In this document: in pieces, positions 1 through 64,000 of the stretch
How the letters are laid out: the number at the start of each line of letters is the position of its first letter
Position numbering within the stretch: the first letter of the stretch is position 1
Assembly (NCBI GenBank): GCA_963169655.1
Contig: CAUJCM010000001.1
Coordinates: 186,001-250,000, forward strand
DNA length: 64,000 nt
Direction: 5' to 3'
DNA from: Patescibacteria group bacterium
GTDB lineage: Bacteria > Patescibacteriota > Gracilibacteria > UBA1369
Notes under the pieces: model-generated
The model's input: only the letters and a program-made list of their open reading frames with translations
The model's database searches: none
What the model was told of the DNA's origin: nothing
Translations under genes and position numbers: made by a program

Positions 1-98
1 TCAACTAGACATGTATCATTTCCTCCTGGGCGCATGATGGAAAAAGGAGCATAAATTTCTTCAGTTAAATTTGAAGTTTTATTTTTTAATTTACTCAT
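1..98 (-). CDS. Unidentified protein, N-terminal fragment cut by the window edge
   Basis: An ATG-started reading frame on the minus strand runs off the left end after 32 full codons. It lies 32 bp downstream of the hisS stop in the same direction, so it is probably the second gene of a hisS operon. The visible peptide contains MRPGGNDTCLV near its end. That loosely recalls the glycine-asparagine-aspartate loop of diaminopimelate epimerase-like folds, but the fragment is too short to assign. The start is the only ATG available and, as elsewhere in this window, has no clear ribosome binding site. Confidence 0.55.
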   Translation of the reverse strand, partial: MSKLKNKTSNLTEEIYAPFSIMRPGGNDTCLV

Positions 99-130
99 AA
101 TATTTGGGTAATAATTAATAATTTATTGTA

Positions 131-1462
131 TTATAATGTAATATGCTGAATCAAATCTTTAATAGAGTTAATTATTTGCTCTTGTGATGTTGGAAGGTTT
201 TTCAAAACAAATGAATCTTCTTTACCCTCGTTAATGATAAGAAAATATTGAGAACCTATCTTATCCGCATATTTAACTTGCTTTCCTAGTTTTTTATGTC
301 CATCGTGAAAGACCATAGTTTTGATATTTTTATTACGTAAGACACGAGCAATTTTATTTGCAATATTTCTTTGAGTTTCATCTATCAAACCAATTAAAAC
401 ATTAACACTTTCCAACTTTTTAATTTTTAGTTTATTTTCATGCTGTAAGATGTACATTAACCTAGATAAGCCAATAGAAACACCAACACCTGGTAAATCT
501 TTATTAGAAAATTTACCAGCAAGGTCAGCATATCTCCCCCCAGAACATATACTTCCATATTTTTCAAGTCCAACTAGGTGTGTTTCATAGACTGTTCCAG
601 TGTAATAGTCTAATCCTCTAGCTATTCTAGAGTTAAATATAATTTGACCATGAGTATTATCTAAATCTTTTAAATATGAGCTTACAGTTTGAATTTCTTT
701 AATGCCTTCTTTGAATATAGGATCTTCAATATTTAATTGTTCAAAAAAAATATCAACTTCGTCAAGTTTTATATTTTTAGATAGTATTTTAAATAACTCA
801 TTTACCTTATTTATATCAAAACCTAGCTCAATGAGATTTAATTTAGTTTGTTCTTCTCCTATCTTATCGTATTTATCAATAATTTTTAGTATTTCATTAT
901 AATTTTTATTGTTATTATCTAAAAATCCTAAATGACTTAATAATCCATTTAAAAACTTTCTATTGTTTAAACTAATTATAAAATTTCCAATTTTTATTTT
1001 TTCAAATATCTTATAAATAACTTCAAGTACTTCTGCATCATAATGAAGAGGAAGGATATCGTTTGAAACAATATCTATATCAGCTTGGTAAAACTCACGA
1101 AATCTTCCTGCTTGTGGACGATCACCTCTCCAAACTTTTTGAATTTGATATCTTTTAAATGGGAAGCTTAAGTTACCGTAATTTTGAACTACATATCTTG
1201 CAAAAGGTATTGTTAAATCAAAATGTAAACCTCTATCATCTTCGGTACCTCCTTCTTCAGCTAATGCTCTTTTTAAGGTATATACTTCTTTTGAGATTTC
1301 ACCTTTAGAAGATAATGTCTTTAAATATTCTACGCTACTAGTTTCAAGAGGAATATATCCATAAGATTCATAAACTTCTTTAATAGTATTTTTTAACCTT
1401 ATCTCCTCTTTTAATATTTCTGGTAAATGTTCTGGAAAACCACTTGGATTTTGGAATTTCAT
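131..1462 (-). CDS. hisS: Histidyl-tRNA synthetase
   Basis: Class II aminoacyl-tRNA synthetase that charges tRNA-His in the cytoplasm. At 443 aa it has the usual bacterial length. Visible family marks are motif 2 with RGDRPQAGRFREFYQ (about residues 111-125), the histidine-specific ARGLDYYTG block near residue 280, the glycine-rich CSGGRYADL segment after it, and motif 3 with GVGVSIGLSRL near 325. The last ~90 residues form the alpha/beta anticodon-binding domain. The start ATG is at 1462 and the stop is TAA. Identification rests on these motifs and is secure. Confidence 0.96.
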   Translation of the reverse strand: MKFQNPSGFPEHLPEILKEEIRLKNTIKEVYESYGYIPLETSSVEYLKTLSSKGEISKEVYTLKRALAEEGGTEDDRGLHFDLTIPFARYVVQNYGNLSFPFKRYQIQKVWRGDRPQAGRFREFYQADIDIVSNDILPLHYDAEVLEVIYKIFEKIKIGNFIISLNNRKFLNGLLSHLGFLDNNNKNYNEILKIIDKYDKIGEEQTKLNLIELGFDINKVNELFKILSKNIKLDEVDIFFEQLNIEDPIFKEGIKEIQTVSSYLKDLDNTHGQIIFNSRIARGLDYYTGTVYETHLVGLEKYGSICSGGRYADLAGKFSNKDLPGVGVSIGLSRLMYILQHENKLKIKKLESVNVLIGLIDETQRNIANKIARVLRNKNIKTMVFHDGHKKLGKQVKYADKIGSQYFLIINEGKEDSFVLKNLPTSQEQIINSIKDLIQHITL

Positions 1463-1563
1463 TTTATAAAAGTAAAATTCACTCTATACCATTGTTTAGA
1501 ATATTACATATTACTTTACATATTGCAAATATTTTATATAATTTTTAATCGGCGCATCTATTT

Positions 1564-1593
1564 TTGACAAAAGTAGTATTGGTATTGTACTCT
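1564..1593 (+). promoter_or_regulatory. Candidate promoter of the LOG-like gene
   Basis: TTGACA at 1564-1569 is followed after 18 nt by TACTCT at 1588-1593, 35 nt before the ATG at 1628. The -35 is perfect and the -10 is weak. It lies in the 165-bp divergent spacer between hisS and the downstream gene. Confidence 0.45.
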
Positions 1594-1627
1594 TTGTTTA
1601 AGTATTGAGCTTTTATTTGTTAAGTGT

Positions 1628-2236
1628 ATGAATAAACTCACTTCTAAAATAGATTTTTTTAAAAAAGATAGAGGCATAGATCATGTAATCGCATTTTCTG
1701 GAAGTAGCATTGGAAATAATAATGAATTATTAATACAAAATGTAATTGAGGAGATAATAGCTTCTTTTAAAAATAAATTAATTGGAATTCTAACTGGTGG
1801 AACTACATTTGGTGTTTCTAATCATGCGATCGTTATTGCGAAACAGTATAAATTACCTACTATAGGAATATTTCCTTCAATAGGGGCTAAATACGCTTTA
1901 GATAGAAAATTTTTAGACTTACCAATAGAAGTTCCGCCTATATTAGAAAAAAGTCAGTGGGGCGATGAATCATCTATTTTTGCAAAAACTCTTGATAGTA
2001 TGATAATAATTGGTGGAGGGTTTGGTACTTTAATCGAGGTGTCTCATGTCTTAAAAATTAATGAATATAGGAATAAAAAAGGATTAGCATTAAAAAGAAT
2101 TATTCCAATTATTGACTTTAAAGGAGTTTCGCAACAATTACCTTTGCTGGATATAAATACTGATATACAAGATAAATGTATATTTCAACTTTCTGGAACT
2201 CAACTTCAAGAAATTAATAATATTATTAATATATAA
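1628..2236 (+). CDS. LOG/SLOG-family Rossmann-fold nucleotide-binding protein
   Basis: A 202-aa protein of the LOG/DprA-like superfamily (often annotated 'lysine decarboxylase family' or TIGR00725-like). The nucleotide-binding glycine loop ILTGGTTFGVSNHA lies near residues 55-68, and the characteristic GGGFGTLIEV (about 128-137) matches the PGGxGTxxE signature of this group. Known relatives bind nucleotides or act as phosphoribohydrolases on cytokinin-type nucleotides; the substrate here cannot be told. It is a lone gene, divergent from hisS, and followed by a hairpin that probably ends its transcript. Confidence 0.8.
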   Translation: MNKLTSKIDFFKKDRGIDHVIAFSGSSIGNNNELLIQNVIEEIIASFKNKLIGILTGGTTFGVSNHAIVIAKQYKLPTIGIFPSIGAKYALDRKFLDLPIEVPPILEKSQWGDESSIFAKTLDSMIIIGGGFGTLIEVSHVLKINEYRNKKGLALKRIIPIIDFKGVSQQLPLLDINTDIQDKCIFQLSGTQLQEINNIINI

Positions 2237-2250
2237 TTAGAAATTGAAAT

Positions 2251-2284
2251 TAAGTGACTATTATAACTCACTTACTCCTTTTTC
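2251..2284 (+). terminator. Probable terminator after the LOG-like gene
   Basis: A perfect 7-bp inverted repeat TAAGTGA / TCACTTA (2251-2257, 2268-2274) is followed by a pyrimidine-rich run ending in T5. It sits between two convergent genes. The stem is AT-rich, hence moderate confidence. Confidence 0.5.
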
Positions 2285-2304
2285 TTTTAATGATTTGTTT
2301 TTGT

Positions 2305-2553
2305 CTAATCTATGTATTTATGTGTTCCATAAGAGAGTAAAGTGAAAAGACCAACTATAGAAATAAAAGATATTAAACTAATAATTATATTTATTACCGA
2401 TAAGTTTAAAGGATTAGATTGTGATTGAGGTGTAAGAAATATATTGACTAATGGAAATATAAATATAGATAGAAAAAGGCCAATAATGGGACCTACAATT
2501 AAAAGGATTGAAACTGTATTATTGTATTTTTTGTTTTTTTGTGTTTGGTCCAT
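2305..2553 (-). CDS. Small two-helix membrane protein
   Basis: An 82-aa protein with a short polar N-terminus (MDQTQKNKKYN), a hydrophobic segment at about residues 14-37, a polar loop rich in S, P and Q, and a second hydrophobic segment at about 50-73. It ends with TAG, one of only two TAG stops seen in this window. No family is recognised. It lies 24 bp downstream of the SLH protein gene on the same strand and may be co-transcribed with it. Confidence 0.6.
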   Translation of the reverse strand: MDQTQKNKKYNNTVSILLIVGPIIGLFLSIFIFPLVNIFLTPQSQSNPLNLSVINIIISLISFISIVGLFTLLSYGTHKYID

Positions 2554-2577
2554 AGCAGAATATTAAAATAATAAATT

Positions 2578-3783
2578 CTACCCTTCCATCTCATAAACTA
2601 TTTTTGCAACTTCAGCTCTGGTAATGAATTGATTTGGTTTGAGTAATTGACCTGGGAAGCTAGAAATCAAGCCTTTGGAGAAGGCGAGTGTGATATATTT
2701 GTAGAACCAGTCTTTGGAATTTGCGTCTGAGAAAATGCCACTACCACTATTTAAAAATTCACCTCCTTTGGCTTCAAAAATGATTTTTAAAGCTTCTGCC
2801 CTAGTTATGAATTGATTAGGTTTAAATGTTTTATTTTGATAACCTTCAATGATTTTATTTTTGAGACCGCTCATAATAAATGAAGCAAACCAATCGTTTT
2901 GTTTTACATCTAAAAATAAATCTTGGTAATTTTCTAGAGAGAAATTATTGCTTTTTAAAGCAATTTTTAAAACTTCAGCTCTTGTTGCAAAATCATCTGG
3001 AGCAAAAGTGTCAAAAGTTTTTCCACTGACTATACAATTTTTAAATAAATAATTTATTGCTTCTTCAGCTGTGTGTCCTTTGATATCTTTAAATGGTACT
3101 TCTGGCATTTCGCTTTGCTGACAAGTTTTTTTATCTGTAATTTGTGGTTCTTTTTTATCTTCATTTTTATCTTTCTCTTCTTTTGGAGTTTCTTTATCTT
3201 TTTGATTATCCATAACTATTAATGATGATGGTCCACTTCCTCCAGTTTTCCCACTTGAAGGGGATCCACTTCCACCTCCACCACCTCCATTATTTCTTGT
3301 ACTTTTTGGTCTCCAATCTGTAGAAACTTTAAAATCTGTTACTCCACAGGAATTATCATTAATACAATTAAAATTAATCCAACCAATATTTTCTCCCCAG
3401 GCATATCCTTCAAATACTCCTTGATTATTAATTTTTACTCCTCCAAAATTGGGATTAAAATTAATCCAACCAATATTTTCACCCCAAGCATAACCACTTA
3501 AATTTCCTTCATCATCATTTGCCACTTTATAATCAACTGTTCCACAAGAATTATCATTATTACAATTTAGTGAAATCCAACCAGTATTTTCACCCCAAGC
3601 ATGGCCTGTTAATTGGCTATCAGTGATATGAATATCATTTGTCATTAAAACCCAACCGATATTTTCTCCCCAAGCATATTGATGTGCTGGATCTATTGTT
3701 CCATTTGTATCAGATGCTTGTGTTATTGAAGTAAAGCTATAAAAGAGAGATATAGCTAATATTAATTTTGAGAAATTTTTCAT
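2578..3783 (-). CDS. Secreted protein with WGENIGW repeats and three SLH domains
   Basis: A 401-aa exported protein with a signal peptide at residues 1-23 (ending ..ITQASD). It then carries four copies of an aromatic repeat of the type AWGENIGWxxxN at about residues 36, 62, 98 and 127. Two of these are followed by NCxNDNSCG segments that could form disulfides. A Gly/Ser linker (about 165-190) and a charged Lys/Glu linker lead to three C-terminal S-layer homology domains (about 222-401), each with an ITRAE or TRAEV/TRAEA motif. SLH domains normally bind secondary cell-wall polymer or form the surface layer, so this is likely a cell-surface protein. WGENIGW repeats are common in CPR secreted proteins but have no known function. 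Confidence 0.85.
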   Translation of the reverse strand: MKNFSKLILAISLFYSFTSITQASDTNGTIDPAHQYAWGENIGWVLMTNDIHITDSQLTGHAWGENTGWISLNCNNDNSCGTVDYKVANDDEGNLSGYAWGENIGWINFNPNFGGVKINNQGVFEGYAWGENIGWINFNCINDNSCGVTDFKVSTDWRPKSTRNNGGGGGGSGSPSSGKTGGSGPSSLIVMDNQKDKETPKEEKDKNEDKKEPQITDKKTCQQSEMPEVPFKDIKGHTAEEAINYLFKNCIVSGKTFDTFAPDDFATRAEVLKIALKSNNFSLENYQDLFLDVKQNDWFASFIMSGLKNKIIEGYQNKTFKPNQFITRAEALKIIFEAKGGEFLNSGSGIFSDANSKDWFYKYITLAFSKGLISSFPGQLLKPNQFITRAEVAKIVYEMEG

Positions 3784-3790
3784 AATTTAA

Positions 3791-4723
3791 TTAATTAGCG
3801 TATACACATCTGACTTGAAAATTGGAAGATTTAGCATTTCCACCTGTGTGGCCAGAAGTAAGTCTAACTGTAAAAGCATTTGATAATGGGCTAGAAAAAG
3901 TTGTTGCTGACCAATAAACTCTTGATTCGCTACTTTTTTTCCCTTTTGGTTCCATTGGTCCATAAGAGCCATCAATATAGGCTTGCATTAATTGTTTTTG
4001 ATGAGGAACATACCAATTTGGATTTGCTTCACAACCAGTATTTGGATTAGGAGCAGAGTTTTTAACACACATATTTCCATGGCCACCTTCACAATTATTA
4101 GCAATAAACCAACTGATGTCTCCATCACTTCCATCTGGAACATATGTTGCATTATTTAAGGTTTTACTCCAAATTGTTCCTGTCAAATCATCTTGCCATT
4201 CTGCGCCTGTATCACCTGTTCCACAGTAATTATTTCCATTATCGCATTGTGTCCATGGACCTTTGTATGAGTCTGCAGGTATATTTTGACCTAATGGTGT
4301 TGCAGCTCCGTTTGCATTCCAGTCGTCGATTCCGCCAAATTTTTGACTACCTCCAGGATAATTTCCAGAAGTTCTTGTTCCATTAAATAAATTTCTTAAA
4401 AAAGTTCCTTGAACTCCTAAATATTGAGTTCCTGCGGTAACGGTAGTTGGATCAATAGTTGGAATAGCTTCATAAATTTCTTTTAAAGTATGTAATGATG
4501 GTGCTGGAGGTCCTGCTGGCGCAAAATTATGAGCTGCTTCAACAGCATCTGCATTAGTTGTTAATTTTGTAAATATATCATCAAGTGTATACATTGTTGC
4601 TGCTGGGGGAAGTAGTGGAGAAAGTACTCCTGCAAAAGCAGATTGACTTAAAATTAAACTAGTTGAAATTAAGGTTGTGGATATAATCCAAAACTTTTTA
4701 TTTTTAAATAATGGTTTTTTCAT
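3791..4723 (-). CDS. Secreted DUF1566 (Lcl C-terminal)-type protein
   Basis: A 310-aa exported protein. Residues 1-31 look like a signal peptide (MKKPLFKNKK, hydrophobic core, SAFAG). The middle part is unrecognised. The C-terminal ~150 residues resemble the DUF1566 / Lcl C-terminal domain: W(Y/R)VPxxKxLMQAYIDG near residue 236, YWSATTF near 269, and a final QVRCVYAN matching the family's VRCV ending. Cysteines at CDNGNNYCG and NNCEGG could form disulfides. It lies just upstream of the SLH gene on the same strand (7 bp gap), so the two surface proteins are probably co-transcribed. Function is unknown. Confidence 0.75.
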   Translation of the reverse strand: MKKPLFKNKKFWIISTTLISTSLILSQSAFAGVLSPLLPPAATMYTLDDIFTKLTTNADAVEAAHNFAPAGPPAPSLHTLKEIYEAIPTIDPTTVTAGTQYLGVQGTFLRNLFNGTRTSGNYPGGSQKFGGIDDWNANGAATPLGQNIPADSYKGPWTQCDNGNNYCGTGDTGAEWQDDLTGTIWSKTLNNATYVPDGSDGDISWFIANNCEGGHGNMCVKNSAPNPNTGCEANPNWYVPHQKQLMQAYIDGSYGPMEPKGKKSSESRVYWSATTFSSPLSNAFTVRLTSGHTGGNAKSSNFQVRCVYAN

Positions 4724-4802
4724 ATTTATTTTTTGTTTGTTATTTTAATTTGGTGTATCTTAACAGAGATTAAGATTAATTCAATAAAAATCTTGAATAT
4801 TT

Positions 4803-6311
4803 TTATCCTTCAATATGTACTTTTTGAGTCTTTTGATTGATGTCTATATCTTTAATGAGTAGAGCAAGGAAAGCTCCAATAAAGGTGATAATTGCAGAAA
4901 TAACATAAACAGTACTAAAGCCATGTACTTGTGCCTTAAGAGTGATTAAAGATGTGAATTGACTAAATTCGATTGGAGTAAGTCCATGGAATGAACTAAA
5001 ATTTGAAAGTTTGATAATATTATTTTCAACAGAAGTATTTAAAATTGTTCCAAAAATAGCTATTCCAAAAGCTCCAGCTATATTTCTTGCTAGAGCTAAC
5101 AGTGATGAAGCAATGCCAATTTCTTTTGAAGGAATAACTGCTGCAATGATATTTGTTCTTTGAGCCATACCAAATCCCATACCAAATGACATAATTAATA
5201 GTGGGATAATAATGTCGCTTACTGTTGATCTTGGATCTAAAAAACTAAATAAATAAATACCAATTCCTGCAATAAAAGTACTAATAGCAATAATATATTT
5301 TGGCTGAACTTTTCCTGTAAATCTCCCTCCAATTGGAGCTGCTGTCATCATTCCAAAAGCCATTGGCATAAAAATATAACCTGTTTGAGTAGCATTAAAA
5401 CCGAGGAAAGTTTGAACAAAAATAGGAATTAAAAATAAACTTCCCATCATTCCCATAAATACTATGAAATTATTTAAAAGAGTTTGAGTGAAAATTGTAT
5501 TTTTAAAATATTTTAAATCTATCAAAGGATCTTTTAAATTTTTTTCAATTTTAATAAAGTAAATTAAACTGATAATTGCTATTAAATAATTTGTAATACT
5601 ATTTAAAGACAGCCATCCCCATTCAGCTCCTTGGTCGAGAACTAAAACTAAAGAGGCCAAGAAAATTCCAAGAACAATAGCTCCTTTAATATCGAAATGT
5701 GTATTTTTAATGTCTTGTGATTTAGATTCAGAAATAAAAGCTAAAGCCATTAAGATTCCAATAAGTCCAATTGGTAAATTAATTAAAAAGATCGATCTCC
5801 AACCTAAAATATCAATTAAAGGACCTCCAATTAAGGGTCCAAATACAGCGGCAGCAGCAAATGATGCAGACCAAATTCCCAATGCTTGGGCTCTTTCTTT
5901 ATTGTCTTCATAAGTCACAGCAATAATGGCCATGGCGGTTGGATAATCGGCGGAACCTGCAATAGCTTGAATGATTCTAAAAATAATCATAGAAGTTAAA
6001 TCCCAGGCAAGTCCTGCAAGAATTGACCCTAAAATAAAAATAGAAAAGCCAATTATATAGATTTTTTTTCGTCCTAGAATATCGCCAAGTTTACCCCAAA
6101 TTGGAACAAAAATTGCATTAGCTAAAATATAAGCAGTAGCTATCCAACCAGCAGCTGAAACTGTAATTTTAAATTCGTCAATAATATGTGGAAGCGCAAG
6201 ATTGACTATAGTTTGGTCTAATCTTCCTAAAAAAGTACCAACAATTACAGTTAATAAAATTAACCATTTTGGAATACCAGAAGCATCTCTTTTTACATTT
6301 ACTTTATTCAC
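4803..6311 (-). CDS. MFS drug/ion exporter, DHA2 (EmrB/QacA) family
   Basis: A 502-aa membrane transporter whose hydrophobicity pattern fits 14 transmembrane helices, as in proton-driven DHA2 exporters. It has the early FLGRLDQTIVNLALPHI segment (TM1), the motif A-like GKLGDILGRKK loop near residue 72, and a glycine/proline-rich motif C region (FGPLIGGPLIDILGW, about 155-170). It is the last gene of a MarR-adaptor-adaptor-pump operon, 12 bp downstream of the EmrA-like gene. Substrates in this family are hydrophobic drugs or metabolites; which one is exported here is not visible. Confidence 0.9.
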   Translation of the reverse strand: MNKVNVKRDASGIPKWLILLTVIVGTFLGRLDQTIVNLALPHIIDEFKITVSAAGWIATAYILANAIFVPIWGKLGDILGRKKIYIIGFSIFILGSILAGLAWDLTSMIIFRIIQAIAGSADYPTAMAIIAVTYEDNKERAQALGIWSASFAAAAVFGPLIGGPLIDILGWRSIFLINLPIGLIGILMALAFISESKSQDIKNTHFDIKGAIVLGIFLASLVLVLDQGAEWGWLSLNSITNYLIAIISLIYFIKIEKNLKDPLIDLKYFKNTIFTQTLLNNFIVFMGMMGSLFLIPIFVQTFLGFNATQTGYIFMPMAFGMMTAAPIGGRFTGKVQPKYIIAISTFIAGIGIYLFSFLDPRSTVSDIIIPLLIMSFGMGFGMAQRTNIIAAVIPSKEIGIASSLLALARNIAGAFGIAIFGTILNTSVENNIIKLSNFSSFHGLTPIEFSQFTSLITLKAQVHGFSTVYVISAIITFIGAFLALLIKDIDINQKTQKVHIEG

Positions 6312-6323
6312 TGAGATTTAATA

Positions 6324-6965
6324 TTATTTATAAATTTTTACTTTAGCGGACATACCATTTTTAAAGTCTGGATATTTCGAAATGTTGTATCTTATTTTTA
6401 TATTAAATTTTTGAATTTGTCTCTTGTCTGAAATACTGAAAACAATATCGCCAGTATTACTTACAGGACTAATTTCTTCAATAAATCCATCAAATGTTTC
6501 TTTCCCAAAAGAGTCAACTGTAAATGAAACTTTATCTAAAACTTTAAGATCTTTTAGTCCTTTGTCTTCATCTATACTAGCAATTATTCGCATTTGATTT
6601 GGATCATACATAGTAGCAACTGGTAGAGAAGGGGAGTAATTGGCCCCAAAATCTTCTTTGATCATTGTAATTATACCAGCAATTTCAGATTGAATAATAT
6701 TGTCTCCAACTCTAGCTATAGGTTGATGAGCTGAAACTTGTTGACCTTCTTTAACATAAACTTCTTTTAAAATTCCTGGAGTTGAAGAAGTGAGTTGAAT
6801 AAGTGGAACTTTAACAAATGCATTATCACTTTCAATATATTTTTGGTTTTCAATAAAATAGAAAACTCCAAATATACTTCCAACGATAAATAGTATTAAT
6901 AGAAGTGTAATAACTATTTTATTTACGATACTAGATTTTTGATTGTTTTCTTTTTCTTGCTGCAT
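6324..6965 (-). CDS. HlyD/EmrA-like membrane fusion protein, short form
   Basis: A 213-aa protein with one N-terminal transmembrane helix (about 15-36). A biotinyl/lipoyl-like beta domain follows (VPLIQLTSSTPGILKEVYVKEG and ..QPIARVGDN.., about 48-92), then a beta-barrel domain to the C-terminus. It lacks the long alpha-hairpin of classical EmrA (usually ~390 aa), so it is about half the normal length. The hairpin may be supplied by the adjacent long adaptor. It sits between that adaptor gene (9 bp) and the MFS pump (12 bp). Confidence 0.82.
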   Translation of the reverse strand: MQQEKENNQKSSIVNKIVITLLLILFIVGSIFGVFYFIENQKYIESDNAFVKVPLIQLTSSTPGILKEVYVKEGQQVSAHQPIARVGDNIIQSEIAGIITMIKEDFGANYSPSLPVATMYDPNQMRIIASIDEDKGLKDLKVLDKVSFTVDSFGKETFDGFIEEISPVSNTGDIVFSISDKRQIQKFNIKIRYNISKYPDFKNGMSAKVKIYK

Positions 6966-6974
6966 ATTTAAAAA

Positions 6975-8519
6975 TTAGTTAATTAAAATTTTGTCATTAG
7001 GATTGAGGCCTGATAAGACTTCAATAAGATTATTTTGAATTTGTCCAACTTGAATATCTTGTTTAAGTAATTCTTGACCTCTTTGGAGATAGACAAATTT
7101 TTGATTATTATCGTCAATATTTAAACTTTCAATTGGGATTAAAAGTTTATTTTGATTGATGTTTTGATCAGTAAAATTGAGTAGGACATTTAATTGTTGA
7201 TTTGGATTAAATGGAAGATTTGGTAAGTAAAATGTGATTGTAGATAGTTGGCTTTGTGGATTGGCTATTGTGGAAATTTGCTTAATTGGAAGATCGATGA
7301 ATTTATCTCCATAAGGTATTTGAGCTTTTTTTACTTTTAAAATATCTTCATTTTTTACTTCGACTTGAAGCTCTAAATTATCTGGATTGATGATTTGAGT
7401 TAAAATATTTTGAGGTCCAATTAAATCTCCTTGATTAGCCATTGAACCGTAAATTATTCCATCAATTGGTGCATAAATATTTAAAGTTTCTAGTTGTTGT
7501 TTTGCATTATCAAAATTAATTTGTGCTAGGTGTAATTGATTTTGAGCTTGTAAAGAATTTAAATTATTTTTAATGGTAGCTCCTTCTTGATTTAGTTTTG
7601 CTGTTTTAATTTGGTCAGTACTTTCTCCTGTATAGCCCATTTTTAATTTACTACTTTCTTGATTGATTTGAGTTAAATCGTTTTGTAATTGATTTTGTAG
7701 TAATTGAGTTTTAATTTGATTATTAGATAACTCAGCAGAATTAGTGATACTATTTTGATTTAATTGAGCAATTTGTATTTGATTATTTAATGAAGATTTC
7801 TTTTGTTGATAGTCTAAAGTTGCCGAATTTAATTTCTTAATTAATTCATTTTTTGCTTGAAGGTCAGTTGTTGAGTCAATTAATTGATTTAAGTCATTAA
7901 TATTATTGTAATAATTTGTATTTAAATAATTTAAATTATTTTCAATTTCTTGAAGACTTAAATCTGCTTTTTGAAAATTTTGTTGAGTAAGGAAATTATT
8001 ATTTTCTAAGTTATTTTGTAAGATATTTTTAGCTTCTTGATTAGCAGCTAGATTGTAGTTGAATGTTTTTAAATCATTTTCAAAAGCTTTAGCTTGATTT
8101 TGGGCTGAGTTAATTTGAGCTTGAGTTAAATTAAGAGTATTTTGATTAGCTAATTCAATTTGTTTGAGATTTTCTTTAGCTAACTCAAGATTATTTTGTG
8201 CAATTTGGAACTGCACTTCGAGAGGGTGTTTTGAATTATTAACACCTCCAATTTGATAGAGTAAATCACCTTTTTGAACTTGATCCCCATCTTTAACAAG
8301 GGATTTGATGATTTGTCCTGCATTTTGAGATTGAATTTTTACTTGTTCTGCAGAATGTACATTTCCAATGAAGTTTTGACCTGTGGAATTTTGGCTGATA
8401 GGTGTGATGAAATTGCTTTGTAGAGATATTGAAATTTCTTCTTCTTCTTGATTTTGAAAAGGTAATTGGCAACTAGTGAGGATAAGGATTGTCGATAAGG
8501 AAATTATTTTTTTAAACAT
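6975..8519 (-). CDS. Lipoprotein membrane-fusion adaptor with very long Gln/Asn-rich coiled coil
   Basis: A 514-aa periplasmic-adaptor-type (HlyD/RND MFP) protein. The N-terminus is a lipoprotein signal ending LTSC (Cys17). A lipoyl-like half (AGQIIKSLVKDGDQVQKGDLLYQIGG, about 68-93) leads into a predicted alpha-helical coiled coil of roughly 240 residues that is very rich in Q, N and L (about 100-345). The second lipoyl half (IYAPIDGIIYGSMANQGD) and beta-barrel domains run to the end. The family normally bridges an inner-membrane pump to an outer partner. CPR cells are generally thought to lack a classical outer membrane, so the partner here is unclear. It is the second gene of the MarR-led operon. 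Confidence 0.82.
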   Translation of the reverse strand: MFKKIISLSTILILTSCQLPFQNQEEEEISISLQSNFITPISQNSTGQNFIGNVHSAEQVKIQSQNAGQIIKSLVKDGDQVQKGDLLYQIGGVNNSKHPLEVQFQIAQNNLELAKENLKQIELANQNTLNLTQAQINSAQNQAKAFENDLKTFNYNLAANQEAKNILQNNLENNNFLTQQNFQKADLSLQEIENNLNYLNTNYYNNINDLNQLIDSTTDLQAKNELIKKLNSATLDYQQKKSSLNNQIQIAQLNQNSITNSAELSNNQIKTQLLQNQLQNDLTQINQESSKLKMGYTGESTDQIKTAKLNQEGATIKNNLNSLQAQNQLHLAQINFDNAKQQLETLNIYAPIDGIIYGSMANQGDLIGPQNILTQIINPDNLELQVEVKNEDILKVKKAQIPYGDKFIDLPIKQISTIANPQSQLSTITFYLPNLPFNPNQQLNVLLNFTDQNINQNKLLIPIESLNIDDNNQKFVYLQRGQELLKQDIQVGQIQNNLIEVLSGLNPNDKILIN

Positions 8520-8546
8520 AAAATTATTTGAGTAAAATTGATGTGA

Positions 8547-8978
8547 TTAAGTATTATTTTGAATTATTTTTTGAGTAATATTAATTAGAAAATCTAGCTC
8601 TTCATTTGTTAGATCTTGAAAGTATTTTTGAACTTTTGATAAATGTTCAGTTTTAAATTTTTTAAATTTACTCAAACCTTCTTTAGATAATTTGAGGTGA
8701 GTAATACGGCGATCATTTGAACTTATTTCTCTAATGATGAAATTATTTTTTTCGAGGTTATCAATTATTTGAGTAGCTGCACTACTAGAGATCCCAAGAT
8801 AATTAGCAATATCTTTAACTGTGATATTTGTTTGGTGACTAATCAAATAGAGAATATGAATTTGAGGAGGTGTGAGCTTATATTCTTTTAAATATTTATT
8901 TTGTTCACATAAAGCTAATTTTTGTACAATACGGAAATTTCTTAGTAATTTTTGAATTTTATTTACACCTGTTGGCAT
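8547..8978 (-). CDS. MarR-family transcriptional regulator
   Basis: A 143-aa winged-helix regulator. The recognition helix region ITVKDIANYLGISSSAATQII (about 70-90) and the wing segment with EISSNDRRITHLKLS fit MarR/SlyA proteins, including the conserved D-R-R of the wing. The first gene of an operon encoding two adaptors and an MFS exporter, it probably represses that operon and itself and is released by a pump substrate. A consensus promoter and a perfect palindrome lie just upstream on its own strand. The ligand is unknown. Confidence 0.9.
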   Translation of the reverse strand: MPTGVNKIQKLLRNFRIVQKLALCEQNKYLKEYKLTPPQIHILYLISHQTNITVKDIANYLGISSSAATQIIDNLEKNNFIIREISSNDRRITHLKLSKEGLSKFKKFKTEHLSKVQKYFQDLTNEELDFLINITQKIIQNNT

Positions 8979-9008
8979 ATTCTTTGCATATTTTTAATTT
9001 AGGTTGTA

Positions 9009-9036
9009 ATTATATTAGTGGCTTAACTATTGTCAA
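9009..9036 (-). promoter_or_regulatory. Consensus promoter of the MarR/efflux operon
   Basis: Read on the minus strand: TTGACA (9036-9031), 16-nt spacer, TATAAT (9014-9009). Both hexamers are perfect sigma70-type boxes. Transcription would start near 9002, about 24 nt before the marR ATG at 8978. Confidence 0.8.
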
Positions 9037-9053
9037 GAAAAAAATGTAGTTTT

Positions 9054-9070
9054 ATTTAGATAATCTAAAT
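9054..9070. promoter_or_regulatory. Perfect 17-bp palindrome, candidate MarR operator
   Basis: ATTTAGAT-A-ATCTAAAT is a perfect inverted repeat ending 17 bp upstream of the -35 box of the marR promoter. Its size and AT-rich dyad fit MarR-family operators, although these more often overlap the promoter. Assignment to this MarR is an inference from position. Confidence 0.55.
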
Positions 9071-9077
9071 TAAAAAT

Positions 9078-9106
9078 AAAAAAACCTCGAATCATTGAGG
9101 TTTTTT
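9078..9106. terminator. Bidirectional terminator hairpin
   Basis: CCTCGA / TTGAGG stem (9085-9090, 9095-9100) with one G-T pair, flanked by A7 on the left and T6 on the right, so it can work in both directions. On the minus strand it would insulate the marR promoter region from transcription entering from the ncRNA candidate upstream. Confidence 0.7.
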
Positions 9107-9183
9107 ATACTATAGGGTAGATGGAGTATTTTAGTGTTAATTTTTTGCTAATTGTGGTTGATATTTGAGTTGTAAAAATAATA

Positions 9184-9211
9184 GAAAAAACCATCCAAGA
9201 TGGATGGTTTT
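9184..9211 (-). terminator. Rho-independent terminator ending the ncRNA candidate
   Basis: Stem CCATCCA-AGA-TGGATGG (9191-9207) with flanking A/T pairs. On the minus strand it is followed by TTTTTTCT. No protein gene ends near it, so it most plausibly terminates a minus-strand non-coding transcript. Confidence 0.75.
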
Positions 9212-9870
9212 AAAGTGCCCCCCTAAAACTTTCCCAAGCTTCTGTAAAACATTTAAGACTACCTATAAAATTCAATACAATTTTTTAGATGTATTTCCTT
9301 TTACAAAAGAATTTTATCTCTAGCGACCATAACCGAAATTACAGCGACCAAAGAATAATAAATTTAATTTAAATCAGACCATTAAAAAGAACTTTTCTTT
9401 TCACCCCTTCTAAATCAATGCTCTTTACTTGAATTACATTACTGCAACTCTTGCTCAAACACAGAATGCTTTTTACCTTAAAACCTTGCGAGAATAAGAC
9501 AATTATAACATTCTAATTAAATTTATTAGATCAAATCCTAATTTCTTCTCAAATATCCTTCGAGACATTCCCCGTGAATTATTCAAGAAAAAAAATAATC
9601 CCTATTGACGTCCCCAATAAATTCTTGCGAATCTACTAAAGCGAGTTAGTTGAAACTAACTTAAACAACAGGTTTATTACAGAAACCTTCTTACTTTCGT
9701 AAGTAGGAAAGTTTTAGGAAGGGTAGACAAACCTAAGCCTTAAATATATTTACCCTATATTATAAAATGGGTGTTTAGACCTAAAAAGTTTGTCAACTCT
9801 TCCTAAAATACTTTTTACCTAGTTTTTAAATGTCTTTTTGTTTTTGATTATTGTTCATTTATCAATGAAT
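9184..9870 (-). ncRNA. Candidate large structured non-coding RNA (~690 nt), unclassified
   Basis: Nearly 800 bp without any plausible ORF, bounded on the minus strand by a good promoter (9877-9905) and a strong terminator (9184-9211). Inverted repeats are abundant. A 13-bp perfect helix joins 9706-9718 to 9222-9234 across 470 nt. A 10-bp helix joins 9712-9721 to 9799-9808 and continues with a 7-bp helix 9726-9732 / 9788-9794. Local hairpins include 9690-9703 (CTTAC/GTAAG) and 9644-9661 (GTTAGT/ACTAAC). The two long helices share 9712-9718 and cannot form together. I see no RNase P CR-I (GAGGAAAGTC), no tmRNA ends and no SRP core. The exact 5' and 3' ends are inferred from promoter and terminator. 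Confidence 0.6.
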
Positions 9871-9876
9871 CATTAT

Positions 9877-9905
9877 ATATTACCCCATATAAAAAATTAT
9901 GTCAA
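9877..9905 (-). promoter_or_regulatory. Promoter of the large ncRNA candidate
   Basis: Minus-strand TTGACA (9905-9900), 17-nt spacer, TAATAT (9882-9877). The initiation point would be near 9870, inside the gene-free stretch and downstream of the methyltransferase stop at 9979. Confidence 0.65.
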
Positions 9906-9978
9906 TACTTTTGTATGACTTTTTTAAAATTATACTTAAAAAAGGCGAAGTTGGCTTTGTATAAAAGAGAATTTATCG

Positions 9979-11196
9979 TTACTTTTTCTCTAAAACTATT
10001 ATTTCCCTGCAAACAACTTGATCAGGTCTTTCATAAATTAAACTTTCAGAATCTTTAAGATTTAATTTTAAATTCTGAATGGCTTCTTTTGAAATCATTG
10101 GAATTTTATTATATCCAAGTGTGTTGAGTGTTTGATGTATTTTATTTAATTTGTGAAAACCGTTTTCAGTTCTATAAGTTAACAATGTTAAAACTAACTT
10201 TGTTTGTTGTGGAATTAGAGGGTAAATATTTTTTAGAAAGTTGTATATTAGACCACCAACTAAGGCTTGATTTTGTTCAATTTGCGAATAAGTAGGATAT
10301 TTGCTAATTGGAGGACCTAAAAATGTTTCACTAATAATGGCGGATATTTTTTCTTGTAAATCCTTTTTTTGTGTTTGAGTAGCGTCTTTTTGAAATAATC
10401 TAATTGAATTTTGTAATTGAGGAGCTTGTTCCTTTAACCATTTTAAATTGCTTTCAGTTTTTTTGATATTATCTGCTGATAGGTCTGATCCAATAACATT
10501 TAATCCCATTAATAAGCCTTCCATTAATATTGTTCCAATACCACAAAATGGATCATAAATAGTTTGTCCTGTTTTTACTTCTGCTAAATTAATTAAAATT
10601 TGAGCTAATTTAGGAGGTAACATTCCTAGTTTTGGATCTCTTTCTGGTCTTTCGAAATCTCTTTTGGAATACTCATTAATATCTTGAATAGCTACTGTTT
10701 CACCAAAGTACCAGTTTCTATTAATATTTATGGCATTAAATTCAGCTCCTTTATTGATGATGTTTTCTCCAAGTAACAAAGCAATTGGGGCTGTTTTAAA
10801 ATTATTATTGATAAAACGACAAGAAATATTAGATTTTTTTAATAATTTTTTAGTTTCCATTAAGGAATTTTTCATTTGTTTTTCATCTGTACCGTTTAAA
10901 TTATGTACAGTTACCGCAAAACGAACTTTGTCTTCTCGATCCTTAAATTTATCGTAAGCTAATTGGCTAATTACTTTAGGAATAGGGGCATTTTGATGTT
11001 CTTGAGCAATTTCAATAATTTTAATTGTTCCTCCAACTCTATTTAAAAATTCCTGAATATTATTAATGTTTTCTGTTTCTAGAAGTAAAAAATCGTTTTG
11101 TAGATGTATGAAATTAGTATTTTTAGGTAAGACGGCATTTAGTTCTGCAATGGAGATATGTGTATTTCTACCTAATTGAAAAATATATTTTGTCAT
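9979..11196 (-). CDS. TRM11-like RNA/DNA methyltransferase
   Basis: A 405-aa protein with an N-terminal half resembling THUMP-containing tRNA guanine-N2 methyltransferases. A SAM-dependent Rossmann domain follows, with motif I DPFCGIGTIL near residue 214 and the preceding family block RDPKLGMLPPKLAQILINLA near 190. Motif IV, usually DPPY in the UPF0020/TrmN/Trm11 group, reads SETFLGPP here. That departs from the textbook catalytic motif, so the substrate is uncertain. It is probably a tRNA-modifying enzyme rather than a restriction methylase, because no restriction gene is adjacent. It is a monocistronic minus-strand gene divergent from the ssb side. Confidence 0.8.
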   Translation of the reverse strand: MTKYIFQLGRNTHISIAELNAVLPKNTNFIHLQNDFLLLETENINNIQEFLNRVGGTIKIIEIAQEHQNAPIPKVISQLAYDKFKDREDKVRFAVTVHNLNGTDEKQMKNSLMETKKLLKKSNISCRFINNNFKTAPIALLLGENIINKGAEFNAININRNWYFGETVAIQDINEYSKRDFERPERDPKLGMLPPKLAQILINLAEVKTGQTIYDPFCGIGTILMEGLLMGLNVIGSDLSADNIKKTESNLKWLKEQAPQLQNSIRLFQKDATQTQKKDLQEKISAIISETFLGPPISKYPTYSQIEQNQALVGGLIYNFLKNIYPLIPQQTKLVLTLLTYRTENGFHKLNKIHQTLNTLGYNKIPMISKEAIQNLKLNLKDSESLIYERPDQVVCREIIVLEKK

Positions 11197-11245
11197 AATA
11201 TTTGATTTGATAATTAATCAATCTCTTAAAACCTAATAAAAAGCA

Positions 11246-11407
11246 ATGTTAAATTTATTAAAGCAAAAAAATATTGAGTTGGTATTATATATATTTCTTT
11301 TGAACATCACAATTTTTATTTTGGGGTTTTGGTTTGGAGGCTTTTACCAATCTCAACTTTTAACTTCTAATTTAGAAGAAATCCCTGATATTAATGTCTA
11401 TTATTGA
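11246..11407 (+). CDS. Small single-pass membrane protein (53 aa)
   Basis: A short ATG reading frame encoding a polar N-terminus (MLNLLKQKNIE), one hydrophobic helix (LVLYIFLLNITIFILGFWFGG, split around residue 20) and a polar tail. It ends with TGA, a stop almost unused in this window. The membrane helix and its position in an otherwise gene-free stretch support it, but no homologue is recognised. Confidence 0.45.
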   Translation: MLNLLKQKNIELVLYIFLLNITIFILGFWFGGFYQSQLLTSNLEEIPDINVYY

Positions 11408-11558
11408 TATGGCTTATAGGCTAATTATAATTGATATGCTTCTAACTTATATCAATTCTTTTTAAAAAAAATTCAATGTGTTTTTTACTATTAAATTGTA
11501 GATTTGACAAAGATAAATTATAGTGAAAAAGATTTTTTATAATTTAAGTGAAAAAACT

Positions 11559-12020
11559 ATGGCAATGTCATTAAATAGAGTTCAATTAATTGGTAATTTA
11601 ACTCGTGATCCTGAACTTCGCCAAATTCCTGGCGGACAAACTGTTGCTTCTTTTTCTTTAGCTACTAATTTTTCTTGGACTGATCAAAGTGGTCAAAAAC
11701 AAGAGAAGGCTGAATATCACAATATTGTGGTTTGGAGAAAATTAGCTGAAATCGTAGGGCAATATTTGAGAAAAGGAAGTAAGGTGTTTATTGAAGGTCG
11801 TTTGCAAACAAGAGAATGGGAAGGAGAAGATGGTGTTAAAAGATATAGAACAGAAATTATTGCTGAAAATATGATTATGCTTGATAGAAAAGGAGAAATG
11901 AGCGGAATGGTTGCGCCTTCTTTTGGCGGTGGAATTAAAGAGTCTAGCAATCAAGATGAGGGAAGTGGAGTTGTTTCAGTAGCTGAAGATGATGTTACTA
12001 TTGACGATTTACCATTTTAA
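11559..12020 (+). CDS. ssb: Single-stranded DNA-binding protein
   Basis: A 153-aa OB-fold protein that coats single-stranded DNA during replication and repair. It has the classical start MSLNRVQLIGNLTRDPELR, the core GQTVASFSLATN, WRKLAE, KGSKVFIEGRLQTREW, and the acidic C-terminal tip DDLPF that binds partner proteins. An in-frame GTG at 11523 would add 12 residues unlike the family, so the ATG at 11559 (or 11565) is preferred. The gene is followed by a hairpin at 12051-12074. Confidence 0.95.
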   Translation: MAMSLNRVQLIGNLTRDPELRQIPGGQTVASFSLATNFSWTDQSGQKQEKAEYHNIVVWRKLAEIVGQYLRKGSKVFIEGRLQTREWEGEDGVKRYRTEIIAENMIMLDRKGEMSGMVAPSFGGGIKESSNQDEGSGVVSVAEDDVTIDDLPF

Positions 12021-12042
12021 TAAGAGCGCAAAAAATATATTA

Positions 12043-12473
12043 TAGAAAAAGGCTCACAATGATAAGCGTGAGCCTTTTAAAGCGTGTTGAATTGCTTTTA
12101 TCCACAAAATATTATTTGTAGAAATTTTTGAAAGCAAATTTCAGTGTACGCTTGGACGAGACAACGGCAATTTTAGCCTCAAATCCTCCTCTCTACTGCT
12201 CTTTGGTGTTTTATTTCATGACGAGGATCACCATCGTCCTTTTTTATTTTTGTATTTTTTGTGTCAAACCCAAGTAGGAATGACTTTTTTGTTTAGTTTA
12301 TGTTTGTTTTTTGGCTTGAGTAATTTTAACTCAATAAGACGCTAGCCGAGCATCTGAATCGAAAAGTAGAGAGTAATAATCGCTTTTATGTTTTTTCTTT
12401 TAAAAGAAACTATTATTTACTACTTTTCTTTCTCCTAGTTTTTAATGAGCAATTTTGACTTTGATTTATAAAT
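12043..12473 (-). ncRNA. Second candidate non-coding RNA (~430 nt), unclassified
   Basis: The 645-bp stretch between ssb and gmk has no credible ORF on either strand. On the minus strand a promoter (12480-12508) and a terminator with a T5 tail (12051-12074) delimit about 430 nt. Inside are a long inverted repeat (12361-12427: GAAAAGT..AGTAATAAT against ATTATTTACTACTTTTC), a hairpin TTGAGT/ACTCAA around 12316-12333, and GGACGA/TCGTCC complementary segments near 12155 and 12234. The size is that of RNase P RNA or tmRNA, but the diagnostic sequences of both are absent to my reading. The remainder of the gap, 12509-12665, holds only the gmk leader. Confidence 0.5.
12051..12078. terminator. Bidirectional terminator between ssb and the second ncRNA candidate
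   Basis: Perfect 7-bp stem GGCTCAC / GTGAGCC (12051-12057, 12068-12074) flanked by A5 on the left and T4 on the right. The longer T-tract is on the minus strand, so it serves minus-strand transcripts at least as well as ssb. Confidence 0.8.
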
Positions 12474-12479
12474 CTTGAA

Positions 12480-12508
12480 ATTATAGCACTTTTGTTTTGT
12501 TTATTCAA
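12480..12508 (-). promoter_or_regulatory. Promoter of the second ncRNA candidate
   Basis: Minus-strand TTGAAT (12508-12503), 17-nt spacer, TATAAT (12485-12480). It points away from gmk into the gene-free stretch, with no ORF downstream before the terminator. Confidence 0.55.
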
Positions 12509-12665
12509 TCCTGATAAGATTGTTTTGTATAATAATTTGTTAAATTCATAAATCCTTAAATTATGAACTATTTTTATGATTTAGTCAAGAGTATAAATAT
12601 ATTGCCTATAAATTGAGTGTTTTTCTGTTAAAATATTAGAAGGTATCATTTTTTGAAAAATAAAT

Positions 12666-13271
12666 ATGAAAGGATTATTAGTGACAATTTCTGGTCCATC
12701 TGGTTCTGGAAAAGGAACTATTATAAATTTACTTAAAGAAAGGCTTAAAGATTTAACTTTTGTGTTGTCTGTTACTACAAGAGAGCCGAGACCTGGCGAA
12801 AAAGATGGGGAGGTTTATCATTTTGTTTCAAAAGAGGAATTTGAAAAAATGATTGAGAATAAAGAGTTATTGGAATATGCTCAAGTACATAATAAAGAGT
12901 ATTATGGTGTTTTAAAAAAACCGGTTGAAGATGCTTTAGGAAAGGGTAAAGTTGTTGTTAGAGAGGTTGATGTGCAAGGAATTGATAGTATTAGAAAGAT
13001 TATTCCTAGAGAAAATCTAATGACAATTTTCTTGAAGCCAGAGAGTATAAATATTTTAAAAACAAGGATTTTGAGAAGGAGTGAATTACCAGAAGAAGAA
13101 GTTGATAGGAGAATAGAAAGCGCAAAACAGGAATTACTTTTAGCTCCACAATTTGATTATCAATTTGTAAATTATGAAGATAGAGTTGAGAGCTGTTATT
13201 TAGATGTTGAAGGAGTTATTTATAGTCGAGTTGAAGCTATGGGGCTTTTGGTTGATATGAAGAGGTCATAA
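12666..13271 (+). CDS. gmk: Guanylate kinase
   Basis: A 201-aa enzyme that phosphorylates GMP to GDP with ATP. The P-loop SGPSGSGKGTI lies at residues 9-19. The GMP-binding region SVTTREPRPGEKDGEVYHFV (about 40-59) and the lid with LRRSELPEEEVDRR (about 137-151) match the family. Length is normal. It stands alone, followed by tRNA-Gln on the same strand. Confidence 0.96.
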   Translation: MKGLLVTISGPSGSGKGTIINLLKERLKDLTFVLSVTTREPRPGEKDGEVYHFVSKEEFEKMIENKELLEYAQVHNKEYYGVLKKPVEDALGKGKVVVREVDVQGIDSIRKIIPRENLMTIFLKPESINILKTRILRRSELPEEEVDRRIESAKQELLLAPQFDYQFVNYEDRVESCYLDVEGVIYSRVEAMGLLVDMKRS

Positions 13272-13324
13272 TTTTTATTTGTTGAAGTTTTTATTTTAGT
13301 GTAATTTTCTTCCTGTTGAAAAAT

Positions 13325-13398
13325 AGGGGATTCGCCAAGTGGTAAGGCATCGCCCTCTGGAGGCGACATCGGGGGTTCGAATCCCTCATCCCCTGCCA
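13325..13398 (+). tRNA. tRNA-Gln, anticodon CTG
   Basis: A complete 74-nt cloverleaf with encoded CCA. Acceptor stem AGGGGAT/ATCCCCT, D arm GCC-AAGTGGTAA-GGC, anticodon stem TCGCC/GGCGA with loop CTCTGGA (anticodon CTG), T arm GGGGG-TTCGAAT-CCCTC, discriminator G, then CCA. The G discriminator and D-arm sequence are typical of tRNA-Gln. It is the only tRNA I find in the window and it borders the restriction island. Confidence 0.95.
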
Positions 13399-13485
13399 GA
13401 AAAGAGAGGACAAGAGATTGTCTTCTTTTTTAAAGTAATTAAGTGTGATTTTAAAATAATTAGGGTAGTTGGGATGAGATGATTA

Positions 13486-13508
13486 GTTTGGCTAAGAATT
13501 AGCCAAAC
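13486..13508. repeat. Perfect 10-bp inverted repeat downstream of tRNA-Gln
   Basis: GTTTGGCTAA-GAA-TTAGCCAAAC, a perfect stem with a 3-nt loop and no T-tract. It lies between the tRNA and the copy of the tRNA 3' end, so it could be a processing hairpin or part of an integration scar. Confidence 0.6.
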
Positions 13509-13516
13509 CTCCCGAA

Positions 13517-13529
13517 ATCCCCTGCCAGA
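13517..13529 (+). repeat. Duplicated tRNA-Gln 3' end
   Basis: ATCCCCTGCCAGA repeats exactly the last 11 bases of tRNA-Gln plus two flanking bases (13388-13400). Such duplications are typical attachment-site footprints of elements that integrate into tRNA genes. No integrase and no third copy after hsdR were seen. Confidence 0.5.
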
Positions 13530-13588
13530 TCTTTTCTCTCTCCTGGCTAACCATGGATTTTGTTATTAACTTTGTAAATGCAAAAGGC

Positions 13589-13960
13589 CTATAATTTATA
13601 AATATCATAGGCTCCGATTTCTATGTCTTGATTTAGTAAGTTAAGATAAGTGTTTAGTGATTTTTCGAATTCTGGATTTTTAATACTAATATTTTTTCCA
13701 ATTTTATCATTCTTGTTTCTATAAAATAGAAAAAACCCATCTTGTGTAATGGAATCTATAAGATAGACTATTCTTTTTGCTCCTGAAATTGTAGTAGCAT
13801 AAACTTTAACTAAGTGTGATTCTTTAGGAAGGTTTTTACTATTAATGAATGTGAAAATTCCTTTTTTGAAACTATTTAAAATCTTTTGTAAATCAATTTT
13901 AGTGATTTTTCCATGTTTAAATTCTTTCTTTTTAATTTTATGAGAAATTATTAGATTCAT
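13589..13960 (-). CDS. Putative toxin of a type II toxin-antitoxin pair
   Basis: A 123-aa basic protein. The core includes GAKRIVYLIDSITQDGFFLFY, then RNKNDKIGKNISIKNPEF and an acidic end with DIEIGAYDIYKL. No active-site motif is certain; the beta-rich middle and basic character would fit a RelE/ParE-like ribonuclease toxin, but that is an inference. It lies 2 bp downstream of a ribbon-helix-helix-like gene, as expected for an antitoxin-toxin operon, and is divergent from hsdM. Confidence 0.6.
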   Translation of the reverse strand: MNLIISHKIKKKEFKHGKITKIDLQKILNSFKKGIFTFINSKNLPKESHLVKVYATTISGAKRIVYLIDSITQDGFFLFYRNKNDKIGKNISIKNPEFEKSLNTYLNLLNQDIEIGAYDIYKL

Positions 13961-13962
13961 TC

Positions 13963-14199
13963 TTATTTTTTATTTCGCCAATTTTGTAATATTTTATCCA
14001 TTTTAGCTTGAGTTTTATCATCTACTGGAATGTCTGATACTTCGTATTTGTCCGCCATTTGTGAGCCAATGACAATTTTACCATTGGCATAATCTGATAA
14101 AAGGATGCGTACTACTGCAGAAAATGACAATTGATCTTTTTTGGCTTTGTGAGTTGCTTTTTCTTTAATAGTTTTATCTATGTATAGTGAAGTTAACAT
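13963..14199 (-). CDS. Ribbon-helix-helix antitoxin-like protein
   Basis: A 78-aa protein starting LTSLYIDKTIKEKATHKAKK, followed by a predicted helix with FSAVVRILLSDYANG. This is the strand-helix-helix pattern of RelB/DinJ-type antitoxins. The C-terminal half is charged and likely wraps the toxin. Such antitoxins bind inverted repeats in their own promoter; its upstream region carries repeated TTGTTTAT-type words and one arm of a 14-bp inverted repeat whose other arm lies in front of hsdM. Confidence 0.7.
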   Translation of the reverse strand: MLTSLYIDKTIKEKATHKAKKDQLSFSAVVRILLSDYANGKIVIGSQMADKYEVSDIPVDDKTQAKMDKILQNWRNKK

Positions 14200-14250
14200 A
14201 TTTGTATATTGTTATTGTTTATGTGTTGTTTATATATTGTTTGTATATAT

Positions 14251-14279
14251 ATTATATATAGTTTTAAGAAGATTGTCTA
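14251..14279 (-). promoter_or_regulatory. Promoter of the toxin-antitoxin-like operon
   Basis: Minus-strand TAGACA (14279-14274), 17-nt spacer, TATAAT (14256-14251), about 52 bp upstream of the antitoxin ATG. Transcription would run through the left 14-bp repeat. Confidence 0.6.
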
Positions 14280-14307
14280 TTTGTGAATTAAAGGTTTCTT
14301 TTGTATA

Positions 14308-14334
14308 TTGAATTTGTAGTAAAAACGATATAAA
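14308..14334 (+). promoter_or_regulatory. Candidate hsdM promoter
   Basis: TTGAAT (14308-14313), 15-nt spacer, TATAAA (14329-14334), 23 bp before the hsdM ATG. The -10 is overlapped by the right 14-bp inverted repeat. The short spacer makes it tentative. Confidence 0.4.
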
Positions 14335-14356
14335 CAATAACAACACAAAACAGAAT

Positions 14357-15826
14357 ATGTTTGAACAAGCTTTTAAAAATATTGATGATGCTCTTCGAAA
14401 AGATGCAGGGGCTAGTAGTGAATTAGATTATGTAGAGCAAACTTCTTGGATTCTTTTTTTGAAATATTTAGAAGATTTGGAAGCTGATCGGGTGATTGAG
14501 GCATCGTTAGCGGGGAAAGGAGGCTATGACTATATTATTGCTGATAGATTTCGATGGAGTAATTGGGCTGTGCCAAAAACCGCAGATGGTAAAATTGATC
14601 ATAATATGGCAATGACTGGTAATGATTTAAAGAATTTTGTGGATAATGAACTTTTTCCATATTTAAAAAAGTTTAAGGAGTTAGCGGAAAGTTCAGATAC
14701 AATTGAATATAAAATTGGAGAGATTTTTAGTGAGTTAAAAAATAAAATTCAAAGTGGTTATACTTTGAGAGAGGTTTTGAATATTGTGGACGGACTCCGA
14801 TTTAAATCGCAAAAAGAAAAGCATGAATTATCCCATCTTTATGAAGATAAAATTAAAAATATGGGTAATGCTGGACGAAATGGAGGTGAGTATTATACCC
14901 CTCGTCCATTGATTAAAACGATTGTTAAAGTAGTTGCTCCAAAAATTGGTGAGACAGTTTATGATGGTGCTGTGGGATCTGCTGGGTTTTTGGTTGAGGC
15001 TTTTGACTATATGAAGCAAAGTAAAGATTTAACTACTAAAGATATTGAGATTTTGCAGAAAAAGACATTTTATGGGAAAGAGAAAAAATCTTTGGCATAT
15101 ATTATTGGTATAATGAATATGATTTTGAATGGAATTGAAGCGCCAAATATTATTCATACAAATACGCTTGCTGAAAACCTTGCAGATATACAAGAGAAAG
15201 ATCGTTTTAATGTGATTTTGGCTAATCCACCTTTTGGTGGAAAGGAGCGAACTGAGGTTCAGCAGAATTTTCCTATTAAAACTAGCGAAACAGCTTCACT
15301 TTTTTTGCAACACTTTATCAAAAGTCTCAAGGCTGGAGGTAGGGCTGGTATTGTCATTAAAAATACATTTTTGAGTAATGGAGGGCCAAATAGTGCAGAA
15401 GCATCGCTAAGGAAATATTTATTGGAAAGTTGTAATTTGCATACGGTTTTAGATCTTCCTGGAGGAACATTTACAGGTGCAGGAGTGAAAACTGTAGTTT
15501 TATTTTTTAATAAAGGGGAAGCGACCAAGAAAGTTTGGTTTTATCAATTAAATTTGGATCGAAATTTGGGGAAAACTAATCCTTTAAATGAGAAAGATTT
15601 AGAAGAATTTGTGAAATTACAAAAAACTAAAGCTGATAGTGAAAATTCTTGGACAGTAGAAATTAAAGATATTGATCAAAAAACTTTTGATTTGAGTGTC
15701 AAAAATCCCAATAAAAAAGATCAAACTATTTTGAGAGAGCCAAAAATTATTTTGCAAGAAATGAGAAAATTGGATCAAGAAAGTGAGAAATTGATGGAAA
15801 AAATCGAAGCAATAATTGGAAAGTGA
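14357..15826 (+). CDS. hsdM: Type I restriction-modification methyltransferase subunit
   Basis: A 489-aa N6-adenine methylase subunit that modifies the recognition site together with HsdS. An N-terminal helical HsdM domain (about 1-140) precedes the SAM-binding domain. Motif I reads DGAVGSAGFLVEAF (about 202-215) and the catalytic motif IV is ANPPFGG (about 288-294). The C-terminal end is charged and helical. It is the only long gene here ending in TGA; read-through would add eight residues (plus whatever TGA encodes) before TAA. It is followed 39 bp later by hsdS. Confidence 0.95.
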   Translation: MFEQAFKNIDDALRKDAGASSELDYVEQTSWILFLKYLEDLEADRVIEASLAGKGGYDYIIADRFRWSNWAVPKTADGKIDHNMAMTGNDLKNFVDNELFPYLKKFKELAESSDTIEYKIGEIFSELKNKIQSGYTLREVLNIVDGLRFKSQKEKHELSHLYEDKIKNMGNAGRNGGEYYTPRPLIKTIVKVVAPKIGETVYDGAVGSAGFLVEAFDYMKQSKDLTTKDIEILQKKTFYGKEKKSLAYIIGIMNMILNGIEAPNIIHTNTLAENLADIQEKDRFNVILANPPFGGKERTEVQQNFPIKTSETASLFLQHFIKSLKAGGRAGIVIKNTFLSNGGPNSAEASLRKYLLESCNLHTVLDLPGGTFTGAGVKTVVLFFNKGEATKKVWFYQLNLDRNLGKTNPLNEKDLEEFVKLQKTKADSENSWTVEIKDIDQKTFDLSVKNPNKKDQTILREPKIILQEMRKLDQESEKLMEKIEAIIGK

Positions 15827-15865
15827 GAATTGAAAATTAAAAATAAATAAAATAATGAAATTGAG

Positions 15866-17029
15866 ATGAATGAAGAGCAATTAATAAATTTACCAATAGA
15901 GTGGAAAAGAGGTAGTGGTTTAAGGAAGTCCGACTTGAATAATGAAGGTAAATATAAATGTATTTTATATGGTGAGTTGTATACCAAATATAAAAAACCA
16001 CTTATTCAAAGTGATGATCTTTCAAGGACAAATAAATTAGGCAAAATCCTTTCACAGAAAGGAGATATTTTGATTCCTGGAACCTCTACTGCTGCAAAAA
16101 AGGATATGCTTTTGGCTTGTGAAATTGATGAAGATGGAGTTTTTTTAGGAGGAGACATTAATATTATTAGACCTAAACAAGGTCTTTTTGCAAAAAAATT
16201 TGTACCTTATTTCTTTGAAACTTCAAATGCTTACGATCAATTAGATAAGTATATAACTGGTGCTACTGGAATTATACATATATCTAATAGTGGATTGAAA
16301 AATTTAAAAATCCCTCTCCCACCACTTTCCGAACAAAAAAGAATCGTGGGGATTTTGGATAAGGTTTTTGAAGCGATAGATATAGCGAAAGCTGATGCCG
16401 AGCGAAATCTCCAAAATGCTAAAGAATTATTTGAAAGTTTCCTAAATGAAATTTTTGAAAAGAAGGGTGATGATTGGGAAAAGAAGAGGTTGGGGAATAT
16501 AATCAAATATGATAAAATTCAAAATACTCATAAAAACCTTCCTTATGTTGGATTAGAGCATATACAGTCTAATACAGGTATTTTTTTAGGTGACCTTGAG
16601 CCCCAAGAAGTAAAGAGTTCAACTTTCCATTTTACAGAACAACACGTTTTGTATGGTAGGTTACGACCTTATCTGAACAAAGTCTTACTTCCAAATTTTG
16701 AAGGACATTGTTCAACTGAAATTTTCCCGATTAAAGTAGGAAAAGAAATTGTAAGGGAGTTTCTTTTTTATTGGTTGATGACTGAAACAATAGTAAAGAA
16801 AATTGATGGAACTTGGACAGGTACAAGAATGCCGAGGGCAAATATGAACCAAGTCTTAGAATTTAGTTTTGCTTTTCCTCCAATCTCTCAACAAAAACAA
16901 ATCGTTCGTCAATTAGATAATCTTAGAGAGGAAACAAAGAAATTAGAAGAAATTTATCAAAAGAAATTGGATAATTTGGAGGAATTGAAGAAAAGTGTCT
17001 TGCAGAAAGCTTTTGAGGGGGAATTGTAA
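15866..17029 (+). CDS. hsdS: Type I restriction-modification specificity subunit
   Basis: A 387-aa DNA-recognition subunit with the usual two-fold layout: target recognition domain 1 (about 1-145), a conserved helix beginning IPLPPLSEQKRIVGILDKVF, target recognition domain 2 (about 200-335) and a second conserved helix beginning AFPPISQQKQIVRQLDNL, ending VLQKAFEGEL. The two domains each read one half of a bipartite target, which cannot be predicted from sequence alone. It lies between hsdM and the Fic gene. The end of the gene is followed by the first copy of a 57-bp repeated promoter block. Confidence 0.93.
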   Translation: MNEEQLINLPIEWKRGSGLRKSDLNNEGKYKCILYGELYTKYKKPLIQSDDLSRTNKLGKILSQKGDILIPGTSTAAKKDMLLACEIDEDGVFLGGDINIIRPKQGLFAKKFVPYFFETSNAYDQLDKYITGATGIIHISNSGLKNLKIPLPPLSEQKRIVGILDKVFEAIDIAKADAERNLQNAKELFESFLNEIFEKKGDDWEKKRLGNIIKYDKIQNTHKNLPYVGLEHIQSNTGIFLGDLEPQEVKSSTFHFTEQHVLYGRLRPYLNKVLLPNFEGHCSTEIFPIKVGKEIVREFLFYWLMTETIVKKIDGTWTGTRMPRANMNQVLEFSFAFPPISQQKQIVRQLDNLREETKKLEEIYQKKLDNLEELKKSVLQKAFEGEL

Positions 17030-17048
17030 GAATGCTTTTAGAAATTTG

Positions 17049-17105
17049 AAAGTTTGTATTCATCTTTTGATTGAATGTATACAAACATATGTACTTTGTA
17101 TACAT
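17049..17105 (+). repeat. 57-bp promoter/operator repeat, copy 1
   Basis: Differs from copy 2 (17200-17256) at about five positions. It contains TTGATT (17067-17072), a 17-nt spacer and TGTACT (17090-17095), plus three alternating 11-bp sites related to TTTGTATACAT (the first with one mismatch). Confidence 0.8.
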
Positions 17106-17158
17106 TGACAGGGTTTTGAAATTAAAATTAATGTAGAAAGTAAATACAATACAATGAA

Positions 17159-17221
17159 ATGGCTAATAAATCACGAAAAAAGGTGATTGAAGAAAACTTA
17201 AAGTTTGTATACATCTCTTGA
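17159..17221 (+). pseudogene. 20-codon ORF remnant between the duplicated promoter blocks
   Basis: ATG-started frame encoding MANKSRKKVIEEN followed by seven residues read out of the second repeat, then TGA. It looks like the first codons of a gene whose body was lost when the 57-bp block was duplicated or the Fic gene was inserted. Too short to assign. Confidence 0.3.
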
Positions 17222-17256
17222 CTGAATGTATACAAACCTATATACTTTGTATACAT
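17200..17256 (+). promoter_or_regulatory. 57-bp promoter/operator repeat, copy 2, driving the Fic gene
   Basis: Contains TTGACT (17218-17223), a 17-nt spacer and TATACT (17241-17246), a strong promoter. Three 11-bp sites in alternating orientation (TTTGTATACAT, ATGTATACAAA, TTTGTATACAT) frame it, one inside the spacer. Binding there would block transcription. The promoter rules out the upstream in-frame TTG at 17218 as the Fic start. Confidence 0.75.
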
Positions 17257-17271
17257 CTTGAAAAATTTATC

Positions 17272-18420
17272 ATGAAGTATATTGAATTAGGGAAGTTTAT
17301 TAAACAACCAGAAGGTTTTAAAGCTTTTATTCCTCACCCTTTTCCTCCAACACCATTATTAAGTTTTGATTTAGAGCTTCTCAAGAAAAATGATGAAGCA
17401 ACTAGATTACTTGGTAAACTCGATGGAATTACCAAGTTGTTACCTGATTCCAACTTTTTTTTATTAATGTATCTTAGGAAAGATGCTGCTTCCTCAAGTC
17501 AAATAGAAGGTACTATGGCTACAATGATAGATGCAATAGAAGCAGAAGCTAATATTAATAGAAATAATGAAATATCTTCGGATGTTGATGATATTTTACA
17601 TTATATTACTGCTTTGAATTACGGTATTGATAGAGTTACAAAAGATAGATTCCCTTTAAGTCTAAGGTTTTTAAGAGAAATACATCAAAAATTGATGGAT
17701 AAAGCGAGATCTTCTCATTTTTCTAATCCAGGAGAATTTAGAAAGACTCAAAATTGGATTGGAGGAGTAAAGCCTGATAATGCAAGATTTGTTCCACCTC
17801 CTGTATATGAGATGAATAAAGCTTTAAATGATCTGGAAAGGTTTTTGCATAATAGAGATTTGATTCCAGTAGTAATTAAATCTGGTTTAATACATGCTCA
17901 ATTTGAAACTATTCATCCTTTTTTAGATGGGAATGGGCGGACTGGTCGAATGCTTATTACTTTTTTTCTTTGGAGTGAAGGGTATTTAGAAAAACCGGTT
18001 TTATTTTTATCATCTTTTTTTAAGAAACATCAACAATTATATTATGAAAAACTTTATAATTACCATAATGGTGATATTTATGGATGGTTAGATTTTTATT
18101 TGGAAGGTGTGATTGAGATTGCAAATGAAGCTATAAATATAGTTGATAAAATAACTTTATTAAGAGAAAATAACATTAAGAAGCTAAGTAAATTAGGTAA
18201 AAGGGCTTCAGAAAGTGCGTCAATTGTACTTCCAAAATTATATGGGCAACCAATTGTAACGGTTCCTTTAATCCAAAAATGGACTGGGTTTACAAGAGCA
18301 GGGGCTCAAGCTGTAATTGATAGGTTTGTAGAGATGGATATTTTGGAAGCTAAACATGAAGATAAACAATATGGTCAATCCTATGTTTATACAAAATATA
18401 TAGAAATTTTTTCATATTAA
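17272..18420 (+). CDS. Fic-domain protein with C-terminal winged helix
   Basis: A 382-aa Fic (AMP-transferase fold) protein. The Fic motif HPFLDGNGRTGR (about 213-224) is complete, including the catalytic His and the phosphate-binding Asn and Arg residues. The N-terminal part has SSQIEG (about 75-80), matching the inhibitory (S/T)xxxE(G/N) helix that keeps Fic enzymes silent. The last ~60 residues (IVTVPLIQKWTGFTRAGAQ..) look like a winged helix-turn-helix. It sits inside the type I restriction operon, 6 bp before hsdR, a known association of unclear purpose. The start at 17272 is chosen because the promoter overlaps any earlier start. The target protein is unknown. Confidence 0.9.
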   Translation: MKYIELGKFIKQPEGFKAFIPHPFPPTPLLSFDLELLKKNDEATRLLGKLDGITKLLPDSNFFLLMYLRKDAASSSQIEGTMATMIDAIEAEANINRNNEISSDVDDILHYITALNYGIDRVTKDRFPLSLRFLREIHQKLMDKARSSHFSNPGEFRKTQNWIGGVKPDNARFVPPPVYEMNKALNDLERFLHNRDLIPVVIKSGLIHAQFETIHPFLDGNGRTGRMLITFFLWSEGYLEKPVLFLSSFFKKHQQLYYEKLYNYHNGDIYGWLDFYLEGVIEIANEAINIVDKITLLRENNIKKLSKLGKRASESASIVLPKLYGQPIVTVPLIQKWTGFTRAGAQAVIDRFVEMDILEAKHEDKQYGQSYVYTKYIEIFSY

Positions 18421-18426
18421 TTCTCT

Positions 18427-20754
18427 ATGAATGAAGCAGAGACAAGAGCGGAGTATATAGATCCGAAGCTGAAAGCAGCTGGTTGGGGTGAAGTAGAAGG
18501 ATCTTTAATTCGTCGAGAATACCATATTACCAAAGGAAGAACTCAAGTTGGCGGTATTCGTGTTAAATCGGAAATTGCTGATTATGTTTTAATTTATAAA
18601 AATCAAAAAGTTGCTGTAATTGAGGCGAAAAGCGAAAAATTGGATGTTTCAGAAGGTGTAGCTCAAGCAAAAGCTTATGCTGAAAAATTAAATCTTGAAT
18701 ATACTTATGCTACAAATGGTAGAGAAATTTATGAGATTTCAATGAATGGTTCTGAAGGTTTGATTGATAAATTCCCCACACCAGAAGTACTTTGGAAAAA
18801 AATTAATGCTAAAGCTACTGAATGGAAATTAAAATTTGATGAAATTCCTTTTGAAAATCTTAGTGGTACAAAATCACCTTATTATTATCAAGAAATTGCA
18901 GTAAATAATGTTTTAAAAAGTATTGCGGATGGTAAAGAAAGAATACTTTTAACTTTGGCAACTGGTACTGGTAAAACTTTTATTGCTTTTCAAATAGCTT
19001 GGAAACTTTTTCATTCAAATTGGAATTTAAATAGAGATGGTCAAAGGCAACCTAGAATTTTATTTCTTGCTGATAGAAATATTTTGGCTGACCAAGCTTA
19101 TAATTCTTTCTCAGCATTTCCTGATGAAAAGACCTTAGTGAGGATAAATCCGTCAAGTATTCGTCAAAAAGGATGTGTGCCGACAAATGGAAATATCTTT
19201 TTTACAATTTTCCAAACTTTTATGAGTGGGCCAAATGGTAGTCCGTATTTTGGTGAATATCCTAAAGACTTTTTTGATTTTATTATCATTGATGAATGTC
19301 ATAGAGGTGGAGCGAATGACGAATCAAATTGGCGAGCGATTATGGAATATTTTTCACCAGCTGTACAACTTGGTTTAACTGCAACTCCAAAAAGAAAAGA
19401 TAATACTGATACTTATAAATATTTTGGAGAACCTGTTTATGTATATTCTTTGAAGGCTGGAATTAATGATGGATTTTTGACGCCTTTTAAAGTTAAAAGA
19501 ATTCAAACTACAATGGATGAATATATTTATACTTCTGACGATCAATTAATTGAGGGTGAAGTTGAAGAAGGAAAAATTTATCAAGAAGAAGAATTTAATC
19601 GCACAATTGAAATTGTAGAAAGAGAGGGGAAAAGAGTTCAAATCTTTTTAAATGAAATAAATCAAGATGAAAAGGCTATTGTCTTTTGCGCAAATCAAGC
19701 TCATGCAGCTTTAGTTCGGGATTTGATCAATCAGCATGCTAAAAGTAATAATCCAAATTATTGTGTGAGAGTGACAGCAAATGATGGAGAAAGAGGTGAA
19801 CAATTTTTAAGAGCTTTTCAAGATAATGAAAATACTATTCCGACAATTTTAACTACTTCTCAAAAACTTTCTACTGGTGTGGATGCTAGAAATATTCGTT
19901 ATATTATTTTGATGCGTCCAGTAAATTCGATGATAGAATTTAAACAAATTGTGGGAAGAGGAACTCGTTTATTTGATGGAAAAGAGTATTTTACTATTTT
20001 GGATTTTGTGAATGCTCATAAACATTTTAATGACCCTGAATGGGATGGAGAGCCGATAGATTTGACTGTGACAAAAGAAGATAAAAAAATAAATTTGGAT
20101 AAAGAAAATAGCAATCAAGAAGATGATAGGGAGGAGGATTTTGAAAGTGAAGAAGAAATGGAAAAAAGACCTAAAAAGATTAAAATTAAACTTCGCGATG
20201 GAAAAGAAAGGGAAATTCAACATATGATTTCTACATCATTTTGGAGTGCTGATGGTAAACCTATTTCTGGTGAAGAATTTATTAGAAATTTATATGGCCA
20301 ATTGCCAGAACTTTTTGAAAATGAGAAGGAGCTTCGAGATATGTGGTCAAGCCCAGATAATAGAAAAAAACTTTTAGAGAGGATGGAGAGTTTGGGATAT
20401 GGCAAATTAGATCTTGAAAATTTACAAAAACTTATTGATGCAAAAGATAGTGATTTATATGATGTTTTGGCTTATATCGCTTTTGAAAATAAACCTTTAA
20501 CTAGGACTGAAAGAGCTAATAAAGTAAGAAATGAAATTTATAAAGGATTAGGTGATAATGAAATTGAATTTATTGAATTTATCTTATCTAAATATATTGA
20601 AGAAGGAGTTGGTGAATTAGATATTGAAAAACTTTCGACTCTAATAAATATCAAATATCATACAATTACTGATGCACAAGAAAAACTTGGAGATACGATC
20701 AAGATTCGACAAGTATTTTTTGATGTGCAAAAGGCTTTATACTCAGAAGATTAA
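18427..20754 (+). CDS. hsdR: Type I restriction enzyme translocase/nuclease subunit
   Basis: A 775-aa motor and nuclease subunit. An N-terminal HsdR nuclease domain carries ADYVLIYKNQKVAVIEAKSE, giving the D...ExK signature (about 55-75). The superfamily 2 helicase core has Walker A TGTGKT near 178, DECH near 288, GLTATP near 315 and motif VI QIVGRGTRL near 507. A Lys/Glu-rich linker (about 560-595) precedes the EcoEI-type C-terminal domain. It is shorter than many HsdR proteins (800-1100 aa) but all key motifs are present. The system hsdM-hsdS-fic-hsdR looks intact. Confidence 0.94.
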   Translation: MNEAETRAEYIDPKLKAAGWGEVEGSLIRREYHITKGRTQVGGIRVKSEIADYVLIYKNQKVAVIEAKSEKLDVSEGVAQAKAYAEKLNLEYTYATNGREIYEISMNGSEGLIDKFPTPEVLWKKINAKATEWKLKFDEIPFENLSGTKSPYYYQEIAVNNVLKSIADGKERILLTLATGTGKTFIAFQIAWKLFHSNWNLNRDGQRQPRILFLADRNILADQAYNSFSAFPDEKTLVRINPSSIRQKGCVPTNGNIFFTIFQTFMSGPNGSPYFGEYPKDFFDFIIIDECHRGGANDESNWRAIMEYFSPAVQLGLTATPKRKDNTDTYKYFGEPVYVYSLKAGINDGFLTPFKVKRIQTTMDEYIYTSDDQLIEGEVEEGKIYQEEEFNRTIEIVEREGKRVQIFLNEINQDEKAIVFCANQAHAALVRDLINQHAKSNNPNYCVRVTANDGERGEQFLRAFQDNENTIPTILTTSQKLSTGVDARNIRYIILMRPVNSMIEFKQIVGRGTRLFDGKEYFTILDFVNAHKHFNDPEWDGEPIDLTVTKEDKKINLDKENSNQEDDREEDFESEEEMEKRPKKIKIKLRDGKEREIQHMISTSFWSADGKPISGEEFIRNLYGQLPELFENEKELRDMWSSPDNRKKLLERMESLGYGKLDLENLQKLIDAKDSDLYDVLAYIAFENKPLTRTERANKVRNEIYKGLGDNEIEFIEFILSKYIEEGVGELDIEKLSTLINIKYHTITDAQEKLGDTIKIRQVFFDVQKALYSED

Positions 20755-20841
20755 AAAGGATTTTGACTTATAAAATTTTTTTTTACCTTGGAAATTATTA
20801 ATTTTTCCAGTTAAATACTCGTGACTTTTTTAAATCTATTT

Positions 20842-21579
20842 ATGACAAAACAAGATATTTTAATTCACCAGCATAGAGAAATTAAAAGTAATTTAGGACA
20901 ACAATTGAGTGAAATTATTTTGGGTGGGCAAGATGGTTTAGTAAATACTTTAGGAGTACTGCTTGGAATTGCTGCGGCAAGTAGTGATTTTAGAATTGTG
21001 GTTGCAGGTAGTCTTGCTGGTGCAATTGCTGAATCAATTTCAATGGCTGCTGTTGGTTATACAAGCACCATAGCTTCTCGTGATTTTTATCATCGGGAAA
21101 TGGAGAGAGAGAAGTATGAGATTGAAAATATGCCACTAGAAGAAGAACAAGAAATTAGAGAGATTTATGAAAAGAAAGGTTTTCAAGGTGAGCTTTTAGA
21201 AGATGTAGTGAAGGTTTTGACTGCAGATAAAAGAGTATGGCTGATGACTATGATGCAAGAAGAATTAGGACTTACTCCAATCGAAGACTCTCAACCTTTG
21301 AAATCAGCAATTCTTATTGGTTTTTCAGCTTTCCTAGGTGCTTTGATTCCACTTCTACCCTTTATGATTTTTTATTTTGCCAATATTCAATTTGATGGGG
21401 CTATGACAGTAGCAATTATTTCTACTGTTATTCTTTGTTCAATTACTTTATTTGTGGCAGGAGTAGTAAAATCCAAACTGACGATTGGAAAATGGTATAA
21501 AAGTGGAACACAAATGTTAATAATTGGAATTGTGTCTGCTTTGTTCGGATTTTTGGTAGGTAAATTATTTACTTTATAA
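20842..21579 (+). CDS. VIT1/CCC1-family iron/manganese transporter
   Basis: A 245-aa membrane protein of the VIT1/CCC1 family, which moves Fe2+ or Mn2+ across membranes. The first helix region SEIILGGQDGLVNTLGVLLG and the second ESISMAAVGYTST match the family. A long cytoplasmic helical insert with many Glu residues (EREKYEIENMPLEEEQEIRE) corresponds to the metal-binding domain between TM2 and TM3. Three further hydrophobic segments follow. An in-frame GTG at 20821 would add seven residues; the ATG at 20842 is preferred. Confidence 0.88.
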   Translation: MTKQDILIHQHREIKSNLGQQLSEIILGGQDGLVNTLGVLLGIAAASSDFRIVVAGSLAGAIAESISMAAVGYTSTIASRDFYHREMEREKYEIENMPLEEEQEIREIYEKKGFQGELLEDVVKVLTADKRVWLMTMMQEELGLTPIEDSQPLKSAILIGFSAFLGALIPLLPFMIFYFANIQFDGAMTVAIISTVILCSITLFVAGVVKSKLTIGKWYKSGTQMLIIGIVSALFGFLVGKLFTL

Positions 21580-21582
21580 AAA

Positions 21583-21612
21583 TTGTGCAAAAATTATTTT
21601 ATTCTATATAAT
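21583..21612 (+). promoter_or_regulatory. Candidate promoter of the AI-2E-type permease gene
   Basis: TTGTGC (21583-21588), 18-nt spacer, TATAAT (21607-21612), 23 bp before the ATG. Confidence 0.5.
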
Positions 21613-21635
21613 GCTTTTAAATTAAAACAAAACCT

Positions 21636-22790
21636 ATGAAAAAGTCTCAATTTTTTTCTCGTGAATCTATGCAAATTGAAAAGCTACCTGCTATTTTCTT
21701 CCTGGCTGTACTTTTATGGGTGACTTGGAATTTATTAACTATTGTGAGGCCTTTTATTATGGTATTAGTTTTTTCTGCTATTACTGCTACTGTGACTGCT
21801 CCAATATATGTATATTTTGAAAAAATATTTAAAGGTCGCAAAAGGCTTGCCTCTTTTGTAACTTCGGCCATAGTTTTATTTTCTATCATTATTCCTTTGA
21901 CTTTTTTTATTACTATCTTGGTCAGTCAATTGATTGATTTAGTTAAGATTTTAAATGATTTTTTACGAAATACAGATTTTAATTCATTGATGGTGTGGGA
22001 TTCAAATAACTTTTTTTATGACTTTATTGAACCGTATCGTGCAGAAATTTTAGCTTTTATACAACAAAATTTAGATACTTTAAGAAATGGGCTTACTCAA
22101 TTAGTTCAAATTATTAGCTCTTTTGCAGCAAAACAAAGTGCTACTTTTTTGACCAATATTGGATTGTTTATTTTCAATTTATTATTGATGCAATTTACTT
22201 TATACTATTTATATAAAGATGGACGGAAGATTTTGAGGAAATTGATGCTACTCACTCCAATGCCGATTGAACATGAAAAAGTTTTAATTAAGAAATTTGT
22301 AGAAATTAGTAAAGCTACAGTTTTTGGAACTTTTTTGACTCACTTAACTCAAGGAATTATTGGATATATTGGCTTTGCAATAGCTGGTGTTCCTAATTCA
22401 TTTTTTTGGGCTGTAATTTTGATGATTTGTTCTTTGGTTCCTACTGTTGGTACTTCTTTAGTATGGTTACCTATGGGATTATTTATGATTTTTACAGGTA
22501 ATTGGTGGGGAGCTTTCGTTTTAATTTGGGGGGCAACAGTTGTGAGTACTGTTGATAATGTGTTGAGAGTAATTTTTATTGGTGCTTCTGCAAGACTAAA
22601 TCCACTACTTACTTTTTTGACAGTATTTGGAGGAATATTAGCTTTTGGTTTGATTGGAGTTATTTTAGGTCCTATGTTTTTAGTGATTTTTATGACTTTA
22701 CTTCATGTTTATGAGCTTGAATATGAAAGTTTATTAGGTGATAAATCACAAGTAGGATTTGAAGAACCTAAATTTGATAAGAAAAAGTAA
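21636..22790 (+). CDS. AI-2E family (PF01594) transporter/permease
   Basis: A 384-aa membrane protein with the usual layout of this family: two or three N-terminal helices, a long amphipathic extracytoplasmic stretch (about 100-165), then paired helices containing TPMPIEHEKVLIKKFVEISKA and a conserved C-terminal block (GILAFGLIGVILGPMFLVI). Members have been linked to autoinducer-2 release or sodium/proton exchange; the substrate here is not known. It is an isolated gene with its own promoter. Confidence 0.88.
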   Translation: MKKSQFFSRESMQIEKLPAIFFLAVLLWVTWNLLTIVRPFIMVLVFSAITATVTAPIYVYFEKIFKGRKRLASFVTSAIVLFSIIIPLTFFITILVSQLIDLVKILNDFLRNTDFNSLMVWDSNNFFYDFIEPYRAEILAFIQQNLDTLRNGLTQLVQIISSFAAKQSATFLTNIGLFIFNLLLMQFTLYYLYKDGRKILRKLMLLTPMPIEHEKVLIKKFVEISKATVFGTFLTHLTQGIIGYIGFAIAGVPNSFFWAVILMICSLVPTVGTSLVWLPMGLFMIFTGNWWGAFVLIWGATVVSTVDNVLRVIFIGASARLNPLLTFLTVFGGILAFGLIGVILGPMFLVIFMTLLHVYELEYESLLGDKSQVGFEEPKFDKKK

Positions 22791-22822
22791 ATATTATACT
22801 TTTCAGTAAGAAATATAAATGC

Positions 22823-22828
22823 TATAAT
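22823..22828 (+). promoter_or_regulatory. -10 box upstream of the membrane SLH gene
   Basis: TATAAT 30 bp before the TTG start at 22858, preceded by no clear -35. It supports that TTG as the start codon because the first in-frame ATG lies after the conserved N-terminal basic stretch. Confidence 0.4.
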
Positions 22829-22857
22829 TTGAAGATTTATATCTTTTTATATTTATC

Positions 22858-23646
22858 TTGAAATTCAAAGCAGTTTTAAATGAAGAAAAAGTTAATTGGC
22901 AAGAAGATAATTATTCTTATTGTAAAAAAAGAAGGTTTCCAATTTTAAGTATGATTATTTTTTTCCCTTTTGCCATTATCATATCTAGTGCTTTGGTTTT
23001 ATTACTAATTATATCTTTGCCATCTACTTTAGACTTGGTAAAAGCGGGTGTAGATGTTTTATTTCCTTCTCAAGAAGAAGTATTAAAAGCATCAGCAGAG
23101 GAGCCAGTATTTTCTGATATTTTGCCTAATTCTGAATACTATCAATCTATTTCATTCTTGAAGAAAAATGGCATGATTAGTGGTTATGATGATAATACTT
23201 TTAGAGTTGAAAAAAATTTAAGTAGAGCTGAATTAATCAAAATCTTAATTAGTACTAAAAGAGTTTATCCGTTAGCATTAAACTATAATAATTGTTTTGC
23301 GGATGTTCACAATGAATGGTTTGCACCGTCGATTTGTTTAGCAAAAGAAAATGGTTGGGTTCAAGGTTATGAAAACAATAAATTTCTTCCAAATAATGAA
23401 TTAACAAGAGCAGAAGCTTTAAAGATGATTTTAACGTCTTTTGATTTAAAGATTGATGGTAATAATAAAAACTTAAATCAATTTGCTGATGTTAAAAATG
23501 ATGATTGGTTTTATCAATACACTTTATTTGCTTTAAATAATAATTTATTAAAAGAAAACCCCGAGATTGATTTATTTAATCCAATGGATAAAGCAACTCG
23601 AGGTTTTGCTGTTGAAATTATCTATAAAGTTTTACAACAATTTTAA
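22858..23646 (+). CDS. Membrane-anchored SLH-domain protein
   Basis: A 262-aa protein with a basic cytoplasmic N-terminus (..CKKRRFP), one transmembrane helix (about 30-55) and three SLH domains outside (about 84-262). These are recognisable by FSDILPNSEYYQSISFLKKNG, NCFADVHNEWFAPSICLAKENG and the repeated (S/T)RAE motifs (LSRAEL, LTRAEA). The third domain ends with TRGFAVEIIYKV, a divergent version. Unlike the SLH protein at 2.6-3.8 kb, this one is held by a membrane helix, so it could tether the S-layer or wall polymer to the cytoplasmic membrane. It begins with TTG and its stop touches the convergent DsbA-like gene. Confidence 0.82.
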   Translation: MKFKAVLNEEKVNWQEDNYSYCKKRRFPILSMIIFFPFAIIISSALVLLLIISLPSTLDLVKAGVDVLFPSQEEVLKASAEEPVFSDILPNSEYYQSISFLKKNGMISGYDDNTFRVEKNLSRAELIKILISTKRVYPLALNYNNCFADVHNEWFAPSICLAKENGWVQGYENNKFLPNNELTRAEALKMILTSFDLKIDGNNKNLNQFADVKNDDWFYQYTLFALNNNLLKENPEIDLFNPMDKATRGFAVEIIYKVLQQF

Positions 23647-24282
23647 TTATTGTAATAAGTTTTCAATTGTATTTTGGAATTCAGAATAATCTAAAGCTCC
23701 TACTAGCATTTGACCGTTAATAAAGAATGTAGGTGTGGCTCTTACTCCTTTTGCTATTCCTTCTTGATAGTCAGTGTTTACAAAATTCATATATTTTTGC
23801 GTGTCTAAACATTGATTAAATTTCTCACTATCTAAACCAAGTCTAACAGCCATTTGTTTGTACATATCAATTACTTGGCTATTACCACTCCATGAATTTT
23901 GTTCGTCAAATAATAAATTATGCATTTCCCAGAATTTTCCTTGTTCGAGAGCACATTCAGAAGCTAAAGCTGCACTTGGAGCATCTGGATGAATACTTAA
24001 TGGGAAATGTTTATAAACAATTTTAACTTTTCCTGTATCAACATAATTTTTAAGAATTGAAGGTAATGTGTCGGTATAAAATTTTTCACAGAATGGACAT
24101 TGGAAGTCACTGTACTCAATCATTTCAATTGGAGCATTTTTGTCTCCGAGAACTTTAATTGAACTATCTCCAGTAATTGCAGAAATAGCTGGACTTGAAA
24201 ATTTAATACCTTGAATTAAGTATCCAAGAATCAATCCAATTAAAAAGATACTAAATAATTTAAAAAAGTTATTATTCTTCAT
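23647..24282 (-). CDS. DsbA-like thiol-disulfide oxidoreductase, membrane-anchored
   Basis: A 211-aa thioredoxin-fold protein with one N-terminal membrane helix (about 7-25) and the active site CPFC (about 59-62) in FSDFQCPFCEKFY. The C-terminal cis-proline region GVRATPTFFINGQ and the helical insert match the DsbA/Thioredoxin_4 family found in Gram-positive and CPR bacteria. It probably forms or shuffles disulfides in exported proteins. It is the third gene of an LTD-CcdA-DsbA operon, and several secreted proteins in this window carry paired cysteines. Confidence 0.92.
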   Translation of the reverse strand: MKNNNFFKLFSIFLIGLILGYLIQGIKFSSPAISAITGDSSIKVLGDKNAPIEMIEYSDFQCPFCEKFYTDTLPSILKNYVDTGKVKIVYKHFPLSIHPDAPSAALASECALEQGKFWEMHNLLFDEQNSWSGNSQVIDMYKQMAVRLGLDSEKFNQCLDTQKYMNFVNTDYQEGIAKGVRATPTFFINGQMLVGALDYSEFQNTIENLLQ

Positions 24283-24297
24283 ATTTTTATTTATATT

Positions 24298-25038
24298 TTA
24301 TAAATTTAATTTGAACTTAGTGTAAACCATACTAAACCAATTGACAATATTGGAAATATTGTTGGTAAAAATTAATAAACCCATAATGATAAATAATATG
24401 CCAATAAAAATGTTTAAGTAGGCAAATAGTTTTTTATGTTGAATTAAAAATTTGCTAATTTTGTTTAGACCTAATGCTATTAATAAAATTGGAATAGTAA
24501 ATCCAAGACTGTAAAAAAAGAAAAGGATTATTCCACTCAAAAAAGTTTCTGAAGTTGCAGAAAGAGTAAAAATACTACCAATAATTGGTCCATAACATGG
24601 CGTCCAACTAAAAGCAAAAAGTATGCCAATAATAAATGCTGTAAAATAAGTGTTTTTAGATGATTTAATATTATAGAGATTTACTTTAAATTCTCTTTGA
24701 ATGGGAGCCCATTTCAAAAATCCTGTTTGAATAATGCCAAAAATAATTAAAATAATTCCAGCTATTTTTTGTAATAAAATTTGATTTGTAAAAAGAAATA
24801 AACTGATGCCACTAGTGAAAAGTCCAAAAGATGAAAAGATTAAAATATATCCTAAACAAAAACTTAGACTCGCTAAAATTATCTTTTTTTGATTTTTCTT
24901 TTGATGGGCTTCTTGAAAATTTAAACCTGCAAGATAAGCTAAAAACCCTGGAAGAATAGAAATTATACAAGGTGAAAGTATGGAAATTATTCCTCCAAAG
25001 AAGGCGATAAGTATTTGCCAAAGTGAGATTTCAGCCAT
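24298..25038 (-). CDS. CcdA/DsbD-type transmembrane electron carrier
   Basis: A 246-aa membrane protein of the CcdA (DsbD transmembrane domain) family with about six helices. The two redox cysteines are visible in ILSPCIISILPG (first helix) and FSWTPCYGPIIG (fourth helix). It passes reducing power from cytoplasmic thioredoxin to extracytoplasmic thiol proteins, here likely the DsbA-like protein encoded 15 bp downstream. Its start overlaps the 3' end of the upstream LTD gene by 52 bp; the family-typical N-terminus (LWQILIAFFGGIISILSPC) requires this start. Confidence 0.92.
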   Translation of the reverse strand: MAEISLWQILIAFFGGIISILSPCIISILPGFLAYLAGLNFQEAHQKKNQKKIILASLSFCLGYILIFSSFGLFTSGISLFLFTNQILLQKIAGIILIIFGIIQTGFLKWAPIQREFKVNLYNIKSSKNTYFTAFIIGILFAFSWTPCYGPIIGSIFTLSATSETFLSGIILFFFYSLGFTIPILLIALGLNKISKFLIQHKKLFAYLNIFIGILFIIMGLLIFTNNISNIVNWFSMVYTKFKLNL

Positions 25039-26453
25039 TGTTTTATGTTTGGTAAAAAATAGAGAATTGAGATTCCCATTACTATTATAGCAAAAATATA
25101 ATTTATTGAATTGTTATTTGATTGTGGCTCTTTATTATTTGATACAATATTATATGAATGAAGTTTTAGGATATTAAAAGAGCTATTTTGCATTAATTCT
25201 CCAGTAAATTCTCCTGTGATACCGATTTTAAATAATTTTTTTGCAGTTGTGGCTTTAATGACATTTTCATCAAAAATGACCTGGTAAATTTGATCACCAG
25301 ATTTTAATGAAAAAAAATATTGATTTTCAAAATTAGGTAAAGTGATTATTTCTCCTGTAATTGTAATGTATTGAGGATTAGATTGATTGGGAGTGGGAGA
25401 TTTGGTGTATTCCCAAATTGAATTACCATCAATTGTTATTAAAGCATAAGACATTGCTTTTCTGGCATTTTCGTAAATTACTTTATCAATCAATATTCCT
25501 TGAGGATTAAAAAGTCTTATTTGATCATTTGTATTATTGAGATTAATTTTCAATTCTTTCAAATTGATTGCTCTAAACTCATTAGGGGGAATTATTAATT
25601 GGCCTAATTTTTTAGGTTTGCTACCTCCTTCTTGATCATCAATAATCCAATTTATTAAATTAATATTTTTATTGGTATTATTTTTGATCTCTACCCATTC
25701 AGGTAGGTTTGAATTTTCTGGATAGGCAAAAATTTCAGTTATTTGAATTATTGGTTCTTCTTCAATTTGTTTTTCTTGTAGATTTGGAATTTGGTTTTTG
25801 GTTGAAGATTTTGAAGTGGTGGATTTTGTTGTTAATGGTAGAGGATTTTCTTCTTTAATTTTCCAAGAATTTTGATTTTGATTTGATTTAATCCTTTCTA
25901 AAATTTGATTATTTTTAATTTGAGAACTATCAATACAAGAATTGATATCATTAATATCCCATAAGTTTTTTTGCCAAATTTTATTAAAATCTTTTATTTC
26001 AGCTTGGCTGATTGGGACTTTTTTCCAACAAATAAATTCAAGTTTTTCTTGGTTAAGGGAAATTAAAACTTGTTCTGTTGTATTAGTAAGTCCTTTATGA
26101 GATGTGTGTAAGTTTTTAGTTTGATTATTATCTTTTAAGTCAGAATTGAAAATTAATGTGATTAGATCTTGATTTTTTACCCAAAAATCTTCTTCAACTG
26201 TTTTAAATATTTTATCATCGTAAAATTGGAGATTTTTTAAATTAATTTGAGGGAGATTTGTTTCTACTGAAAATATTAAGAAATCTTGATTAGTGTTTTT
26301 GAAAGCTACTTCTTGTAAATGAATTTTATAATCATTATTAGAGATTTCTTGTGTGGAATTGATTTCTTGTATTATTGCTTGAGCATTTATTATTTTAATT
26401 GAGAAAAAGAGATTGCAAAGTACTATGATTAATAGTGAAATATATTTTTTCAT
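24987..26453 (-). CDS. Exported lamin-tail-domain (LTD) membrane protein
   Basis: A 488-aa protein with a signal peptide (about 1-24, ending INAQA), an N-terminal beta-rich region with a cysteine pair, and a Ser/Thr linker. A lamin-tail-like domain spans about 240-345 (ITEIFAYPENSNLPEWVEIKN, then WIIDDQEGGS and DQIRLFNPQGILIDKV). A beta domain and one C-terminal membrane helix (about 455-473) with a short basic tail follow. Bacterial LTDs occur in secreted or surface proteins, often with nucleases; no nuclease domain is seen here. Its 3' end overlaps ccdA by 52 bp, so translation of the two is likely coupled. Confidence 0.75.
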   Translation of the reverse strand: MKKYISLLIIVLCNLFFSIKIINAQAIIQEINSTQEISNNDYKIHLQEVAFKNTNQDFLIFSVETNLPQINLKNLQFYDDKIFKTVEEDFWVKNQDLITLIFNSDLKDNNQTKNLHTSHKGLTNTTEQVLISLNQEKLEFICWKKVPISQAEIKDFNKIWQKNLWDINDINSCIDSSQIKNNQILERIKSNQNQNSWKIKEENPLPLTTKSTTSKSSTKNQIPNLQEKQIEEEPIIQITEIFAYPENSNLPEWVEIKNNTNKNINLINWIIDDQEGGSKPKKLGQLIIPPNEFRAINLKELKINLNNTNDQIRLFNPQGILIDKVIYENARKAMSYALITIDGNSIWEYTKSPTPNQSNPQYITITGEIITLPNFENQYFFSLKSGDQIYQVIFDENVIKATTAKKLFKIGITGEFTGELMQNSSFNILKLHSYNIVSNNKEPQSNNNSINYIFAIIVMGISILYFLPNIKQWLKSHFGKYLSPSLEE

Positions 26454-26601
26454 TGAAAAGTATAGCTAGTGAATTGATTTCAATGACTTTATAAATCGGA
26501 AAAATTAAATGAAAATTAAAATAGTGTAAATTTTGACATATATAGTAGTTATATGCTTTGATTATTTGGTAAATAAATAATTAAAAATTTAAAAAATAAA
26601 G

Positions 26602-28131
26602 ATGGAAACTAATACTATAATTATTTTGGCTGTTATTTCAGGTTTACTTGGAATTATAATTGGTTATTTGGCTAAACAATTTTCTCAAAAAGATAAATTA
26701 GAACAAGATAAAAGAAAGGCTGAAAGTATTTTGTCGGATGCAAATAGCAAAGCTAAAGAAATGTTATTTGAAGCTAAAAATGAAGCTTTGAAAACACTTG
26801 ATCAATATAAAGCTGATGAGGAAAAAAAGAGACAGCAATTAGATAAAATTGAAGCGAGATTAAATGAAAAAGAGGAGAATTTAGAAAAGAAATTAGATCA
26901 AGCTGATAAATTAAAATCAGATTTAGAACAAAAAGCGGAAAAAATAAAACAATTAAGAGTTGATGCAGAAACAGCGTTGGAAAGTCAAAAAAAAGAATTA
27001 GAAAAAATTGCTGGATTTTCTCGAGATGAAGCAAAAGAAAAATTATTTAAAGAAGTTGAAGATTCTTCAAGAAAAGATTTAGCTGAGTTAATTGTGAAAG
27101 TTGAGGAGGAAACTAAAAAAGAATCAAAAGATAAAGCTCGCTTTATTATTGCTGATGCTATTCAAAGGTATGCAGCTGAAGTGGCTACTGAATCAACTGC
27201 GACTGTGGTGGCTCTTCCTAGCGATGATATGAAAGGAAGGATTATTGGTAAAGAAGGTAGGAATGTGATGGCTTTTGAACAGGCTACTGGTGTGGATGTA
27301 ATTATTGATGATACTCCAGGATCTATTGTTATTTCTGGATTTGATTTAGTCAGAAGATATATAGCGAAAATTTCTTTAGAGAAATTGATTTTAGATGGTC
27401 GTATTCATCCTGCAAGAATTGAAGAAGTTGTTGAAAAAACAAAGGATGAAGTAGAAATTATGATTAAAGATTTGGGGGAAAAAGCTATACTTGAAACAGG
27501 AGTAGTTGGTTTGAATCCTAGTTTAGTAAAATTACTTGGAAGACTTAAATTTAGAACAAGTAATGGTCAGAATATTTTAAAACATTCAATGGAAGTTTCT
27601 TATTTGGCAACTAATATTGCAGGTGAACTTGGAGCAGATATAGAAATTTGTAGGAAGGCTGGACTTTTACATGATATTGGTAAGTCAGTAGATCATGAAG
27701 TACAGGGGCATCATGCAATTGTTGGAAGAGATATTTTAAAGAAATTTAATTTGTCTGAAGATATTATTCATTGTGTAGAATCTCATGAAGGAGATATTGA
27801 ACCTAAAACTGTAGAAGCTATGATTGTTTCTGCTGCAAATCAAATAGCTAATGCCAGACCAGGAGCTCAGAGAAATAATTTAGATAGTTTTGTAAAGAGA
27901 ATGGAAGAGTTGGAAAATGTATCTAATTCTTTTGCAGGTGTTAAAGATACTTATGCAATTCAAGCAGGTAATGAGGTAAGAATCTTTGTTAAGCCAGAAG
28001 AGGTAGATGATTATGCTGCTGTAAAATTGACTCATGATATTGCCAGAAAAATAGAAAAGGATATACAATTTGCTGGGCAAATTAAATTGCATTTAATTAG
28101 AGAAACAAGAGCTGAAGATATAGCTAAATAA
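26602..28131 (+). CDS. rny: Ribonuclease Y
   Basis: A 509-aa membrane-bound endoribonuclease that starts mRNA decay. One N-terminal transmembrane helix (about 4-22), a long charged coiled coil (about 25-190), a KH RNA-binding domain (GRIIGKEGRNVMAFEQATGV, about 212-231) and a catalytic HD domain with HDIGK near residue 357 and the later HxxD-type residues. Order and length are those of classical RNase Y. It has an ATG start with no Shine-Dalgarno sequence. The downstream unknown gene follows after 7 bp. Confidence 0.95.
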   Translation: METNTIIILAVISGLLGIIIGYLAKQFSQKDKLEQDKRKAESILSDANSKAKEMLFEAKNEALKTLDQYKADEEKKRQQLDKIEARLNEKEENLEKKLDQADKLKSDLEQKAEKIKQLRVDAETALESQKKELEKIAGFSRDEAKEKLFKEVEDSSRKDLAELIVKVEEETKKESKDKARFIIADAIQRYAAEVATESTATVVALPSDDMKGRIIGKEGRNVMAFEQATGVDVIIDDTPGSIVISGFDLVRRYIAKISLEKLILDGRIHPARIEEVVEKTKDEVEIMIKDLGEKAILETGVVGLNPSLVKLLGRLKFRTSNGQNILKHSMEVSYLATNIAGELGADIEICRKAGLLHDIGKSVDHEVQGHHAIVGRDILKKFNLSEDIIHCVESHEGDIEPKTVEAMIVSAANQIANARPGAQRNNLDSFVKRMEELENVSNSFAGVKDTYAIQAGNEVRIFVKPEEVDDYAAVKLTHDIARKIEKDIQFAGQIKLHLIRETRAEDIAK

Positions 28132-28138
28132 TAATTTT

Positions 28139-28996
28139 ATGAGTCATACTGAAGAATTTAATAAAATCAAAATAGAAAGAGAAAAATTACTTCTTTTGGA
28201 TGATCATTTAGGATGGAATAAAGCACGAGAATTAGCTGTTGAAAATAAAGCTAAAGTTTTTTGTAATTTAATGACTATTTTGAAAAAACCAAATCCAGAT
28301 GATATAGAAATTCTTTATGAAGAGAGAAGATTTGAATCTTTTTGGCATGTAATTGGTACATCTAATTTTGAATATAGAAAGAAAAATAAGTATTGTGTGC
28401 CAGTGAATCCTGAGGTTGAAGATTTAGATTTATTAGGAGCTAATTTTATTGTAGATAAAGCTAATAATTGTTTTTTGATAGAGAGTATAGAACATTGTAA
28501 AGAAGATTATCGTGAGGAATTAATGATTGATGCTAATACAGATAAGCCAGATAATTTTGTAAAGTATTTGAGATATCCATATCGACAAATTTTATCTACT
28601 GAAGAATTAACTCAAGACGGTACTCCAATTGCAGATATTGAAACAAGGGCCTCTACTTTGGTGCGTCAAGTTTTACAAAGTTTAGTGAAGCCAATCAAGG
28701 CTGATAAAATTTTAAATGAAAATATTACTATTCATGATTTGAATTTATATTTTTATCCAATTTATACTTTTGAATATTATTGGAAAACTAAGGATAAAAA
28801 AGCAACAGTTTCTTATGATGGGGTGACAGGAGATGTTGATTTTAAAGCATCAAAAATATCTGATAAATTATCTAAGAATTTTACATCAGATGAAATTTTT
28901 GAATTTTCTAAAGAAATTGCTGGTAGTTTGATTCCTGGTGGAGGGCTTGCGATGATGGTAGGCAGAAAGATTGTTGATATATCAAAAAATAAATAA
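28139..28996 (+). CDS. Conserved-looking protein of unknown function after rny
   Basis: A 285-aa soluble protein, not recognised. It has a helical N-terminus, a mixed middle with scattered cysteines, and a beta segment with LYFYPIYTFEYYWKTKDKKA followed by VSYDGVTGDVDF, then a C-terminal helix bearing GSLIPGGGLAMMVGRKIVDI. The glycine-rich hydrophobic patch near the end could be membrane-associated. It lies 7 bp downstream of rny, so it is probably co-transcribed with it. Start ATG, stop TAA. Confidence 0.7.
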   Translation: MSHTEEFNKIKIEREKLLLLDDHLGWNKARELAVENKAKVFCNLMTILKKPNPDDIEILYEERRFESFWHVIGTSNFEYRKKNKYCVPVNPEVEDLDLLGANFIVDKANNCFLIESIEHCKEDYREELMIDANTDKPDNFVKYLRYPYRQILSTEELTQDGTPIADIETRASTLVRQVLQSLVKPIKADKILNENITIHDLNLYFYPIYTFEYYWKTKDKKATVSYDGVTGDVDFKASKISDKLSKNFTSDEIFEFSKEIAGSLIPGGGLAMMVGRKIVDISKNK

Positions 28997-29017
28997 AAAT
29001 TATTAGAAAAATTTTTA

Positions 29018-29044
29018 TTAGCACTCTTTTAAAAGTTGTGCTAA
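29018..29044. promoter_or_regulatory. CIRCE operator of groES-groEL
   Basis: TTAGCACTC-N9-TTGTGCTAA matches the CIRCE element (TTAGCACTC-N9-GAGTGCTAA) except for two bases in the right arm. It lies 37 bp upstream of the groES ATG. CIRCE is the binding site of the heat-shock repressor HrcA, which is not encoded in this window. Confidence 0.88.
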
Positions 29045-29080
29045 ATTGAGCTCTGTAAATTTTTTAACTATTTTTAAGTT

Positions 29081-29386
29081 ATGACAGATTTAATTAAAAA
29101 AATTAAACCTCTAGAAGATAGAGTTCTTTTGAAAGGAGTTAGTGATATGGAAACTACTGCTTCTGGAATTATTATTCCGGCGACAGCTTCTAAAGATCGT
29201 CCACAAAAAGCTGAGGTTTTGGCAGTTGGTCCTGGAATTTTGAAAAAAGATGGTTCTAGGCTTCCGATGGATGTTAAAGTTGGGGATCAAGTATTGATGT
29301 CAAAATATGCAGCTGATGAAGTGAAAATAGAAGATCAGGAATATTATATTATTAGACAAACAAGTATTTTGGCAGTTATTGGTTAA
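29081..29386 (+). CDS. groES: Co-chaperonin GroES
   Basis: A 101-aa ring-forming co-chaperonin that caps GroEL. It begins IKPLEDRVLLKG as the family does, has a mobile-loop region (METTASGIIIPATA) and the beta-barrel end VKIEDQEYYIIRQTSILAVI. It lies 29 bp before groEL and downstream of a CIRCE element, so both genes are expected to be heat-inducible through HrcA. Confidence 0.96.
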   Translation: MTDLIKKIKPLEDRVLLKGVSDMETTASGIIIPATASKDRPQKAEVLAVGPGILKKDGSRLPMDVKVGDQVLMSKYAADEVKIEDQEYYIIRQTSILAVIG

Positions 29387-29409
29387 TTTTTATAAATAAT
29401 TTAATTTAA

Positions 29410-31095
<1,686 letters not shown>

Positions 31096-31114
31096 TTTTC
31101 TAAAGATTTTTAAT

Positions 31115-31146
31115 AAAAAGGGCTGGTTAATTAATCAGCTCTTTTT
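31115..31146 (+). terminator. Terminator of groES-groEL
   Basis: AAAAAGGGCTG / CAGCTCTTTTT stem with one G-T pair, loop containing TTAATTAA, followed by a T5 run. Confidence 0.8.
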
Positions 31147-31180
31147 AAATATATTTAATCATAACTATGATTTTTTTAAT

Positions 31181-31209
31181 TTGTCCGAAAGCTTTTGAGA
31201 TGTTATATT
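31181..31209 (+). promoter_or_regulatory. Promoter upstream of the 192-aa membrane protein gene
   Basis: TTGTCC (31181-31186), 17-nt spacer, TATATT (31204-31209). It overlaps a possible upstream TTG start at 31195, supporting translation from the ATG at 31243. Confidence 0.55.
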
Positions 31210-31242
31210 GCTGTCAAAGAAAAAATAAATAATTTGCCTTAT

Positions 31243-31821
31243 ATGGCTACAAAAAAAAGTTCAGTAAAAAAAGTAGAAATCACTGATGAATCAGTTGTAG
31301 ATTTGAAAGAGAAGAAAGTGAAAGTTAAGGTAGATGATTCTTTAAATGTGCCGGTTAATTTTAATATTAGTAAAATTAATCATAGTGAACCGGAGATTAC
31401 TTCTCGTCTAGATAGAATTTCCAGAAGCCCAATTGAAACTCATGAAAATAATTTTAATGAACATAGATCTGTTTTTGCTTCTGATGATTTGCATAGAAGA
31501 ATTGAAAGTTTTGCAGATAAATTAGAGCAGGCGGTTATTAAAGTTTCACCACAAAATGGTTTGAAAAATACTGAGAAGAAAGATGATGAACCAATGGATA
31601 AAATCAAAGTAAAATTTGAGAAATTTGTTCAATTAGTTGCAACTAAAGACTTTTTATCTATTTTAGAAAAAAATAAAGATGAAGATATTATTATGTCTTC
31701 AAATTTATTAGCTGAACTTGCTAGTGCTGTGGAAGAAAAAGAAGAAAGAAAATCACCAGTAATTTTTTTAGTTGGTTTAGCTATTGGGGTAATTATTACT
31801 TATTTATTTATAAGTCATTAA
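31243..31821 (+). CDS. Tail-anchored membrane protein of unknown function
   Basis: A 192-aa protein with a basic Lys-rich start (MATKKSSVKKVEI), a long polar, probably disordered region, and a short helical part. One C-terminal membrane helix (FLVGLAIGVIITYLFI, about 172-188) ends with four residues outside. This is a tail-anchored layout with most of the protein in the cytoplasm. No family recognised. A longer reading from TTG 31195 is unlikely because the promoter lies within it. The gene directly precedes pyrH (12 bp) and may be in its operon. Confidence 0.65.
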   Translation: MATKKSSVKKVEITDESVVDLKEKKVKVKVDDSLNVPVNFNISKINHSEPEITSRLDRISRSPIETHENNFNEHRSVFASDDLHRRIESFADKLEQAVIKVSPQNGLKNTEKKDDEPMDKIKVKFEKFVQLVATKDFLSILEKNKDEDIIMSSNLLAELASAVEEKEERKSPVIFLVGLAIGVIITYLFISH

Positions 31822-31833
31822 AATATTTATAAT

Positions 31834-32538
31834 ATGAAATATAAAAGAATCCTTCTTAAATTATCGGGGGAGGCTTTAGCTGGAAAGGAAAAAAATGGAA
31901 TTGATTTTGATTTTGTATATCAGTTAGCAGGTGAAATTAAGAAATTAGTTAAATTGAAAGTTGAAGTAGCAATTGTGATTGGGGCAGGAAATTATTGGAG
32001 GTATCGAAATTTTAAACATATAAAATTAGACAGAGTAAATTCTGATTATCTTGGAATGATAGCAACAATTATTAATTCAATTGTTTTACAAGATATTTTA
32101 AGAACTTTGAAAGTTGATGCTTTTACTATGTCAGCTTTGCCAGTTAGTAATTTAGCGGAAAGATATGATGCTGAAAGAGGAAGAAATTTTTTGGCTAAAA
32201 AAGGAGTTTTAATTTGTGCTGGTGGAACTGGTAATCCTTTTTGTACAACTGACTTTGCAGGGATACTTCGAGCTGGTGAATTGGATTGTGATGTTGTTAT
32301 GAAAGCTACAAATGTAGATTATGTTTATGATAAAGATCCAAGAAAATATAAAGATGCGAAGCCAATAAAGAGTGCGACTTATAGTGAGGTTTTGCAAAAA
32401 GAATTAGAAGTTATGGATTTATCTGCTATAGCTACTGCGAGAGAAGCAAAGATGCCAATAGTCATCTTTAATTTGCATAATCCAAAGAATTTGCTAGATA
32501 TTATAAAAGGAAAAAATATTGGAACATTAATTAAATAA
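31834..32538 (+). CDS. pyrH: UMP kinase
   Basis: A 234-aa amino-acid-kinase-fold enzyme that makes UDP from UMP. It has the N-terminal RILLKLSGEALAG, GAGNYWRYR, the UMP-binding RDxxx-type NSDYLGMIATIINSI, GGTGNPFCTTD and KATNVDYVYDKDPRKY. All are typical of bacterial PyrH, which is regulated by GTP and UTP. It leads a common bacterial order pyrH-frr, here followed by rseP. Confidence 0.96.
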   Translation: MKYKRILLKLSGEALAGKEKNGIDFDFVYQLAGEIKKLVKLKVEVAIVIGAGNYWRYRNFKHIKLDRVNSDYLGMIATIINSIVLQDILRTLKVDAFTMSALPVSNLAERYDAERGRNFLAKKGVLICAGGTGNPFCTTDFAGILRAGELDCDVVMKATNVDYVYDKDPRKYKDAKPIKSATYSEVLQKELEVMDLSAIATAREAKMPIVIFNLHNPKNLLDIIKGKNIGTLIK

Positions 32539-32541
32539 TAT

Positions 32542-33102
32542 ATGAACATCGATCAAATAGTAAAAACTTTAACTGAATCTTTAAAAGGTTCATTAGATCA
32601 TTTACATGAAAACTATTCTGGATTACAAATTGGACGAGCTAGTGCTGCTTTAGTTGAAAGAGTGAAAGTTGAAAGTTATGGATCTGTTCAACCACTTAAA
32701 CAATTAGCAAATATTTCAGTGCCTGATGCTACTACAATACAAATTCAACCTTGGGATAGAAGTATTTTATCTGCAATTGAAAAAGGGATTCAGTTGGCAG
32801 AACTCGGATTAAATCCTCAAAATGATGGTATTGTTATAAGAATTAATATTCCACCTCTAACAGAAGAAAGGAGAAAAGATTTAGTAAAAGTAGTTTATAA
32901 AATGTCTGAAGAAGCTAAAATTGCTATTAGAAATGCTAGACAAAAAGCTATGGATGAAATTAAGAAAGCTAAGAATAATAGTGAAATTTCTGAAGATGAA
33001 CAAAAAGGTGGAGAAAAAATGGTGCAAGAAAAGGTAGATGAATTTAATAAGAATATTGATGAATCTGCTAAATCTAAAGAAAAAGATATTTTAACAGTTT
33101 AA
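32542..33102 (+). CDS. frr: Ribosome recycling factor
   Basis: A 186-aa factor that with EF-G splits ribosomes after termination. Visible are the three-helix-bundle blocks IGRASAALVERVKVESYGSVQPLKQLANIS (split by domain), IRINIPPLTEERRKDLVK and RNARQKAMDEIKKAKN. Length is normal (~185). It starts 3 bp after pyrH ends, which indicates one operon. Confidence 0.96.
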   Translation: MNIDQIVKTLTESLKGSLDHLHENYSGLQIGRASAALVERVKVESYGSVQPLKQLANISVPDATTIQIQPWDRSILSAIEKGIQLAELGLNPQNDGIVIRINIPPLTEERRKDLVKVVYKMSEEAKIAIRNARQKAMDEIKKAKNNSEISEDEQKGGEKMVQEKVDEFNKNIDESAKSKEKDILTV

Positions 33103-33113
33103 TAAAAATTTTA

Positions 33114-34685
33114 ATGACTTTGTTATTTTCTATTTTGGCTTTTATAGTTATTTTTTCTGTGCTGATTTTAATTCATGAATGGGGTCATTTTTATACTGCT
33201 AGAAAATGTGGAGTGAAAGTTGAAGAATTTGGTTTTGGTATGCCACCGAAAATTTGGAAATATAAACCAAAAAATAGTGATACTACTTATACTATTAATG
33301 CTATTCCTTTTGGAGGTTTTGTAAAATTGTATGGAGAAGATAGTAGTGATAAAAAATTATTGAAAGCTAAAAGTAGTTTTTCTGGAAAACCGATTTGGCA
33401 GAAGTCTTTGATTGTTTTAGCTGGTATTTTAATGAATTTAGTGTTGGCTTTTGTATTATTGTATGTTGGACTTGTTGTTGGAATGAAGCCATTACTACTT
33501 AATTCTCAAGATGCATTTCAAGCTATTGATAATGGAACTTTGGAAATAAAAGAGGGAATTATTGTAAAAGCCCCAGGTTTATATGATTTAGGTTTTCAAG
33601 ATGGAGATAAGCTTTTAAGTTTGAATGGACAGCCAATTGTTTTGGGAGATGAAATAGATCAATTAGGGGATAAAGCTAAATTTGTTTTGACAATTGAAAG
33701 AGATGATAAAAAAATGGATTTTCATGGAATTAACAGGAAAAATGAAGGTTTTGCTGAGTTTTATGAAACTTTATTTTTACCAAGATTAATTGTTGCAGAT
33801 GTTGATGACCAAAATGACCAAGGATTTGTTAATGGTGAAGAAATTAAATCTGTGCAGGGGAAAAATATTTATCAATTTGATGATTTAGAGAAAATATTAT
33901 TACCTGTAGAAAGTAAAATAGCGCATAAGTTTGAGCATAATTGGGAATTATATCCTTTGATTATTAGTGAGGTGTTGTCTTCCTCGAATGCTTCTAGATA
34001 TGGATTAAAAGTAGGAGATCAACTTTTATCTGTGAATCATAAAAAAGTACATAATACAGGAGATTTGTATGATGCTATGCAATTAATTGGAGATGATGGA
34101 AAAGTTATTTATGAAGTACAAAGAGGTAGCACTATTATTGAATATTTTATTCCAGTAAATAGTGATGGTATGATTGGAGTTTTAATTTCAGAAGTTAAAA
34201 AGGTTTCAGGTAGAGATTTATATGTTTATTCAGTGACAAAGCCATATTCAGTATTAAAGGTAAATGACGTGTCTTATGGGCCTTTGGTAGCTGTAAAAGA
34301 AGCTGTAATGGAAATTGGAAAGTTATCAGTTTTAACAATAGAAATGTTTGGAAATGTTTTAGCAAGTATATTTACTAAATTTACTATTCCAGAGGGAGTA
34401 GCTGGTCCAGTAGGTATTGCTCAAATGACTTTTGTGTTTGTTCAAGAAGGTTTTATGTCACTTCTTAGATTTACTGCTCTTTTATCATTAAGTTTGGCAA
34501 TTATTAATCTTTTGCCATTCCCCGGACTAGATGGTGGTAGGTTTTTCTTGATGATTATACCTATGCTTATTGGTAAGAAAATTAATCCTAAATTTGAAGC
34601 CATAATTCATTTTATTGGCTTTATTCTCTTGATGTTAATGATTGTTATGGTGACTTTTAATGATATTTTGCGACTTTTTAGTTAG
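33114..34685 (+). CDS. rseP: Site-2 (RseP-type) membrane metalloprotease
   Basis: A 523-aa intramembrane zinc protease. HEWGH at residues 21-25 holds the zinc ligands and catalytic Glu; the distal LDGG near residue 471 (FPGLDGGRF) supplies the third ligand. Two PDZ-like regions (around 150-200 and 285-345) and an extra unrecognised segment make it longer than the usual 420-450 aa. Such proteases release membrane-bound regulators or trim signal peptides. It ends with TAG and follows frr after 11 bp. Confidence 0.92.
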   Translation: MTLLFSILAFIVIFSVLILIHEWGHFYTARKCGVKVEEFGFGMPPKIWKYKPKNSDTTYTINAIPFGGFVKLYGEDSSDKKLLKAKSSFSGKPIWQKSLIVLAGILMNLVLAFVLLYVGLVVGMKPLLLNSQDAFQAIDNGTLEIKEGIIVKAPGLYDLGFQDGDKLLSLNGQPIVLGDEIDQLGDKAKFVLTIERDDKKMDFHGINRKNEGFAEFYETLFLPRLIVADVDDQNDQGFVNGEEIKSVQGKNIYQFDDLEKILLPVESKIAHKFEHNWELYPLIISEVLSSSNASRYGLKVGDQLLSVNHKKVHNTGDLYDAMQLIGDDGKVIYEVQRGSTIIEYFIPVNSDGMIGVLISEVKKVSGRDLYVYSVTKPYSVLKVNDVSYGPLVAVKEAVMEIGKLSVLTIEMFGNVLASIFTKFTIPEGVAGPVGIAQMTFVFVQEGFMSLLRFTALLSLSLAIINLLPFPGLDGGRFFLMIIPMLIGKKINPKFEAIIHFIGFILLMLMIVMVTFNDILRLFS

Positions 34686-34824
34686 ATATTAAAAAATAAT
34701 TTAGGAAAAATTTAATTCGACTTGAAACTTTGGTGATAGTGTTTTGTGATTTAATGAAATGACTTGAAGTAAAATTTTAAACAGTTTAATATCCCCGTAC
34801 CTATTTATTTTTACTTGTGACTTG

Positions 34825-36273
34825 ATGCTTGATAGTATTCAACAAATAGACAAGAAAGCCACTTGGGAAGCCATACTATCAAAGATTTTTTTATTAATAG
34901 ACAGATCACATTTACTTACTTTTTTCTTAAATAGTGCAATTTTAAGTTATGAAGATGGAATTTTAAAAATTGGTTTTGCAACTATTGTGGGTTCAGATTA
35001 TATGAAAACTAAATATCATAGTAAAATCTTCCCATTTGTAAAAGAAGTTTTGCCTGATGTTGTTAAAATAGAATATGAATTAAGTGCCTCTTTAGCTGAG
35101 AAAGATCATCCAGACAAACTTCCAGTTGATTTGTTTATGACTATTATTGGATCTGGGGGTACTAAGCCAAGAAAGGTACCTAATAAGCAAGAAGTTCTTT
35201 TGGAGGGTGGAATGCGAAGTAAAATGCTTAATAAAAGATATACTTTGCAAAATTTTATTCCAGGAAATGAAAATAAATTAGTACATGCAGCTTGTTTAGC
35301 GGTAGGAGCAAAGCCAGCTGGTATTTATAATCCTCTTTATATTTATGGTGATGTTGGGCTTGGTAAAACTCATTTACTTCAAGCAACAGGACAAGAAATT
35401 TTAAAAAACTTCCCAAGACAGAGAGTCGTTTATATGACTGCAGAAAATTTTGTAAATAAGATTGTTGAAGCGATTGGTAAAAAACATACAAAACCTTTTA
35501 AGGATGAGTACAGAAATTTAGATTGTTTGATTGTTGATGATATTCAGTTTTTTGCAAATCGTGCTACTTCAGAGCAAGAATTTTTCCATACTTTTAATGA
35601 ATTATATGATAATGGTAAGCAAATTATTTTGAGTGCTGATAAACCACCAAGAGAATTAGATGGTTTTGATGATAGATTAAAAAGTCGTTTTGGAATGGGA
35701 ATGTTAATCGAGGTTCAAAAACCTAGTTTTGAGACGAGACTTGCTATTTTGAAAGCAAAATGTGGTGAGTATCAAGTGTTAATTGACCCTGAAGTTATTG
35801 AATTTATTGCATTTAATGTAACTCATAGTGTGAGAGAAATGATTGGTGTTTTAGTTACTGCAATTGGTGAAGCTCAATTGGAAAATGCGACACCAACTAT
35901 AAGGTCAGTTGCACAAGTAATTAGAAAATTATCAAGAGATCAGGATGTTGGTGAAATTGATTTGAGAGATCAAAATAAAACAGTTGTGAGGGATACCGAA
36001 GATGTTTTAGATATTGTAGCTAAGTATTTTGGTTCTACAAAGAGTGAACTTATTGGACTTGATAGAAAAAAAGAAATTATGATACCAAGACAAGTAAGTA
36101 TGTATTTGATTAGAGAAATTTTGAATCATTCTTATGAAGCCATTGGTGAGAATTTTAGTGGTAGAAATCATACAACTGTAATGCATGCTTGTAATAAAGT
36201 TGTAACTCAAATGAAAGTTGATCAAAAGATGCAGAGAGATATAAATGCGCTAAAAAAGGAATTAGGATTTTAA
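34825..36273 (+). CDS. dnaA: Chromosomal replication initiator DnaA
   Basis: A 482-aa AAA+ initiator. The N-terminal domain I is followed by a short linker; Walker A GDVGLGKTHL is near residue 174 and Walker B DCLIVDDIQFF near 235. The arginine-finger region has DDRLKSRFG, and the C-terminal helix-turn-helix bears the DnaA signature FSGRNHTTVMHA. A TTG immediately before the ATG is also in frame. No cluster of DnaA boxes is visible within 140 bp upstream or in the 75 bp downstream, so the origin is not obviously adjacent. Confidence 0.96.
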   Translation: MLDSIQQIDKKATWEAILSKIFLLIDRSHLLTFFLNSAILSYEDGILKIGFATIVGSDYMKTKYHSKIFPFVKEVLPDVVKIEYELSASLAEKDHPDKLPVDLFMTIIGSGGTKPRKVPNKQEVLLEGGMRSKMLNKRYTLQNFIPGNENKLVHAACLAVGAKPAGIYNPLYIYGDVGLGKTHLLQATGQEILKNFPRQRVVYMTAENFVNKIVEAIGKKHTKPFKDEYRNLDCLIVDDIQFFANRATSEQEFFHTFNELYDNGKQIILSADKPPRELDGFDDRLKSRFGMGMLIEVQKPSFETRLAILKAKCGEYQVLIDPEVIEFIAFNVTHSVREMIGVLVTAIGEAQLENATPTIRSVAQVIRKLSRDQDVGEIDLRDQNKTVVRDTEDVLDIVAKYFGSTKSELIGLDRKKEIMIPRQVSMYLIREILNHSYEAIGENFSGRNHTTVMHACNKVVTQMKVDQKMQRDINALKKELGF

Positions 36274-36280
36274 AAATTTC

Positions 36281-36308
36281 TTTACTCTAAGCTCTTTTTA
36301 TATATAAT
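36281..36308 (+). promoter_or_regulatory. Promoter of the FecR-domain gene
   Basis: TTTACT (36281-36286), 16-nt spacer, TATAAT (36303-36308), just after the dnaA stop. Confidence 0.55.
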
Positions 36309-36348
36309 GAAAACAATTATTTAACTTTATTGGCAAGTGTCAGTTTAT

Positions 36349-37974
36349 ATGCGTCGATACAGGAGAAGAAGCAGATCTCAGTACTTATTACCTTTTATTA
36401 TAGTAATAAGTTTGGGGATATTTTTAGTATTAGTATTTCAATTGTGGGGAAGCTTATTTCCAACTGTAAAAGGAGATGCGCTTTTCTATATTGCTGATGG
36501 AAGATCGAAAGTTTTACCATTCGGTACAAGTGAATGGGAAAATATATATAATGGGTCAAAAGTTAAGTTAGGAGATTCTGTAAAAACCTTACATAATGCG
36601 AAAGGAGTTTTGCAATTTTATGATGGTACGGTTGTAAGACTTAATGAAGATACACAAATTACTTTGGTCGACATAACTGTAAAAAATGATTCTCAACAAA
36701 TAATTTTGTTTTTGAACGAAGGAGATGCTTGGGTTAATAAACCAAAACAAAATGTTGTTAAGAAAACTAATTTTATTATTAATACTAATTTTGCTTCTTA
36801 TACTGATACAGGAACCGTCTTCAATTTATCAAAACATGAAGATGATATTTTAACAGTAGTAAAAGGACAAGTAAAAGCTGATATTTTAGAAAATAAAGAT
36901 GGGAAAACAAGGATTATTGAATCTGTTTTAGCGGGAATTGGACAACAGTTAACTTTAAATGATTTAGTGATGCAAGAATTTTATCAGAGAAAGTTTGTTT
37001 CTGTTTTAACTGCAACTAATCCTATTTTCCAAACTTCTAACTGGTATTTGTGGAATATTAAGGAAGATGATAATCCTACTGATTTTTCTAAATTAAATAG
37101 TGAATCAACAATTACAGAAAATTTAGGAACTCCAGAAAATTCTTTATTATTTAATGGTGGAAATTCTAACCAACCTAAAAGCAGTTTGGATGCTCCAACT
37201 TTACTTTCTCCTAAATCAAATAATATTTCTGCTGTAAAAGATACTCAAGAACTAAGCGGTAAAATTGCAGAAGGTACAAAAAAATTGCTTTTAAAACAAT
37301 TACTTGCAGGGGATACAGAAGTTCAAAAAATTCTGGTTAATTCTATGGATGTTGATAGTTTGACTTGGAGTTATACTCTTTCAGATAAAAAAGGTAATAT
37401 GAAAGCTGGTAAAAATGTATATGAATTTGTGGGAATTGATGAAAATGCGAAAGAAACAGAACCTTTAAGAGTGGTGATTGAATACCAAGTTTTAAATGAG
37501 CCAGATTTAGTTATTGATAATACTCAATTAGATAAGCCAGTAATTTTGACAGTTAATGGGGTGGCATATCAAAGTGGTATGCAAATAGATAAAAATGCTT
37601 TTTCTATTACTGGTTCTGTGTCTAAAGTGGACCAAGTCTGGGTTGATGATTTTCAATTAACAAAGTTTAAAAAAGGGGATGCAACTTGGACTTATAATGT
37701 AAATACTTCTTTTGGAAATTTAAAAAATGGAGAAAATACTTATAGTGTTTATGGAATGATGGAGAATGGTAAGAAAACCCCAATACAAACGATAAAAATT
37801 AATTATACTCCTAAAGTTAAAGAAGAAGTAGTTAAGCCGGTTGTAGAAAAGAATAATAATGTGGATTTAAAAACTGAAGTTGTTGAAGAAAATACCGATA
37901 TAGAAGCTGAAAAACCCATTGAAAATAATTCAAATACTTTAAATCAGGATGTTATTGAAGAGGTTATCGAATAA
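36349..37974 (+). CDS. Membrane-anchored FecR-domain protein
   Basis: A 541-aa protein with an arginine-rich N-terminus (MRRYRRRSRSQ), one membrane helix (about 12-35) and an extracytoplasmic FecR-like beta domain. The latter shows VKLGDSVKTLHNAKGVLQFYD, VRLNEDTQITL and EGDAWVNKP, spanning about 60-210. Further Ig-like beta repeats and a polar tail rich in V, E and N (about 490-541) follow. In classical systems FecR relays a periplasmic signal to a sigma factor; none is adjacent here, so a structural or wall-binding role is equally possible. An in-frame GTG at 36337 would add four residues. Confidence 0.78.
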   Translation: MRRYRRRSRSQYLLPFIIVISLGIFLVLVFQLWGSLFPTVKGDALFYIADGRSKVLPFGTSEWENIYNGSKVKLGDSVKTLHNAKGVLQFYDGTVVRLNEDTQITLVDITVKNDSQQIILFLNEGDAWVNKPKQNVVKKTNFIINTNFASYTDTGTVFNLSKHEDDILTVVKGQVKADILENKDGKTRIIESVLAGIGQQLTLNDLVMQEFYQRKFVSVLTATNPIFQTSNWYLWNIKEDDNPTDFSKLNSESTITENLGTPENSLLFNGGNSNQPKSSLDAPTLLSPKSNNISAVKDTQELSGKIAEGTKKLLLKQLLAGDTEVQKILVNSMDVDSLTWSYTLSDKKGNMKAGKNVYEFVGIDENAKETEPLRVVIEYQVLNEPDLVIDNTQLDKPVILTVNGVAYQSGMQIDKNAFSITGSVSKVDQVWVDDFQLTKFKKGDATWTYNVNTSFGNLKNGENTYSVYGMMENGKKTPIQTIKINYTPKVKEEVVKPVVEKNNNVDLKTEVVEENTDIEAEKPIENNSNTLNQDVIEEVIE

Positions 37975-37981
37975 TTGGGTT

Positions 37982-39016
37982 TTATAAATATTTTTGTTTG
38001 TTAATGTTATGTTCGGCATTGTTTGTTGAATAGATCATTTCGCCGTTTTTTGAAGTAAGATAAAAATAATATTTAGATTCTTGAGGTGTAATTGTTCCAA
38101 GTATACTTGCGAGTCCCGGATTTGCTATTGGTCCAAGTGGTAGACCTGTATGAAGTCTTGTATTGTAAGGAGTGTCTGTTTGTAAATCTTGATAAGTTAT
38201 TTCTCTATTGTCTTTTTCATAAAGTAAAGTTGCATCAATGCCAAGTGGCCAGTTTTCTTCTAATCTTTTCCAAATTATACCTGCGACTAAAGGTCTATCA
38301 CTGTCTTGATTTACTTCTTTTTCAACCATTGCAGCAATATTAATAATTTGGTCTAAACTTTTATTTGAGTTTTTGGTATTAGGTAATACTTTTTTTTGAA
38401 ATGTATTTAATAATTGAGTTATGAAATCTTCATTTGTGAAATGATCAGCACTTACATAATATGTGTCGGGAAAAAGATAACCTTCAAGAGGATGTGGCCT
38501 TTTGGATAAAACTTCTTTATTAAGAAAAGAATATTTATCCCATAACTTAAAACTGTCAGCTGAGTTAAGAAATTCACCAGAATTAATTAAGTCTAAATTG
38601 GTTAAAATTGTATCGATATTTTGAATGGTAGATCCTTCAGGTATAGTGACTACTACTTGCCTTACGGTGTTTGAAGTTATTGTTGAAAGTATTTGTTCTG
38701 AAGTAAAAGATTGGCTAAGTGGAAATCTTCCTGTTTTTATCTTTGTGTCTAATTTATTTAATTTGGTAAAGAGTAAAAATGAGTCTGCGTTTAAAATAAA
38801 ATTTTCTTCTTCTAATTTTTTGGCAATTGCTTTTAGATTTTCCCCTTTATTAATTACGAATACTTGCTCTTTTGTATTTTGAGGATTAACTGGCGTATTT
38901 ATATAATATTGATATTGTTGATATTTATAGATAAAAATAGCAACAGGGATTACTATAATTATTAAAAGATAGGTAATCCAATTATGATTTTTGGAAACTC
39001 TTTTTTTTCGATACAT
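37982..39016 (-). CDS. mltG: Endolytic murein transglycosylase
   Basis: A 344-aa YceG/MltG protein that cuts nascent peptidoglycan strands and sets their length. It has an N-terminal membrane helix (about 15-32) and a LysM-like domain (VFVINKGENLKAIAKKLEE). The catalytic YceG domain shows GYLFPDTYYV, the catalytic Glu in AAMVEKEVNQ and the block DRPLVAGIIWKRL, LGIDATLLY, with TRLHTGLPLGPIANPG near the end. Length is normal. It is transcribed with ybaB upstream (16 bp gap). Confidence 0.94.
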   Translation of the reverse strand: MYRKKRVSKNHNWITYLLIIIVIPVAIFIYKYQQYQYYINTPVNPQNTKEQVFVINKGENLKAIAKKLEEENFILNADSFLLFTKLNKLDTKIKTGRFPLSQSFTSEQILSTITSNTVRQVVVTIPEGSTIQNIDTILTNLDLINSGEFLNSADSFKLWDKYSFLNKEVLSKRPHPLEGYLFPDTYYVSADHFTNEDFITQLLNTFQKKVLPNTKNSNKSLDQIINIAAMVEKEVNQDSDRPLVAGIIWKRLEENWPLGIDATLLYEKDNREITYQDLQTDTPYNTRLHTGLPLGPIANPGLASILGTITPQESKYYFYLTSKNGEMIYSTNNAEHNINKQKYL

Positions 39017-39032
39017 TTATTTGTATTAAATT

Positions 39033-39305
39033 TTATTTGCCAAGGCCAGGTATACCTAGATTGCCCATTACATCTTTCATTTCGTGGGCAGCAATTTCTT
39101 GAGATTTTTTTAATGCTTTATTCATTGCCTTCACAATGGCTGGAAGTGATTGTCCATTGTGTTTGACATCAATACATTCTTGTTTTCCATTAATAATAAC
39201 TGTATATTCACCTTCGTCGGCTTCAATATGTGTATTTCCTAATTTGTCTTGGATAGCTTTAGCTTTTTTTTGCAGAGCCATCATTTCTTTCATTTGATCT
39301 AACAT
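39033..39305 (-). CDS. YbaB/EbfC nucleoid-associated protein
   Basis: A 90-aa DNA-binding protein of the YbaB/EbfC family. The N-terminal helix KEMMALQKKAKAIQDKL, the central strands YTVIINGKQECIDVK and a C-terminal helix ending GLGK fit the family, though it is somewhat shorter than typical (~105 aa). It usually lies near recR or dnaX; here it sits in front of mltG instead. Confidence 0.88.
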   Translation of the reverse strand: MLDQMKEMMALQKKAKAIQDKLGNTHIEADEGEYTVIINGKQECIDVKHNGQSLPAIVKAMNKALKKSQEIAAHEMKDVMGNLGIPGLGK

Positions 39306-39375
39306 AATTTATTTTGTCCAAAAATGATATGTAGAGTTATTGTAGAAGAAAAATATTTTGAGTCAATAAATTCTG

Positions 39376-39404
39376 TTGCAGATATTTTTTTTTTGAGATA
39401 GACT
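39376..39404 (+). promoter_or_regulatory. Candidate promoter of rplY
   Basis: TTGCAG (39376-39381), 17-nt spacer, TAGACT (39399-39404), 36 bp before the ATG. Confidence 0.4.
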
Positions 39405-39440
39405 TCGACGCGTAAATTAACCGTTTATTCAATAAAATAT

Positions 39441-40094
39441 ATGGAACTTCTTGAATTAGATGCACAAATTAGGGATAAAAGTGCAAATGTAAAGTCATTA
39501 AGACAACAAAGAGTAATTCCCGCTGTATGTTATGGTAAAGGCTATGAAAATAGAAGTATTGGAGTCGATTATCAATCATTTAGAAAGCTTTTTAATAAAA
39601 TAGGGTCTTCTCAAGTGTTTAATTTGAATGTAGATGGACAAAAATTACCTGTTTTGGTACATGAAGTTAGCTATAACCCAATGACTGATGAATTTAATCA
39701 TATTGATTTTTTACAAATAAATATGAAAGAAGAGGTAACAGCGTCTGTGCCAGTTGAGTTAGTTGGAGAATCACCAGCAATTAAAATGTATAATGCAGTG
39801 GTTACTTTAATTAAAGATGAAATTGAGGTTAGATGTATGCCAATGGATCTACCTCCAAAGATTGAGTTAGATGTTACTAAATTAGAAAATATTGGAGATG
39901 CAATTCGTATTAGTGATTTACAATTAGGTAATAAAGTAGAAATTCTTGATGATTTAGAAGAGACTTTGGTTTCTGTAAGTGCTGTTGAAGAATATAAAGA
40001 GGAAGAAGTAGAAGTTCCAGACGATATTAAAGCTGAACCAGTTGTTGCTAGTGCAGATAAAGTAAGTGAAGAAAAAGAGGAGAAAGCTGATTAA
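39441..40094 (+). CDS. rplY: Ribosomal protein L25 (CTC form)
   Basis: A 217-aa 5S rRNA-binding protein. The N-terminal L25 domain (LRQQRVIPAVCYGKGYENRS, and LVHEVSYNPMTDEFNHIDFLQI) is followed by the C-terminal TL5/CTC beta domain (VPVELVGESPAIK.., about 95-190) and a Glu-rich tail. The two-domain form is typical of bacteria other than enterics. Its stop overlaps by 4 bp the end of a small convergent ORF. Confidence 0.94.
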   Translation: MELLELDAQIRDKSANVKSLRQQRVIPAVCYGKGYENRSIGVDYQSFRKLFNKIGSSQVFNLNVDGQKLPVLVHEVSYNPMTDEFNHIDFLQINMKEEVTASVPVELVGESPAIKMYNAVVTLIKDEIEVRCMPMDLPPKIELDVTKLENIGDAIRISDLQLGNKVEILDDLEETLVSVSAVEEYKEEEVEVPDDIKAEPVVASADKVSEEKEEKAD

Positions 40095-40225
40095 TTAAGG
40101 ATTTTTTCTAAATTTTTACAATAAGTGGCCATGATTTCTTGGTCACTTATTTTGTTTTGTGGCTGATTTGTTTGATTTTTACTGCTTTTTTGTTCTTTTT
40201 CTATATTTTTAGTTTTTGAGTTCAT
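40091..40225 (-). CDS. Possible 44-aa hydrophilic protein
   Basis: A short ATG frame on the minus strand encoding a Lys/Gln/Asn-rich N-terminal half (MNSKTKNIEKEQKSS) and a more ordered end with DQEIMATYCKNLEKIL. It fills the 220-bp space between rplY and the next gene and overlaps the rplY stop by 4 bp. Evidence is limited to the plausible C-terminal helix and the position; it may be non-coding. Confidence 0.3.
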   Translation of the reverse strand: MNSKTKNIEKEQKSSKNQTNQPQNKISDQEIMATYCKNLEKILN

Positions 40226-40314
40226 ATTAAATTTGTTAATATGTGATTTTAGCAAGGTAATTACTTTAAATCTAGGGTTAAAATGTGTTATAATATAGTG
40301 ATTAATTATAACTA

Positions 40315-42060
40315 ATGGCAGAAGATAAAAAAGATCAAAAATCGACTCCAATAAATAAAAAACCTAAAACTGACAAGCAAAAGGAAAAAGAGCGTGAAAG
40401 GAGGAGAAAAAGACGACAGAAAAAGAAAGTGAAAATAGGTGAAGATCTATCTTTATTTTTATCTAGTAAAGATGAAGGGATAAAGTCCAAAGGAGATTTT
40501 AAAGCTGATATTGCGGATTTTGAACAAGATAATTCGGATCATCAAGAACGGAATTACCCAATTCCTGAATTAAGCCAACAATCTTCAAAGACTAATCAAT
40601 CGGATGATTTTGAAGACCAAAGTTTAGATTTACCGCAAATTCCGGTAGTTCCAGATCAAAACTCATCTAATTTAAAAGATGATGTTGGGACAGGTCATGA
40701 TGAAGATACAGTTTTTTCCAATCAATCCTTTGAGGGGCAAAATGTGGATTTATCATTTAAAGATAAAGAGGAGAGCGAAGGTAGTAATTTAAAAGAAAAT
40801 GAGGTCTTAGATGTGTCTAAGGTTGAATCTAAAGAGCTAGATGAAGAGAATGAACAACAAGAAGAGAGTATTTTAGAGACAAATGATGAAATAGATGATG
40901 AAAATGTTGAAGTTGATACTCCTTTAGATGATGAGAATGATATTAGAGTGGAATCTTCTAAGAATATTTTTGAAGAGACGCCTGTGTATGAAAGTCAGAA
41001 GTTAAATGATGATGAAGAAATGGATAGAGAAAGTGAAGAAGAAAATGTAAATAATGAAGAAAATGAAAAAATAGATAGGGTTGATGAGGATGATAATGAG
41101 GGGAATATAAATAATCAAGAAGAAGCGGAGATAATTAGACAGAGTTTGATTAATAATAATGATAGTCCTTTATTGGAAGAAGAAACTGGAGGTGATTGGA
41201 TTATTAGTAAATTGATTAAAAGTATTGTTTCTATAGTGGTGATAATCATATTGGCTATTGGAGCTTTTTGGTTTGGTTCAAAATTACATATATTGGACTT
41301 TGTAAAAGGTGTGTTTAACTGGAAAAAGGTTGAGGTTATTGAAGGAGATAATCAAAATGTTACTATTGATATAAATATGCAGAAACAATTGGGATTTTAT
41401 GGTAGTAAAATATTTTCGAGGAATTTGGGTGATACTAGGGATCTTGGCTATAATGTCTTTTTTGTGGCTCATTATTTTGGAAAATTAATGGATCCAGTTT
41501 TTTATGGAGAAACAGGTATAACAGCTGCTTTGTATTATGGATATGGTCAAGATAGCCAATATTTTGAAAATAAATTTATTTATTATGTAAAATTATTGGG
41601 TCGTATTAAAGAAGCAAATAAGGTTGATGTGAATGTTTTATTAAATGGGAAAGTTGATAGGGATGCTACCTTAAATGCTTATTTAAAGGAATTAAAAGGT
41701 ATTTTTGAAGAAGGGAATGCTATGAGAAAAGAAATTAATGTTCAAGTAGATGAATTTCAAATATCTTTAGCGAGTTTAAATGAAGATCATGATAGGTATC
41801 AAAATGATTTTTTTGCAGCTTTAAATGCTAATTTGGCTGAAAAATCTAATGAATTAATGAAACAATTTGTGTTAAATAGCCAAAAACAGGTTGAATTGAA
41901 GGCTAAAATGGCTGCCATGGCTAGGCTGTCACAAGATTACACTGATCAATTACTTAAAATGCAAGCTAGAATTGTTGGTGTAGAACAAAATATGGATGCT
42001 TTGATTTCGGGTGTAAGGTTTACTGAAATACCTGGTAGTGACTTGAATCTCATTGATTAA
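40315..42060 (+). CDS. Membrane protein with basic-acidic disordered cytoplasmic half and coiled-coil exterior
   Basis: A 581-aa protein of striking composition. Residues 1-42 are extremely basic (runs such as KERERRRKRRQKKK). Residues 43-290 are low-complexity and very rich in Asp, Glu, Ser and Asn. One membrane helix lies at about 300-322, and residues 340-581 form an extracytoplasmic, mostly helical domain with likely coiled coils near the end. No family recognised. The layout (nucleic-acid-like basic tip, acidic spacer, membrane anchor) could suit a scaffold, but that is a guess. A TATAAT at 40289-40294 precedes it. Confidence 0.72.
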   Translation: MAEDKKDQKSTPINKKPKTDKQKEKERERRRKRRQKKKVKIGEDLSLFLSSKDEGIKSKGDFKADIADFEQDNSDHQERNYPIPELSQQSSKTNQSDDFEDQSLDLPQIPVVPDQNSSNLKDDVGTGHDEDTVFSNQSFEGQNVDLSFKDKEESEGSNLKENEVLDVSKVESKELDEENEQQEESILETNDEIDDENVEVDTPLDDENDIRVESSKNIFEETPVYESQKLNDDEEMDRESEEENVNNEENEKIDRVDEDDNEGNINNQEEAEIIRQSLINNNDSPLLEEETGGDWIISKLIKSIVSIVVIIILAIGAFWFGSKLHILDFVKGVFNWKKVEVIEGDNQNVTIDINMQKQLGFYGSKIFSRNLGDTRDLGYNVFFVAHYFGKLMDPVFYGETGITAALYYGYGQDSQYFENKFIYYVKLLGRIKEANKVDVNVLLNGKVDRDATLNAYLKELKGIFEEGNAMRKEINVQVDEFQISLASLNEDHDRYQNDFFAALNANLAEKSNELMKQFVLNSQKQVELKAKMAAMARLSQDYTDQLLKMQARIVGVEQNMDALISGVRFTEIPGSDLNLID

Positions 42061-42125
42061 ATTTAATACTGAACTGTTTTTTTAGATAAAAAGTGATATA
42101 TTTGGATTGTACTTAATTAATTTAT

Positions 42126-44342
42126 TTGAGTGAGATTAATAAATATCGAGAATTATTAAACCCGTATTTTCAGGGAGATGATCAATTAATTCTGGATAAT
42201 TTACTCAAATATGCAGATAATTTATATGATTCTTTATATAGGTATTCTGGAGAGTCTTATTTTGACCGTGTTTTGAGGCTTACTTGTGATAAAATTTTAA
42301 AATTAAATCCAGATAAAGCAACTATTATTGCTTCTGTTTTGGTAAATGCTACTTATTCTCCAAAATACAATTTAAGTGAAATTCAGAAATTATTTGGAGA
42401 TGAAGTTAGAGATTTGGTAGAAAGTTTGGGTAAAATTGATTCTATTAAATCAAGGTATTCGGAGTCTGATACTAAAGTTATTGGTAATATGTTTTTGACA
42501 TTAGCAGAAGATTTGAGAGTTATTATTATCCGTTTAGCGGATCGTATTGAAAATATGGAGACTTTAGAATTTAAATCTGTTGAAAAGCAAAAAGCTAATG
42601 CAAGAGAGATTTTGGATGTTTATGTACCAATTGCTTCTCGTTTAGGTTTATATGAATTTAAATTGATTTTACAAGATTTGGCTTTTAAATATGTGTATCC
42701 AGAAGACTATAAAAATTTAAGGAATGAGATGGATGAATATTTAGGCCATACTCAAAAAACTATTGATGATATGAAACATGAATTGGAGAATTTGATGTTT
42801 AGATCTGGATTTGATGTAAAAATATCAGGGAGAGTTAAAAATTTATTTAGTATATTTAATAAATTAAAAAAGAAAACCGCTACACTTGATGATTTATATG
42901 ATGTCTTTGCTTTAAGAATTGTTTTAAATACAGATGAAAATATTGAAGAGGATAAAGCTGAAAGTATTGAATCATTATATAAAATTTTAAGTTTATTAAA
43001 TGCTAGATATACTAATTTACCAGATAGATTTAAAGATTATATAGCCAATCCAAAATCTAATGGTTATCGAAGTTTGCATATTGCAGTTATTGGGCTAAAT
43101 TCTAAAAATTCTCAAAAACCAACTGAAATTCAAATTCGTACAGCTTCAATGCATAAATTTGCAGAACAAGGTTTTGCAGCTCATTGGTTATATAAAGAAA
43201 ATAAATCAGCTGAAAATAATGAAAACTTAATGAGGGCATTGAATGATTTGAGAGCAAATTTAAATACAGTTGATCATAGTATCAATGAGTTGAAAATGAA
43301 TTTATACCCAAATAAGGTATTTGTTTTAACTCCAAATAATTTGGTTAAAGAGTTACCGATTAAGTCTACTCCTGTGGACTTTGCTTTTGCAGTGCATTCA
43401 GATATTGGAATGCATTGCCAATTAGCTAAAGTTAATGGGCATGTTGTCCCTTTGGATTATCAATTGAAAAACGGTGATATTGTTGAGATTCTTACTTCAA
43501 ATAATGTTACTGTAAAATTAAATTGGCTAGAAACAGTTGAAACTAAATTAGCAAAAAGTAAAATTAAAAATTATTTTAAGACATTAGATAGTGATGTTTT
43601 ATTACAGAAAGGTCGAGATGAATTAAATATACTTTTGTCTAAATTACAAATGTCTAAATTGGATGATAATTTAAGTTTTTTAAAAACTTATAAAGGTAAA
43701 TCCATGGGGTTAAAAGATAGGGAAGCGGTTCTTGAAGAATTAGGAGGTGGCACAATTAGTGTGAATACTGTATTTAGAAATGCTTATGGAACTTCGGTTG
43801 ATTCATTAATTAAAAAAGAAAAAAATGCAAAGCAAATTTCTTTTAAGAAAGTTTTAATACCAAAAACAGATTTAGATAAACCAGTAAATTTAAATAATTC
43901 TAGGTTAATTATTGGTGGAGAATTAAATATGCCATATCGACTTTCTAATTGCTGTAAGCCTAAGTTGTCTGATAATATTGTTGGTTATATTACTAAAAGT
44001 AAAGGAGTTAGTATTCATAAAATTAATTGTGTTTTTGTGAGAAACGCAGATAAAAACAGACTATTAGATGCTAGATTGGAATATAAGGCTATAGATAGGA
44101 ATTTATCTAATTATTTAGTTTCTTTGTTTTTAGAAATTGACCATCATGCGGAATATTTGAAAAGTGTGATTGAATATTTTAATAGAGAAAATATTACCAT
44201 TCAAAGTTTTGATATGGTTGAAGATAAAGATCAAAAACCTCAGAGAAAAGTTGTGGTTGGGGTAAATAATGAGAAAGAATTAGATAAAATTATTAATAAT
44301 TTAAACTTAATTGAAGGAGTAACTGTAATTTCAAAAATGTAA
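42126..44342 (+). CDS. RelA/SpoT-family (p)ppGpp synthetase with degenerate hydrolase domain
   Basis: A 738-aa long RSH protein. The synthetase domain looks intact: VKNLFSIFNKLKKKT, DDLYDVFALRIVLNTDE, RFKDYIANPKSNGYRSLH, EIQIRT and AEQGFAAHWLYKE (about 240-360). A TGS domain (about 395-455) and a C-terminal ACT domain (about 660-738) follow. The N-terminal HD region keeps its helical context (ADRIENMETLEFK), but where hydrolases have HDxxED the sequence reads VNATYS, so ppGpp hydrolysis is unlikely. It starts with TTG at 42126; no closer ATG precedes conserved sequence. Confidence 0.92.
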   Translation: MSEINKYRELLNPYFQGDDQLILDNLLKYADNLYDSLYRYSGESYFDRVLRLTCDKILKLNPDKATIIASVLVNATYSPKYNLSEIQKLFGDEVRDLVESLGKIDSIKSRYSESDTKVIGNMFLTLAEDLRVIIIRLADRIENMETLEFKSVEKQKANAREILDVYVPIASRLGLYEFKLILQDLAFKYVYPEDYKNLRNEMDEYLGHTQKTIDDMKHELENLMFRSGFDVKISGRVKNLFSIFNKLKKKTATLDDLYDVFALRIVLNTDENIEEDKAESIESLYKILSLLNARYTNLPDRFKDYIANPKSNGYRSLHIAVIGLNSKNSQKPTEIQIRTASMHKFAEQGFAAHWLYKENKSAENNENLMRALNDLRANLNTVDHSINELKMNLYPNKVFVLTPNNLVKELPIKSTPVDFAFAVHSDIGMHCQLAKVNGHVVPLDYQLKNGDIVEILTSNNVTVKLNWLETVETKLAKSKIKNYFKTLDSDVLLQKGRDELNILLSKLQMSKLDDNLSFLKTYKGKSMGLKDREAVLEELGGGTISVNTVFRNAYGTSVDSLIKKEKNAKQISFKKVLIPKTDLDKPVNLNNSRLIIGGELNMPYRLSNCCKPKLSDNIVGYITKSKGVSIHKINCVFVRNADKNRLLDARLEYKAIDRNLSNYLVSLFLEIDHHAEYLKSVIEYFNRENITIQSFDMVEDKDQKPQRKVVVGVNNEKELDKIINNLNLIEGVTVISKM

Positions 44343-45068
44343 TTATAGAATTATTTTTTCGCTTTGTAATTCCTCTTGGAAATAGTTTATTAATAAATTA
44401 TTAATAAACTTTTGTAATTGATAAAATTGGTGATTATTTAAAGTTATTGAAGAATTATTTTTACTACCGAGGTATTTGGCTAGTTTTAGGATATTGAAAG
44501 GAATTTCTTCAGCTAATTTATTTTCTTTGTGGTAGCATTCTTGGCAATAAAAATTCCCATAGTAATCATGATAAATAGATTGAACATTTCCTAAATTATT
44601 CCTGCAATTGAGGCAAATAGAGATGTCTGGCCAGCTACCTGCTTCTTGTAAAAGATTTATTTTGAATTTTTCGAGATCTAGAATATTATTTGAGTTTTGT
44701 AATTTATTTAAAGTATCAATAGTGATTTGAAAAAGCTGGGGGTTTGGACTATCGATTTGTATGGATTTAATTAATAATTCAAGAATAATAAATGCTTTTT
44801 GAGTTTTTATTAAGTCGTCTTTAATTGGTAAAAAGGCTTCTTCTAGTTTGCACTCAGTTAAATAAAAATAATTTTGCTTTTGATATATTTGAAAATTACA
44901 AAGATTTAGGCAGTCTAGGTGGCTTCCTTTTTGACTTGTAATTTTGCGTGATGAATGACTAATAGCTTGGATTTTGCCATATTCAGGGCTGAAAATTGTA
45001 ATGAAATAATTACTTTCTCCGCTAGGAGTTTTTTTCAAGATAATTCCTTTTGTATTAAAATAACGCAT
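44343..45068 (-). CDS. recO: DNA repair protein RecO
   Basis: A 241-aa recombination mediator that loads RecA with RecR. It starts with the OB-fold block GIILKKTPSGESNYFITIFSPEYGKI, and has a C-terminal zinc-binding set CLNCRNN..CQEC. Length is normal. Its ATG overlaps the stop of ftsX by one base (TAATG), indicating translational coupling. The 3' end abuts the convergent relA-like gene with no spacer. Confidence 0.92.
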   Translation of the reverse strand: MRYFNTKGIILKKTPSGESNYFITIFSPEYGKIQAISHSSRKITSQKGSHLDCLNLCNFQIYQKQNYFYLTECKLEEAFLPIKDDLIKTQKAFIILELLIKSIQIDSPNPQLFQITIDTLNKLQNSNNILDLEKFKINLLQEAGSWPDISICLNCRNNLGNVQSIYHDYYGNFYCQECYHKENKLAEEIPFNILKLAKYLGSKNNSSITLNNHQFYQLQKFINNLLINYFQEELQSEKIIL

Positions 45069-46039
45069 TAATTTTGATAAATTAATTTGCCGTGAATATA
45101 TTGTTCGATGGCTATTAAGCTACTGAATAAGCTAAGTAGAATGGCAATTCCTAGTTCTCCCAAGAAAAGTGACAATAAGCTTTCAGAATTGTTGTTTACA
45201 AAGAGAGAGAGATTTTCGATGTGAAAGCTTTTGCTAGCTATAAATATTAAAATAAAACTGAGGCAGACTGAAATGGCTGCATAACTAATGCCTTCTGTCA
45301 AAAAAGGAAGGCGAATAAAATTTGGAGTTGCTCCAACTAATCTCATTATGGAAATTTCATTTCTTCTTGTATAAATGGTCAATTGAATTGCATTGATGAT
45401 TATTAATGTTCCACCGATAATAAAGATAAAGACTAACCAGAAAATAATTTGTTTAACATAATTATTAATGCTAATTAAATTTTGTGTAGTCGCTGAAATA
45501 ATGGCTTGCTCATCGGTATAATTGGCTGAATTTCTTTCAATGAATTGATTAAAATTGGAGTTTTCAAGGAATTGATAAATAGCTTTTTGGTTTTCAGCTT
45601 TTTCGGTGACAATACTAATACTTGCTGGAAGAGGATTTTTTAAATTAAATTTAGTTAGGAAATTTGCTGTTTCAGGGTATGTTTTAGAGATTTGTTGTAA
45701 AGCTTGATCTTTTGAAGTGTATTCTATTTTTTTAATTCCATTTTGATTTTTCAATTTATCAATAATACTATTAATTTCATAAAAATCAGTGCCATCTTTA
45801 ATGTAAATAACCATACTTACTTTCTGATTAATCTCGCTTAGGGCTTGCTGTGAAATTAATTTGACTGCAACTATTGAATTAAAAATACATATCATAATGG
45901 CCATAACTAAAACTGTGGCAATTGTGAGAAGTTTATTACGCCAGAGATTGATAAATCCTAAGTAAATACCTCGACTTAATTCACTAAAAATATTACTTTC
46001 GATGTCATAAATTTGTAATTTGTTTTTATTTTTGGCCAT
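45068..46039 (-). CDS. ftsX: Cell-division protein FtsX
   Basis: A 323-aa four-helix permease-like protein that with the ATPase FtsE activates wall hydrolases at division. It has an N-terminal membrane helix (about 35-58), the extracytoplasmic FtsX loop (KVSMVIYIKDGTDFYEI.., about 70-185) and three C-terminal helices including the conserved RRNEISIMRLVGATPNFIRLPF. Normally ftsE is immediately upstream; here a nucleotidyltransferase gene is, 4 bp away. ftsE must lie elsewhere or be missing. Confidence 0.92.
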   Translation of the reverse strand: MAKNKNKLQIYDIESNIFSELSRGIYLGFINLWRNKLLTIATVLVMAIMICIFNSIVAVKLISQQALSEINQKVSMVIYIKDGTDFYEINSIIDKLKNQNGIKKIEYTSKDQALQQISKTYPETANFLTKFNLKNPLPASISIVTEKAENQKAIYQFLENSNFNQFIERNSANYTDEQAIISATTQNLISINNYVKQIIFWLVFIFIIGGTLIIINAIQLTIYTRRNEISIMRLVGATPNFIRLPFLTEGISYAAISVCLSFILIFIASKSFHIENLSLFVNNNSESLLSLFLGELGIAILLSLFSSLIAIEQYIHGKLIYQN

Positions 46040-46043
46040 AAAT

Positions 46044-46535
46044 TTAATGTACTATTTGAGTTTCTGATATTTTTTGTAATTCTAAATTATCTTTTATTGA
46101 TGTTTTAAGTATAGAACTTTTGTGTACTTGAGGATAAAAAGGCTCTAGTCTGATGATTTCGCTATTTAAGTGATTATCAATGAGAGTTTTTTGTAATGTT
46201 TGTGTAAAGGCATATTGATTGAATCCTAAAACAATAATATCAGGTTTATATTGTAAAATTACTTTATGTTTGTCGCCATGATTACCGAGTATAACTTTGT
46301 CGGCTAATCCAGTTTTTTTAAGATTTCTGAGTCTTTTATTCTCATTATTGACTGGATTGATGCCTTTTATGCTTCTTGTGGTTTGATCTCTGGCTACAAT
46401 AACAATTAATTCATCTCCATATTCTTTGGCCTTTTTAAGTAAATATTCATGTCCACCATGTATATTATCGAATGTTCCAAAAGCCATTACTATTTTCTTT
46501 GTGTCCTTATTTGAATCTCTTTTATTAAAAAACAT
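46044..46535 (-). CDS. Cytidylyltransferase-like nucleotidyltransferase
   Basis: A 163-aa HIGH-type nucleotidyltransferase. The start AFGTFDNIHGGHEYLLKKAKE carries the HxGH motif (HGGH), and the later IKGINPVNNENKRL and PDIIVLGFNQ blocks match the glycerol-3-phosphate cytidylyltransferase / FAD-synthase-like group (TagD, RibL). The canonical end motif ISSTxLR is replaced by KSSILKTSI. Whether it makes CDP-glycerol, FAD or another product is not decidable from sequence. It is in the minus-strand cluster with ftsX and recO. Confidence 0.8.
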   Translation of the reverse strand: MFFNKRDSNKDTKKIVMAFGTFDNIHGGHEYLLKKAKEYGDELIVIVARDQTTRSIKGINPVNNENKRLRNLKKTGLADKVILGNHGDKHKVILQYKPDIIVLGFNQYAFTQTLQKTLIDNHLNSEIIRLEPFYPQVHKSSILKTSIKDNLELQKISETQIVH

Positions 46536-46868
46536 TTATGTGATTTTATCGGGTATTAAGAGGTTAATATATAGTAAAAGTCCTAAAACTAAAATAGTAA
46601 TTACACTAATTAATATTAAATAGTATTTTCTGTTTGGGCTATTACTAGCAATTCTTCCTTGAGATAAGCCATATATAACGCCAAGTAATGCAAAAGGAAT
46701 ATCTAAAATTCGATTGATAGTATTACTTAGAGGTAGAAGTAAATTGTTACTAACTAAAAGGCCGGTAAGTATGTGACTTAAGCCAATGATAAAGAAAAAA
46801 ACTAATGAAACTTGCCTTAAAGTCCTTAATGAATCATTTGATTTAAATGTGTTTTCTGTTGCTTCCAC
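46536..46868 (-). CDS. Small three-helix membrane protein
   Basis: A 110-aa protein with a polar N-terminus (MEATENTFKSNDSLR) and three hydrophobic segments (about 19-38, 48-66 and 83-104). No family recognised. Its stop lies directly next to the ATG of the nucleotidyltransferase gene, so it probably opens the operon 110aa-nucleotidyltransferase-ftsX-recO. Confidence 0.68.
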   Translation of the reverse strand: MEATENTFKSNDSLRTLRQVSLVFFFIIGLSHILTGLLVSNNLLLPLSNTINRILDIPFALLGVIYGLSQGRIASNSPNRKYYLILISVITILVLGLLLYINLLIPDKIT

Positions 46869-47030
46869 TGATTTGAGGTAAATTATTAACGCACTTGATT
46901 ATAACAGTCTTTACTTAAAATGGAAATCTTGTATTTGGGGGATAAATGTGTAAAATTTAGCTACTTTTTGATTTTATTGAATTGTTTACAGTTTAGGAGT
47001 AGAAATTACTTAATTTAAATAAGTTTTGTT

Positions 47031-47342
47031 ATGGCTAATAGTGAGAAAAAGATAGATTTAGAACAAATAAAACATATAGCTGAACTTTCGAGATTAGCAG
47101 TTAGTGATGAAGAGGCAAAGGGATATGAAGAACAGCTGAATCATATTTTGGATTATATGGATATTTTAAATGAAGTGAATACTGATAATGTCGAGATGAC
47201 TTTACAAGTTACTGGACTTAAAAATGTGATGCGAGAAGATAAAGTAATACCAATTGAAAGTGCTCAAAATTTATTAGAAGTTTCTGAACTTCCAAAAATC
47301 AATAATCAAATTGCGGTAAAGGCCGTTATCAAAGAAGATTAA
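47031..47342 (+). CDS. gatC: Glutamyl-tRNA(Gln)/aspartyl-tRNA(Asn) amidotransferase subunit C
   Basis: A 103-aa GatC subunit that clamps GatA and GatB. It begins IDLEQIKHIAELSRLAVSDEE, has LNHILDYMDILNEVNTDNVE and ends with the usual short extension. Paired with gatA 9 bp downstream. gatB is not in this window. The tRNA-Gln at 13.3 kb is a substrate type of the pathway if the cell lacks GlnRS. Confidence 0.94.
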   Translation: MANSEKKIDLEQIKHIAELSRLAVSDEEAKGYEEQLNHILDYMDILNEVNTDNVEMTLQVTGLKNVMREDKVIPIESAQNLLEVSELPKINNQIAVKAVIKED

Positions 47343-47351
47343 TTATAAATT

Positions 47352-48809
47352 ATGTTAGAAAATTTAACTTTAAAAGAAGCAAGCGATGGTTTAAGAGCAA
47401 AAAAAATTAAGCCAAGTGAGCTTCTAAATGATAATTTGGAGCGTTTGAAAAATGTTAATACAGAATTAAATATTTATTTAACTGAAACAGCTGAAATTGC
47501 CAAGAATCAAGCCAGTGAAGCTGATTTAAGACAAGAGAAAGGTAATTTTCTTTCTTTACTTGATGGTATTCCTGGTGCATTGAAAGATATTGTAAATACT
47601 AAAGGAATTAGAAGTACTTCGGCTTCTAAAATTTTAGAAAATTTTATACCACCTTATAATGCGACTGTTGCACAAAAATTATTTGATGCGGGCTTAGTTT
47701 TGACAGGTAAAACTAATACAGATGAATTTGCTTGTGGCGGTACTACTGAGTTTTCTGCTTTTGGAGTGACCAAAAATCCTTGGGATAAGGAGAGAGTTGC
47801 TGGTGGATCTAGTGGTGGTTCAGCTGCTGCAGTAGCTTCTAGAACTTGTCAATATGCTATTGGTACAGATACAGGAGGTTCAATAAGACAACCTGCATCT
47901 TTTTGTGGAATATCTGGACTAAAGGTAACTTATGGAAGAGTTTCACGGTCTGGTGTGACCGCTATGGCTTCTTCTTTGGATACTGTTGGACCTATGGCTA
48001 GAACAGTAGAGGATTTAGCGATGGTAATGGAAGTTATTGCTGGTACAGATATTAATGATTCTACTACTCCTAAAATTGATGTTCCTAAATATACTGAATT
48101 GTTAAATCAAGATTTAAAAGGATTAAAAATTGGTATTCCAAGAGAGTATTTTACTGAAAAGTTAGATGATGAGAATCGTCAAATAATTCAAAATGCTTTG
48201 AAAGAATATGAAAAAATGGGAGCTGTACTTAAAGAAATTAATCTTCCTGCAACAAAATATGCTGTTGCTATTTACTATATAATTTCTCCTGCTGAACTTT
48301 CTGCTAATTTAGCGAGGTTTGATGGGATTAGATATGGATTAAAGCCAGAAGGAAATGTTGATGATATTGCAGATCAATACTATAAAACAAGAAATCAAGG
48401 TTTTGGGCCAGAAGTAAAAAGAAGAATTCTTACAGGAAATTATGTATTATCAGCAGGTTATTTTGATGCTTACTATAAAAAAGCTTTAAAGATTAGGACT
48501 TTGATTAAGCAGGATTTTGAAAATGCTTTTAAGGATGTAGATGTGATTATGTGTCCTGTTACTTTGTCTTCGGCATATAAAATTGGTGCTAAAAATGATG
48601 ATGTTTTATCAATGTATTTGGAAGATGCTTTTACTATTCCAGCTTCAATGGCAGGAGTTCCATCTTTAAGTATCCCATGTGGGTTTAATAGTGAAAATTT
48701 GCCTATTGGTTTGCAGATTATTGGGCCACAATTTAGTGAAGATAAGATTTTAAATATAGGCCATCAATTCCAGTTAATGACTGACTGGCATAAGAAATCA
48801 GCAATTTAA
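47352..48809 (+). CDS. gatA: Glutamyl-tRNA(Gln)/aspartyl-tRNA(Asn) amidotransferase subunit A
   Basis: A 485-aa amidase-signature enzyme that releases ammonia from glutamine for tRNA-dependent Gln/Asn synthesis. The catalytic Lys is in GIPGALKDI (near residue 78). The GGSSGGSAAAVA stretch (about 154-165) and TDTGGSIRQPAS (about 174-185) give the cis-Ser and nucleophile Ser. The glutamine-specific block near the C-terminus (FTIPASMAGVPSLSIPCG) is present. Full length. Confidence 0.96.
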   Translation: MLENLTLKEASDGLRAKKIKPSELLNDNLERLKNVNTELNIYLTETAEIAKNQASEADLRQEKGNFLSLLDGIPGALKDIVNTKGIRSTSASKILENFIPPYNATVAQKLFDAGLVLTGKTNTDEFACGGTTEFSAFGVTKNPWDKERVAGGSSGGSAAAVASRTCQYAIGTDTGGSIRQPASFCGISGLKVTYGRVSRSGVTAMASSLDTVGPMARTVEDLAMVMEVIAGTDINDSTTPKIDVPKYTELLNQDLKGLKIGIPREYFTEKLDDENRQIIQNALKEYEKMGAVLKEINLPATKYAVAIYYIISPAELSANLARFDGIRYGLKPEGNVDDIADQYYKTRNQGFGPEVKRRILTGNYVLSAGYFDAYYKKALKIRTLIKQDFENAFKDVDVIMCPVTLSSAYKIGAKNDDVLSMYLEDAFTIPASMAGVPSLSIPCGFNSENLPIGLQIIGPQFSEDKILNIGHQFQLMTDWHKKSAI

Positions 48810-48821
48810 TTTATTGAAAAT

Positions 48822-49811
48822 TTGGAAAAAGATAATTTAAAACCAGTATATTTATTTTGCGGTGAAGATAGTTTTTCTGCCTATGAAAAAGCTATGCTTT
48901 GGAAAGAGAAATTTGTTGAAAAATATGGCGATTTAAATACTTTGATTTATCGAGGTGATGAATTAAATGCTAATCTCTTTCAGTCTGCTATTGAGTCTTT
49001 TCCTTTTTTGAGTGATAAAAAGTTGATTTTTATTTATGATTTTTTGAAAGAAGGGGATTTAGAAGAGCAAAAAAAAATAGCTGATTTTTTAGATAAGGTT
49101 GAAGATCATATTATTGTTCTTTTTTGGGAACACAATAAACCAGATGCTAGGACATCTTTGTATAAAAAATTGGTGAAAGTAGGAAATGTAGAACTTTTTG
49201 ATTTAAAAATTGGGGCGCAATTAGACCAGTGGATTAAAGAGAGATTTAAACAAAAGTTGGTGACGGTTGGTAATGAAGAGATTAAATTATTAGGTGAATT
49301 GGTCGGTAATAATTTATGGAATTTGAACAATGAAATTAATAAATTATGTTTATATGCTGGGGGGAAGGAGATTAGTCGAGAGATGATTTTTGATGTTGTG
49401 AGTACCAATCCTTCAAGCTCAGTTTTTAAATTGATTGACCTTTTAAGTGAAAAAAAAATTAAGGAGGCAATTATGACTTTGGAAACATTGATTGCTAGTG
49501 GGGAGGAAAGTGTGGCTATTTTTTATATGTTAGTGAGGCATTTTCGTATTATGTCTGAAGTAAAAGATTTAAAAGAAAAAGATTATAAAGCTGGAGAGAT
49601 TGCTAAAATTATTAAAGAACATCCTTTTGTAGTTAATAAGATTTTTGGACAAGTTAAAAATTTTGATAATCATAAATTACAAGCTATTTATGGTGAACTT
49701 CTAAATATTGATTCTGGATTTAAGACTGGAAGGATTAGAATTTCAACAAATGATGATGTGGAGTTAGTTAGAGAATTGGAGGTTTTTATGACTAAGGTTT
49801 GTTTGGGGTAA
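48822..49811 (+). CDS. holA: DNA polymerase III delta subunit
   Basis: A 329-aa clamp-loader subunit. The N-terminal AAA-like domain starts PVYLFCGEDSFSAYEKA, continues with FPFLSDKKLIFIYDFLKEGD and a middle GNNLWNLNNEINKLCLYAG. The C-terminal collar domain ends with LNIDSGFKTGRI. These are the usual HolA blocks. The start is TTG, 12 bp after gatA. It is convergent with the large secreted-protein operon, separated by a strong palindromic terminator. Confidence 0.9.
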   Translation: MEKDNLKPVYLFCGEDSFSAYEKAMLWKEKFVEKYGDLNTLIYRGDELNANLFQSAIESFPFLSDKKLIFIYDFLKEGDLEEQKKIADFLDKVEDHIIVLFWEHNKPDARTSLYKKLVKVGNVELFDLKIGAQLDQWIKERFKQKLVTVGNEEIKLLGELVGNNLWNLNNEINKLCLYAGGKEISREMIFDVVSTNPSSSVFKLIDLLSEKKIKEAIMTLETLIASGEESVAIFYMLVRHFRIMSEVKDLKEKDYKAGEIAKIIKEHPFVVNKIFGQVKNFDNHKLQAIYGELLNIDSGFKTGRIRISTNDDVELVRELEVFMTKVCLG

Positions 49812-49864
49812 TTTATATTTAGGAATATAAATTTTTTCTAAATGCTTTGTTGTTTAATATTTGT

Positions 49865-49904
49865 CCACCCCGTCAGCTACGCTGACACCCATCAAGAGGG
49901 GAAT
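49865..49904. repeat. Short GC-rich dyad element, possible dispersed repeat
   Basis: An unusually GC-rich island in AT-rich surroundings: CCACCCC, then a perfect hairpin GTCAGC-TAC-GCTGAC (49872-49886), then ACCCATCAAGAGGGG. The last part can pair CCC with GGG. It resembles small intergenic repeats (CCACCCC...GAGGGGAAT type) that occur in many copies in some bacterial genomes. There is only one copy in this window. Confidence 0.5.
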
Positions 49905-49980
49905 AAATTGTATATTGGAAACAATTTCCTACCTCTATCTCGCTAGCCATCTAGTTGTCTTTATATCTTTATTATTTTTA

Positions 49981-50007
49981 AAAAGCCCTCAAAATTTGAG
50001 GGCTTTT
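49981..50007. terminator. Bidirectional terminator between holA and the large secreted-protein gene
   Basis: The perfect palindrome AAAAGCCCTCAAA-A-TTTGAGGGCTTTT has a 13-bp stem with a tiny loop, A4 before and T4 after. It serves two convergent genes. Confidence 0.88.
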
Positions 50008-50025
50008 GTGTTCATCAATATGTAT

Positions 50026-53000
50026 TTAATTGGCTATTTGAGTTTGTGAGAAGTTTCCAAATAATTCAGAAAGTCCAGGAGGAGTGTTTTGAATCATTCT
50101 TTGGTCATAACGAATGGTGATTGAACCTTCATCTTGTGTGGCATCTCCAGCTGCTAATCTATGTTGCATTAATGGTCCAATATTTCCATAAATAGAGCCG
50201 TTAATTGTTAAGAATTTATCTGAATATTGTTGAGGGTTATTTTTTGTTCCAGAGAAAATATTTCCTTTTGTCATATCATTTTCATCTTCTCTTTGGATGA
50301 AGTAAGCACCTGCTAATTTTTCAACATTTGGATCAACATACATATTTCCATTTAAGACAATTACTCCTAAAGAAGAAATTTGATCTGCTGAAAGGTTAGG
50401 ATCATCTTGACCTGTATATTGAATATTTCCATTAATTTGTAAATCTGCATCTTCAATAATAACTGTCATGGCTCCACTTCCTTCTGGAATTTCTAATTTA
50501 TTTATCGTAACTGTTTCACTTCCACTTCCACTTCCTTTGTAGTAATAGACAGTTTTATTGAGGAATTTGATATCAGTAAGTTGTGTAATTTTGCTTGATG
50601 GGTTTATTCCACTATTCCATCTAGTTAATTTATCGATATTTAATTTGATACTGTTATTAATTTGATCTTTTGTCCAAACTAAGCCTGGAACCATACTTAC
50701 TTCACAAATTTGACTAGATAAGTTTTTAGAAATATCAGATCCATAAAGTTTTTGAAGTATTTCTTTTTGAACTGAGGATAAATTGGTCATATTTTTGAAA
50801 TCATTTTGTCCAGCAGTACAAATTTCATGAGAGATGGTAATAGTATTGTTTTCAGTTTGCCCACTCCTAACAATGTTTCTATCTCCTTCATCTTTTGGTT
50901 TAATTATAGGTCCAGTATTATTTTTTCTTGGATAACATTTTGAAATATCAAATCCATATTTTAAATCTTCCTCTAAGAATACATCTCCTGCAGCTCTTGT
51001 TAAGAAATACTGACATACAGTTTCAATAGTTGTTTTATTAGAAGTAATTGTTAATTGATCTTCTTTACAAGGATTAATTTTTTCGATTGTTCCTTGTTCT
51101 GTGATTTGTTCGATTTCTTGGCAAAGATTTTTGGTTGCGGGTGCTTTTGTACAATCATAGGTTGTTGTCGCTTTTCCATCTTTATCAGTTTCGGTATTTT
51201 CTACACAATATTCAAATTCTGTAACATAAGATTGATTGATTACTTTTTCATTACATGCTTCTCCTTCTTGACATTCTTTAAGTGAGATATTTGGTGTATA
51301 GCTTCCTGAATAAGTGATTTCAATTGGATCTGTGCTATTTATTCCATTTATTGTTATTTTGCCATTTTTTTGGTCGAGTTGATAACATTGATCTTTTGGG
51401 GATGGATCTGATTTACATACTGTATAATTATTTGAAAGTTGTGTTACTTTAATATCTTTTAGTTTAATTTCAACTTCACCACCTTTTACAGAAGTTTCTG
51501 TAGTTTGCTTGCTTGCATTAATTTTCCCTGTAAATGCTGGATCATAAACTGAAGCTATCATATATCCTTCATTGTAATTTGAAGGTGTGAAAGTCAATTT
51601 ATAGTCTATATTATGTGAAATGTTATCTCCTTTAGTTGTGAGGTTAATTTTAGTTGTATAGTTGTTTTGGCCAGATGGTCTAATTTCTTTTTTGATTTCT
51701 GGAGTATCCGAATATGTTTTTTTGTCTTGACAAAGGTTCGCATATTTTCGGTTACAATCATGTACTTCAATATTGAAATTTGTATAAAATCCTTGTAATT
51801 GTACAGATTTACCTGTTTCTTGATATTGACCATTTGTAAATAGTGGATTATTTGGACCTGAAACACTCCAACAATATTCTGAGCTATCTCCTCCAGAAGC
51901 TATAAATACATTTCCTTTTCTTTCAATTTTTGGTGGTATTTTACATTCATTATCTTCTGTTGGTTTTGGATATAAAGCTCTTAAGCATGCTGTGGATTTT
52001 TGAATATTTGTATTAGCTAAAAAGATATTTAGAGATGTGTTTTGATTTCCATTAATAAAATTAACATTTCTGGTATTATTAGTATTATCAACTGAAGTTA
52101 AGAAAATACCTTTAACTTCACTGGTTTTACCATAACCACCTGAGAAATTCCCTGAATTGTCTAAAGATTTAAAGGCAACCTGATCTTGGTATTGACTTCC
52201 ATCACTAAGTACTACTGTTGCATTCATATTATTTGATTCTAATGGATTAAATGTGCCTGATGTATCTAAATCTAAGTAAAGACAATATGGGTTTTCATCT
52301 TTTGGAGGTTGATAATTCTTAGTTTGAACAGTACAAGCTGGGTTATTATTATGTGGTACTGCTGAAACTTTGAAACCAAAAGGATTATTAGAATTACTTG
52401 GAGCTTGATATTGATAATCACAAATATATGGAAGAACCGTTAAAGGAGAGTTTTTGTCTATCTTTGCTGGACAAAGTAAAATATTATTTGTATTTCCAAC
52501 TAAAACTCCATCTCCAAATACACTCCATATTACTAAACTAATATCTTCTCCATTATTGTATTTTGGATTTACTTTTAAATTATAGTTTTCACCGGCTTCA
52601 ATTTGAGGGTTTGAACTTTTATTTCCATTAACTTCAAAATTTAAATCCTCACAAACTTTTTTCTCTTCTTTAGGTGTTACAGTTTTTGTTATTTTACAAG
52701 CTTGAATATTATCATGAGGATTTGCTTGTACTCTCAATGTGTTGTCTTTTTTTGGTATATAGTTATATTTACAATCTACTGGAGTTTTAATTACAGTAAT
52801 TTCATTGCCAGATGAATGTGGTTCTTCACATTTTGAATCATTACCGATTTTTGTTAGAGTTCCCATGTTATTTAACGGTCCGGTAACTACGATATCGTAA
52901 TTTTTAATCTGCTCACCATTATTAAAGAGAGATTGGGTAGCATTAATTGTGATTGTATACGATTCTCCTTCTTGTAAAGAGTTTTGATTTGTAAGATTAT

Positions 53001-54738
53001 TATTTTTATCGAAAATATCAACTTTAAGAATTTTACAAACTTTTTTCTCTTCTTTAGGTGGTATTTTTACTATTGCAGAACAAGCTGGAATTGGTATGTT
53101 GTTTTCACCTTCTGCTATAACATTTATTTGAGTTCCAGGTTCTCCGCCTGAATAATAAGTACTAGTATTCTCATCTACAAATGGGTTTTTGGCAATTGAG
53201 TCGGGATCTCCCTCTTTGTCTTTAAATTTTCCACTATTATTAGTAGTACTCCAATTATATTTTAATTTGATAGATTGATTGCTTGGACTAAATGTTGGAG
53301 TAACTGTAAATGTTGTAGGTTTATTAGCTTCAAGTGTAGTTGGTGTAATTGTTAACCCAGTACAAACAGGTGGTTTTTCTTCTTCTTTAGGAATTATTAA
53401 TGGAACAGTACATTTATCGTATTTAGTTTTACCATCTGGACTTTGAGCTTGAACTGTAATTTTAGTTTCACCTGCTCCACCGGTGTAATAAGTATTTGTA
53501 TCTTTATCAATAAAATTATTTTGTTCTTTTATATTTGGATCTTGTTTATCTTTAAAACCTCCAGTTTTTGTTGGATTATTTGTATTTGTTGCTGTCCAAT
53601 TATAGTTTAAAGGTAAGTTAGCATTTTTTGGATCGACTGTTGGAATAACTGTAAAATTGATTGGTTTATTTGCTTCTAAAATATCATAAGTTAAAGTTAA
53701 CTCTTTACAAGTTGGTGGTTGAGTAGTTTCTGGCTTATTCCATACACTAACAACCGATCCTATTGGGAACCAAAACCATTGTTGTTGACCAGAACTACCT
53801 AGTTGAACTGTTTGATAATTTTGTCCACTTGGAGTAGGTAAAGGACACCATTTACTATAATCATTGGCGGTAGTACATAAACTAGTAAATTTATCTTTTA
53901 GTGCTAATTGATTGAAACTTGCTTTAGAAATTGCATAATTTCTAATTAATATTCTAGAAGTAGTTGTAGCACTCCATATTTCACTATTATTGTTTTTTGT
54001 TTTTAATTGTACACTTGGAGTGAATTTACGATATACAGAGTTATAATCATTTAAATTTGCTGACACTCCAAAAAAGGCAGCTAACGACTCGTTGAAATTA
54101 TCAGAGTCACTAGGGTTACTATCGTTATTTCCCCACATATTTGGTCTGAAGCTTTTATCAACAGTCCCAAACTCCCATAGAATAACACCAGTATTTGAAT
54201 TATAAGTAACTTTTACTCCACCATAAAAATTTGGATCTTTAATTTCTCCATTACAATCTGAAATAGCTTCAGCTGATCCTTTAAAGCTAGAAGGAGCTGG
54301 TGTTTGGCATTGTACTTGAGTTTTTTCTGTGTTATTTAAAGCGTCACTTTGAAGTTTAATTTCAAATTTATCGATATAAGATCTATAATAAAAGTTATCT
54401 TCTAATGAACTATTAATATAAGAATGTTGATGTATAGCATAAGGGACTTTTTTGTCCGTAATTCCACTTATATTTTTTAAAGGGTTTTCAGATACTTTAG
54501 GGGGTTGTATATATGAGCTTCCATATGGGGTCCTGGCTTTACATATTGATTCTCCAAGATAATTTAATAAATTAGTTCCGGCACTTCCTAGAGTGTCTTG
54601 TGCAGTGGGATTATAGGGATAAACTGCTAAATTACAGACTGGTAAATTTAGATGCTCTACTGCTGCGTGACTTATTTGTGTTACACCTAGAGATAAAGTT
54701 AGTATTGTCAGTGTGATATATGTTTTTATCTTATTCAT
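50026..54738 (-). CDS. Very large secreted protein with Ig/PKD-like repeats (1570 aa)
   Basis: An exported protein with a signal peptide (about 1-26, ending SHAAV). An N-terminal region (about 27-335) is unrecognised. Five related beta repeats start with a cysteine block at about 340, 456, 566, 694 and 816, e.g. TCKELTLTYDILEANKP and VCTGLTITPTTLEANKP. A long Cys-containing middle follows. The C-terminal part (about 1395-1570) has VTINKLEIPEGSGAM, DADLQINGNIQYTG and SIYGNIGPLMQHRLAAGD, with a final TPPGLSELFG. There is no C-terminal membrane anchor. Many paired cysteines suggest disulfides. It is the last gene of a three-gene minus-strand operon. Probably a surface fibre or adhesin; the function is inferred only. 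Confidence 0.82.
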   Translation of the reverse strand: MNKIKTYITLTILTLSLGVTQISHAAVEHLNLPVCNLAVYPYNPTAQDTLGSAGTNLLNYLGESICKARTPYGSSYIQPPKVSENPLKNISGITDKKVPYAIHQHSYINSSLEDNFYYRSYIDKFEIKLQSDALNNTEKTQVQCQTPAPSSFKGSAEAISDCNGEIKDPNFYGGVKVTYNSNTGVILWEFGTVDKSFRPNMWGNNDSNPSDSDNFNESLAAFFGVSANLNDYNSVYRKFTPSVQLKTKNNNSEIWSATTTSRILIRNYAISKASFNQLALKDKFTSLCTTANDYSKWCPLPTPSGQNYQTVQLGSSGQQQWFWFPIGSVVSVWNKPETTQPPTCKELTLTYDILEANKPINFTVIPTVDPKNANLPLNYNWTATNTNNPTKTGGFKDKQDPNIKEQNNFIDKDTNTYYTGGAGETKITVQAQSPDGKTKYDKCTVPLIIPKEEEKPPVCTGLTITPTTLEANKPTTFTVTPTFSPSNQSIKLKYNWSTTNNSGKFKDKEGDPDSIAKNPFVDENTSTYYSGGEPGTQINVIAEGENNIPIPACSAIVKIPPKEEKKVCKILKVDIFDKNNNLTNQNSLQEGESYTITINATQSLFNNGEQIKNYDIVVTGPLNNMGTLTKIGNDSKCEEPHSSGNEITVIKTPVDCKYNYIPKKDNTLRVQANPHDNIQACKITKTVTPKEEKKVCEDLNFEVNGNKSSNPQIEAGENYNLKVNPKYNNGEDISLVIWSVFGDGVLVGNTNNILLCPAKIDKNSPLTVLPYICDYQYQAPSNSNNPFGFKVSAVPHNNNPACTVQTKNYQPPKDENPYCLYLDLDTSGTFNPLESNNMNATVVLSDGSQYQDQVAFKSLDNSGNFSGGYGKTSEVKGIFLTSVDNTNNTRNVNFINGNQNTSLNIFLANTNIQKSTACLRALYPKPTEDNECKIPPKIERKGNVFIASGGDSSEYCWSVSGPNNPLFTNGQYQETGKSVQLQGFYTNFNIEVHDCNRKYANLCQDKKTYSDTPEIKKEIRPSGQNNYTTKINLTTKGDNISHNIDYKLTFTPSNYNEGYMIASVYDPAFTGKINASKQTTETSVKGGEVEIKLKDIKVTQLSNNYTVCKSDPSPKDQCYQLDQKNGKITINGINSTDPIEITYSGSYTPNISLKECQEGEACNEKVINQSYVTEFEYCVENTETDKDGKATTTYDCTKAPATKNLCQEIEQITEQGTIEKINPCKEDQLTITSNKTTIETVCQYFLTRAAGDVFLEEDLKYGFDISKCYPRKNNTGPIIKPKDEGDRNIVRSGQTENNTITISHEICTAGQNDFKNMTNLSSVQKEILQKLYGSDISKNLSSQICEVSMVPGLVWTKDQINNSIKLNIDKLTRWNSGINPSSKITQLTDIKFLNKTVYYYKGSGSGSETVTINKLEIPEGSGAMTVIIEDADLQINGNIQYTGQDDPNLSADQISSLGVIVLNGNMYVDPNVEKLAGAYFIQREDENDMTKGNIFSGTKNNPQQYSDKFLTINGSIYGNIGPLMQHRLAAGDATQDEGSITIRYDQRMIQNTPPGLSELFGNFSQTQIAN

Positions 54739-54770
54739 AAGTTTGTTTTATTTTGTGTATATTTTATTTA

Positions 54771-57700
54771 TTAAATATCATTGCTACTAGGGCCTGTCGG
54801 TGTGTCAATTGGTGCTTGTGGAGCTCCTTTTGTAATAGGTGGTAGTTTAGCCCCACCAGCAATTTGAGATACTTCGGGAGTTTCACCTCCTTCGGGTTTT
54901 TCTGGTTTCTCGCTTGGTGGTGTTTCGTCACTTAGTGTACTGAGAGATACAGCTCCAGTAACTCCACCAAGTAATCCGATAAATTCTTTGTATACTTTTT
55001 CACTGATTGTAGTTCTTGAATTACTACTACTTGCGAGTAATAATGCTACTTCTTCTTTTGAAGGTTGAATCATTGTAACCTTTTCATGTAATGTTCCTGT
55101 GAAGTTTGCACATTTATTAAATACTCCAGATTGAATAATTGTCTCTGCTCTCAACATAAAATTAACTCCGTTTTTTCCTTTAACACTTATTGCATCTTTT
55201 CCTTCGAGTTGGGCTTTTCTTATAGCTTCTACTATATCCATAAACCTAGTTAATTTGGACACATCACTATTACCACTTTCATAAAATTTTATTACTTCAT
55301 TGTATTCTTCTAATCCAAGAATAAAGGCTAAACCAGGATTGGAAGCTACTATTCGTGCAAGGTTACTTTCCATAAATCCTTTTAAATTGCTTCTTTCAGG
55401 TAAATGAGATAATTGTCCTAATAATATCATAGCTATAGCACGGTCTTCTGGTGGCTGGCCACTTCTTAAAGCTTCAGTATAGTTTTTGCCAATAATATAG
55501 CCGTATTTATTTGATGCTTCTGTACTTTTTAGAGATCCATCAATCATTTGATGTAAACCATTTGCTCCACGTCCAATTGCTACTGCTACAGAAGTTCCTT
55601 CTATTAATTGAGTTGGGCTTTGATTGGTATCTAAATGTTCTAAATCACTGACAGCTTTATGGGCTAATTCTTTGGCTGTAAATGGTATTGTTTGTCCAAA
55701 TCTTGCTAACTCTTGTATTCTTTTTTCGAAATATGGAGCTATTGTTGTTTCAGCCCATTTCAATCTATTTCTATAAGCGTTTGCTCTTTCTACTGCACCT
55801 CCTCTACTTAATTCTTGGTATCGAAGAGTAGATAATTCTAAAGTTAAGATATGTTTTTCTAGTCCGTTGAAAGATTTGTCTAATTTGTTTTCTTGAGCAT
55901 AATCATCATAAAATGAATAAAGTTCTTCTGCCGTTAGATTTGGATCATTAACATTTTCTTTAGCTTTACTTTCTGTTAATGATAAGAATGTTTGACCTTT
56001 TTTATTTCTAAATTTAAATAATTTTTGAGCATGTTCTTTAATTAGATTTTCTCGAACTTTTTCTTCTTCATCTAATGTTTTGTTTAATGCTTTTCTCATT
56101 CTGCCTTGTTCTAAAGTAATCTCTTCAAATTCTTGTGTACGATCTATTAACGCTTCTGCTTTTCCTTTTTTACCTAATATTTGAGGAGTTTCTTTATTGT
56201 CATTTAATCTGGTAATAGTAGTTTCTACTGGAAAGGTATCTCCTGTGAAGAAACGATTGGTTGAAATTGTTGTTATACTTTCCATAGTTGCCCCGTGAGA
56301 AGTTTCTACTGGATATTTTCTAGTTTGTTTATCTATGTACAGGAAATTGATATTATTGGGATCTTTTAAAAATATTCTGCTCCCTTCAATTACTGCTATA
56401 TTAGGAGATATTAAGATTTTTTCATTTACATCTAAAGAAGTTGATAATAAGACAATTTCTATTCTATTATCTGGTGTTTTAACTAATCTAAAGTTAATTT
56501 GTTTTTCTTTTAAAGCTTGATTTAAACTATCTATTTTACTTCCCATTTGATTTACCTCAAGTTCTGCAATTGAAGATGTAATACCAAATTCACTTCTTTT
56601 TTTACCTGTTTCATCTAAAGATAAAGTTTCACCTGATGTATTAACTTTGGTTGAATCTTGTTGTTGTGAAAATGTTTGGAAAAGTTTGTCAAATTGTTTT
56701 TGTTTTTGAGCTTCATGGAATTCTCCCATTTCTCTTTCTGATGTTCTTCTTTGTCTTTCAATAACCATACGAGATCCTATATTAAATTTGAGGCTAGCTA
56801 AGAATTGTATCCCCCATGTTACTACTCCACCTAATACAACTGGAACATTTCCAGTGGCAGCTCCTGACGCAATTATGACTCCTGACACAACATTTATGCC
56901 CACTTCTCCTCCTAGAATTGTTGGAAGATCAAAATCTTCATTGAATTTATCAATAAGAATAGCAATATATTGTTCAAAAGATGCTAACACCTCAGTTCCT
57001 TTTGAATTTTTATCAACTCCTAATTGTTTGGCTAAATTTGTATCTAATTTCAGTTTTGAGACAAATTTACTAATGTCTTGAGGATGGCTACCTTGTTCAT
57101 ATATTATTTTTAATTCTTCAATATAAGATTTAACTTTATTTTTTGTTAGATATTCATTTAAATCTTTGTCATATCTTTTCTGAGCATCAAGTTCCCATCT
57201 ATAAGCAGGACCTAGTGAGAGACCATATTGTCCTTGTGTAATATCAAATCCTACGCCAGTTTTGATATTTAAATAATGATTATAATTATCAATTTCATTT
57301 GCTTTTTTAAGTCTAAACTCAGTTCCGAAACTAGCTGCAGGTCCCATACTAATTTGTCCTTGTGTGTCTACTCCTACCCCAAAACTAATTCCTCCAAAGA
57401 AAGTTATTGTTTGATCTTTATTTGGATCTGCACTAGTAAATGAAACTCCAACTGCTAATCTAAATTCTGGTGAACCATCATTGCCTCCTAGCTGTTTTCC
57501 TCCAAAACCAGGTATAAGCATCATTTTTGCATTTGGTGTACCTAAGATATCTAAAGTAATTGGTAAATTAATACCAACATTATGTGTTTTATCGGAATTA
57601 TAAGAATAGTTTAATAAGACACTTATAGGTAAAGTATTAAGTGAAGCTTTTAATGCATTTTTTTTGATTATTGTACCATCTGGTCCTTTTATTTCTTCTG

Positions 57701-60700
57701 GTATCAAAGTGAGGATTTGTTCTACTAGTTTTTCTTTGAAGATCTCTAAGTCTTCTTTTTGTCCACGTTCTTGATCCTCAGCTTCTGATAGATACCCTAA
57801 TCTTAATACTTCTTTTTCAGCACCAGTTGTTCCTAATCTAATATCTATTTTCCCTTTAGGATCAACCATTTTTAATATATTGCTATAGTTTTGATCTGTC
57901 CTGGCTAAAAGTTGTAATCTTTTAAATCCTTTTTGATATAATTTGTTTAAAATAGTATTAGCATTTTCTATATTAATGACTTCTTCACCTTGTTCATTTC
58001 TTTCTATTACTTGTGTTAGAATATCATTATATGCGGCTTTACCTGAAGTACGATTAAAATATACATCTTTTGTATAATGACCTGTTGCTAAAGTTCCACC
58101 TGCGCTATCTCCGTCACTCAAATCTAATGTAGAAGTTTTATTACCTTCTCGATCTGTATCTGATAATCCATATCCAAATATTTCTTGTAGATTTCTTTTG
58201 AATCTTTCATCAATTTTAATACTTTCTCTACTTTCTCTTAAATATGAGCTAACATTTAAATCCTTTGATTCTGTACCATATTTAACTGCATATATTAATT
58301 GAAGTAATGTTGCATTGGATTTTACATCTTTAAAGGTGTCAGGAAGTGAAGTTAATAAAAAATTATGTTTACTACCTTTTACTTGCTTAATACAATTCAT
58401 TTTTTTTAATTCTTCAAAGGTATGAGTTCTGAAAACAGCTTCAATTAATTGAGGAACATTTAATTGTAAATCTGATTGATATTTAGTTAATTTTACATAT
58501 TCTTGTAATTGTTTATTAAGATCATTTAATGGGGTAGTTAAAACACCAATTTTATCTATATTTGATGTTGGTGCTACTTTAAATCGATTTGTGTTTTCAA
58601 ATTTAGGACGATTAATGTGTTCATTTATTGATGATACAACTTCTTGTGCATTTAATGTTTTTGCAATAAATTTGATTATTAGATTATTTTCATTATTACT
58701 ATCTTGATTGAATCCTGGTATCATATATACGGCCCAAGATGCTGCGTTGTTTTCAATTTTTAAAGTAAAGTCTCTGCCTTTGTATCGTATATTTAAATTT
58801 ACTTCATCATTTTCAAGAAGATTTTTACGATTTGAAGGAGTGTCGACAATAGTTGCAGTTCCTGTAACTTGTAGTAATTTTAGAATATCACGTGTTTTTT
58901 TGGCTAAATCATTATCTACCATTTCAGCTCCTTTTTCTTTTTTAATACTTAAAAATTTACTTGCTGGAACTCCAGGTATTGTGTTTTGACTTAATCCTTC
59001 TAGCCCTGCTATTTGGTAATAAGTTGGTGTTTTATTTATTTTAATAGAATCAATTTTTTCACCAGGTTGTAAGACAGCTAAGTTGCTGACTCTTGTTTCA
59101 AATAAACTATTAATTTTACTGATATAATCTTCTGGCTCATACCCCCATTTATCAACAGTATTCCAAATTGATTGACCTGTGCTAGGATCATGTACTGAAA
59201 TATGAGTAGATGTTGAATAATCTTGTAAACGAATACCTAGATCCTTATTATTTTTTCTTACGATGGTATAAAAACTCCCATCTTCTTGTTTTATAATTTT
59301 TTGAGAAGCATCTATATTAAGTAAATTTACTAACTTTAATAAGTTTTGCGCACCTTTTTCTGCATCTTTAGGTAATTGTTCATGTAATTTTTGATATTTA
59401 TTAAATTTGGTGGTTTCAGGTTTAATTAATGCTATAGCATTACCTAATCCTTCAATGGCAAAAATATATTTTCTATATTCTTCTTGTTTTATTTTTAGCC
59501 ATGGATCATTTACATCAGGAGCGGCTGCTAACCCAAGAATTTTATCATAAGATTGTCCATCAGGTAGTTTGATACCAAAGTGTTGAATTATGTCTTCTGA
59601 CTCAAAAGTTGAAGAACTTCCTGTAATTATTAATTTGTAAATTATATTACGAATTTTATTAACGTCATTGACTTGAAAAATTTCAGGATAAGAACTTATT
59701 ACTGTTAAGACTCTTTTAATATGAGGATTCTCTTGATTCCATAATTCTCTCCATGCAATACCATTTGGACCTCCTCTCATTATGTCTTCTAATGCAGGAG
59801 TAATTGGCCATTTTAAACCACTACTACTGTAATCATCGTCTAAACTACTTAGTAAATCTAGCAATACATTGTATTTTTGGTTTAAAGGTTTAGTGCTTGC
59901 TAATTGTTTTTCAAATTGAGAAGTTATTGTACTTATTTCACTTTGTCTTTTTTTACTTAAAATTTGCCTAATTTGTTTTAACGATAGATTGCTCATATTA
60001 CTTAACAAGGTTTTATTTTCTTTACTATGAATATCTTGTCTTTCTGTAGCTTCTTGTTGTTCTTGTAAAGTTTTTCTTTCAAATATTCTTTCTTGTTTTA
60101 TTTGAGGCATAATGATTGGTAACCTCTTTGTTTTTCCTATACTTTCATGTGCTAATTTTAATAAATTGGCATATTCGGGAATTGATATACTTGTTCTTAT
60201 AATTTGAGCACAAAAATCATCATTCAAGATTTGTTGACCATCAATAATTGCACCTTGTCCAGTTTGATATTGTAAAATTGCAGTAGCAATTTCTAAATAG
60301 GTTGCATTAGTATCTATTTGAGTCAAAACATTATAAAACTCTTCATTGATTTTTACTCTATCAATATTTCTTTCTACTTGTGTAGTAGATTCTAAATATG
60401 ATGCTGGATAAAAAGTTAACTTATCACCTGCAATTAACCAAAGTGGTTTATTGGCTTCAGTTAAAAATTGTCCAGACTTTTGGTCATAAGTGGCTTTTAT
60501 TTCTGAAATACCTCTTTTAATTATTACTCTATCTCCTTGTTGTAGTGATCTTCCAATTAAAGATTCAATTGCAGTGCTAGATGTTATAGAACTACTAGCT
60601 TCTTTTTTTGTGATTTTAAAGTCTTTAATTTGTTCAACATTTTCTTTTTGTCTTTGCCCTGATTCTTGTAGTTGTGCAGGTGTATATTGAATCTTGATAT

Positions 60701-61229
60701 CAGTATTTGGGAAATATATTTCTCCACTTTCTCCATAGAATTTGAATTGAGTTGTGTCAGTAATATTATCATAAACAAGACCAATAGATTTACAATTTAA
60801 TGCTGTTAATACTCGAGTAAACCAAATTTCTTCGTTTGAGTTATTATCATTGGATAAGGCTGTGAATCCTTTTTTCTTTACAACATCTGCTATTGCTAAT
60901 CGATTATTGTGAATTTTCTGTATTAAACCTGTATTAAATTCTTTAACTAAAGCTTCTTTGGCTTGAGTATCGATATTTAATTTAGAAATTAAATTTTTTA
61001 AAGTATCTTGGATATTGTTTTTGAATGGTTCTTTTTTTTCTTGATTAAAAGTAATGTTATCAAAATTAGGATCTTGCCAATTTATTCTTTTTTCTGGGGC
61101 TTTTTGTTTTTCTACTCTTTCAGGTTGTTTTGCCCCTGCCTCTTGATACACCATCCGCTTCCATAAATTAAATATATCTTTGGAAGGGTTGTTTTGATGA
61201 CAGTTGAAATTTGTTTTTTGATTTTGCAT
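54771..61229 (-). CDS. Giant protein of unknown function (2152 aa)
   Basis: The longest gene here. No signal peptide or N-terminal membrane helix is seen (MQNQKTNFNCHQNNPSKDIF..). Residues 1-1150 are mostly mixed alpha/beta with charged stretches and no recognised domain. Residues about 1200-1350 are beta-rich and glycine-rich (MLIPGFGGKQLGG, ITFFGGISFGVGVDTQGQ, YGLSLGPAYRWEL), resembling a membrane beta-barrel segment. A hydrophobic Gly/Val segment follows at about 1430-1475 (VVSGVIIASGAATGNVPVVLGG). Residues 1500-2080 are largely helical, and the last ~60 are Pro/Glu-rich. It is 32 bp upstream of the 1570-aa secreted protein gene and 27 bp downstream of the 155-aa gene. Giant proteins of unknown role are a known CPR trait. 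Confidence 0.82.
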   Translation of the reverse strand: MQNQKTNFNCHQNNPSKDIFNLWKRMVYQEAGAKQPERVEKQKAPEKRINWQDPNFDNITFNQEKKEPFKNNIQDTLKNLISKLNIDTQAKEALVKEFNTGLIQKIHNNRLAIADVVKKKGFTALSNDNNSNEEIWFTRVLTALNCKSIGLVYDNITDTTQFKFYGESGEIYFPNTDIKIQYTPAQLQESGQRQKENVEQIKDFKITKKEASSSITSSTAIESLIGRSLQQGDRVIIKRGISEIKATYDQKSGQFLTEANKPLWLIAGDKLTFYPASYLESTTQVERNIDRVKINEEFYNVLTQIDTNATYLEIATAILQYQTGQGAIIDGQQILNDDFCAQIIRTSISIPEYANLLKLAHESIGKTKRLPIIMPQIKQERIFERKTLQEQQEATERQDIHSKENKTLLSNMSNLSLKQIRQILSKKRQSEISTITSQFEKQLASTKPLNQKYNVLLDLLSSLDDDYSSSGLKWPITPALEDIMRGGPNGIAWRELWNQENPHIKRVLTVISSYPEIFQVNDVNKIRNIIYKLIITGSSSTFESEDIIQHFGIKLPDGQSYDKILGLAAAPDVNDPWLKIKQEEYRKYIFAIEGLGNAIALIKPETTKFNKYQKLHEQLPKDAEKGAQNLLKLVNLLNIDASQKIIKQEDGSFYTIVRKNNKDLGIRLQDYSTSTHISVHDPSTGQSIWNTVDKWGYEPEDYISKINSLFETRVSNLAVLQPGEKIDSIKINKTPTYYQIAGLEGLSQNTIPGVPASKFLSIKKEKGAEMVDNDLAKKTRDILKLLQVTGTATIVDTPSNRKNLLENDEVNLNIRYKGRDFTLKIENNAASWAVYMIPGFNQDSNNENNLIIKFIAKTLNAQEVVSSINEHINRPKFENTNRFKVAPTSNIDKIGVLTTPLNDLNKQLQEYVKLTKYQSDLQLNVPQLIEAVFRTHTFEELKKMNCIKQVKGSKHNFLLTSLPDTFKDVKSNATLLQLIYAVKYGTESKDLNVSSYLRESRESIKIDERFKRNLQEIFGYGLSDTDREGNKTSTLDLSDGDSAGGTLATGHYTKDVYFNRTSGKAAYNDILTQVIERNEQGEEVINIENANTILNKLYQKGFKRLQLLARTDQNYSNILKMVDPKGKIDIRLGTTGAEKEVLRLGYLSEAEDQERGQKEDLEIFKEKLVEQILTLIPEEIKGPDGTIIKKNALKASLNTLPISVLLNYSYNSDKTHNVGINLPITLDILGTPNAKMMLIPGFGGKQLGGNDGSPEFRLAVGVSFTSADPNKDQTITFFGGISFGVGVDTQGQISMGPAASFGTEFRLKKANEIDNYNHYLNIKTGVGFDITQGQYGLSLGPAYRWELDAQKRYDKDLNEYLTKNKVKSYIEELKIIYEQGSHPQDISKFVSKLKLDTNLAKQLGVDKNSKGTEVLASFEQYIAILIDKFNEDFDLPTILGGEVGINVVSGVIIASGAATGNVPVVLGGVVTWGIQFLASLKFNIGSRMVIERQRRTSEREMGEFHEAQKQKQFDKLFQTFSQQQDSTKVNTSGETLSLDETGKKRSEFGITSSIAELEVNQMGSKIDSLNQALKEKQINFRLVKTPDNRIEIVLLSTSLDVNEKILISPNIAVIEGSRIFLKDPNNINFLYIDKQTRKYPVETSHGATMESITTISTNRFFTGDTFPVETTITRLNDNKETPQILGKKGKAEALIDRTQEFEEITLEQGRMRKALNKTLDEEEKVRENLIKEHAQKLFKFRNKKGQTFLSLTESKAKENVNDPNLTAEELYSFYDDYAQENKLDKSFNGLEKHILTLELSTLRYQELSRGGAVERANAYRNRLKWAETTIAPYFEKRIQELARFGQTIPFTAKELAHKAVSDLEHLDTNQSPTQLIEGTSVAVAIGRGANGLHQMIDGSLKSTEASNKYGYIIGKNYTEALRSGQPPEDRAIAMILLGQLSHLPERSNLKGFMESNLARIVASNPGLAFILGLEEYNEVIKFYESGNSDVSKLTRFMDIVEAIRKAQLEGKDAISVKGKNGVNFMLRAETIIQSGVFNKCANFTGTLHEKVTMIQPSKEEVALLLASSSNSRTTISEKVYKEFIGLLGGVTGAVSLSTLSDETPPSEKPEKPEGGETPEVSQIAGGAKLPPITKGAPQAPIDTPTGPSSNDI

Positions 61230-61256
61230 GGTCTTGGTCTTATATTTTTGTTTATT

Positions 61257-61724
61257 TTATTTTTGATTTATTTCTTCAATTAATTCTTGTAATTGTTGTC
61301 TTGCTTCTGCGATCCTTTGTTCTCTCTCGACTTGCCTTTGTTTGTAATAGCTTGAGTGAGCTTCAAAGATAATTGGTTGAGTGAAGGAGGTAATATCTAT
61401 TTTTTGATTTTTTTTATCGAAGAAATTAAGTCTTCCTTCAATAATTCTCACTATTTTACATTCTTTTTCTCCCATAGCTTGCCAGAAATCTTTAACGCCA
61501 ATTTCTGGGAAAATGGTTTCAGTAAGCGACTTAACAGTAGCTTCTTGATATGCTTTGCTATTAAAATCATCAAAAGGGAAAATTTGTTTTGCTAAATTTC
61601 CCAAACTATTAGTCATTTCAAAATCAAATTCTGCTTCGGCATTATAATTTTGCCATTGATTTTCTTGCTCTAGTCTTTCGGCTGTCCTTTGAGCAAAACT
61701 TGTTGTATTTTTATTGGTCGCCAT
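61257..61724 (-). CDS. Hypothetical protein, first gene of the giant-protein operon
   Basis: A 155-aa soluble protein, not recognised. The N-terminal part is acidic and aromatic (QWQNYNAEAEFDFEMTNSLG), the middle has IFPEIGVKDFWQAMGEKECK, and the end is a charged helix (VEREQRIAEARQQLQELIEE). It starts at ATG 61724 and is the promoter-proximal gene of the operon with the 2152-aa and 1570-aa genes, so it may be a chaperone or partner of the giant protein. That is an inference from position only. Confidence 0.68.
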   Translation of the reverse strand: MATNKNTTSFAQRTAERLEQENQWQNYNAEAEFDFEMTNSLGNLAKQIFPFDDFNSKAYQEATVKSLTETIFPEIGVKDFWQAMGEKECKIVRIIEGRLNFFDKKNQKIDITSFTQPIIFEAHSSYYKQRQVEREQRIAEARQQLQELIEEINQK

Positions 61725-61770
61725 ATTTTTTTGTGATATTTTTATTGATTCTTTTAAAATTTATCTTTGT

Positions 61771-61799
61771 ATTATATCAAAATTTGCTAAATTTCGCAA
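61771..61799 (-). promoter_or_regulatory. Promoter of the giant-protein operon
   Basis: Minus-strand TTGCGA (61799-61794), 17-nt spacer, TATAAT (61776-61771), giving a leader of about 40 nt. Confidence 0.65.
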
Positions 61800-61838
61800 A
61801 CCGCTACTTAACTAGAAAATAAAGTCAACCAGAATTTA

Positions 61839-61866
61839 ATGACTTTTTACAAAAAAAAATTATAAT
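61839..61866 (+). promoter_or_regulatory. Promoter of the hpf operon
   Basis: ATGACT (61839-61844), 16-nt spacer, TATAAT (61861-61866), 23 bp before the hpf ATG. It is divergent from the giant-protein promoter. Confidence 0.5.
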
Positions 61867-61889
61867 TGAAGTAATTTAACATCATCATT

Positions 61890-62195
61890 ATGCAAATAAA
61901 TTTTTATCAAAAAAATTGGCAATTATCAGATGAACAAAAAGATTATATTACAGCAAAATGTGAGCAACTTCACAAATATAAGGTAATGGAAGACCCTTCT
62001 GTAATTGTCAGAGTGGATGTTGAATACCAAGATCATTTATCAACTGATAAAAAGACTTTTGTGAAAGTAACTGTTGATATTCCAAAGCAGGTTTTAAGAG
62101 CAGAAACTGAATGTATTGTGGTTGAAGAAGGGATAGATTTAATTATTCCAAAGTTGGTTCAACAGCTTGAAAAATACAAAGCAGTACATCAATAA
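61890..62195 (+). CDS. hpf: Ribosome hibernation promoting factor (short HPF/RaiA type)
   Basis: A 101-aa protein of the HPF/RaiA/YfiA family that binds the 30S subunit in stationary phase. It has the beta-alpha-beta-beta-beta-alpha pattern (QLSDEQKDYITAKCEQLHKY, then VIVRVDVEYQDHLSTDKKTF, VKVTVDIP, LRAETECIVVEEGIDLIIPKL). It lacks the C-terminal dimerisation domain of long HPF. Here the usual DxxxAID-type helix reads VEEGIDLIIPK. Followed 2 bp later by the ligase gene. Confidence 0.88.
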   Translation: MQINFYQKNWQLSDEQKDYITAKCEQLHKYKVMEDPSVIVRVDVEYQDHLSTDKKTFVKVTVDIPKQVLRAETECIVVEEGIDLIIPKLVQQLEKYKAVHQ

Positions 62196-62197
62196 AA

Positions 62198-63559
62198 ATG
62201 AATGTTTTAAAACTTCTTAAACCTTTAAATCTAGTTTTCTTTTTGCCTTTAATTTTTCCATTGTATTTATGGAAGTTTAAATTACTTGGTATTCCTTTTA
62301 ATTTTTTAGAATCTGTAGTTCTTGTTTTATTTGTAATTCAAATTTTTTTATGGATTTTTTCATTTATCAAAACACACCACCGTTTTAGGGAAATAAGAGA
62401 TTTTTTAATTAATAATAAAAAATTATTAATTTTTAGTTTTTGCTTTTTCCTTTGTATTTTATTTTCAATATTAATTGTTCCAAGGGAAGTTTTATTAGTT
62501 GACCATAGTACAATTTTCCCATCACTTAATACAGCTTTAGGAATTTTTAAAGGTTGGCTTTTAATGCCTTTTTTATATTTTATTTTGCTTTATTTTTCTG
62601 AGAGAAAACAAAGCAATTTTTTAATTTCTTTATATTGTTATGTTTTATCTGCTTTACCTTTGATAATTTGGGCTTATTATCAATCAATTACTGGAGATTT
62701 TATAACTTTGGATCAAAGAGCTTCAGGTCCTTTTGAAAATGCAAATTATCTGGCTATGTATATTGCACCAGCTATTACAGCCTTGTGGATTTTATTAATT
62801 CAAAATATTATTTTAAAATTTAAAGTATTACCTTTTTTTATTGCAGTATTTTTTACAATATTTTACTCAATAGCAATTTTGCTAACCCATTCTTATGGTG
62901 CGATTTTGGCTATTGTTTCTACTTTATTGTTTTATTTAATATTTAATTTATTTCTATTCAAAAAAGCTAAATTGGATTTTGAATACCAGTTTTTAAAGAG
63001 AATTGGTTATTTTTTAATTATAATTTTAATATTGATAGGTTTTGCAGGAATTTTAATTTTTTCTGGTACAGCTAAATGGAATAGTTTTTTTGATTTATCC
63101 AAAAGAGATTCATCAACAGTAAGACTACAAGTTTACCAAATTGATTTAGCTTTACTTAGAAGAAATCCAATTTTAGGTATTGGTCTTGGCCAATATCAAC
63201 CACAATATGATTTAAATGCGCTAAATATTCTTGGGCAGAAACCTTATGAATTAAATATGTTGCATCCACATAATACTTTGATGGCTTTATGGTTAAATTT
63301 GGGTATTGCAGGACTAATATTATATTTGATTTTAATTTATCAATCAGTGAAAAGCTTTTATAGAAATGATGAAATAGGAAATAAATTATTTAAATTAATT
63401 GGATTAATGATGTTTTTGATGACATTTATACATGGCTTGTTTGATACTTATATTTTTAAAAATGATTTAGCATTTTTGTTTATTTTAATTATTGCTCTTT
63501 GCTTACTTCCAAAAAATAAAACTGATTTAGATTTGTCAGCAAAAAAGCATACTATATAA
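62198..63559 (+). CDS. O-antigen ligase/polymerase-like membrane protein (Wzy_C)
   Basis: A 453-aa polytopic membrane protein with about 11-12 hydrophobic segments and one large outer loop near residues 290-370. That loop carries the family block: RDSSTVRLQVYQIDLALLRRNPILGIGLGQYQ followed later by LHPHNTLMALWLNLGIAGL, split here by a short insert. This is the O-antigen ligase / Wzy_C signature (arginine in the loop, HNxxL motif). In a CPR cell it would polymerise or attach a surface glycan, possibly the polymer bound by the SLH proteins. It lies between hpf and a murE-like gene. Confidence 0.85.
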   Translation: MNVLKLLKPLNLVFFLPLIFPLYLWKFKLLGIPFNFLESVVLVLFVIQIFLWIFSFIKTHHRFREIRDFLINNKKLLIFSFCFFLCILFSILIVPREVLLVDHSTIFPSLNTALGIFKGWLLMPFLYFILLYFSERKQSNFLISLYCYVLSALPLIIWAYYQSITGDFITLDQRASGPFENANYLAMYIAPAITALWILLIQNIILKFKVLPFFIAVFFTIFYSIAILLTHSYGAILAIVSTLLFYLIFNLFLFKKAKLDFEYQFLKRIGYFLIIILILIGFAGILIFSGTAKWNSFFDLSKRDSSTVRLQVYQIDLALLRRNPILGIGLGQYQPQYDLNALNILGQKPYELNMLHPHNTLMALWLNLGIAGLILYLILIYQSVKSFYRNDEIGNKLFKLIGLMMFLMTFIHGLFDTYIFKNDLAFLFILIIALCLLPKNKTDLDLSAKKHTI

Positions 63560-63592
63560 TATAGTCAAAAAATACGATTTAAATTTATTAAT

Positions 63593-64000
63593 GTGAAAAG
63601 CTTTTTAAGAAAATTATTTCCAGATCTACACCCAATGCGTCTTTTATATCATAAAACTTTAGCTGTTATTGCTAATTTAATTTATGGTTTTCCTTCTAAT
63701 AAAATTGTTGTAATTGGGGTTACTGGTACTAAAGGTAAAACTACTACTACAAATTTGATTGCAAATATATTGATGGAAGCTGGCTTTAGAGTTGGAATTA
63801 CTTCTACAACCAATTTTCAAGTTGCGGATAGAAAATGGACAAATGAAAGTAAGATGACTACTATGAGCCCATTTTTCTTACAAAAAATTTTGAGAGATAT
63901 GGTTAATTCAAGATGTCAATTTGCTGTGTTGGAAGTTTCTTCTCATTCTTTAATTCAAAACCGTGTTTGGGGAGTGAATTTTGATGTTGGGGTTTTAACT
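63593..64000 (+). CDS. murE: MurE-type UDP-MurNAc-tripeptide ligase, truncated by the window end
   Basis: The first 136 codons of a Mur ligase, from a GTG start at 63593. The ATP-binding P-loop GVTGTKGKTTTTNLI (about 43-57), a substrate stretch TSTTNF, and EVSSHSLIQNRVWGVNFDVG (about 115-134) are typical of MurE. The short N-terminus lacks the full UDP-binding domain of standard MurE (about 90 residues before the P-loop versus ~42 here). It may therefore be a MurE-like or MurT-like variant. The rest lies beyond the window. Confidence 0.82.
   Translation, partial: MKSFLRKLFPDLHPMRLLYHKTLAVIANLIYGFPSNKIVVIGVTGTKGKTTTTNLIANILMEAGFRVGITSTTNFQVADRKWTNESKMTTMSPFFLQKILRDMVNSRCQFAVLEVSSHSLIQNRVWGVNFDVGVLT

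Follow-up and report, generated by a model that had tools for sequence, protein, structure and literature searches.

A large structured RNA gene of the Gracilibacteria group, absent from Rfam, with two mutually exclusive conserved helices at its ends

In the 64,000-nucleotide stretch of a Patescibacteria genome analysed here (the window), positions 9184-9905 contain no sizeable open reading frame, raising the question of whether they encode an RNA and, if so, whether that RNA belongs to a known family. Large structured bacterial RNAs without an assigned function are few, and the recently studied ones are RNA-only assemblies or RNP machines. The original prediction placed a large non-coding RNA of a CPR bacterium at this locus, citing the lack of open frames, a minus-strand promoter and a strong terminator. 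The signals hold up: the longest overlapping frame is 52 amino acids and lies on the other strand, the TTGACA-17-TAATAT promoter is present at 9905-9877, and an 11-bp stem at 9211-9187 (minus strand) precedes a T-rich tail. The window copy measures about 686 nt between its predicted start and the T run of the terminator. Terminator-like sites exceed expectation (4 observed versus 0.7 expected) and promoter-like sites, taken alone, do not (4 versus 10.3). The longest ATG frames within the RNA are unlike among distant copies, and no conserved peptide was found in these short frames. Coordinates of all features are collected in Table 1.

Table 1. Features of the RNA locus in window coordinates.
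Feature	Position	Strand	Evidence or remark
Large structured RNA gene	9184..9870	-	Fold z = -11.2; homologues; covariation; forward strand folding better than reverse
Sigma-70-type promoter (predicted), TTGACA-17-TAATAT	9877..9905	-	Same relative position in 10/12 copies (script)
Intrinsic terminator (predicted), 11-bp stem then T-rich tail	9187..9211	-	Terminators in 10/12 copies (script)
Helix H5, CCUGAU/AUCAGG, enclosing H6 and H7	9600..9672 (9666-9672 with 9600-9606)	-	Two-sided change in 5/7 pairs
Helix H14 with GNRA tetraloop, candidate tertiary docking loop	9427..9454	-	GNRA in 12/12 copies
Conserved core, covariance model R1 (helices H9, H12-H14)	9418..9596	-	Covariance model building and class search
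Strand a, 5′ arm UUUUAGGAAG	9799..9808	-	Partner strand b; helix H1 runs on to 9786
Strand b, inner strand CUUCCUAAAACUUUCCUA	9704..9721	-	Alternative partner of a and c
Strand c, 3′ arm GGAAAGUUUUAGG	9222..9234	-	Partner 9706-9718 of strand b

Homologues were found by sequence and then by covariance model. Searching 99 related genomes by blastn recovered the RNA in five others along with two chance matches (L006 and L007, both inside long open frames and not recovered by the class model search), and using a relative as query gave further copies, including a second one in genome G002. Two other loci (L023 and L024) were discarded as homologues for want of a covariance model match. The model, R1, covers a 177-position core and, applied to 353 genomes of the class, identified 12 copies in 11 genomes, all of Gracilibacteria/Peregrinibacteria type and spread over three families of one order. 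No copies beyond the same order were seen in 380 genomes drawn from the phylum, with the proviso that the strict filters applied to genome sets of this size could miss very diverged members; relaxing the search on 39 negative genomes gave chance-level scores only (best E = 0.09). The guess of a CPR host was correct, as five homologous records are labelled Candidatus Peregrinibacteria, Peribacteria or Gracilibacteria. The copies occupy intergenic stretches of roughly 680-1000 bases. Promoter and terminator signals were both found by script in 10 of the 12, with lengths of 609-686 nt, and were read by eye in the two where the script failed (L002 and L004), so that promoter and terminator signals belonging to the RNA itself are conserved in the relatives.

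Evidence for structure comes from both the window copy and the alignment of the 12 sequences. The minus strand of the window copy folds at -186.2 kcal/mol, compared with -137.3 ± 4.4 for shuffled sequences, 49 kcal/mol below the shuffle mean (z = -11.2). In the alignment, the forward strand reaches a consensus energy of -188.6 and the reverse strand only -122.5, and because the reverse folds less well we consider the minus-strand orientation correct. The consensus comprises 174 pairs in 17 helices with 88.4% of cells paired, two-sided compensatory change in 100 of the 174 pairs, and a score of 0.475 versus 0.244 ± 0.009 in shuffles. Every measure is higher than in any of the 500 shuffles or any slid structure, although in these two controls the structure itself comes from the alignment being tested, a bias from which a control by simulation and refolding is free. 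Since relatedness can mimic covariation, we generated 30 alignments by simulating independent sites along the tree of the RNA itself, gave them the gap pattern of the real alignment and folded each afresh. The consensus energy of the real alignment (-188.6 kcal/mol) compares with -22.6 ± 4.6 in the simulations, and its 100 two-sided pairs with 24.8 ± 5.9 (maximum 36). A structure-free scan of all column pairs recovered ten helices, as against 0-2 per simulated alignment. Compensatory changes at this locus go beyond phylogeny, and the locus is, with near certainty, a real structured RNA.

Two apical loops stand out from the consensus. UUCG or other sequences substitute for the loops of H7 and H12 in some copies, while H14 keeps its GNRA loop throughout, and H14 is therefore a candidate docking loop. 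The apical loop of H16 (window 9384-9402) is nearly invariant, reading NAAGU in 11 of 12 copies and AGAGU in one, and is a possible kissing or protein-binding site.

Having established an RNA gene, we turned to its identity. At gathering score, Rfam matched only a tRNA in the whole window and nothing at 9184-9905. Lowering the threshold to E = 10 for the region gave no credible match, only low scores below gathering, and cmscan down to E = 1 at eight homologue-bearing loci returned no convincing non-coding RNA family other than tRNA. The covariance models of OLE, ROOL, GOLLD and HEARO were among those unmatched at these thresholds. RNase P RNA and tmRNA were rejected as identities as well, both lacking a family model match here and having separate genes elsewhere in this genome, as they do in the relatives tested; the original prediction had likewise found, by eye, none of the diagnostic pieces of RNase P RNA, tmRNA, SRP RNA or 6S RNA. 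The RNA is not a member of OLE, ROOL, GOLLD, HEARO, RNase P RNA or tmRNA by this test of model match. The open-access literature on structured RNAs of Peregrinibacteria, Patescibacteria or the candidate phyla radiation yielded no description, an earlier one elsewhere being possible. Judged by Rfam and the open literature, the family is very probably undescribed. The two checks suggested together with the prediction, a covariance search against Rfam and a homologue search with a covariation test, have thus both come out on the side of a large non-coding RNA, which conservation, covariation and the absence of an Rfam match jointly support. Absence from Rfam, a streamlined CPR lineage, strong covariation and competing end helices make it a concrete object of study, and it shows that CPR genomes, for all their scant non-coding sequence, still harbour unlisted RNA families.

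The most distinctive element of the structure is found at its ends, where one inner strand (b) can pair with either the 5′ arm (a) or the 3′ arm (c) over 7-8 shared bases, an arrangement that is new here. Arms a and c carry the same 7-8 base sequence, and helices a-b and b-c overlap on 7-8 bases of b, where they are mutually exclusive. The original prediction had noted a perfect 13-bp helix closing the interior; the match is exact (9706-9718 with 9222-9234), but a simple closing role did not survive, the helix being one of two that compete. In helix a-b, nine consecutive pairs are of standard type in all 12 copies, and two of the nine show two-sided change. For b-c, 90.6% of the overlap cells are paired and 11 cells are two-sided, versus 3.8 in shuffles. 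Both helices are also among the ten of the structure-free scan, and we take both as real. In one clade (G043, G055, G050 and G078), a changes from UUUUAGG to GUUGCAGG and b from CCUAAAA to CUUGUAAC together, with c reading GUUGCAAG in two members and GGCUACA in the other two. As the joint change of the three strands comes mostly from this clade, it counts as few evolutionary events and may be a single one. A U-A-U triple helix of the three strands was considered and is unlikely, given the mixed GUUGC/GUAAC sequence of one clade.

Because each of the two exclusive helices is conserved and shows compensatory changes, the ends of the RNA probably exchange partners. When b-c is imposed, the energy penalty is 3.8 kcal/mol for the consensus and 0-7.7 for individual sequences. 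Energy models, which are imprecise for RNAs of 600 nt, prefer b-c in the window copy and in L003 and prefer a-b in the others, strongly in several copies, leaving the direction of the exchange uncertain. We lean moderately towards the exchange being functional, and its simplest role, by analogy with other RNAs, would be that of a folding checkpoint. In such a scheme the 5′ hairpin a-b would form first during transcription and shield b; once the 3′ end had been made, c would displace the base of the hairpin by branch migration and fix the long-range closing helix in place, bringing both ends of the RNA together on a single continuous strand. Once folded, the particle would work in trans, either as a stable RNA or as an RNP. 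RNase P RNA, SRP RNA and tmRNA offer a precedent: structures formed early keep an upstream strand occupied until transcription has produced its partner (PMC13004024). The likeness is one of folding logic only, early local structure holding an upstream strand ahead of a later distant pairing (PMC13004024); those RNAs are unrelated, and the competing strands described here, unlike theirs, share one co-evolving sequence.

The genomic setting and distribution suggest how such an RNA is inherited. Neighbouring genes differ between genera and none was seen in common across genera, which argues for action in trans. The flank of the RNA locus was not found in G075, a genus mate without the RNA. Its patchy occurrence (11 of 353 class genomes) shows that most of the order can do without the RNA. 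The RNA of g24, a member of family f14, is closest to those of family f15 (67.6-68.5% with G037, 62.0-62.9% with G060), grouping with them in the RNA tree with a bootstrap of 98, and has only 54.8-58.0% identity to the RNA of g37 from its own family; the corresponding 16S values are 88.5-88.9% within f14 and 78.6-80.1% across families. Horizontal transfer, or an old duplication followed by loss, would explain this conflict between trees, and taken together with the patchy occurrence it points to transfer. The two diverged copies in G002 (L003 and L039) lie on different contigs and are sisters in the RNA tree with support of 96. No mobile element was recognised at the RNA loci, and blastn of phage and plasmid records did not find the RNA. 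Pattern scans of IMG/VR gave 8 matches in one case, none confirmed by the covariance model, and zero in two, so that neither phage records nor these scans place the RNA in phages or prophages as is the case for ROOL and GOLLD.

Comparison with known large RNAs bears out part of the original prediction’s likening of this RNA to OLE, GOLLD, ROOL and HEARO: size and style agree, and sequence does not. OLE is alike in its length of about 600 nt, chromosomal location, extensive conserved structure and candidacy as a stand-alone trans-acting RNA. It differs in that its model finds no match here and in that OLE adjoins the gene for its membrane protein partner, whereas no neighbour gene is conserved between genera here. 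HEARO, also a large structured non-coding RNA, accompanies an HNH nuclease gene (IscB), in contrast to the immediate neighbours tested here, which include no such gene, and it too is unmatched by model. ROOL is of comparable size (659 nt for ROOL env-120) and likewise has numerous helices, a non-coding gene of its own, an unassigned function and scattered occurrence, but its genes lie in phages and prophages, in many cases close to tRNA islands (PMC12286853), whereas no phage setting and no covariance-model match were found here. GOLLD is likewise large, highly structured and patchy, but often exceeds 800 nt, is encoded in phages and prophages (PMC12286853) and has no model match here. There is no tRNA array near our RNA; a single tRNA-Thr lies near it in only 3 of 11 loci, from three genomes of one genus (L078 8940-9014, L079 9185-9259 and L080 6787-6861).

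On balance, the reading that we favour, and hold to be reasonably likely, is that the gene stands alone and encodes a large structured RNA which acts in trans, belongs to an undescribed Gracilibacteria-group family and has ends that exchange partners, a stable trans-acting RNA or RNP being the most likely nature of the product. A bolder form of it, which we put forward tentatively and think somewhat doubtful, is a three-strand end switch whose two conserved global states would act either as a checkpoint in folding or as the working stroke of a machine made of RNA, the RNA having moved horizontally among CPR bacteria. By analogy the RNA may work like the ornate RNAs, and one specific version of this, which we judge unlikely but worth weighing, is a homo-oligomer in the manner of ROOL, GOLLD or OLE, in which the free 7-8 base arm, the GNRA loop or the H16 loop contacts another copy. 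Its length of 609-686 nt, dense helices and lack of identified protein partners are in the style of the RNA-only complexes seen by cryo-EM (PMC12286853), and the GNRA loop of H14 in 12 of 12 copies, the nearly invariant H16 loop and the patchy occurrence with transfer fit as well; against it, the covariance models detect no sequence kinship to those three families, and phage records and IMG/VR scans provide no phage or prophage setting.

A regulatory or catalytic use of the competing helices is considerably less probable. The internal guide of a group I intron pairs in turn with its two exons, and a strand that can choose between two partners has a geometry that recalls such a guide, but no Rfam intron or ribozyme model matches, and an RNA with its own promoter and terminator signals interrupts no gene. 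That the locus instead acts in cis, as leader or 3′ region of a neighbouring gene, is highly improbable: the MarR-efflux operon does lie downstream on the same strand in the window, but two terminators intervene, the operon has a perfect TTGACA-16-TATAAT promoter of its own, and elsewhere the RNA adjoins unrelated genes, often in opposite orientation. We give equally little credence to there being no RNA gene at all, only a decayed or AT-rich stretch with a chance fold. Low G+C speaks for this reading, but covariation far over the phylogenetic null and conservation across three families contradict it, and simulation on the RNA tree refutes it as regards conservation of structure.

Relative to the favoured trans-acting RNA, two observations concern its surroundings. 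Just past the predicted start, the leaders of most relatives (L002, L004, L005, L032 and L034-L037) carry a boxA-like element, GTTCYTTGAAAA or GATCYTTGAAA. BoxA-type sequences occur in ribosomal RNA leaders, and the element hints, as a lead, at antitermination; the window copy has it in weak form only, and it does not resemble what is seen in the 16S leaders. In the window, the minus-strand region 4803-9106 holds an EmrAB-like efflux operon with genes for a MarR regulator, for two proteins of HlyD type and for an MFS transporter. Its predicted promoter lies at 9036-9009 (minus strand), the second terminator, at 9106-9079 (minus strand), falls between the RNA and this promoter, and a palindrome, TTTAGATAATCTAAA, at 9055-9069 may be the operator of the MarR operon.
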